32,102 bases of DNA. It comes from an uncultured bacterium. GTDB taxonomy: Bacteria; Verrucomicrobiota; Kiritimatiellia; CAIKKV01; CAIJXV01. The position numbers and the translations under genes were made by a program. The stretch lies in assembly GCA_903824675.1 (NCBI GenBank), contig CAIJXV010000012.1, positions 1 to 32,102 of the forward strand, read 5' to 3'. Shown one piece after another: positions 1-32,102 of this stretch (position 1 is its first letter; the number at the start of each line of letters is the position of its first letter). Below the pieces are notes generated by a model, which was not told where the DNA came from, searched no databases, and worked only from the letters and a program-made list of their open reading frames with translations.

Positions 1-424
1 CAAAGATAGCAGCACCCGCCGACGGACACTATAATGCACCGGGGACATGGCTGTCTCCATAAAGAGTGCGGATGGAAGCGTGGCGTAGGAGCTCGAAGGA
101 ATCCGTGAAACGGATGCTTGACTATTGCCTTCTCATGGAAGCCGCAAAGATCGCCAAGGCGAGAGTGCCGGAAGCTCTGCGCGAAGAGCCGTCCCGAAAC
201 GGGCCGGGGTTTCGCGCAGACGGTTTCTGTTGGCAAGGTCTCTTTAAACACTGGGGAACCGGCCGCGCGGTGCACGATCACGCCCCGGGAGCGCTCACCA
301 CGCGGCCTGCTCCCCCCTCCGCGACCTCTGCGCCTCTGCGTGAGACCCGCCCCGCTCCCCGGCAGGTGTTCGCCGTGCGGCCTTCTCGTCCCTTCGTCTC
401 TGAATGACCTGCTTTCCTCGTTAC
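1..424. repeat. Gene-free end region with repeat D, copy 1 (131-346)
   Basis: No gene is supported here. Bases 131-346 are a diverged copy of the ~210-bp D repeat found again at 1209-1420. The two share the GCGCGAAGAGCCG and GGGGTTTCGCGCAGAC blocks and the ending CTCTGCGTGAGAC. Bases 1-130 hold a short imperfect palindrome (GGGGACATGGCTGTCTCC, about 40-57) of the kind often seen beside REP-associated transposase genes, but no transposase is visible. Short plus-strand frames that cross the repeat look fortuitous. Confidence 0.6.
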
Positions 425-949
425 CTAACACCTTTCCCCTCGCTCCACCGGTTTCGCTGGGATTCCCACCATCGTTGCGCCGTCAGGCGCCGACTGGACC
501 ACAACCGCATTCGCCCCGACCTTGACTCCATTTCCGATCCGCACCCCCCCCACCACCTTGGCCCCGGCACCGATAAAAATATCGTCGCCCAACACCGGCG
601 CCTGCCCTTTTTCCGCCCCGATCGTCACCTGGTGTTCGATCCGGATCCGGCTCCCCCCCCGCACCGCGGTATTAATCACCACGCCTTGACTGTGGATCAG
701 GACAAAGCCAGGCCCGAACGTGGCCCCACGCCCGATGATGCACTGGCCCAAAATGACGTTCAACTTATTGAACACCATCGCCAGGGGGGCAATTTTAAGG
801 CGCTGAGAACCTTCCATCAGCCGGAATAAAATCATGGCCGGCGTGCCATCCGTTAATAATGTCTGCAGAATCGTTCCCGGGGTCACTCGCCCATAGACCC
901 ATTCTGCTTTGGCTGCGATATCGGATCGGATTAAGTTGAATAGATTCAT
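425..949 (-). CDS. Serine-acetyltransferase-like (left-handed beta-helix) acyltransferase
   Basis: Predicted 174-aa acyltransferase of the CysE-like hexapeptide family. The N-terminus (MNLFNLIRSDI) resembles the SATase-type helical lead-in. From about residue 68 onward there are hexapeptide turns (IIGRGATFG, VRGGSRIRIEHQVTIG, VLGDDIFIGAGAKVVGG, VRIGNGVKVGANAVV) ending in the common GIPAKPV motif. His residues in LIHSQGVVI and RIEHQVTIG are candidates for the catalytic base. In polysaccharide loci such proteins usually O- or N-acetylate sugars rather than make cysteine, so glycan acetylation is the favoured role here (inference). It is the last gene of the leftward series. The start lies just downstream of a simple repeat and has no clear Shine-Dalgarno. 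Confidence 0.85.
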   Translation of the reverse strand: MNLFNLIRSDIAAKAEWVYGRVTPGTILQTLLTDGTPAMILFRLMEGSQRLKIAPLAMVFNKLNVILGQCIIGRGATFGPGFVLIHSQGVVINTAVRGGSRIRIEHQVTIGAEKGQAPVLGDDIFIGAGAKVVGGVRIGNGVKVGANAVVVQSAPDGATMVGIPAKPVERGERC

Positions 950-1581
950 TAGGGCGATCCGTTGTTCAGTTGTTCGTTGTTAAGTTGATGGTTGTTGGTT
1001 GGGGCGGCATAGAGGGAGGAGAATTCAACCGGGCATTCAACTGCGTCGGCGCGACGGAGCGCCCCTCCCACATTCCGATTCATCATTAAAATTCCTAAAG
1101 TGGGAGGCGCTAACATGGCAATAACGGGCAGGTCTTCAATGTGGGAGGCGCGCTCCGTCGCGCCGATTCCCCTGCGAGTTTCCTTGTGCGACATCCACTC
1201 CCCGATTATCTCACGCAAAGCCGCTGAAGACGCAAAGAGTTTCAGAGAGCCTGCGCGAAGAGCCGCCCCGCAACGGGCCGGGGTTTCGCGCAGACGTTTT
1301 CTATCGGTTAGGGTGTCACTAACCCCGGGAAACCGGCCGCGCGGTGCACGATTACGCCCCGTGAGCGCTCACCGCGCGGCCTGCTCCCCCCTCCGCGACC
1401 TCTGCGCCTCTGCGTGAGACCCACTCTTCCCCAGCGGGTGTTCGCCGTGCGGCCCGCTCCTTCATCTGCAATAATGTGGGAGGCGCGCTCCGCCGCGCCG
1501 ATTCCCCCCATACACTGGTCGGCGCGACGGAGCGCCCCTCCCACATTCCCACTCGACAACCAACAACTCAACAACGAGCAA
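950..1581. repeat. Repeat-filled gap: families A, C and D
   Basis: A 632-bp gene-free stretch between the deacetylase-like gene and the acetyltransferase gene, built almost wholly of repeats. A (GTTGTTAAGTTG type) lies at 961-1002 and, inverted, at 1556-1582. C (GGCGCGACGGAGCGCC core) lies at 1046-1076, 1139-1170, 1474-1506 and 1519-1550. D copy 2 lies at 1209-1420. The C copies form two convergent inverted pairs, so large hairpins are possible. The short frames here encode only repeat-derived peptides. Confidence 0.8.
1209..1420. repeat. Repeat D, copy 2 (212-bp inverted-repeat element)
   Basis: Begins TCTCACGCAAAG and ends CTCTGCGTGAGA, giving terminal inverted repeats. Inside are nested hairpins: an 8-bp stem TGCGCGAA/TTCGCGCA, and a perfect 12-bp inverted repeat GGCCGCGCGGTG (1335-1346) with CACCGCGCGGCC (1370-1381). 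It has no coding capacity. The architecture resembles a MITE or large REP-type element. Other copies are at 131-346, 2009-2160 (inside a gene) and 7154-7367. Confidence 0.75.
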
Positions 1582-2853
1582 CTATTTTCGCGCCGCGCGA
1601 AAATCCGGCCGCCCGACCTCGAAATCCCTCCACTCGCCGGGATCCCCCCCGTGTCCCGCCATGGCCGCCCGTACCAGATTCGACATCTCCCGCGCCGCCA
1701 CATAATGGAGCCGCCAATCGACTCCATCATTGTATCGCCGTTGTAGATCGCGATGAAATTCCACCAGCCGCCCATCCGTAAACATCGACCGACTCACCGG
1801 ATCGAATCCATGCGTATGCACTTTTACAAAAATCCATTCCGGCCGGCCGATCACATGAATCCCCTGACGCACCCATAAATCCACCCGCTCCGTCGTAGGC
1901 GGATTGACGCGGGTTAATGCCCCATTCTCCAGCCGCGGCAGAAATCCCCATTTCCGGCTTTTCCAGTTCAATCCTAATGGGCCTTGGATAATCAGAAGAT
2001 CTGATTCTGTCTCACGCAAAGGCGCAGAGAGCACGGAGGGAGAGATCCCGGAAGCCGCGAGGTGAGTCCCGTTTCGGAAACGGGATGCACCGCGCGGCTG
2101 GTCTCCGTTTATATGTGATGGCTCACTAACCGCATCCTTTGCCTGCCCTTTGCGTGAGACATCCTGAATTTTGGCTCCACTCTCCTTTACGCTACAAAGG
2201 ACACCTTCATCCGCTCCCCGCGGTCTTTGGCCGCGATCCCGGGCCAGGTAAAGCGCATTGACCATCCGCGGCTGGGTGGGCGACGGTGCGGAGGGGAAAG
2301 TAAAATCGGCATAGCACCCGGTTTCGGCCAACATCGTCAATTCGTTGTTTACCCCACACCAATCCCCATCCGGCCGGGAATTACACAAGGCCCAATTGCC
2401 ATGGATGAAGCCATACCGGATCCGCCCCGCGGCATCTGTACCCAATAATCCGTATTCGCGCCGCAGGAGATTGCGAAACCCGGTGAGCTTGTCTATCAAT
2501 CCCGTTGCAGTATCGTTCCGGTGATGCAAATGAATCTCGACTTCGCCCAACCCGGCCCGACACGCCTCCGCCAGCGGGGCTAAACTTTCCGGGTCGGCGT
2601 CTTCGGCCGGATAAAAAAACGTGTGTTGCGGCAGCCGTCCGTCCGCGTCATGGAACTCCGCCATCGCATTCCGGTACCGTTCGGCCCAATCCCGCACCGC
2701 CGGCCCGCGCCGGGCGGAATCAGGTTCCCAATGAACCGGCTCAAAATGGTCGACCAGACAAAAAATCAGATGCCGCATCCCCGGGGTTCGCGGGGGACGC
2801 CGACAGATCGAAGCCAGGTAACCCGGCAGCCATTTATCGATTGCTTTCAGCAT
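1582..2853 (-). CDS. Polysaccharide-deacetylase-like protein with an in-frame repeat insertion
   Basis: A 423-aa protein resembling uncharacterised deacetylase-like proteins of exopolysaccharide loci. Visible motifs are VDHFEPVHW (34-42), HTFFYPAED (77-85), EIHLHHRND (106-114), IHGNWALCNS (150-159) and TFPSAPSPTQ (185-194). These His/Asp clusters suit a metal-dependent CE4/NodB-like fold, but I cannot assign the catalytic set with certainty. Residues about 232-282 (2009-2160) are encoded by a complete D repeat with its terminal inverted repeats. The frame stays open and resumes with the conserved-looking SDLLIIQGPLGLNW. Whether the enzyme tolerates this loop is unknown. A simple repeat (family A) sits directly upstream, and no clear Shine-Dalgarno is seen. 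Confidence 0.75.
   Translation of the reverse strand: MLKAIDKWLPGYLASICRRPPRTPGMRHLIFCLVDHFEPVHWEPDSARRGPAVRDWAERYRNAMAEFHDADGRLPQHTFFYPAEDADPESLAPLAEACRAGLGEVEIHLHHRNDTATGLIDKLTGFRNLLRREYGLLGTDAAGRIRYGFIHGNWALCNSRPDGDWCGVNNELTMLAETGCYADFTFPSAPSPTQPRMVNALYLARDRGQRPRGADEGVLCSVKESGAKIQDVSRKGQAKDAVSEPSHINGDQPRGASRFRNGTHLAASGISPSVLSAPLRETESDLLIIQGPLGLNWKSRKWGFLPRLENGALTRVNPPTTERVDLWVRQGIHVIGRPEWIFVKVHTHGFDPVSRSMFTDGRLVEFHRDLQRRYNDGVDWRLHYVAAREMSNLVRAAMAGHGGDPGEWRDFEVGRPDFRAARK
2009..2160. repeat. Repeat D, copy 3, inside a coding sequence
   Basis: A 152-bp copy with near-perfect terminal inverted repeats (GTCTCACGCAAAGG at the left, CCCTTTGCGTGAGAC at the right) and an internal palindrome CCCGTTTCGGAAACGGG. 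It encodes about 51 residues in frame within the deacetylase-like protein. It is shorter than copies 1, 2 and 4. No target-site duplication could be fixed by eye. Confidence 0.8.
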
Positions 2854-2867
2854 GGATAGAGTGTGGA

Positions 2868-3372
2868 GTTGTTAGTTGCTGGTTGTTTAGTTGTTGCAGA
2901 AGTAATCAGCTCAACAATGAATTTTTTTTAGGTACGCCGGACATGGCGCATTTCTGAAGATATGCAATGTAACCATTCAGAAGCTTCCAGACCTCTTCGA
3001 TGCATTTTCTCAATTCAACATACCTGTCTTCGCTGAGAAATCCTTCGTCGCGAGCACAACCTAAATGGTCGAGCATTTCAGATAATGAACCCCGAGCTTG
3101 TCGGCAGAATTGACTGTTCTCCTGATGATGGTGCCGACCAAAACCCTCGGCAATGTTGGCCGTTATTGATCGGGACGCGCGCAACATCTGATCCTTCATT
3201 CGATAGGTTTCTTCTTTGGGCAACAATTTGCAGAACTGAGATATCTCAATCCGAAAAACAACACCTCTCTTATATACCTCAAGCTCTTCAAATGTCTTTA
3301 ACATCCCCATGTCCCCTCTTTCCCTTCCCAATATTCCCCAACAAACAACTTAACAACCTAACAACTTTCCCC
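2868..3372. repeat. Repeat A copies bracketing the four-helix-bundle gene
   Basis: A degenerate simple repeat of GTTGTTAGTTG/GTTGTTTAGTTG type lies at 2868-2900, and its inverted form (AACAACTTAACAACCTAACA) at 3340-3372. The pair encloses the four-helix-bundle gene. Related copies are at 961-1002, 1556-1582, 6907-6935, 27971-28034 (inside the Wzt gene) and 29158-29189. Confidence 0.7.
2906..3304 (-). CDS. Four-helix-bundle protein (S23 / 23S rRNA intervening-sequence protein family)
   Basis: A 132-aa protein beginning MLKTFEELEVYKRG and carrying the family's typical core: helix 1 with LEVYKR, then LRASRSITANIAEGFGR, then QFCRQARGSLSEMLDHL and a final helix (VWKLLNGYI). Homologues (IVP family) were first known from intervening sequences in 23S rRNA genes, and stand-alone copies abound in some environmental genomes; their function is unclear. 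I prefer the start at 3304 because GAGGGG lies about 8 nt upstream; 3310 is also possible. The gene is bracketed by inverted copies of simple repeat A (2868-2900 and 3340-3372), and nothing suggests a role in glycan synthesis. It looks like a passenger gene. Confidence 0.85.
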   Translation of the reverse strand: MLKTFEELEVYKRGVVFRIEISQFCKLLPKEETYRMKDQMLRASRSITANIAEGFGRHHHQENSQFCRQARGSLSEMLDHLGCARDEGFLSEDRYVELRKCIEEVWKLLNGYIAYLQKCAMSGVPKKNSLLS

Positions 3373-3380
3373 TTAGCTTC

Positions 3381-4547
3381 TCATCCCCGCTCCGTCCGCT
3401 CCCAACTCCCGGAAAGGCCTCCTTTGACAAATCGGAAGAAGCCGCAGAGAAAGGCCGCCTGGACCAGACAAAAATAGGTCCACGCCTGAATCGACGTCAG
3501 CCGGTGAATCCCCCGCGCACGAGCCCAACCCCCGATCGCCGCCAAAATAAATCCGATTCCTGTTCCGCCCAATACCAGACCATTTACCCAGCCTACCCCC
3601 CACAGAACGAACTGAACGACGGCCAGGCCGACCAGGGCCAGTAACAATAACGGCGTCACCCATCGCGCTACCTTATGAAGAGCAAACATGATGGCAAACC
3701 GGCCATAATGCGGGGACAGGCAACGCCGACACAGGCCTAAAGCTTGAAAGGCGCCACTCCCGATCCGAATCCGGCGGCGAAATTCCTCAGCCCAACCCGG
3801 CGGCGTTTCTTCCCACGCCACCGCTTGCCCCCAATAGACCATGCGGCGACCCTGTTCCCGAACTTTCATCCCAATCACAAAATCGTCGATCACCGTATCT
3901 GAAGGGAAGCCGGTCCAGAATAATTCCCGCCGAATGGCATAGATCGCTCCATTGGCGCCCAAGCAGGAATCGGCGCGACTTTCCGCCGCTTTCCATTCAT
4001 TTTCACGCGCCCAATAATCGAGTTCCCGTCCCGCTGAAGCGCTCCCTTCAAAAACCAGCCGGCCGCATACGCCACCGACCTGCGGATCCTGGAACGGAAC
4101 CCGTAATTCGTTCAACGCATTTGCCGCAAACCGAGTATTGGCATCGGTAAAGATCAGCAGAGCCGGCGGGGTGGGATCTTTGGCGATCTCCTCCACTAAC
4201 CGCTTAAGAACACCCGCCTTGCCCTGCCGGGTGAGACCGGGAATAAACCGCAGCACGGAATCCCGCTGGGCCAATTCCTTCAAGATGGCACCGGTGCCGT
4301 CACTCGAAACGTCGTCACCGATCCAAATCCGCCGAATTCCGGGAGCCGTTTGTTCTCGTAGATTGGCGATCCGTTCCCGAATACACCGCTCCTCATTATG
4401 CGCGGCGATTAAAATATCCGCCGATAACAAATGAGATACCGGCGGATAATGGTCCACATAGCGGGCCTGTCGACGAAGCCAGAGCGGATAACCCACCCAG
4501 GCGGTGGCGAGAACCAGCAGGATTAAGAGCATTAAGGCAGAGAGCAT
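3381..4547 (-). CDS. Membrane-anchored family 2 glycosyltransferase
   Basis: A 388-aa GT2 enzyme, GT-A fold. It has an N-terminal membrane segment (about 1-18), a nucleotide-binding start (ADILIAAHNEE), GDDVSSDGT, a DxD-type motif in IFTDANT, a GANGAIYAIRR acceptor-region motif and IDDFVIGMKV. An Arg-rich RRRIRIG motif stands where processive GT2 enzymes carry QxxRW. Two or three C-terminal membrane segments follow (about 295-380). This is the layout of inner-membrane glycosyltransferases acting on lipid-linked or secreted glycans; the sugar is not predictable. The first 173 bp, including the start codon, are duplicated at 6710-6882, so the upstream region here has been replaced by other repeat DNA. 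Confidence 0.9.
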   Translation of the reverse strand: MLSALMLLILLVLATAWVGYPLWLRRQARYVDHYPPVSHLLSADILIAAHNEERCIRERIANLREQTAPGIRRIWIGDDVSSDGTGAILKELAQRDSVLRFIPGLTRQGKAGVLKRLVEEIAKDPTPPALLIFTDANTRFAANALNELRVPFQDPQVGGVCGRLVFEGSASAGRELDYWARENEWKAAESRADSCLGANGAIYAIRRELFWTGFPSDTVIDDFVIGMKVREQGRRMVYWGQAVAWEETPPGWAEEFRRRIRIGSGAFQALGLCRRCLSPHYGRFAIMFALHKVARWVTPLLLLALVGLAVVQFVLWGVGWVNGLVLGGTGIGFILAAIGGWARARGIHRLTSIQAWTYFCLVQAAFLCGFFRFVKGGLSGSWERTERG

Positions 4548-4548
4548 A

Positions 4549-4973
4549 TTTCAGTGGAGCGGCATTAAGATCTCTCGATTTCGCCTGCCCTGAGTTTGTC
4601 GAAGGACTCGGGAAGACAACTTTTTCTGTCATTCCGAACGGAGCAGAGCGGAGTCGAGGAATCTCGCGTTTCAGTTGATACGTTAGCAAATGGATGAATT
4701 GGTTGACTCTAAACCCAGCAGCGGATGGGTCACTTCGTCGTGTCGACGAAATGTCACAGCCGCCCTCCTCTTCGAACTTATGTTTTATCTTTGAGGGACT
4801 CTGCGAGAAAGTCCCGTCGCCGAAAAGACGAAGCAGGTGAGTTATTCCTCCCTGTCTTGGCGCCTCGGGGGTGAAGCGGGAGATGTTGCCCGTTGAGTTA
4901 CACCGCGTGATCACCTTGAAAATGGATCTTCATGGAAGACGTCCCGCTGTCTGACTTCGGACCAGCACCCGTT
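4549..4973. repeat. Gene-free stretch with repeats H and E
   Basis: About 425 bp between the methyltransferase and the GT2 gene. Bases 4565-4670 contain CCTGAGTTTGTCGAAGG and CATTCCGAACGGAGC/GTCGAGGAATCTCG blocks (family H, also at 15188-15222 and 31124-31155). Bases 4695-4870 contain a decayed, inverted copy of repeat E, with the TTCGTCG...CGACGAAATG hairpin and a GACTCTGCGAGA end. No gene or clear promoter is seen. Confidence 0.6.
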
Positions 4974-5594
4974 TTATTCCGCAGCTAAAATGCGTTTCTG
5001 CCCATCTGAAAACCAGAAACCCAAAAGGTATCGACTTAGATGCGGCAGATAAACACCTACCGAGGATAACGCTACAGCCAACTTCCAGGGACGGAGCTTT
5101 AGGTGCCCTACCCCGATGATTTGAGTGAATTCCAGAGTACGAAATTCATTGTATGAGTAAATGTATTTATGGGCTTCATGCGGATTGAATCCATCCAGTG
5201 TTTCATTCCCCCCACGCAGACAGGGGAAGGTGGGCGTAGAGACGATATAACATTGCCTGGCCACACGCCTGAGTTCACGAATAAGAGTGGCTCCTTTTTC
5301 AGCGGGCAGATGTTCGATCACTTCACAGGCAATGATGGTGTCAAACGACTTGTCGGCGAAGGGAAGTGCAATCGCATCACCAACCCGAACTTCATCGTAG
5401 ATGCCCTGGCCCTGAAGCGATTGAACATGAGGCTCAAAAACATCGATCCCCACGATATATCGCTCCTGAGAAGGTGGGGCGTACTTCTTCAAGAGATAGC
5501 CCCATTTCCCATGGCCGCACCCGACATCCAAAAAGCTTGTGCCTTGCAGGTTATTCAGCACATATGGATCAAAAATCAAGGGGCTTGTGCTCAT
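4974..5594 (-). CDS. SAM-dependent class I methyltransferase
   Basis: A 206-aa Methyltransf_11-type enzyme. Motif I is FLDVGCGHGKWG (about 20-31), the acidic loop is VGIDVFEPH, motif II-like DAIALPFADKSFDTII follows, then EVIEHLP. The C-terminal third is hydrophobic with no firm membrane segment. The start ATG overlaps the stop of the upstream radical SAM gene by 4 nt (ATGA), so the two are translationally coupled. Methylation of a sugar, or of a product of its partner, is likely; the acceptor cannot be read from sequence. Together they form a cassette bracketed by a 173-bp direct duplication. Confidence 0.88.
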   Translation of the reverse strand: MSTSPLIFDPYVLNNLQGTSFLDVGCGHGKWGYLLKKYAPPSQERYIVGIDVFEPHVQSLQGQGIYDEVRVGDAIALPFADKSFDTIIACEVIEHLPAEKGATLIRELRRVARQCYIVSTPTFPCLRGGNETLDGFNPHEAHKYIYSYNEFRTLEFTQIIGVGHLKLRPWKLAVALSSVGVYLPHLSRYLLGFWFSDGQKRILAAE

Positions 5595-6496
5595 GGGTTA
5601 CCTCCAGTGGTCAAGGCTGAAAGATGTTCTGGCAAAACATACCAATCCGATTCACAATTTCGACAAAAAGCTATGTCGGCACGTTGAGTCGATAACATTT
5701 TCGTCCTAATTTGTTTATATCCTGGGCTTTGCCAGACATCCATAATAGCTTGAGTCGAAAGATCACCCAGGATAACTTCATGTAAATAGTCCGAACAGCA
5801 AAGATAGACTTTAAGATTCCAAGCAACAAACATTCCCATAAAGGGCCAGGTGCAGATAATGTCGCGGTAGTTTTCTGGATGAAAATCCCCCGGCTGATTA
5901 CCAGCCCGGTTTCCATGTTTTTCAGAATGAGACCGTTTCCTTATCGTGAGTTGTATCCGGCTGGATTCCGGTATTGACGAAAGAAATTCGTTGAATTTGC
6001 GGGTTGTCGATTGTTCCGCAGTATAATCATTCACATCAATTGATGGCGGCCGCGGGAGCTTACACAATTGCTCCCATTGCTCTCGCGATATCAAAGAACC
6101 ATTGGTTGTAAAAGAGCATTTAGCATACATCAAACGCTCTGAAATAATACGGCAGAATTCGACCATCAAAGGATGCATAAATGACTCGTTATTTCCCGTC
6201 AGGCTGATAGTTCCCGCAAATTGGATTTCTTCCAGTTTTCGTATCACCAGAAGAAATGAATTCATCGTCATATACTGTTCGGGCCGACGGTGTGAAGATT
6301 GCGGACAAAATGGGCACTTATAATTACATGTGGAATTGATTTCCAAAAGAACGATTGGTGGAATGTTTTCTTTGAATTTAGTTTGCAATATTTTTTTGAT
6401 CTGGTGTGTTGTTATTTTCCCAGACCACCGCGCCACGCCCCTGTTGTCCCCTTTTAAAAAACAGATCTTACGGCGAATCCTATATATCCATTTCAT
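5591..6496 (-). CDS. Radical SAM protein with SPASM-like C-terminus
   Basis: A 301-aa protein. The radical SAM cluster motif CNYKCPFC (Cys57, Cys61, Cys64) follows IVLLEINST. The C-terminal half has CTWPFMGMFV, a CC pair (YLCCSDY) and a final CRNC, resembling a SPASM/twitch auxiliary Fe-S domain. GDLSTQAIMDVWQSPGYKQIR is the usual segment of that family. The start at 6496 is preferred over a longer frame because AAGGGA lies 7 nt upstream. It is coupled to the next methyltransferase gene. Such pairs occur in surface-glycan loci, but the substrate is unknown. The coding sequence looks AT-richer than its neighbours, suggesting separate acquisition. Confidence 0.85.
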   Translation of the reverse strand: MKWIYRIRRKICFLKGDNRGVARWSGKITTHQIKKILQTKFKENIPPIVLLEINSTCNYKCPFCPQSSHRRPEQYMTMNSFLLVIRKLEEIQFAGTISLTGNNESFMHPLMVEFCRIISERLMYAKCSFTTNGSLISREQWEQLCKLPRPPSIDVNDYTAEQSTTRKFNEFLSSIPESSRIQLTIRKRSHSEKHGNRAGNQPGDFHPENYRDIICTWPFMGMFVAWNLKVYLCCSDYLHEVILGDLSTQAIMDVWQSPGYKQIRTKMLSTQRADIAFCRNCESDWYVLPEHLSALTTGGNP

Positions 6497-7429
6497 TTCT
6501 ATTCCCTTAACTGGATTCTGTTCACACGATGTAGTGAATTTGCAATGCAAGGCAAGGCGCTTGGTGAACATATTGTCGCAGAATTATTACCTTGTCGAGT
6601 TTTGAATTGAGAGTCACCGCCTTGATCTTCCACCTCCGTCGCCTGAGGTGCACTTCCGACAAAGCAGACCCGAGCACCATGGGGAAAAGTCGGAGGTCTG
6701 TCTGCATAGCCCGAATACACCGCTCCTCATTATGCGCGGCGATTAAAATATCCGCTGATAACAAATGAGATGCCGGCGGATAATGGTCCACATAGCGGGC
6801 CTGTCGACGAAGCCAGAGCGGATAACCCACCCAGGCGGTGGCGAGAACCAGCAGGATTAAGAGCATTAGGGCAGAGAGCATAGCGCAGAGAGTGAGTCCG
6901 ATGGGAAGTTGTTGAGTTGTTAAGTTGTTGGTTGGCCGGGGGAGAGGCAGAGCGCGTAGAGCAGAGGATAGAATCTTTCTGTGTCCTACGACGAATGTCC
7001 TGACCGGCAATGGGTTATAAAGATCAAATCCACCTGTCATGCAGTTGAAAAATCAGCCACCGAAAACAGATCGCGATGTCCGGGGTGGGCCGGGCGGTCC
7101 CTCGCACGGCCTTCTCACCGCGGGGTTGGCATTGGGGCAACAAGGCGGAGATTTCTCACGCCAAGCCGCGGAGTTCGCCAAGGCAGAGGGTCCCGCGATG
7201 AGCGTCCACGAAACGTGGCCGGGTATCGCGCCACCGCTTGCACTTTCCTTTACGTCGTAATCAGAACAGGCACCGGACGCGTGATGCATCCCGCATCCAA
7301 GGCGGGACTTGTCGCGCGGCCTTCTTTTCGGCCTCTGTCCTCCGCGACCTCCGCGCCTCCGCGTGAAAAACAGAGCTTTGTCTCATCTTGGCACTCAGCC
7401 CTTTGCTCTCTGCCCACTCCTCCACTCCG
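6497..7429. repeat. Gene-poor stretch: GT2 fragment plus repeats A, B and D
   Basis: Bases 6497-6709 are unassigned and AT-rich and must hold the leader of the radical SAM gene; I see no strong promoter. After the GT2 fragment come repeat A (6907-6935), repeat B (6944-6970, AGGCAGAGCGCGTAGAGCAG), D copy 4 (7154-7367, from TCTCACGCCAAG to CCTCCGCGTGA) and another B-like stretch (7384-7440) that runs into the 3' end of the next gene. Confidence 0.65.
6710..6882 (-). pseudogene. Duplicated 5' fragment of the GT2 gene
   Basis: This 173-bp segment matches 4376-4548, the start of the intact GT2 gene, with only three mismatches by eye. It encodes the same first 57 residues (MLSALMLLILLVLATAWVGY onward to EERCIR), then runs into unrelated DNA. 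It therefore cannot make an enzyme. The two copies are direct repeats 2,334 bp apart and enclose the radical SAM/methyltransferase pair. Confidence 0.92.
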
Positions 7430-8539
7430 CTACCCCTTGCACACGGAGGCATAAACCCGCATATACCCGTCCACCATGGCCGCCAAAGAGTACCGGCTTT
7501 CCACCCGTCGTCGGGCTTCCTGTCCCATCTGTTCCCGTACCTGACGGTCACCCGCCAAACGCTCCAACGCCGTAACCAAGGCGTTTTCTTCTCCGCGAGG
7601 GACCACCCATCCGGTCACGCCATTCGCCACAATTTCAGCGTTCCCGCCAACATCGGTAACCACACACGGCAAACCGCAGGCCCCGGCTTCTAGCAACGAA
7701 ATGGACAATCCTTCCGTGTCTGACGACAAACAGAAAATATCCATCCTGCGCAGCCAGGGAAGCACATCCATTTGCATCCCGGTGATGCGGCATCGGTCCT
7801 TGATATTTAACCGGGCGATTTCGGCCTCAATTCGCACCCGATCCGAGCCGTCCCCCACCAACACCAGGAATCCGTCCAATCTTTCAGCCACCCGTGCGAA
7901 AGCTCGAAGAAGAAGGGGGTAATTTTTTTCAGCGGACAGGCGGCCCACACTGCCCATCACCACGGCTTTTTCTGAAATTCCCTCATGCACTGAGGATGCC
8001 CGGGAGGTTTCGATCGAGGGGGTGAAAACCGTCGTGTCGATTCCATTGGGAATGATCCAGGACTGTCGCTCCGACAGAAGACCCGCCCTCATCGCTGCCC
8101 GCTTTGTATCGTCCGACACCAGAATCACGGCGCGAGTTCGGAGCGCCAAAATCCGTCTCAAAAAACGGACTCGCCCCGTTTCCTGGTAGCCCTGTCCATG
8201 GGTCGTCGTCACTACCGGTATCCCGGTAAGCACCGATACCAACACCCCGTAGAGATGGGGGGACGCATTGTGAGCATGAATCACGGAAACGCGGTGAGCC
8301 AATACAAATCGGCGGATTTGGAATACCAGCTTCCAATCCACCACCCCCCATCCGGGGGTGCGCTGACCGGCGGACTTCGCGTCGGCCGATACGCGATCAT
8401 ATAGGTCCCCTGGCTCATCCAGGCAAAAAATGACCGATGGGACCCCTTGCTCTTTCAAGCCCGCAATCAGATCACAAACCATCCGCTCCAATCCACCGGT
8501 TTTAAGACTCGTCACGAGATGACAGATTTTAAGGTTCAT
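7430..8539 (-). CDS. Family 4 glycosyltransferase (GT-B)
   Basis: A 369-aa GT4 enzyme. The N-terminal Rossmann domain has SLKTGGLERM (11-20) and IHAHNASPH; the linker has IIPNGIDTTVF. The donor domain carries GSVGRLSAEKN (196-206), LVGDGSDR and the EX7E motif EGLSISLLE (276-284), then VVTDVGGN. This is the usual pattern for retaining sugar transfer to a glycan at the inner membrane. The gene ends in a B-type repeat, whose first bases appear to supply the TAG stop. No Shine-Dalgarno is evident; a TATACT sits 8 nt before the ATG but has no good -35. Confidence 0.92.
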   Translation of the reverse strand: MNLKICHLVTSLKTGGLERMVCDLIAGLKEQGVPSVIFCLDEPGDLYDRVSADAKSAGQRTPGWGVVDWKLVFQIRRFVLAHRVSVIHAHNASPHLYGVLVSVLTGIPVVTTTHGQGYQETGRVRFLRRILALRTRAVILVSDDTKRAAMRAGLLSERQSWIIPNGIDTTVFTPSIETSRASSVHEGISEKAVVMGSVGRLSAEKNYPLLLRAFARVAERLDGFLVLVGDGSDRVRIEAEIARLNIKDRCRITGMQMDVLPWLRRMDIFCLSSDTEGLSISLLEAGACGLPCVVTDVGGNAEIVANGVTGWVVPRGEENALVTALERLAGDRQVREQMGQEARRRVESRYSLAAMVDGYMRVYASVCKG

Positions 8540-9051
8540 TCTTGAAAAGTATAGGCCATGAGAGTTTCAGACAGGGCGAAAACTCGGATTAGCGTGACTC
8601 TGCGTGCAATATCTCTAGCTTATCTTCTCTCACAAGCGGGGAGGCTCTCGCAGAGTAGCACGGGGTTCTGATCCTTGTTCGCAGAGTGAAGAACGGCTGT
8701 GCCATTTCGTCGAAACGATGAAATGTCCCATCCGCCGCTTGTTTTAGAGTCAACGAGCCCTCACCAACTTGCTTTCATAGAACACGAAACGGGTGATTCC
8801 GCCTCCTGGCGGAATCGCACGGTTTACCCTGAGTAGTCCCGCCTTGCGGGACGAAGAAGGGCCCTGCTGGTACTCTCGTTTTAACTCAATCTGAACCCAG
8901 CGCAACTCTGCGTGCAATATCTCTCGTTTCACCTCCTTGGAGGCGGGGAGGCTCTCGCAGAGTTCCACTGAGTTCAGAAGCATGTTCTCAGAGTGAAGAT
9001 CGGCCGTGCCATTTCGCACCGGGCTGCGGAATGACGCGTCCACTGTTTGTT
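8540..9051. repeat. Repeat E block between GT4 and the GxxExxY gene
   Basis: About 510 bp of E modules in the order E1 (8596-8660), E2 (8690-8755), E3 (8770-8822), E4 (8825-8872), E1 (8903-8966), E2 (8995-9051). E1 is an AACTCTGCG...CGCAGAGTT inverted repeat of about 64 bp. E2 contains CATTTCGTCG/CGATGAAATG. E3 contains ATTCCGCCTCCTGGCGGAAT. E4 contains GTCCCGCCTTGCGGGAC. A short frame across the block (8750-9043) is repeat-derived and not called. Confidence 0.8.
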
Positions 9052-9480
9052 TTAAGTCCGATTCTTCGGGTCCATCTTGCCGTCTTGGTTGATCATCCGC
9101 ACGATTCCGTTTTTCAGGCTTATTTCATTGAAGTTCAGCAACAGCCCCAATGGTTTACAGCCCAGCCTTAAGTAGGTCAGAAGTTGTTTTTTGTGAATAT
9201 CTTTCAGTTCGTCCTGCGCCTTGAGTTCGATGACAACCATATCTTCAACCACTAAATCATACCGGTAGGCCACATCTGTCAATTTGACTCCGTCATATTC
9301 CACATAGGCCGGTTTTTCGCATTCATATCGGATGCCTTGTTGCGCCAACTCGATCGCCAAGCATTTACGATAGAAGGATTCCAAAAGCCCTGGCCCCAAT
9401 TTCGTGTGAACCCGATAGGCAGATTTCAATATTGCCGCGGAAAGACTATTGATCCGATTCCATTCTCCCGTCGTAATCAT
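9052..9480 (-). CDS. GxxExxY protein (PD-(D/E)XK nuclease-fold family)
   Basis: A 142-aa member of the GxxExxY family (PDDEXK_3 type). The name motif is GLLESFY (G31, E34, Y37). The putative nuclease core is YDLVVED with D75, IELKAQ with E85 and K87, and HKKQLLTYLRL with Q99 and Y103, so the catalytic-type residues are all present. Start 9480 is chosen because GGGAGA lies about 7 nt upstream; the frame is open further upstream, but only through repeat E. The TAA stop lies on the edge of an E2 module and an E3 module lies just upstream, so the gene occupies a position inside a repeat E unit. Biological activity of this family is not established. It is probably a passenger rather than a glycan gene. 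Confidence 0.88.
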   Translation of the reverse strand: MITTGEWNRINSLSAAILKSAYRVHTKLGPGLLESFYRKCLAIELAQQGIRYECEKPAYVEYDGVKLTDVAYRYDLVVEDMVVIELKAQDELKDIHKKQLLTYLRLGCKPLGLLLNFNEISLKNGIVRMINQDGKMDPKNRT

Positions 9481-9697
9481 GATGCATCTCCCTTTTCCCC
9501 TTGATGACTTGCTTGGAAAACAACCGGGACGGGTGATTCCGCCTCCTGGCGGAATCGCACGGCCCTGCTGGTACTCTCGTTTTAACTCAATCTGAACCCC
9601 GCGCAACTCTGCGTGCAATATCTTCCGCTTCATCTCCCCACAGGCGGGGAGTTTCTCGTAGAGTCCCTCTATGCAAAAAGAGCCATGTTCATGCTTG
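9481..9697. repeat. Repeat E modules between GxxExxY and AsnB-like genes
   Basis: An E3 module (9510-9562, ATTCCGCCTCCTGGCGGAAT core) and an E1 module (9603-9668), in the same orientation as the E block on the other side of the GxxExxY gene. The E1 copy ends about 30 bp from the stop codon of the asparagine-synthetase-like gene. Confidence 0.75.
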
Positions 9698-11575
9698 TCA
9701 GGTTTTACGATCGACGGTCGTAAGAATCTCGTCTTTAAGCCGCTGATGCGGAATTCCATCCAACCAGATTCTAGCCCACAACTCAAAGGACAGCGCTGAC
9801 CATAATAGATCGGAATGATTATGAGTTCCCTGCCGGTGCTCGTTGATTTTGGCGTCGAGGAGATTCTGCTTCCAAATCCCCCGGCTGGAGGCCCGCTCAT
9901 CACTCAGCCAATCCAGCAGACCTCCCAACCCGCGTGGATTGCGCATCCATGCGATCAGGGGCAGACTGAATCCGGTTTTCGGCCGGTCGAGAATCTCGTC
10001 TGGAATTCTCCCGCGAGCAATATGCCGCAGAACCGCTTTCCCCCGCCCGTTCTGAAAATGCTGATCAACCGGGATCTGTAGAACCTGTTCGACCAAATCA
10101 TGATCCAGAAAGGGCACCCGAGACTCCACCCCACTGGCCATGCTCATCCGATCCTGCCGTTGCAGCACGGAAACCAGATACGTGCGCAGATCCATGTCCA
10201 GAATCGCGGCCAACGGCAGGTGTTCGTTGATCGCCATTTGATTGCGATACGCATTATCGAGGGGTGAATAGGATTTCAACAATCCTCCCAGGCATTCATC
10301 CGAAACCCATTTACCGGCCTGGATCGCCATCTCTCGGGGCGATTTCCCCAATAGCGGCAGGATCCGGTCAAGACGACGAGGCCCAAAGGTTCGGGCCAGC
10401 CATCCGGTGATCGGCCAGTGTACTCCTCGTCCCCATTCGCCCAGGCGCCAGAGTCGGCGGTGCCACGAGTAACCGCCGAATAGCTCATCCGCCCCTTCTC
10501 CGGTCAACAACACCGTGACATGCTTCCGCGCCTCCCGGCATAACTTATACATCGGCAGGCTATTGGCATGGTTCAGTGGTTCGTCATGTAGATAGGCCCC
10601 CAACGCCAGATCTTCCAAAAATTCACGCTCCGTGTACGGGATGGGGTGGTGGATCGTATCCAGAGCTCGCCCAACCTGCCGGGCCCACACCGATTCATCT
10701 TTCTCGTAGCCGGCAAATCCCACTGAAAACGTATGCATGCGGTGATCGGTTTGATGCAAAGCCATCTGAGTGACCAGACTGGAATCCAACCCCCCGCTCA
10801 ACTGGCATCCCAAGGGAACATCGCTGACGAGTTGTCGAGCCACCGCCTGTTCGAGTTCCCGGGCCAATGCCGCCTCGTCCACCGGCGCTCCCGTCGATTT
10901 CCGTACGCGGGGTATCCAATATGCGCGATCCTCGATCGACAGGTTATCCAGATCAATGGACACCCGATGCCCGGGCAACACTTCCTGAATATCTTGAAAA
11001 AGCGTGTCACTCCCGCTCACGTAACGATATTGAAAAAACTCTTGAATCCGGTCCTGGCGTAATCCGCTTTTCCCGTTTTCTACCAAAGCCTTGATTTCGG
11101 ATGCAAACAACAAGGCGTCCGGCGTTCTTCGATAATAGAGCGGCTTGATGCCCAGCCGGTCCCGACACAACATCACTTTTCGCCGCCGTTGATCCAAAAA
11201 GGCAAAGGCATACATGCCATTCAGCTTGAGGAGGCCGGATTCGCCGTCTTCCTCCATCAAGTGCAGGATCACCTCACAATCCGAAGAGGAGACAAACCGA
11301 TGTCCCGCGTTCACCAAGGGTCGCCGCAAGTCACGGAAATTGTAAATCTCCCCATTGGAGGTGAGAACACACGACCCGTCCTCATTCACAAATGGTTGAC
11401 GGGCATTTATAGAGAGGTCAATCACCGACAGACGCCGCTGGCCGAATGCCCAGTTATCCCCGGCCACGACATGTTCATCATCCGGCCCGCGATGGGCCAA
11501 GGTACGACACATCCTTTTCACGCGCTCAATGGCCGCTTCACGAGGAAGGCCAATTATTCCACAAATCCCACACAT
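9698..11575 (-). CDS. asnB: Glutamine-dependent asparagine synthetase homologue
   Basis: A 625-aa AsnB-type enzyme. The N-terminal class II glutamine amidotransferase domain starts MCGICG with Cys2 as the nucleophile, and has LAHRGPD and SNGEIYN. The C-terminal ATP-pyrophosphatase domain has the PP-loop SGGLDSS (260-266), LLTGEGADELFGGY and SRVPFLDHDLVE. It has full length and intact motifs. In glycan loci such paralogues usually amidate a carboxyl group on a sugar or attached amino acid rather than serve general asparagine supply; this is an inference from context. AAGGA 6 nt before the ATG is a good ribosome binding site, and it lies at the edge of a repeat E array. Confidence 0.92.
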   Translation of the reverse strand: MCGICGIIGLPREAAIERVKRMCRTLAHRGPDDEHVVAGDNWAFGQRRLSVIDLSINARQPFVNEDGSCVLTSNGEIYNFRDLRRPLVNAGHRFVSSSDCEVILHLMEEDGESGLLKLNGMYAFAFLDQRRRKVMLCRDRLGIKPLYYRRTPDALLFASEIKALVENGKSGLRQDRIQEFFQYRYVSGSDTLFQDIQEVLPGHRVSIDLDNLSIEDRAYWIPRVRKSTGAPVDEAALARELEQAVARQLVSDVPLGCQLSGGLDSSLVTQMALHQTDHRMHTFSVGFAGYEKDESVWARQVGRALDTIHHPIPYTEREFLEDLALGAYLHDEPLNHANSLPMYKLCREARKHVTVLLTGEGADELFGGYSWHRRLWRLGEWGRGVHWPITGWLARTFGPRRLDRILPLLGKSPREMAIQAGKWVSDECLGGLLKSYSPLDNAYRNQMAINEHLPLAAILDMDLRTYLVSVLQRQDRMSMASGVESRVPFLDHDLVEQVLQIPVDQHFQNGRGKAVLRHIARGRIPDEILDRPKTGFSLPLIAWMRNPRGLGGLLDWLSDERASSRGIWKQNLLDAKINEHRQGTHNHSDLLWSALSFELWARIWLDGIPHQRLKDEILTTVDRKT

Positions 11576-12443
11576 AAATAGTCCTTATATCGGGCTTGAT
11601 CTTCGCACACAAGCGGGGAGGTTCTCGCAGAGTTCTACAAGGTTCTGATCCTTGTTCGCAGAGTGAAGATCGGCCGTCTCATTCCGCACCAGGCTGCGAA
11701 ATGAACCGTCCGCCGCTTGTTTTAGAGTTAACAACCCCTTGTCCACTTGGCTTCACAGAACGCGGGACGGGTGATTCCGCTGCCGCGGCGGGATCGCACG
11801 GCCCTGCTTTACTCTTGCTCTTAACTCGATCTGAACCCAGTGAAACTCTGCGTGCAATATCTCCGCTTCATCTTTCCCCAAGCGGGGAATTTCTCGCAGA
11901 GTCTCTCAAAGTTAAAGCATCAGTTCGCAGAGGGGGAACGGCCGTGCCATTTCGTCGAAACGATGAAATGTCCCATCCGCCGCTTGTTTTAGAGTCAACG
12001 AACCCTTGTTAACTTGACTGCATAGAACGCGGGTCGGGTGATTCCGCCTCCGCGGCGGGATCGCACGGCCCTGCTTTACTCTTGTTTAACTCAATCAGAA
12101 CCCAGCGCAACTCTGCGTGCAATATCTCTCGTTTCATCTCCTTGGAGGCGGGGAGGCTCTCGCAGAGTTTCACAGGGTTCAGAAACTTGTTCTCAGAGTG
12201 AAGAACGGCCGTGCCATTTCGCACTGGGCTGCGGAATGACCCCTCCACCGTTCGTTTAGAGTCAACGAACCATTGTTAACTTGGCTTCATAGAACGCGGG
12301 ACGGGTGATTCCGCTGCCGCGGCGGGATCGCACGGCCCTGCTTTACTCTTGTTTAACTCAATCTGAACCCAGCGCAACTCTGCGTGCAATATCTCCGCTT
12401 CATCTTTCCCCAAGCGGGGAATTTCTCGCAGAGTCTCTCAAAG
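11576..12443. repeat. Tandem array of repeat E (about 3.2 units of ~267 bp)
   Basis: E1 hairpins recur at 11588-11634 (truncated), 11845-11905, 12110-12172 and 12377-12440. E3 palindromes (GTGATTCCGC...) recur near 11769, 12040 and 12307, and E2 modules lie between them. The period is 266-271 bp and all units share one orientation. The last E1 ends a few bases from the stop codon of the PaaK-like gene. Several frames cross the array; they encode repeat-derived peptides and are not called. Confidence 0.88.
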
Positions 12444-13904
12444 TTATACCCCGGAGCAAACAATGGGAACCTTGCCCGACGCACTTTTTCGCAAGGCGGA
12501 TACCCGCACCACCTCCACCCGGGTCGCTTCACCGAGCTTGGACTGAAACGCACGAGATAAGGCGGTTACATCGGGCTCCGGGGGTTCTTCCCTCGATAAA
12601 ACACAAAGCCGGATCGCACCGGCTGTTTCCTGCTCGATCTGGTACCCTTGGATCCAGGCGAATTCCTTCACCAAATGAGGTACGAACAGCGCCGTTTGCC
12701 GGGATCCATCGGCGGCCAGAAGAACTTCCTGAATGCGACCGGCCACCTGTGCCAACCTTGGGAAAGGCAGTCCGCAGGAACATATCCCCTCCGCCCAGGC
12801 ACCCCAATCACCAATTTCGTATCGCACAAAAGGATTCGCCGCATTGCGCAAATCAGTGACCACAATCCGCCCGGTTTCACCGGGCGCCACCGGCTGACCA
12901 TTCTCGTCCACCACTTCCACCAACAGGGTATCGGAATTCACATGGTATCCGGCATGTTCCCGACATTCCATCCCGATCAACATAAATTCCCGGCTGCCAT
13001 AGGACATGAACACTTCATTGGTCAAGGTGGACTGCAACAACTCGCGTTGTCCCGGCTGGAGCCCTTCCGCCGCCGTCACCAAAGTGCGCGCTTTCCATCG
13101 TAAAATCCCCGGGTGGGCGCGGACGAATAGCGCCAATTCGACCAGATTCCCCGCATACCCCACCAAGGCCGAAGGACGAAAATGATTGATGGCCTGGCAG
13201 CAAGCTACTTTGCGTTCGTCATCAAACACAAAACTGTCGCAATAGGCCCGCCGTTGAAGAATATGCTGAAAATCAACCTTGAGCTTCTTAAATACCGCCA
13301 ACGGTTTGACCGGCGAGCCCCAGACATAAAAACTTTTTTGTCCCTCTTCGGCGTGGGCCCACCCGTAACCCCGATCGGACACCGCCATGCGCCATTCAAA
13401 ACTTTCACGGGTCATATAAAACTGGATCGGCACCCCGGTGGACCCGCCCGAGGCATGCGCAAAACTTCCCGGCAAGGGCGGTCCGTTTAACTCGCTAAAT
13501 AACGCCCGTTGATCGCCCTTGGTCCAGATGGGGAGATGCTTAGGTTCGATTTCACTTATAAGGATGGAAGAGGATCTCCCCGCAATATGGGAGGCGCGCT
13601 CCGTCGCGCCGTTCGGCTCGCTCTGGCCTACTCCGTCACGCAGGGCGTGACTACGAAGGCTGGAAGATCTCGCCCGACCTTGAGTTGCGGACAAAGTCTG
13701 CTGAAAGTGGGCGTTGACTTTTTCGGCGTACAGCGGAAAGGCCTGGATGGCGAAGGCGACCCGTTTCCGGAAAAGTTCCTGGTTTAACCGGGCCAGAGCT
13801 TCCGGTTGCCAGCGTGCAAATTCTCCCGCCTGTTGACGAATCGACCATCGGCGCCAACCCCGAAGTTGCCCGTAACAATCTTGAAGTGTCCGACAGGGGT
13901 TCAT
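12444..13904 (-). CDS. PaaK/CapK-type adenylate-forming enzyme with in-frame repeat insertion
   Basis: A 486-aa phenylacetate-CoA-ligase-like protein, the CapK type common in capsule loci. Motifs: FPLYAEK near residue 56, LPIWTKGD (124-131), the phosphate-binding loop ASGGSTGVP (151-159), VSYGSRE-like MSYGSREF, TGRIVVTDL and FVRYEIGDWG. A final domain ends KSASGKVPIV, with the usual Lys context. The start 13904 overlaps the previous gene's stop by 4 nt and has AAAGGAG upstream, so the longer frame is rejected. Residues about 75-115 are low-complexity and include repeat C (13585-13614) and a GTCACGC/GCGTGAC hairpin, inserted before the conserved core. The likely reaction is carboxylate activation by ATP; the acceptor is unknown. 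Confidence 0.85.
   Translation of the reverse strand: MNPCRTLQDCYGQLRGWRRWSIRQQAGEFARWQPEALARLNQELFRKRVAFAIQAFPLYAEKVNAHFQQTLSATQGRARSSSLRSHALRDGVGQSEPNGATERASHIAGRSSSILISEIEPKHLPIWTKGDQRALFSELNGPPLPGSFAHASGGSTGVPIQFYMTRESFEWRMAVSDRGYGWAHAEEGQKSFYVWGSPVKPLAVFKKLKVDFQHILQRRAYCDSFVFDDERKVACCQAINHFRPSALVGYAGNLVELALFVRAHPGILRWKARTLVTAAEGLQPGQRELLQSTLTNEVFMSYGSREFMLIGMECREHAGYHVNSDTLLVEVVDENGQPVAPGETGRIVVTDLRNAANPFVRYEIGDWGAWAEGICSCGLPFPRLAQVAGRIQEVLLAADGSRQTALFVPHLVKEFAWIQGYQIEQETAGAIRLCVLSREEPPEPDVTALSRAFQSKLGEATRVEVVRVSALRKSASGKVPIVCSGV
13585..13660. repeat. Repeat C copy 5 plus hairpin inside the PaaK-like gene
   Basis: GGGAGGCGCGCTCCGTCGCG at 13588-13607 matches the intergenic C repeats at 1139-1170 and 1474-1506. 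It is followed by a palindrome GTCACGCAGGGCGTGAC near 13634. The frame of the host gene stays open through both. Confidence 0.8.
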
Positions 13905-14959
13905 CCTTTCACTCCTTTCGCCCCAACCAGGAAGCGAGCCAACGAGTGCCACCAAGCCCGCCGCAGTCCCTCCGTCCCCATCAAGTGCAATCCATAGGCT
14001 TTTATCCAATACCGAATCGCCGTCCACCGGTCGCCCCGGTGAAGGGCCATCCACGACGCGCTCCAATACTGACTCCCTTTCATCACTCGCCGTAATTCCG
14101 TCCGGTCGACCAGTACTCCACCGGGACCGAAGGCTTTATTTAACACTTTTAAAACCTGGGGCACAAAGCGCCGATCATCCATACTCAAACTGGCGAACTG
14201 GACCCGGTATTCAGATAGCGCGACTTCGATTCGGGCCATGGGATACCGGACGATCATCCGCAACCACAGATCGTAATCTTCCGGTCCTCTCAAGGATTCA
14301 TCAAATCCCCCCACCTGGTCTACCGCCGATTTCCGCACCAATACGGTCGATGTCGCCACCGGATTATTCGTAATGAAATCGTTCACGGTCAAAGATCGCA
14401 GGCGATGGGCCTGGTTTTCCGACCGGCCATCCGTACTCCCGCCCGTTGAATGGATCCGGGCAATGATCACCACCTCACCACACCAGAGAACCATCTCCGG
14501 GTGTTCCCGGACACACTGGAGTTGAGTTGCCAATTTTTCCGGGAGCCAGATATCGTCCGCATCCAGAAACGCAATCCATTCGGAACGGGCGAGACGTAGC
14601 CCCTGATTGCGACTGGCGGCAGGCCCCTGGTTTTGAGGATGATGGAGGACTTGGATTCGCCCCTGCCACTCCGGATGACTTCGCACCCATTCCTCCACCA
14701 CACTTACGGTTCCATCGGTGGAAGCATCATCCACCACGAGGATCTCAACTTCGGAGAGGGAAAAGGCATAGGGCAGAGGGCTTAGAGCAGAGGGTTCCCT
14801 TCCATTTTCTGACTCCTGTCTTCTGTCGCCTGTCTTCTCGCTCCTTCGCCCTATGCTCTCTGCACCGGGCATTTCTTGCTTGGCGATCGAATCCAATGCT
14901 TCGGCCAGCGTTTTTTCGGAATTATACGCCGGAATGATGATGGTTAAAGAAGGAATCAT
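13901..14959 (-). CDS. Family 2 glycosyltransferase with in-frame repeat insertion
   Basis: A 352-aa GT2 enzyme. The start is MIPSLTIIIPAYNSEKT; a longer frame upstream is rejected because homology-like sequence begins at 14959, though no strong Shine-Dalgarno is seen. Motifs are ILVVDDASTDGT, GPAASRNQGL, the DxD motif AFLDADDIW and GPEDYDLWLRM. Between the first helix and ILVVDD, where GT2 enzymes have a short loop, residues about 34-69 (roughly 14752-14860) are a low-complexity insert. It is encoded by inverted copies of repeat B flanking a CTGTCTTCTGTCGCCTGTC simple repeat. It is coupled by a 4-nt overlap to the PaaK-like gene. Confidence 0.88.
   Translation of the reverse strand: MIPSLTIIIPAYNSEKTLAEALDSIAKQEMPGAESIGRRSEKTGDRRQESENGREPSALSPLPYAFSLSEVEILVVDDASTDGTVSVVEEWVRSHPEWQGRIQVLHHPQNQGPAASRNQGLRLARSEWIAFLDADDIWLPEKLATQLQCVREHPEMVLWCGEVVIIARIHSTGGSTDGRSENQAHRLRSLTVNDFITNNPVATSTVLVRKSAVDQVGGFDESLRGPEDYDLWLRMIVRYPMARIEVALSEYRVQFASLSMDDRRFVPQVLKVLNKAFGPGGVLVDRTELRRVMKGSQYWSASWMALHRGDRWTAIRYWIKAYGLHLMGTEGLRRAWWHSLARFLVGAKGVKG
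14752..14866. repeat. Repeat B pair inside the GT2 gene
   Basis: GGCATAGGGCAGAGGGCTTA at 14766-14785 and the inverted GCCCTATGCTCTCTGC near 14848-14863 flank a stretch of GACTCCTGTCTTCTGTCGCC type. The whole is about 108 bp (36 codons) and is in frame. Other B copies are at 6944-6970, 7384-7440 and 16732-16799. Confidence 0.75.
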
Positions 14960-15241
14960 ATGAAGATCAGAAAGGGAAACTCGCCGTCTTCGCCTCCGGG
15001 CGACAGGCACACTCTTACTGGGGCCCTCTCACTCCGGGCTTCATCGTATACGCGAAACGGGGAATTCTGCCTCCACGCGGGATCACACGGGTTACCCTGT
15101 GTAGTCCCGCCTTGCGGGACGAAGAAGGGCCTTGCTGGTACTCTTGTTTAACTCAATCTGAACCTAGCCCAACTCTGCGTGCAATATCTCCCGCTTCAGC
15201 GCTCCGCTCGGAATGACAATAAAAGACCCGCCGGAATGAAA
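14960..15241. repeat. Gene-free stretch with partial repeats E and H
   Basis: E3-like (15060-15090), E4 (15095-15140, GTCCCGCCTTGCGGGAC) and the left half of E1 (from 15173, AACTCTGCGTGCAATATCTC), which then switches to family H (GCTCCGCTCGGAATGAC). The E1 right half is missing, so this is a truncated chimeric copy. Confidence 0.7.
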
Positions 15242-16606
15242 TTACAGCCTCGATCGCATCATGAAAACCCATTCGATTTGAACATAAAAGAAAATCAACG
15301 CAGCCATCAGGAATAAAAATTTCCGCCGACCGGATGGAAACCACCCCCCGTCCTTATCCGTCAAAGTGATCTTTTTTTGAAAAAATAACGCAGCCAAGAC
15401 CGCCAATAACGGGACGATCGGGAAATGGTATGTCGGATGGGAAAAAGATATCCAGTAGGGGCCGGCATAACTGGCGCCCAATAACAGAAGGAACAAGATG
15501 GTTTCCAACGGCGGGGAAGTTAAATGCAAACCGCACAGGTACCGAATCGCCGCCAGCATGATCACCCAGTAGAATAGCGCATCGCCGCCGATGACCAGCC
15601 AGCCCAAGACTTTGGGTACGGAATACGCTTTGATCAAGTAAGAACCCGTAAAGGTGTAAAAAGCGAAATAGTTGCGGATCCGGTTTGCGGTTCGAACCAA
15701 AAACAGATCCGGCCGCGTGACCATGTGGTTGAGCGCTGATTTTAAAAAGAGCTGGTCGTTTCCTTCCGGCGACTGACGGATAATATTCGCGACCATTTCC
15801 GTGTAGGCGGGCGGAACACCCGGTTCCCCTTTTTTATGCGAACCGAACCACCACGTTCGATATAAGGGCGTATAGGGATTATTCCCGAGAAAGAAGTTCT
15901 TGGAATTCGCCTCGTTGATCATGATCCACCGTCCGGTCATGGTGTGCGCCTTGAAAATCCAACCCCCCACCAACACGGAACCGATCAGGAATGGGGTCAA
16001 CGCAGTTCTCCAATTCCGTGTCTTGAAATACAGGTATCCGGGAATTAAAGCCAAAAGAGGAATCGTGCTCGCCCGCGTCAATACCAGTAAGGCCAGCATC
16101 AACCCCAACACGACGATGTGCCACCCTTTGGGTCGGGTGATGATTTGCAGGCTGAGATAGGCGATTCCCACCAAACACGTAGCCGTCGGCAATTGCGTCT
16201 GGGTATCAACCGAATGGAGGATAAACATGGGAAAGACCGAAAAAAACAGCACCGTCATGTTCGCCATCCGCGTCGAGGACAGATTCCGAATCAATAAAAA
16301 TATAAAGGCTGAAAAGAGCAGATAAAACAGCAGCATCGACACGCGCCCGACGACTTCCGAAGTTCCCAGAATCTGATAGAAGAAGGCCAGCCAACACGGA
16401 AGACCCGGAGGCCAGTAGGGAGAAAAGTTCTCTCCCCTCAAGAGTTGCAGGGCCACCTCATGATACGACAGCGCGTCATCGGCCAGCGGGAATCGGACAA
16501 ACATCATCAAAACGACCAGTCTGATGAGAAGGCCGAATCCAATGATGATGAAAGTTGTGGACCCCAAGTCCATCAACCGCCAAAGCTTCTGGATGAATAC
16601 TTTCAT
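15242..16606 (-). CDS. GT-C membrane glycosyltransferase (PMT/ArnT-like)
   Basis: A 454-aa polytopic membrane protein with about 10-12 hydrophobic segments. The first periplasmic loop has FPLADDALSYHEVA with the acidic pair expected near the first transmembrane segment of GT-C enzymes, and YWPPGLPCWLAF, a motif of the PMT_2/GT39-83 group. A soluble loop (about residues 220-290) precedes the last membrane block. Such enzymes transfer sugars from polyprenyl-phosphate donors outside the inner membrane, so it may add a side branch or modify the lipid anchor. The donor is unpredictable. No Shine-Dalgarno is evident. Confidence 0.85.
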   Translation of the reverse strand: MKVFIQKLWRLMDLGSTTFIIIGFGLLIRLVVLMMFVRFPLADDALSYHEVALQLLRGENFSPYWPPGLPCWLAFFYQILGTSEVVGRVSMLLFYLLFSAFIFLLIRNLSSTRMANMTVLFFSVFPMFILHSVDTQTQLPTATCLVGIAYLSLQIITRPKGWHIVVLGLMLALLVLTRASTIPLLALIPGYLYFKTRNWRTALTPFLIGSVLVGGWIFKAHTMTGRWIMINEANSKNFFLGNNPYTPLYRTWWFGSHKKGEPGVPPAYTEMVANIIRQSPEGNDQLFLKSALNHMVTRPDLFLVRTANRIRNYFAFYTFTGSYLIKAYSVPKVLGWLVIGGDALFYWVIMLAAIRYLCGLHLTSPPLETILFLLLLGASYAGPYWISFSHPTYHFPIVPLLAVLAALFFQKKITLTDKDGGWFPSGRRKFLFLMAALIFFYVQIEWVFMMRSRL

Positions 16607-16653
16607 ATTCGATCACCCGGTACAGAGAATTTCACGCCGCTGTGAACTAAGCC

Positions 16654-18009
16654 TTACTTCTCCAGCACCTCTTCGTACATCTTCACAATTTGGGGAACAA
16701 CCGCCTCTGGCGAAAACATCTGCTCTGCCCGTTCTCTCGCCTTTCTCTTCCGCCTTCCACTCTCCACCCCGTGCTCTTTGCCCTCCGCCCCCTGCTCTCT
16801 CCTCCATGCCTCTAACAACTCACCCAACCCTCCCGGCTTCGACAAATCCCCCACCCATCCTGAGTCTCCAAAGAACCACCGATTGACAGCCACATCATGC
16901 CCCATTCCCGGCACCCCACTGGCCAACGCTTCTAATTCCGCCATCGGACAGACCTCAAACAGGGAACACAACACATGCAGATCAAACCCGGCATAATAAT
17001 CCGGCATCTCTTCATAGGATACGTCGGCCAACATCCAGATCCGGGCCCGTGCGGGAGATCGTGCGATCTGATCGCGCAAAGCGGGCGTCTCCGGCGTAGT
17101 GGCTCCCAGAATGACCAAGGCATACGCCTCTGGATTTGGAACCGCAGCCGACCAGCGAGTAAATTCATCGATTAAATAATCCACCCGCTTATGCCCCGCT
17201 TTCAAGGCGGCAACACATCCGATCACTCGCGTCTCCGGCGCCAGATTCAGTCGCCTGCGCAAATTCCGCCGCGCTTCCCCGGCCCGCAAGGGGGTAAAGC
17301 GGGTGGTATCGACGAAATTAGGGATCATCCAGACCCGCACTCCCGGGTTTCGCTGGATCGTCTGCACGAATAACCGATCCAGCCATTTTACGGGTTGGTT
17401 TTTTGAAGGGGGTTGACGGTCAGACGTTTGTCCCGACGGTGACTTGGCTTCCTTAGCACCTTCGGTGCTGAGTTTTTGGGCGTGCGAGGGGCAGAGAACC
17501 GACTGCGATCGTTCGGCCATGGCGGGCGTTAATTCTTGAATATTTGAGTATCGGCTTAAATATTCGGGCGTCTCCTCCGTCCCATGAGCCAGAATAACCT
17601 GAGCCGGATGGCGTCCCTTCCGACGGGCCTTTTCCAGGAGCCAAGCCAGCTCCGGATCCTGGAGGTGCACGATATCAAACCGGCCGGTGCGCAGCGCGCG
17701 AATCAAACCCGGGGCAAACGTGGTCTGCTCCGTCTCATAAGCGGATCCGAATCCGTAACGCCAGCCGCCAAGCCGGGAGCAAAGCCAGGTCAGCCAGCGA
17801 TTGGCAACGGTTCCCCGTTTGAGGCAAAAAATGCCGACCGCATTAGGGAGAGTAATGGGATGAATCGGTCCGACGGCATGAAACAGGGTCACATCCAGAC
17901 CCGGGGCATGCCTGGCCTTCCGCGACAAAGCGTGCGCGAGCAATAGCGCACACGTTTCGATGCCGCGGGCAACATGCCCGAGTCCAGAACTGGCAATGGC
18001 AATACGCAT
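16654..18009 (-). CDS. Family 4 glycosyltransferase with two repeat-like insertions
   Basis: A 451-aa GT-B enzyme. N-terminus MRIAIASSGLGHVARGIE has a glycine-rich loop; HGTEETPEYL and MIPNFVDTTRF mark the interdomain region, and the EX7E motif is at 352-360 (FEVCPMAELE). Residues about 406-426 are a low-complexity Arg/Glu/Gly stretch encoded by repeat B at 16732-16799, set between EAWRRE and RAEQMF, which would otherwise join smoothly. A second possible insert (LSTEGAKEAKSPSGQ) lies near 17440-17475 and contains an AGCACCTTCGGTGCT palindrome. Both keep the frame open. The ends of the catalytic domains look intact. Confidence 0.88.
   Translation of the reverse strand: MRIAIASSGLGHVARGIETCALLLAHALSRKARHAPGLDVTLFHAVGPIHPITLPNAVGIFCLKRGTVANRWLTWLCSRLGGWRYGFGSAYETEQTTFAPGLIRALRTGRFDIVHLQDPELAWLLEKARRKGRHPAQVILAHGTEETPEYLSRYSNIQELTPAMAERSQSVLCPSHAQKLSTEGAKEAKSPSGQTSDRQPPSKNQPVKWLDRLFVQTIQRNPGVRVWMIPNFVDTTRFTPLRAGEARRNLRRRLNLAPETRVIGCVAALKAGHKRVDYLIDEFTRWSAAVPNPEAYALVILGATTPETPALRDQIARSPARARIWMLADVSYEEMPDYYAGFDLHVLCSLFEVCPMAELEALASGVPGMGHDVAVNRWFFGDSGWVGDLSKPGGLGELLEAWRREQGAEGKEHGVESGRRKRKARERAEQMFSPEAVVPQIVKMYEEVLEK
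16732..16799. repeat. Repeat B inside the GT4 gene
   Basis: A CTTCCGCCTTCCACTCTCC / GTGCTCTTTGCCCTCCGCC type stretch related to the B copy at 7384-7440. It lies in frame near the 3' end of the glycosyltransferase gene. Confidence 0.65.
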
Positions 18010-18061
18010 AAAAGGAAGAAAGAAACTGCAGGGTGTGTTTGATTGTTCGATGCCAGGGTGG

Positions 18062-19213
18062 CTATTTCAAAGCGCGTAAACACTCAAGATAGTTATCCGC
18101 CATCCGCTTTCGGGTAAATTCCGCCTCATAGCGGGCCATCAGAACCGCTCCGATTTCTTTCCCGTCGGCGATGGCCTTTTTTAAGGCCAAGGCGCACTCG
18201 TCCGGCCGATCCCCATCGACAACATACCGGGCTAGTTCCCCGGTCATCAGGCTGGGGACAATCCCTACATTCGTTGTTACCAAGGGGGTCCCATTACGGG
18301 CCGCTTCAACCAGGGGCATCCCGAACGATTCATACCGGGCCGGATGAAATACCACCGCCGCAGTTTGATAGGCTCGTTCCATTTCATCCGCGCTCAGTCT
18401 GGATTCGATCTTCACCTCAATACCCGTCGGCCACCCCCGCTCCACTCCCAGCAGGCGGGAGGTTTGTTCGCATTGATTGGTAATCACGCGAAAACAAGCG
18501 GCTTCACCGCTCCGTGCAAACGCTTCCATGGTCGGCCGAATCCGGTCAAAACCCTTGCGCAAGTCAGCCGTTCCGATAATCAACACGATGGGTTTTCCGC
18601 CGCTTACGTCAGGGTGCTGCATCCCGGGTATCGGATTACCGATCCCATGCGGTACGACATCAATCCGTCCGGGAATCCGATGGTCATGCCTTAACGATTC
18701 CGCGTGCGCCGGGGAATGGGTGACCACCCAGGGTGCAAGGGTGAACGAGCGGCGTTCCCGGTTCAGGCGACACTTTTCACGCCAACCCACCTGGACACCC
18801 TTAAATCGGATCATTTGTGCCAACGTGGTATGCGCCCGAAGCAGGACTTTTTGGGGGAAGTCCTGCTGGCATCCGATCGCAATGCCTTCTTCGCTCTCGA
18901 TTTCAATCCAATCGTAGGGACGTTCGGCATTCAATTGCCGCACCAGATGTCGCAAACGAAACTCATCGCGAGAATCCGGCACCAACCGTTCGATGATCGG
19001 CCAGTAAGAATGCCGGAGGAGATGGACGGTTACGCCTTCAATCTCTTGCCGGACAGGAACCGCATGGGGGTCGTCCTGCCAGACAATCACCTCGCACGAG
19101 TGATTCCGGGCCATCAACCCCTGGCAGATTTCATATAAATAGGTCCCGATCCCTGAACCGGAAGAAGCACCTTTCACCCCGGGATATCCCTGGCCGATGA
19201 ATAAAAATTTCAC
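18062..19213 (-). CDS. Family 4 glycosyltransferase (GT-B)
   Basis: A 383-aa GT4 enzyme with a GTG start (19211-19213) and a good AAGGTG ribosome binding site 5-6 nt upstream. The N-terminal GQGYPGVKGASSGSGIGTYL is the acceptor-domain glycine loop. IIGTADLRKGFDR begins the donor domain, and ARYESFGMPLVEAARNG holds the EX7E pair (E295, E303). It shows no internal repeat insertion, unlike its neighbour. The role is transfer of one sugar during glycan assembly; linkage is not predictable. Confidence 0.9.
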   Translation of the reverse strand: MKFLFIGQGYPGVKGASSGSGIGTYLYEICQGLMARNHSCEVIVWQDDPHAVPVRQEIEGVTVHLLRHSYWPIIERLVPDSRDEFRLRHLVRQLNAERPYDWIEIESEEGIAIGCQQDFPQKVLLRAHTTLAQMIRFKGVQVGWREKCRLNRERRSFTLAPWVVTHSPAHAESLRHDHRIPGRIDVVPHGIGNPIPGMQHPDVSGGKPIVLIIGTADLRKGFDRIRPTMEAFARSGEAACFRVITNQCEQTSRLLGVERGWPTGIEVKIESRLSADEMERAYQTAAVVFHPARYESFGMPLVEAARNGTPLVTTNVGIVPSLMTGELARYVVDGDRPDECALALKKAIADGKEIGAVLMARYEAEFTRKRMADNYLECLRALK

Positions 19214-19787
19214 AACAACACCTTTTTAAACAAGAGGAACTCATTATTGATGGGAAAAAGATTCACCACGGAGTCACCGAGCCGCTGAGTTGACCGTCAG
19301 GACAGATGGACCCGAAGAATCGGACTTAAAACAAACGCTGGACGGGTCATTCCGCAGCCCTGTGCGGAATGGCACGGCCGGCCTTCACTTTGAGAACAAG
19401 CTTCTGACCTCAGTGGAACTCTGCGAGATCCTCCCCGCTTGGTGAAGATAAGCTAGAGATATTGCACGCAGAGTCACGCCAGGTTTAGATCAAGTTAAGA
19501 CCAGAGTCTAAGCCGGGCCCTTCTTCGTCCCGCAAGGCGGGACTACACAGGGTAAACCGTGCGATTCCGCGTGGAGGCGAAATCCCCCATCCGGCGTTCA
19601 CATGAAGTCAAGTTGCCTCCTAAACCAAGCGGCGGATGGGTCATTTCATCGTTTCGACGAAATGGCACATCCGTTCCCCCCTCTGCGAACAAACATCTGA
19701 ACTTGGCGAACCTCTGCGAGAGATTCCCGCCTGTGGGCCGACGAAACGTCAGATGTAGCACGCAGAGGCACACTTGGCCAGAACGAT
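19214..19787. repeat. Gene-free stretch of inverted repeat E units with GxxExxY remnant
   Basis: About 570 bp. Bases 19262-19295 are a CACCACGGAGTCACCGAG simple repeat related to the 31.3-31.7 kb repeats. From 19303 on, E modules run opposite to the 8.5-12.4 kb copies: GxxExxY tail (19303-19329), E2 (19330-19378), E1 (19424-19477), E4/E3 (19525-19590), E2 (19625-19675), E1 (19710-19770). The last unit runs into the stop codon of the GT2 gene at 19788. Confidence 0.82.
19303..19329 (+). pseudogene. 3' remnant of a GxxExxY gene joined to repeat E
   Basis: AGATGGACCCGAAGAATCGG followed by ACTTAAAACAAAC matches, in reverse complement, the last codons and stop of the intact GxxExxY gene (9052-9085) and the first bases of the E2 module beyond it. 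The upstream part of the gene is absent. The same gene/repeat junction thus occurs at two loci in opposite orientation. Confidence 0.85.
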
Positions 19788-20780
19788 TCAGTTGGGGTTC
19801 TTTCCCGAGGTGGCCGGACGCGTTCCTGTGGCAGGATTTGCTCTTTGTGTTGCCCGATACTCGACGATCTGCCCCCAAGTCACGGCCATTTGGCATTCAG
19901 CCGGGACCCAAAGTTTCGAGCCGCAGAACAGGCGGGTGAGTATGAATCTAATCGACGTGGAAACCAGGAGACGCCATAGATATCGGGGCGCACCCAGGAT
20001 CTGATGGGTCGCAGAGCGGGACGGATTCAACCGGACCAGCGCCATTCCAGCACCCATATAAAATTTTCGCAGATATTTTTCGGAGTAGCGGCTGGCCACA
20101 TGCAGATGCCGAATCATGGCACCGGGAACATAAACCCCCTGCCAACCGTCTCCCACGAGTTGACGGACAAATTCCGTATCTTCAAGCCCAACCCGATACC
20201 CCCGTTTTGCATCTTGTTCCAACAATCCGACGGTTTCTGAAAAACGGTTGGCGGAGCCGAAGGCGGATCGCGGATAGGCCGAGTTCCCCCCGGCAAAAGG
20301 CTCGCCTGCCGCAATGTCCGCCTTCTTTTCTTGATCCCCCCAATCCAAATGTGGAAACAGGACGGTCAACGTTGACAAGTTCTGACTCACCCAACGCGGC
20401 GGCGGTTTTTCCCACAGAGGCAACACCCGCCCTCCGAAAAACACTTTTCCGGGATACCGCTGATGGGCATCCCATAGGGCAAACAACCATTGCCGGTCCA
20501 CCCGGACATCGTCATCCGTGAATATGAGGAATTCGCCCCGGGCGGTTTGTACCCCGCTATTCAAGGCGAAACTTTTACCCTGTCTTTTTTCAAAGAGGTA
20601 ACGCAGGGGCAGTTTGGCTTGATGCTCCAGGCAGATTTGTCGAGTTGAATCGGAAGAGTTATTATCAACCACCACTACTTCCCATTCAAGGCCCGCGGGG
20701 AGAATCAGTTCACTTAAAGACCCCAGGGTTCGACTGAGCTCACGGCTTCGGTTATAGGTGCAGATGATAATACTAACCAT
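19788..20780 (-). CDS. Family 2 glycosyltransferase
   Basis: A 330-aa GT2 enzyme. It starts MVSIIICTYNRSREL and has VVVDNNSSDST, GKSFALNSGVQTARGEF and the metal-binding IFTDDDVRVD. Further on are FAGGNSAYPR and GLEDTEFVRQL, whose Glu-Asp is the expected catalytic-base region. The C-terminus is Arg-rich and hydrophobic (about 265-300). The stop codon lies at the edge of an E repeat, so the last ~15 residues (ATGTRPATSGKNPN) may have been altered by the insertion. Confidence 0.9.
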   Translation of the reverse strand: MVSIIICTYNRSRELSRTLGSLSELILPAGLEWEVVVVDNNSSDSTRQICLEHQAKLPLRYLFEKRQGKSFALNSGVQTARGEFLIFTDDDVRVDRQWLFALWDAHQRYPGKVFFGGRVLPLWEKPPPRWVSQNLSTLTVLFPHLDWGDQEKKADIAAGEPFAGGNSAYPRSAFGSANRFSETVGLLEQDAKRGYRVGLEDTEFVRQLVGDGWQGVYVPGAMIRHLHVASRYSEKYLRKFYMGAGMALVRLNPSRSATHQILGAPRYLWRLLVSTSIRFILTRLFCGSKLWVPAECQMAVTWGQIVEYRATQRANPATGTRPATSGKNPN

Positions 20781-20800
20781 CGTAGACCGTACTTCGCTGA

Positions 20801-21739
20801 CTACTCAAGTCCCATTTCATGTACCATCTGCCAAGCTCTGTGTTCTGCCCGGCGGATGACCAGCATTTCTCTTCGACTGAAATGGTCAACGCGTAACCAT
20901 TCACGCCAAAACAGGATCCAGCCCAGTGGCCCAAGGCGGTGTATCGGGTTGGTTTGACGGGTTTCCGGTCGGAGTTGATTCAACAATACTGATGAAATGA
21001 CAATGGCTTCTCGCAAGCGCAAAACATACTCTTCGGTTAATTTAGTCGCAGCCACGAGATGAGTCATTTGCAAGCAGACAAAGCGGGCCGTGCCAAATCC
21101 AAGATCCATGGCGCAATACGCCATGTCTCCATCTTCGCCAGAAGTTAATGCTTTACCGCGTCGACCCAACGTCCGATGATTTGGATCCAAACATTTTTGT
21201 GCAAAAAACTCCGCAACTTTCCGGCGCATGCAAATGCCGGTTCCACCCGGAGTCGCCTCCGACCAGCAGTAGGCGTTCGACCAACTGTCTCGTTTGAGAG
21301 GACGGTCTCCCAGCAAATGACGATAGCGATCAATCCAAGGCGGCAGAACACCCTCGAATTCAGCATTGATGGATCCGCCCCAAGCACCGATTGTTGGCCA
21401 TTGGTCGCCGATATCTTTCGCGTTTTTGAGATAATCATTGGCTAGAATCGTATCATCATCCACAAACATGATAACTGGGCCTTGGGCTTCATGTATACCG
21501 CACAACCTTGCCAAGGTAAGCCCTAATTCATTTTCCAGGACAACTCGGGCAAAGGGATGCCAAGCTAAATTGACGCGGTCAATCAGGGGCTGGTCTGACG
21601 CATTGTCCACCAAGATTAATTCCCATTCCGCGTGTGGCAAGGTTTGCGCCTGTAACCCAACCAGTGTACGCTGAAGAAAATCCATCCGCGGATTATGCGT
21701 ATTTAGAATGACTGATAATGATGGTTTTAGGGTGTTCAT
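20801..21739 (-). CDS. Family 2 glycosyltransferase
   Basis: A 312-aa GT2 enzyme: LSVILNTHNPRMDFL, LILVDNASDQP, ELGLTLARLCGI, the DxD motif MFVDDDTILAND, PGGTGICMRR and GEDGDMAYCAMD. Similar in layout to the adjacent 330-aa enzyme, but too diverged to be a recent duplicate. The start overlaps the stop of the preceding GT2 gene by 4 nt (ATGA), and the next gene follows after 20 bp, so three GT2 genes form a compact group. Confidence 0.9.
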   Translation of the reverse strand: MNTLKPSLSVILNTHNPRMDFLQRTLVGLQAQTLPHAEWELILVDNASDQPLIDRVNLAWHPFARVVLENELGLTLARLCGIHEAQGPVIMFVDDDTILANDYLKNAKDIGDQWPTIGAWGGSINAEFEGVLPPWIDRYRHLLGDRPLKRDSWSNAYCWSEATPGGTGICMRRKVAEFFAQKCLDPNHRTLGRRGKALTSGEDGDMAYCAMDLGFGTARFVCLQMTHLVAATKLTEEYVLRLREAIVISSVLLNQLRPETRQTNPIHRLGPLGWILFWREWLRVDHFSRREMLVIRRAEHRAWQMVHEMGLE

Positions 21740-22623
21740 TGCTTTGACCCATGCGCGAGTTGATTAATCCAAGCATTTAAACTATGCGGTTTATACGCGA
21801 TCGAGAGGATATAATGGAAAAGACCTTGCCCGATTTTTTTTTGATGACTTTTGTTAATTGCCAACCGGGCATGTAACCGGCTGATATGCTCATGGTATAT
21901 CCAGCCTTCCCGCCGGCCGAATACGGTGGGATATTTGTTATGAATTTCATTGTACACATTTAATTCGGCCTGGAGCATTCGGTCTTCATTAGAACTGGCA
22001 TTTTCTCCATGTCGTCGATATGAACCCAAGATTGCATTCACATACCGAAATCGATAACCCGCCGCCGCCAGACTCAACCAAAGAGCCCAATCCTCTGCTG
22101 GTGGGCATTTTGTATTGAACCCTCCGACCGCATTTATCGCCGTGCGCCGAACCATCACGGTTAGCAAAAAGAGCCAATTTCCTTCTAAAAGGTCGACAAA
22201 GGTAAGGTTGGCTATTTTGGGGCCTTCCTGCATGGATTCTTTTTGAATGGCTCCCTTTTCGTCGATGATCCGTGCGTTCGAGTGAATAATATCGGCTTCC
22301 GTCTCACCCTTGTTAAGCTGGACCGCCAGTTTGTCGGGATCCCAAACGTCATCGGCATCCAGAAAAGCAATCCATTCGCCCGTAGCGACGGCAATCCCGC
22401 GATTTCGGGCCGCCGAAACTCCGGTTGGCTTGGTATTCTCAATTACCCGGATTCGATCCCCGTACCCGGAAAGGATGGATCCGGTTGCATCCGTCGACCC
22501 ATCATTAATACAAATGACTTCAATGGGGCGATAGGTCTGGGCCAGCACGCTGTCAATTGCGGCATTAAGATATTTCGCCGCATTTCGCACCGGAATGATG
22601 ACACTAATAAGCGGAGTTGTCAT
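21736..22623 (-). CDS. Family 2 glycosyltransferase
   Basis: A 295-aa GT2 enzyme: ISVIIPVRNAAKYLNAAIDS, VICINDGSTDAT, VSAARNRGIA, the DxD motif AFLDADDVWDPDKL and PPAEDWALWLSLAA. The C-terminal ~60 residues are helical and basic. It contains the same DADDxW element as the 352-aa GT2 at 13901-14959, but lacks that protein's repeat insertion and so shows the undisturbed family layout. Confidence 0.9.
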   Translation of the reverse strand: MTTPLISVIIPVRNAAKYLNAAIDSVLAQTYRPIEVICINDGSTDATGSILSGYGDRIRVIENTKPTGVSAARNRGIAVATGEWIAFLDADDVWDPDKLAVQLNKGETEADIIHSNARIIDEKGAIQKESMQEGPKIANLTFVDLLEGNWLFLLTVMVRRTAINAVGGFNTKCPPAEDWALWLSLAAAGYRFRYVNAILGSYRRHGENASSNEDRMLQAELNVYNEIHNKYPTVFGRREGWIYHEHISRLHARLAINKSHQKKIGQGLFHYILSIAYKPHSLNAWINQLAHGSKQ

Positions 22624-22695
22624 CGGCTTTCATTTCTTTATAAATTCGGTACGTGTGTTTTCCGTGTTCCCACCCGGTATTAGACGATTCCAGGT

Positions 22696-24000
22696 TTAAT
22701 ACCGCTCGAAATCAAATCGCAACGCTTCCATTATTAGTTTGCTGCTGCCGCCTTTTTGCATACCTAAAAGTTGTTCTTTTAGTTTCATTCGTGTTTGCTG
22801 CAAGGGGTCGTCCCCGGCCAAAAGCATCTTCAATGTATTTGCCAATTCGGACTTATTACGAACCCAATAAAATCCGCTCGATAGGTGGCGCCATAGGTCG
22901 TTAAAATGATCGACTCGATGCGTATAGATAATCGGTTTTCCGATTACGATGTACTCCATAAGCAGGGAAGAGACATCGGAGATCAAAATATCACTGGTTA
23001 AAAATGAATTCTCATAGCCTCCTGTTTTATCAATAACCATGTTGGGCGTTTGAGCATAATGGAGTTCCATTTCGGACAGCTCTTCTTTTGTCATTTCACC
23101 GGTTTTAAGAAAATTTTGAAAACACAGCGGATGCGGGCGCAAAGCGAAGTCCACCTCGGCATGCTCGGCACAGAATGCTTCAAAATACCCCTTATAATCG
23201 AAGAAATGACAATTTCCTTCCCCGGTATTCCATCGGGGTGTCCAAAGGATCCGCTTGATTTTGGGGTCCACCCCCCGTCGCCAGACACTCGCCTGAGGAA
23301 AGGGCGCATTTGCCAGATACTCAAGCTTTGGATTCCCCACGCCCACAATATGGTCAAGGTCAAGCCACGGTTCTCCGTTAAACTTCTCCTTCAACATCAT
23401 TCGCGTGTCTGTGTTTTCTGTAAATATCAAATGAGTAAATTTCAAGAAACCAGGTGGGTGAACAACGGCATGAATATGTCCCTTTAGAATACAGGTTGCG
23501 TAGGGAATGTAGCAAACTCGAGCAATTAGCGACACGTATTCGGCTGACCACATGCGAGGAAACAATTCGTAGGGATTCTGAAAAAAGACATAATCCGGTT
23601 GAAGGACTGCGGGGTTGACCCACTTGTTTTGTTCAGGGCTGTAACCCTGAATCGCCTCAATTCCCTTCGCTTGTAAAAAATCAAGCATGCCCGCATCTTT
23701 GAATTGCCCTTTCGGCAGACTGCTGTGATTATAAGGCATGGCAACAACGTTTACGCTAAAACCGGAATCTTCTTTCAATGTCCGATAAAGTGATTCAAAC
23801 ATGTTCCAAAAAGACGGCTCATGGCAGACCAGCAGTACCGTAATTGTTTTTTTTTGCGAGCGCTTCACCATCGCCCGTGTTATTAAACCGGCCTCGGCGG
23901 TCAGCCGGATCATCTGTTCCTGCTGACCCAGATCATGCATGGCCGGAGTTAATGCACGCAATCGTGCTTTACGCAACATATTGATGATAGCGTTCTTCAT
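22696..24000 (-). CDS. CDP-glycerol glycerophosphotransferase-like protein (TagB/TagF family)
   Basis: A 434-aa protein with the Glyphos_transf layout. After an N-terminal helical region comes VLLVCHEPSFWNMFESLY. The middle has RILWTPRWNTGEG and LRPHPLCFQ, the conserved RxHP of the family. Near the C-terminus is ILISDVSSLLMEYIVIGKPIIYTH, matching the D-x-SS...KP-I signature. Homologues transfer glycerol phosphate from CDP-glycerol in teichoic acids and in some Gram-negative glycans. It follows a TagD-type cytidylyltransferase by 48 bp, so donor synthesis and transfer appear coupled. No repeat insertion is seen. Confidence 0.85.
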   Translation of the reverse strand: MKNAIINMLRKARLRALTPAMHDLGQQEQMIRLTAEAGLITRAMVKRSQKKTITVLLVCHEPSFWNMFESLYRTLKEDSGFSVNVVAMPYNHSSLPKGQFKDAGMLDFLQAKGIEAIQGYSPEQNKWVNPAVLQPDYVFFQNPYELFPRMWSAEYVSLIARVCYIPYATCILKGHIHAVVHPPGFLKFTHLIFTENTDTRMMLKEKFNGEPWLDLDHIVGVGNPKLEYLANAPFPQASVWRRGVDPKIKRILWTPRWNTGEGNCHFFDYKGYFEAFCAEHAEVDFALRPHPLCFQNFLKTGEMTKEELSEMELHYAQTPNMVIDKTGGYENSFLTSDILISDVSSLLMEYIVIGKPIIYTHRVDHFNDLWRHLSSGFYWVRNKSELANTLKMLLAGDDPLQQTRMKLKEQLLGMQKGGSSKLIMEALRFDFERY

Positions 24001-24048
24001 GTCGAATTGGTTAACCTATGCCGGTTATACTCTCATTTATCGGCAAAA

Positions 24049-24471
24049 TTACTGGGCTTCTCTCCGCAGTCGGATTAACGTATCGTTTACCAAAGTCGAA
24101 GAGGTCCCTTTTGTGTATGGGAAATAAATAATTCGGACATTAACCTCGGCAAACTGCTTTTCCAGTTCTTTCCACTTATCCGTCTGATACCAATCGTCCC
24201 CGACAAAAAGGACATCAAAATGGATTTTCCGCCACATTTCTATTTTATCCATGGTCTCCTGGGGAATAACCGCGTCGACGTATTTGATGCTGCGAACGAT
24301 TTCCATTCGTTCCGGGAAAGGGATGACTGCGGTTTTAAGTTTATAAGACACAAGCTCGTCAGTGGTCACACCCACAATGAGCTTGTCACACATTCCTTTT
24401 GCGTTTCGCAACAAGTTCAGGTGACCGATATGAAACAGATCGTAGACACCGCTGGTATAGCCGATGATCAT
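24049..24471 (-). CDS. tagD: TagD-type glycerol-3-phosphate cytidylyltransferase
   Basis: A 140-aa nucleotidyltransferase. GVYDLFHIGHLNLL holds the HIGH motif (14-17); VGVTTDEL, PFPERMEIVRSIKYVD and FVGDDWYQTDKW follow, and YTKGTSSTLVND replaces the usual RTEGISTT. The expected reaction is CTP + glycerol-3-phosphate to CDP-glycerol; another polyol phosphate is possible. The start at 24471 has AAAGGAG 8 nt upstream and overlaps the DUF362 stop by 4 nt, so the longer frame is rejected. Confidence 0.88.
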   Translation of the reverse strand: MIIGYTSGVYDLFHIGHLNLLRNAKGMCDKLIVGVTTDELVSYKLKTAVIPFPERMEIVRSIKYVDAVIPQETMDKIEMWRKIHFDVLFVGDDWYQTDKWKELEKQFAEVNVRIIYFPYTKGTSSTLVNDTLIRLRREAQ

Positions 24472-25694
24472 CCGCTTTGCTCCTTTTGTGATTTCCAAGC
24501 GGCCAGATGAGGCCACGCTGTCGGGGGCTCAAAGCCCAATTGGGGGGTCGATGGATTAAAGAAGTTATCAGAGGCCTGACCGACCACTTCCATCGCCTCT
24601 AGCTTCAGATGCTCAGCTGCTATCAGGTAATTCAAATAGGGAATGAGGGCGAGGTCAAACCCCATCAGCCGGGAGGCAACGCAATCCACTTCCAGCAATC
24701 CCTCCCCAACAACAAGGGTCTTGGACGCTTTGGCAACCGGGCAAAAAGGGCCATCCCCCTCACCGCCCACAATTCCATCCACCACGGAAAGCGTTCTCCT
24801 GTTTCTGCTTTTCATGCCATTGTAAAGATCAACCACCATGCGCCAAATCGTATCGTTGCCGTGCCAGGCACCTCTTTTTTGAACCCGGGCGAATCGACTT
24901 TTCACCCATTCCATAAAGGATGGATATTCGTCCCCCCCGATCCCCGGCCAACCATTCCGCCAATGCACGAGGAGATTTTTATTATGTGTCGCTCCGACCA
25001 AGCCCTTCAGATTGAGAGTGGTTCCTACCTTATGGTGCGTCTTGAGTTTGGGAATTGAAATATACACATCAGCGTTAAACAGCGAGGCAGAGAATTCATA
25101 TTCCTGATTCGGACCCGTGTGGCGCGCAACGGTTTCACTGCGATCGGTAAAGACCCCGCGAAACAGTCGGGGATTAACCCCATTCAACAGGGATTTTCTG
25201 CCGAGATTCACCTTCACGAATCCCTGGGGATCGCCGGGTTGTGAGATCATTTTTTCCTTGATCCCATAATGTTTCAGGTCGGCGCATCGCAACGGCCGGA
25301 GGTCAACCAACTCGCACGGAACTTCATACCGGCTCCCCAAATCATCAAGCTGGGCAAGGGCTTTCAATTTTTCAAAGTCGGCATCAATTGACGGATTATC
25401 CCCAATAATAATCCGTCCTTTTCCGTCCAACGCGAGGGCAACATAATCGGCGACGCCCCGGATCACCGCAGGATGCGTGATTGTGGAATACACATCATCC
25501 TGCCGTGCACACGACTTTCGGTACTCGTGGGCAACCCAATTGGGTTTTATAAATACCGTATCTCCTGGCTTGATCAGGCTGGAGAGGGGATTCTCCGATG
25601 GCATATTGAGAAGTTCAAACGATTCCGCAAGGGCTCTCTTGACGGTTTCTTCGCGGTAATCTGTGGCGCTCACAATCGCAACCCGATTCTTCAT
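24468..25694 (-). CDS. DUF362 family protein
   Basis: A 408-aa DUF362 protein: FIKPNWV (about 48-54), THPAVIRGVADYV, IIGDNPS, and the family core ISIPKLKTHHKVGTTLNLKG with VGATHNKN, then VVDGIVGGEGDGP. It has no ferredoxin-type CxxCxxC set, unlike some relatives. The biochemical role of the family is unsettled. It overlaps the upstream asparagine-synthase-like gene by 1 nt and the downstream tagD-like gene by 4 nt, which strongly suggests a shared pathway in making a polymer substituent. Whether it acts on the product of either neighbour is inference. Confidence 0.85.
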   Translation of the reverse strand: MKNRVAIVSATDYREETVKRALAESFELLNMPSENPLSSLIKPGDTVFIKPNWVAHEYRKSCARQDDVYSTITHPAVIRGVADYVALALDGKGRIIIGDNPSIDADFEKLKALAQLDDLGSRYEVPCELVDLRPLRCADLKHYGIKEKMISQPGDPQGFVKVNLGRKSLLNGVNPRLFRGVFTDRSETVARHTGPNQEYEFSASLFNADVYISIPKLKTHHKVGTTLNLKGLVGATHNKNLLVHWRNGWPGIGGDEYPSFMEWVKSRFARVQKRGAWHGNDTIWRMVVDLYNGMKSRNRRTLSVVDGIVGGEGDGPFCPVAKASKTLVVGEGLLEVDCVASRLMGFDLALIPYLNYLIAAEHLKLEAMEVVGQASDNFFNPSTPQLGFEPPTAWPHLAAWKSQKEQSG

Positions 25695-26740
25695 TACAGG
25701 GTCTCCGCTAAGTTCAAAAAACGTTCAAGGCAATAGATGATCCATTTTTGATCACCAGTAAAGGCGGCGACGGGAAACGGTGAGAGAAACTCCTCCCGTC
25801 GAGGCCCCCGCCAGTCCTTTAGCCATTGATCCATTGGCCTCGCAAAAGGAATCTTTTCGGCTGGCTTCATTCCGTCATATCGGCGACTAAAGAGTTCTCG
25901 CAAAATGTATTTGCTTTCCCCAGCCCTGATTCGAGTCAGGTCAAGTGGATGATTGAGCTTGAGATCTTCAAACGGTTGCGCCGTCTTGCATCCGGCAGCG
26001 CCGATCGCATTTCCAAACGCTTGGACAATGCCCAGGCCGTGAACGGTTTTCAAAAAAGCGATAAAGTCTATTCCATCTGGAGTCCTGTACGGCTCGTATA
26101 TCTTCAGGATATCGACCGGTTCCTTGAGCGCTTTTGTTGGATCAACAAAGGTATACCGCCGAACAAAATCATCAAACGTCCAGTCTCGTGATAACAATTT
26201 GTCCAGACCGCCAAAAGTGGAATCAGCGCCGTTACCGAGGACTAACGTGTCTACTCCTTGTGAAGCGGCATAGCTCGCTGCTTTGAAAAGCGCCGGCTCA
26301 ACAGCATGAAGAGGCGCGTTCTTGCGTCGCATCAGCCCGTCCATGGTGCCCTGATAATCGTCCCAAGAAACTTTCACAATACGATGGTCCAGTCCCATTT
26401 TCTCCGCATAGCGAGAAGCCGCAACCGATTCACCCACCGCCCCTTCAGCTTCAAAGTCAATGGTGATTGCCAGTGTCCCTTTGGGCATATAGGAAGCCAC
26501 AATTGCGGAATCAATTCCGCCACTGAGCAAAACAGCAACCCCTGGCTGCTTGGCTATGAACCCTAGAAGCTTGGCCAATGCCTCGTCAACTTCTCCGGCG
26601 GTCCCGACTGCGATCTGTTCGGCGAGCTCGACATGCGGGTACTCAGGAGCCAGGCCTTTTTTCCAACTTTTGCCAGAAACGGTTACATAACGGAAGGCTA
26701 GACAAGAACTTAAACAAAAACGATCGAATTTTGTACTCAT
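25694..26740 (-). CDS. Stand-alone asparagine-synthase-type ATP-pyrophosphatase
   Basis: A 348-aa protein with only the synthetase half of AsnB. The PP-loop SGGIDSA is at 73-79, followed by LAITIDFE, GNGADSTFGGLDKLL and a Pro/Asp-rich C-terminus. It lacks the N-terminal Cys2 glutaminase, so it must use free ammonia, another amine or a partner glutaminase. Start 26740 is set by AAAGGAAG 7-8 nt upstream; the longer frame lacks this. It differs from the full-length AsnB-like protein at 9698-11575. It is the first gene of the coupled four-gene module, and activation of a carboxyl as acyl-adenylate for amide formation is the likely chemistry. Confidence 0.82.
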   Translation of the reverse strand: MSTKFDRFCLSSCLAFRYVTVSGKSWKKGLAPEYPHVELAEQIAVGTAGEVDEALAKLLGFIAKQPGVAVLLSGGIDSAIVASYMPKGTLAITIDFEAEGAVGESVAASRYAEKMGLDHRIVKVSWDDYQGTMDGLMRRKNAPLHAVEPALFKAASYAASQGVDTLVLGNGADSTFGGLDKLLSRDWTFDDFVRRYTFVDPTKALKEPVDILKIYEPYRTPDGIDFIAFLKTVHGLGIVQAFGNAIGAAGCKTAQPFEDLKLNHPLDLTRIRAGESKYILRELFSRRYDGMKPAEKIPFARPMDQWLKDWRGPRREEFLSPFPVAAFTGDQKWIIYCLERFLNLAETL

Positions 26741-26808
26741 GTTCAGACTTCCTTTATTAAGGATTTCCAACAATCCTCATTTGGCAGGTGTCGCGCTTGT
26801 AGCCCGAT

Positions 26809-28158
26809 TCACGATATCCGGGTTTCGAGTTTCAATCCTACCATCGAAGCCGGGGCACTTACCCGACCGGTAGTCCACTGAATGGGTAACGCAAGCAGGA
26901 CATCTCTTCGGGCTCCACTCCATTTTGCCGCGTAACTCCCCACATCTGAAATTTCAAAGGAGGGACCTTCTTGTTCGTCTAATAGTTGCACGTTTGGAAT
27001 TCCACACGCAAGAGTCAGCCGGTATCGGCCCGGCGCAAGGGTGTTGGGTGGAATCTGGAACTCCGTACGATAGTCCCCGTTCTCCCGATTCGATAGCAGT
27101 TCCGGTTGACTGTCAATATCAGCGGTTGACATCACGTGAGTCCCTCTTGCATGCCAAACATGGCAAACCAATTGAACTTGTTTACTCAGGGTGGGGACCC
27201 GGTAAGACATCACAACATGAATGGGCAAACTTAACGGAATCACGGCTTGTGGCGTGTTCCCATCACTGCTGATGAATGCGCGGGTGAAATGCACGTGGTT
27301 GCTGTCCGTCGGGTAACTGACGAGACCATTATCCGGTGTCGTGCCCGCGAGGTATTTATTGGTCACTTCCGCTGAAGGACCATCCTGCACAACCCCGCCA
27401 TTTGCGAAACATATTGCACGATTGCACAACATGGTGACCGCCCCCATATTGTGGCTCACAAAAAGAACCGTTCGCCCTTCCTGGGCCACGCTCCCCATCT
27501 TGCCCAAACATTTTCGTTGGAATTCGGCATCGCCGACCGCCAAGACTTCGTCCACCAAGAGAATCTCTGGATCCAAATGAGCGGCAACGGCGAAGGCCAG
27601 GCGAACATACATTCCGGAAGAGTAGCGTTTGACGGGTGTATCGATGAATTTATCTAATTCCGAAAAATCCACGATTTCATCGAATTTGGCCTCAATCTCC
27701 CTTTTGCGCATCCCCAGGATTGCGCCATTAAGAAAAATGTTTTCGCGGCCGGTCAACTCCGGATGGAATCCGGTTCCAACCTCCAGCAAGCTCGCAACCC
27801 GGCCCCGTAAAATGGCCCGGCCACTCGTCGGCTCAGTAATTCGGCTCAAAATTTTTAATAATGTACTCTTCCCAGCCCCGTTCCGGCCGATCACCCCCAA
27901 TACTTCTCCCCGCTGGACTTTGAACGAAACATCGCGTAGGGCCCAGAAGTCTTGGGATTCCGAAGGATCCGTTGGTCGTTGTTTGTTGTTACCTTGCCTG
28001 TTTAAGTTGGGAATTGGTTGCTCGTTCTTGTTCGTCGAAGACGAACGCCGTAGTCGTTGTAAAAACCGCTCGGCGCTTTCGCGGAGGGAAGACATGCCAA
28101 TCTGGCCCAGCCGGTAGCGCTTGCTGAGGTTTTCGACGGTGATGATTGTATCGTTCAT
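26809..28158 (-). CDS. wzt: Wzt-type ABC transporter ATP-binding protein with C-terminal domain
   Basis: A 449-aa ATPase. Walker A GRNGAGKST (91-99), signature YSSGM (180-184), Walker B ILLVDE (200-205) and H-loop SHN (236-238) are intact. Residues ~290-449 form a beta-rich extension of Wzt-C type, known in O-antigen transporters to recognise the glycan end. Residues 42-63 (NEQPIPNLNRQGNNKQ region) are encoded by simple repeat A at 27971-28034, lying in the variable linker before FWALRDVSF. The permease gene is next upstream. Together they export a finished polymer, in contrast to Wzx/Wzy assembly. Confidence 0.93.
   Translation of the reverse strand: MNDTIITVENLSKRYRLGQIGMSSLRESAERFLQRLRRSSSTNKNEQPIPNLNRQGNNKQRPTDPSESQDFWALRDVSFKVQRGEVLGVIGRNGAGKSTLLKILSRITEPTSGRAILRGRVASLLEVGTGFHPELTGRENIFLNGAILGMRKREIEAKFDEIVDFSELDKFIDTPVKRYSSGMYVRLAFAVAAHLDPEILLVDEVLAVGDAEFQRKCLGKMGSVAQEGRTVLFVSHNMGAVTMLCNRAICFANGGVVQDGPSAEVTNKYLAGTTPDNGLVSYPTDSNHVHFTRAFISSDGNTPQAVIPLSLPIHVVMSYRVPTLSKQVQLVCHVWHARGTHVMSTADIDSQPELLSNRENGDYRTEFQIPPNTLAPGRYRLTLACGIPNVQLLDEQEGPSFEISDVGSYAAKWSGARRDVLLALPIQWTTGRVSAPASMVGLKLETRIS
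27971..28034. repeat. Repeat A inside the wzt gene
   Basis: GTTGGTCGTTGTTTGTTGTT and TTGGGAATTGGTTGCTCGTT blocks resemble the intergenic A repeats (for example 6907-6935). The stretch encodes about 21 Asn/Gln/Pro-rich residues in a loop ahead of the Walker A motif. The frame remains open. Confidence 0.65.
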
Positions 28159-28171
28159 TGAGTGAATTGGA

Positions 28172-28280
28172 GGCGTTAGGCGTTTAGCCTGTAGGTCTTT
28201 AGCGAGCGTTAAATGGCAAAAGTTGAGTTCAAATGCAAAAATTCTTCCTACAGCCTAAAACCCTACAGTCTAAACTCCTG
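28172..28280. repeat. Inverted pair of simple repeat G between wzm and wzt
   Basis: GTTAGGCGTTTAGCCTGTAG (about 28176-28195) and the inverted CCTACAGCCTAAAACCCTAC (about 28247-28266). Related single copies lie at 30683-30712 and 31047-31075. The pair could fold into a stem in the transcript between the permease and ATPase genes. Confidence 0.65.
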
Positions 28281-28295
28281 CTTTAGTTCCGCGAT

Positions 28296-29150
28296 TTATA
28301 TCGTATCCACCACCGTCTTCTCCACTTTGGTGAAAAAGCCCAGGCCGACGACCAGAAGAACAAGGGTTCCTGTTACTGAGAATCCGATCAGTTTCGCATC
28401 CGGTGTACCCACTTCCAGAATGCTCCACTTGAACATTTCTACCACTCCGGACATCGGATTTAGGGCCACCCAAATCCGCCATTTCTCTGGAATCGCCGAA
28501 TACGTGTAAATTACCGGCGTCGCATAGAGCCACAGTTGAACCAAAAATCCCGACAATACCGTGAAATCCCGGTATTTTGCCGTCAGTGCCGCCAAACAAA
28601 GCCCCGTTCCCAATCCCACTGCCGCCGTTTGCAGGAGAATCAGCGGGATCCAGAGGATCCGCCAACCCAATTCTAATTGCGCTCCCGCCGGGGTGAATCC
28701 ATTGAAATAAATCCAAAACACGATCAGCAGGCCCAATTGGACCAGTAATGCCATGAATTTTGAAACGACGATGGACAGGGGGATGATCAATCGCGGAAAA
28801 TAGACCTTACTAAAGAGGTGCGCGTTGGTGGTAAATGCCGCACCGGTCCCCGTTAAGCATCCAGAAAAATAATTCCACGGAACCATGCCGCACAGGTAAA
28901 ATAGCGCGGGTGGCACCCCATCGGTCCCCAACCGGGCAATTTGACCAAAAATGACCGTGAAAACCAGGGTTGTGAGCAGGGGCTGAATGATAAACCACAG
29001 CGGGCCGAGGATGGTTTGTTTGTATTGGGATATGAAATCCCGTCGCACCAGAATCATTAACAGATCCCGGTAATGCATGAGATCCCGCCAGGGAATGTGA
29101 AACCATCCCCGGGTGGGCTCTATGATCAGTTCGTAGTTTTGTTCAGACAT
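28296..29150 (-). CDS. wzm: Wzm-type ABC-2 transporter permease
   Basis: A 284-aa ABC-2 permease with about six membrane segments. It has the amphipathic YRDLLMILVRRDFISQYKQT start, GPLWFIIQPLL, FYLCGMVPWNYF, FPRLIIPLSIVVSKF and LWLYATPVIYTYSAIP followed by NPMSGVVEMFKW, all typical of polysaccharide export permeases. It pairs with the downstream Wzt. Spacing of about 137 bp, filled with repeat G, separates them. No repeat insertion lies in the coding sequence. Confidence 0.93.
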   Translation of the reverse strand: MSEQNYELIIEPTRGWFHIPWRDLMHYRDLLMILVRRDFISQYKQTILGPLWFIIQPLLTTLVFTVIFGQIARLGTDGVPPALFYLCGMVPWNYFSGCLTGTGAAFTTNAHLFSKVYFPRLIIPLSIVVSKFMALLVQLGLLIVFWIYFNGFTPAGAQLELGWRILWIPLILLQTAAVGLGTGLCLAALTAKYRDFTVLSGFLVQLWLYATPVIYTYSAIPEKWRIWVALNPMSGVVEMFKWSILEVGTPDAKLIGFSVTGTLVLLVVGLGFFTKVEKTVVDTI

Positions 29151-29212
29151 GGGGCAAAGTTGTTCGTTGCTAAGTTGTTGGTTGCTCGGAATTCATCCGT
29201 CTTCATACGATG

Positions 29213-30136
29213 TCAGATATTTTCACCTGGCCCGATTTCGTTCGTTAATGACTTAACCAGTCGCCCAAAACATCCGGAGTGGTACATTTCCTGAATTAAC
29301 GGCACTTTTGCGAGAACATTAAAGACTTGAAGCGGCCATAACCGTTTAAACGTAAAACCAGCAGCACGGAGTTGCCCTCCCTGGAAACGCGAGCGACGCA
29401 TGGCTCGGCGCAAGCCGTGGAGGGTGATTTTGTTCAGATACTCGCCCGGTCGATCGCTCAGGTTATCGATCCCTTTCCAACGCGCGGACGGAGGATCAGA
29501 ATCCCACATGGTGGGTTGATAGGATGGATCATCAACGATGCGCCGCACCGCATCGAGAATCTGTTGGTCGGAAAAGAAAACGGTGGCAAACGGGATCGGA
29601 ATGATCCCGGTCAGATGCGACGCCATGTGGTTGTACCACCCCACCGTGGTGAAATAGCAAACCCCGCCGGGTCGCAACATTGAATAAGCCAGATCGAGCA
29701 TGGCAACCGGATCTTTGACATGCTCCAAGCTATCGATCAAAAGCACGATGTCATAGGGGCCGGAACGCAACGGGTCCTGCTCGCGAACCGCGATGAACTG
29801 CAGGCGGGCCCTCGAATCCGCATCCAGATGGGCTGCTGCCAGACGCTGGGCCGATCCGATCTCTTCCTGGTTGATGTCCACCCCCACGACTCTCCGGGCA
29901 CCGGCGCGAGCAATATACCCGGTGCGCCCCCCTAATCCACATCCAATGTCGAGGATGGTTTTGCCCGGAAGCTGCGCCATCAGGTCAAAACATTTGGCGA
30001 AATAGGCTGCCGAAGAATCAAATTGCCACTGCCAATAATCGCCGGGATCCGAATGGCGCATACCGGTCGCGCCCCCTTGGGCCGCTTGACGGCGGCGGAT
30101 TCGCACCGCCAGTTCATAACATACATTCAAACTCAC
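29213..30136 (-). CDS. SAM-dependent methyltransferase
   Basis: A 307-aa class I methyltransferase with a GTG start (30134-30136) and AAAGGA upstream. Motif I is ILDIGCGLGGRTGY (about 61-74), the acidic loop is VGVDINQEEI, and DIVLLIDSLEHVKDP follows. A long C-terminal region with Trp/Arg (PTMWDSDPPSARWKG) may bind acceptor. It is the first biosynthetic gene after the regulator and precedes wzm. In ABC-exported glycans a terminal methyl often sets chain length, which is possible here but unproven; modification of an inner sugar is equally likely. Confidence 0.87.
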   Translation of the reverse strand: MSLNVCYELAVRIRRRQAAQGGATGMRHSDPGDYWQWQFDSSAAYFAKCFDLMAQLPGKTILDIGCGLGGRTGYIARAGARRVVGVDINQEEIGSAQRLAAAHLDADSRARLQFIAVREQDPLRSGPYDIVLLIDSLEHVKDPVAMLDLAYSMLRPGGVCYFTTVGWYNHMASHLTGIIPIPFATVFFSDQQILDAVRRIVDDPSYQPTMWDSDPPSARWKGIDNLSDRPGEYLNKITLHGLRRAMRRSRFQGGQLRAAGFTFKRLWPLQVFNVLAKVPLIQEMYHSGCFGRLVKSLTNEIGPGENI

Positions 30137-30152
30137 TCGCGGGATTCCTTTG

Positions 30153-30181
30153 TATTTTCGCGCTCCGTGCGTTCGAAAATA
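30153..30181 (-). promoter_or_regulatory. Hairpin between regulator stop and first biosynthetic gene
   Basis: TATTTTCG (30153-30160) and CGAAAATA (30174-30181) form an 8-bp perfect stem extended by CGC/GCG around a short loop. It begins 1 nt past the regulator's TGA, and is followed by the AAAGGA of the methyltransferase gene. There is no T-run, so it looks more like an attenuator or RNA-processing hairpin than a strong terminator. Confidence 0.5.
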
Positions 30182-30182
30182 A

Positions 30183-30659
30183 TCACTTCAGCATCACCTT
30201 CACCAGGGGATTATCCCAAAATTTCTGCGCTTTTTTCTGGAAGGCACGGAGGCGGTCCAGCCGTTGCCGGATAAAGGCATCCCCATCCGCGCCGGTGACG
30301 CTCCGATCCGCCTCCTCGATGAATTGGCCCAACGCCTCGACCCGATGCCCGACGATCTCCTGTAATCCGCGCCGGATGATCTGGCCGAAATAGTCGTTCG
30401 CCTGGTAATAATCCCTGCGATCCCCCTTTACCCACACGCGCTGGACGGCGCCCAACGTTTCCAGTTGGCGCACGCACATGCTGGCGCTCCCCTTGCTGAT
30501 GGCGAGTTCGCGCTTGAGATCGTCCAGCGACCGGGCCTCGGCGCTGAAATACAGCAGGGCATAGATTTGCCCGGTTACGCGACCAAAACCGAGTACCTGG
30601 GTCAGGTGTCCGGCATCTTCAATGAAACGACGGACGACGGGATGTTCGATGGGACTCAT
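30183..30659 (-). CDS. GbsR/MarR-type winged-helix regulator
   Basis: A 158-aa protein: N-terminal helix (HPVVRRFIEDAGHLTQVLGFGRVTG), then a winged helix with SLDDLKRELAISKGSASMCVRQLETLGAVQRVWVKGDRRDYYQAN, the pattern of GbsR-like regulators. The C-terminal helices probably dimerise. It stands at the head of the locus and is followed after 46 bp by the first biosynthetic gene, so it is probably the local regulator. The effector is unknown. The start ATG has no clear Shine-Dalgarno; the leader is long (about 220 nt if the promoter below is right). Confidence 0.88.
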   Translation of the reverse strand: MSPIEHPVVRRFIEDAGHLTQVLGFGRVTGQIYALLYFSAEARSLDDLKRELAISKGSASMCVRQLETLGAVQRVWVKGDRRDYYQANDYFGQIIRRGLQEIVGHRVEALGQFIEEADRSVTGADGDAFIRQRLDRLRAFQKKAQKFWDNPLVKVMLK

Positions 30660-31250
30660 GGGAGGGAACGAAAAGGACGGTTTATAGGCGATAGGAGTTT
30701 AGGCAGTAGGTCGAACCGGTCGTGAGATGGAGCCGAGAGGATAGAGGGTAAGGAGCACGCGCTGCGCTTTGCCCGATGCTCCCTGCCTTCCCCGCCAACC
30801 ACTTTTCTGGCGGTTTCCGTCTGCCAATAGCAGACTCCGTCCCGGTGAATTATGCAGACGCACAATTCATTGCGTTCAATGCAAATTGAATCTACCATGA
30901 TCCTGAGGGGTGTGCAAGTTCTGATTTTCTAAATTCAGGGATGCAACAATCAGGTCGAGAGCGCCCATCCGCCTCGTGAAGGCCAGCTGCTTCGGCGGTC
31001 TCTCTCAGTGACTTCGTGCCTCTATGGTTATTGGGGAAGAAGGGTGATAGGCTGTAGGGGCTTAGTCGGTAGTTAAAAAGAGGTTTCAGGATTCGGGGTT
31101 CAGGCGGGAGATATCAGTCGGTCATGTCGAGCGCAGTCGAGACATCTCGCTTCCCCAGCGGGACTCGTCGCGCGTCCTCTGTTTTTTACCCATACCGAGT
31201 TCACTGATTAATTCAACGACTACGCGCTCTTGTGCTCTCCGGCTTCCCTC
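30660..31250. other. Leader and gene-free region upstream of the regulator
   Basis: No supported gene. It holds simple repeat G (30683-30712 and 31047-31075), a B-like stretch (30760-30790), the candidate promoter, a partial copy of the 287-bp repeat (about 30983-31032, GCTTCGGCGGTCTCTCTCAG) and family H (31124-31155). The frame at 30656-30898 is open, but its sequence is repeat-derived and low in conserved features. Confidence 0.6.
30863..30917 (-). promoter_or_regulatory. Candidate promoter and overlapping operator for the locus
   Basis: On the minus strand TTGCAC (30912-30917) and TAGATT (30889-30894) are separated by 17 nt, a plausible though imperfect sigma-70 promoter. Just downstream, CAATTCATTG-CGTT-CAATG plus AATTG (30863-30888) forms an imperfect palindrome across the expected start of transcription. 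That is a natural position for autorepression by the regulator. Function is inferred only. Confidence 0.4.
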
Positions 31251-31919
31251 AAGACCCAACGCGGACTGGATTGGCGCGCCGCGCGCGAAGACAGGCCGCT
31301 TCGGCGGTCTCTCTCAGTGACTTCGTGCCTCTGTGGTTAAACCTCTCTGCTTCTCCCTCGGACTTGTTCACCACCGATTCACCGAGGCACGGAGGATGAG
31401 AGAAAGACGTCTCACGCCCCCGATGCGGGCTGTCTTGTAAGGAAGCCTTTGCAATCCAGCCCGCGCGCTCTTTTGAGGGTACCGAGTTCACAGAATTTAC
31501 AGACGGATAGGTGGCTCCTGTGCACTCCTGCTCCTTCAAGACCCAACGCGGACTGGATTGGCGCGCCGCGCGCGAAGACAGGCCGCTTCGGCGGTCTCCC
31601 TCCGTGACTTCGTGCCTCTGGGGTGAAACCTCTCTGCTTCTCCCTCGGAATTGTTCACCACCGAGTCACTGAGGCACGGAGGATCAGAGGAATATGTCTC
31701 ACGCCCCCAAATGCGGGCCGTCTTGAAAGGAAGCCTTTGCAATCCTGCCCGCGCGCTCTTTTGAGGATACCGAGTTCACAGAATTTACAGACGGATAGGT
31801 GACTCCTGTGCTCTCTTGCTCCCTCAAGACCCAACGCGGACTGGATTGGCGCGCCGCGCGCGAAGACAGGCCGCTTCGGCGGTCTCTCTCAGTGACTTCG
31901 TGCCTCTGGGGTGAAACCT
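31251..31919. repeat. Tandem 287-bp repeat (about 2.3 copies)
   Basis: Units start AAGACCCAACGCGGACTGG at 31251, 31538 and 31826. Each has a GGCGCGCCGCGCGCG palindrome, the AGGCCGCTTCGGCGGTCT hairpin, a CAGTGACTTCGTGCCTCTG stretch and, in the complete units, its inverted relative CACCGAGGCACGGAGG. Units 1 and 2 are nearly identical; unit 3 diverges after about 31919. The minus-strand frames in each unit encode the same Arg-rich peptide and are taken as repeat by-products. Confidence 0.88.
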
Positions 31920-32102
31920 GCCCCTCGTCTCCCTCTGGATACCGGGCCCGTCCCCCACCTCGGCGTCGGAATCGCTATCGGAATCGGGGTCGTTCCCCTT
32001 CCCCTTGCGAAGGGGACAGAAAGGAACAGCCCACGGCGCGACGGAGCGCGCCACCCACATTATTCAGGCGACGAAAGCCGATCATTAACGTGGGAAGATC
32101 GG
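31920..32102. repeat. Simple repeat and repeat C copy 6 at the window end
   Basis: CGGAATCGCTATCGGAATCG at 31967-31986 is a short-period simple repeat. It is followed by GGCGCGACGGAGCGCGCC (about 32035-32052), a C-family palindrome like those at 1046-1076. No gene is seen. Confidence 0.65.

Follow-up and report, generated by a model that had tools for sequence, protein, structure and literature searches.

RAYT/REPIN systems, which pair a Y1 tyrosine transposase with REP doublets (PMC3116915), and the intervening sequences (IVSs) of 23S rRNA, which contain an S23p/four-helix-bundle open reading frame (PMC4990558), are the closest described counterparts of the locus reported here. For the GxxExxY protein family (TIGR04256/PF13366), the open-licence full-text literature yielded no description of inverted arms or of gene-free derivatives, and nothing relevant on the arm words presented below. 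We analysed a 32,102-nucleotide stretch of DNA (the window) from an uncultured bacterium of the Kiritimatiellia, in which a GxxExxY gene sits inside a repeat unit, E, and compared it with the rest of its genome, with relatives and with GxxExxY loci from many phyla. The comparison suggests that the gene and its flanks probably form a small insertion element.

Results

A GxxExxY gene between the modules of a hairpin repeat

Region 8540-9697 of the window is flanked by genes for a glycosyltransferase (7430-8539, -) and an asparagine-synthase-like protein (9698-11575, -). It holds copies of E, a ~267-bp repeat, all on the + strand and in the order E1-E2-E3-E1-E2-[gene on -]-E3-E1, with the gene between modules E2 and E3. 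The features of this region, and the further repeat copies in the window, are as follows:

8592-8656, +: E1 hairpin module (ACTCTGCG..CGCAGAGT), first copy
8690-8750, +: E2 imperfect palindrome, gene-free unit A
8784-8824, +: E3 imperfect palindrome, gene-free unit A
8900-8964, +: E1 module of the gene-bearing unit
8997-9051, +: E2 palindrome adjoining the gene's stop codon; inverted relative of the E3 at 9523-9564
9052-9480, -: GxxExxY / PDDEXK_3 gene, 142 aa, predicted Cas4/lambda-exonuclease-like PD-(D/E)XK fold
9523-9564, +: E3 palindrome, upstream of the gene's start
9601-9665, +: E1 module at the closing end of the gene-bearing unit
11586-12434, +: gene-free E units in tandem (267-bp period), flanked by two genes belonging to the same cluster
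15050-15198, +: partial E unit (E3-E1)
19304-19774, -: two further E units, opposite strand
19304-19329, -: what remains of a GxxExxY gene, its stop and final codons, matching 9052-9077 at 26/26 positions
4702-4777, -: E2 fragment
1209-1416: inverted arm pair of a different type, without a gene (TCACGCAAAGCCGC.. / ..CTCTGCGCCTCTGCGTGA), with a related copy at ~138-344

These coordinates (8592-9665, E copies all +) bear out the order E1-E2-gene-E3-E1, with co-directional copies, given in a preliminary description of the locus. The order E1-E2-E3-E1 that it gave for gene-free units recurs in the 267-bp units at 11586-12434, in agreement with those at 8540-9697, and the gene's stop codon does lie at the E2 edge, with TAA (9054-9052, -) directly adjoining E2. 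Each of E1, E2 and E3 folds as a hairpin that is conserved among copies, and in E2 96% of the pairs are kept, with compensatory changes. E1 contains CGCAGAG.

Two features had gone unremarked in that description. E3 is an inverted copy of E2, with an inverted-match score of 32 within the gene-bearing unit and of 44 between the E2 at 19330-19390 and the E3 of the gene unit, against null maxima of 25 and 29. The gene thus has an inverted palindrome on either side, with E1 hairpins beyond them, and each gene-free E2-E3 unit forms an inverted doublet. Furthermore, the copy at 19304-19774 (-) ends in the 26-bp 3' end of the gene, which in unit 19304-19440 (-) is identical and has the same junction as in the gene-bearing unit, indicating either that a second gene-bearing unit was once present or that the two copies share ancestry.

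E copies in the genome and in relatives

The E repeats are far above chance, both within the window (1e-32 to 1e-111) and as dispersed copies on other contigs (1e-26 to 1e-30). The genome (4.24 Mb, 124 contigs) has E-like matches at several further intergenic places and contains three GxxExxY genes, two of which are tied to E. The second of these, on contig C105, encodes a protein 73% identical to that of the window over 132 residues, and carries an E1-like arm on its upstream side and an E3-E1 module on its downstream side; an opposite orientation of this gene relative to E was considered and rejected, since E3 is inverted E2. The third, on contig C39, has its own, different flanking repeat and no E, and only the two copies of that repeat were found in the genome. 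The two Y1_Tnp genes of the genome, considered as RAYT-type drivers of E, were rejected on finding neither adjacent to it.

Among the 58 genomes searched, including this one, E is absent from the 57 relatives apart from one 34-bp match, and most of these relatives do have the GxxExxY family. The preliminary description had named a GxxExxY gene without adjacent E as evidence against its reading; the C39 gene, beside its different repeat, is such a case, and E is therefore not an obligate partner of the family. Its suggestion that these genes be checked for flanking E modules and for empty sites was borne out in its second part, as empty orthologous sites exist (below), and failed in its first, with E at two of the three genes of the genome and absent from the 57 relatives.

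Gene-free inverted arm pairs ~200 bp apart occur at several sites in the genome, two of them in the window. Those at ~138-344 and 1209-1416, and others on contigs C44, C58 and C93 of the same genome (G000), are of the type TCACGCAAAGCCGC.. / ..CTCTGCGTGA, with a partly conserved core of ~190 bp. Elsewhere in the window, a 287-bp unit is repeated three times in tandem at 31130-31919 and ends with arm-like CTTCGTGCCTCTGTGGTTA words, and a 173-bp duplication (4376-4548 and 6710-6882, 98% identical) repeats the start of a glycosyltransferase gene as a truncated copy.

The protein is a predicted nuclease under purifying selection

By sequence, the window protein is a clear member of the PDDEXK_3/GxxExxY family and a predicted nuclease, matching PF13366 at 2.7e-36 (124.9 bits, curated cut-off 22) and TIGR04256 at 2.2e-37 (128 bits, cut-off 35). 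The GxxExxY motif is G31/E34/Y37 and the PD-(D/E)XK core is D75, E85 and K87. Across 106 relatives E34, D75 and K87 never vary, and residue 85 is E in 102 of them and D in the other 4, which confirms the superfamily membership and core residues (E34, D75, E85, K87) named earlier; Q99 and Y103 are nearly invariant among the 106 proteins. An AlphaFold2 model (mean pLDDT 93) has Cas4 SSO0001 as its closest solved fold (probability 1.00, E 4e-3) and lambda exonuclease next, with no structural match below E 0.001. PADLOC gave only a weak Cas4 match, PHROGs no match to the window protein, and a sequence search of the PDB only an endonuclease I at E 0.5. The coding sequence is under purifying selection, with dN/dS of 0.05-0.06 among copies at the aroA site described below and 0.08 for the window copy against the C105 copy; in three of these four comparisons synonymous sites are close to saturation.

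Inverted flanks recur across the family

We compared the 200 nt upstream with the 200 nt downstream of each gene, taking a local score of at least 32 as an inverted flank. Across many phyla, 77 of 128 GxxExxY loci had inverted flanks, compared to 5 of 481 control ORFs: 25/36 in the own genome and relatives, against 4/367 other ORFs in the same stretches; 11/15 further loci; and 41/77 usable loci from a scan of GTDB species representatives, against 1/114 controls (MWU 6e-17 and Fisher 4e-19 relative to 4/367 and 1/114). The control ORFs and neighbour orientations come from a simple ORF caller, which makes those numbers approximate. The scan covered 80 loci from Chloroflexota, Planctomycetota, Acidobacteria, Bacteroidota, Proteobacteria, Spirochaetota, Cyanobacteria, an archaeon and others, picked by the motifs of one subfamily and therefore not a random sample. 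About 40% of loci lack inverted flanks above the threshold, and part of these misses, read by eye, are cases where the ORF runs through the arms (L130, for example). Direct repeats are enriched as well (17/77 vs 3/114), indicating that genes placed between repeat modules, as in the window, recur. It is the inverted-arm layout, not E, that is general in the GxxExxY family, and its presence in many bacterial phyla suggests that the family probably marks a widespread, little-described small inserted DNA element.

A similar layout was seen around a different gene. The window has a four-helix-bundle gene at 2906-3331 (-; 23S_rRNA_IVP, E 1.2e-30) with inverted GTTGTTAAGTTGTTG-type arms on both sides, and such genes in relatives have inverted flanks, made of other short words, at 15 of 29 loci. 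One high-scoring control ORF (in L062) sits where a four-helix-bundle gene is.

Arm sequences are coupled to the protein

The arms of the main subfamily consist of words in tandem with a period of ~9 nt (CRCRGAG and relatives), mostly 0-20 nt from the start or stop codon. The words are about twenty-fold enriched in the flanks (1.4 per 200 nt vs 0.07 elsewhere), in sense upstream and antisense downstream, and the best partner of an upstream arm is its own downstream arm in 30 of 41 loci. CAGGAT words go with one protein subfamily and CRCRGAG-like words with another; indeed, arm similarity correlates with protein identity (Mantel r 0.31, p 0.001). Genomes with the gene have 9.8 arm word pairs per Mb, compared to 4.9 in those without (p 0.008), and the gene-less genomes are still above a reversed-pattern control, showing that the dependence on the gene is not strict. 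One relative (G025) is an extreme expansion, with 360 word pairs in 2.5 Mb and only two GxxExxY matches. Arm mismatches comprise 76 G.U and 86 A.C (p 0.48), and this absence of a G.U bias favours a role for the arms at the DNA level.

Filled, shortened and empty orthologous sites

Insertion history was followed in 14 genomes of one genus at two operon junctions. Between trpE and trpG, one genome (G032) has a full element, two (G061 and G067) have shortened elements in which the gene ends are kept and the core is deleted, and at least six others have nothing. Upstream of aroA, three genomes (G055, G066 and G068) have the full element, one (G063) a relic of the right arm, and most of the remaining genomes an overlapping stop-start (TAATG). 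Presence and absence within one genus could partly reflect vertical loss. In genus g26 (L210, L212 and L213), trpE-trpG spacers of 96-167 nt have no recognisable arms, the site elsewhere being empty or filled; these spacers are possibly older relics or other inserts.

Among 51 elements, target-site duplication did not exceed the swapped-flank background (mean longest shared word 4.06 vs 3.80). The G032 trpE-trpG insertion has AGAGAAAAAAATG on both flanks, which may be due to chance.

The idea that the gene-bearing unit is the complete form and the gene-free units are derivatives gains from the full, gene-deleted and empty orthologous sites, together with the gene remnant in another E copy and the gene-free arm pairs.

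Discussion

We consider it fairly probable that the locus represents a small insertion element, a nuclease gene between inverted palindromic arms, and that the gene-free E units are gene-deleted or non-autonomous derivatives of it in the form of inverted doublets. Its putative mobility is likely driven by the GxxExxY nuclease, which would bind or cut the arms as double-stranded or extruded palindromes. A homing-like route, as raised in the preliminary description, would require the nuclease to cleave the empty allele at a specific site, and empty sites do exist. Insertion or copying would then be promoted by repair, without target duplication, as is thought for RAYT transposases acting on REPINs, and the tandem E array may have grown through recombination between E1 copies. 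A broader claim, which we put forward tentatively, is that GxxExxY genes could define a class of autonomous elements present throughout the prokaryotes. A Cas4/lambda-exonuclease-like PD-(D/E)XK nuclease would mobilise them via inverted word-repeat arms, and they would spawn MITE/REPIN-like gene-free repeats. If true, RAYT/REPIN would have a counterpart built on a nuclease, and much of the intergenic repeat DNA in environmental genomes that lacks an explanation would stem from these elements. A nuclease family that is common but an orphan would be placed in a biological context, as the protein encoded within a repeat element, and a class of hairpin repeats frequently met in intergenic DNA would gain a candidate driver.

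The arms could instead act in RNA, if the element were a selfish insertion whose complementary arms fold in the transcript and are cut by RNase III, leaving an operon insertion harmless, as for the 23S rRNA intervening sequences. The plan is the same, an ORF between complementary ends, which the four-helix-bundle (23S IVP) genes of relatives share at 15 of 29 loci, and in the Coxiella IVS a terminal stem of 28 bp is the substrate of RNase III (PMC4990558). Insertions also lie between co-directional genes in 49 of 78 cases, relative to a baseline of 140 of 296 that is approximate because of the simple ORF caller. However, the arm mismatches give no sign of sense-RNA pairing, no locus examined by eye is in rRNA and the window has no Rfam match, and we regard this explanation as unlikely. 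Less likely still is a model in which another transposase, such as a Y1 RAYT, moves E as an ordinary REPIN/MITE family and the nuclease gene only hitch-hiked into one E unit. The genome does have two Y1_Tnp genes and a GxxExxY gene without E, and arm words are present also in gene-less genomes, but both Y1 genes lack E as well as inverted flanks, whereas two of the three GxxExxY genes have them, and the same layout recurs with lineage-specific arms in the family across phyla.

Strong purifying selection and the weak Cas4 similarity would also fit a small nuclease that benefits the host in repair or defence, with flanking palindromes that merely regulate its expression; this would leave the dispersed gene-free doublets, the empty sites and the coupling of arm words to protein unexplained, and we think it improbable. 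A classical insertion sequence that has terminal inverted repeats and moves by means of a cut-and-paste nuclease would account for the inverted ends, the single ORF and the empty sites. We find it very hard to reconcile with the lack of target-site duplication above background, with arms that are very unequal in length and lie 0-150 nt from the ORF, and with a predicted fold that is Cas4/lambda-exonuclease-like and not DDE.

Comparison with known systems

The insertion element that we favour resembles Cas4 (SSO0001) and lambda exonuclease in the predicted fold and D..ExK..QxxxY core of its protein, which at 142 aa is, however, much shorter, and the window has no linked CRISPR genes. Like the 23S rRNA intervening sequences, it has a small ORF between complementary ends, lies in transcribed DNA and is scattered in its presence. 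Unlike them, the window element is intergenic, with protein-coding neighbours and not in rRNA, there is no sign that its arms are kept as RNA stems, and its protein is nuclease-fold. With RAYT/REPIN it shares a conserved single-copy gene with palindromes on both sides, inverted doublets that lack the gene and are scattered between other genes (E2/E3 are inverted and the dispersed E copies intergenic), and lineage-specific repeats coupled to the protein. In contrast to RAYT/REPIN, the protein here is a PD-(D/E)XK nuclease and not a Y1 HUH enzyme, no Y1 gene stands beside the palindromes, and the arms of most families are tandem ~9-nt words where REPs are GTAG/CGTC-tagged. The element thus departs from what defines either system, while appearing closest in function to RAYT/REPIN and resembling the 23S IVS in plan, and on our reading it may work as RAYT/REPIN does, with a Cas4/lambda-exonuclease-like nuclease in place of the transposase.
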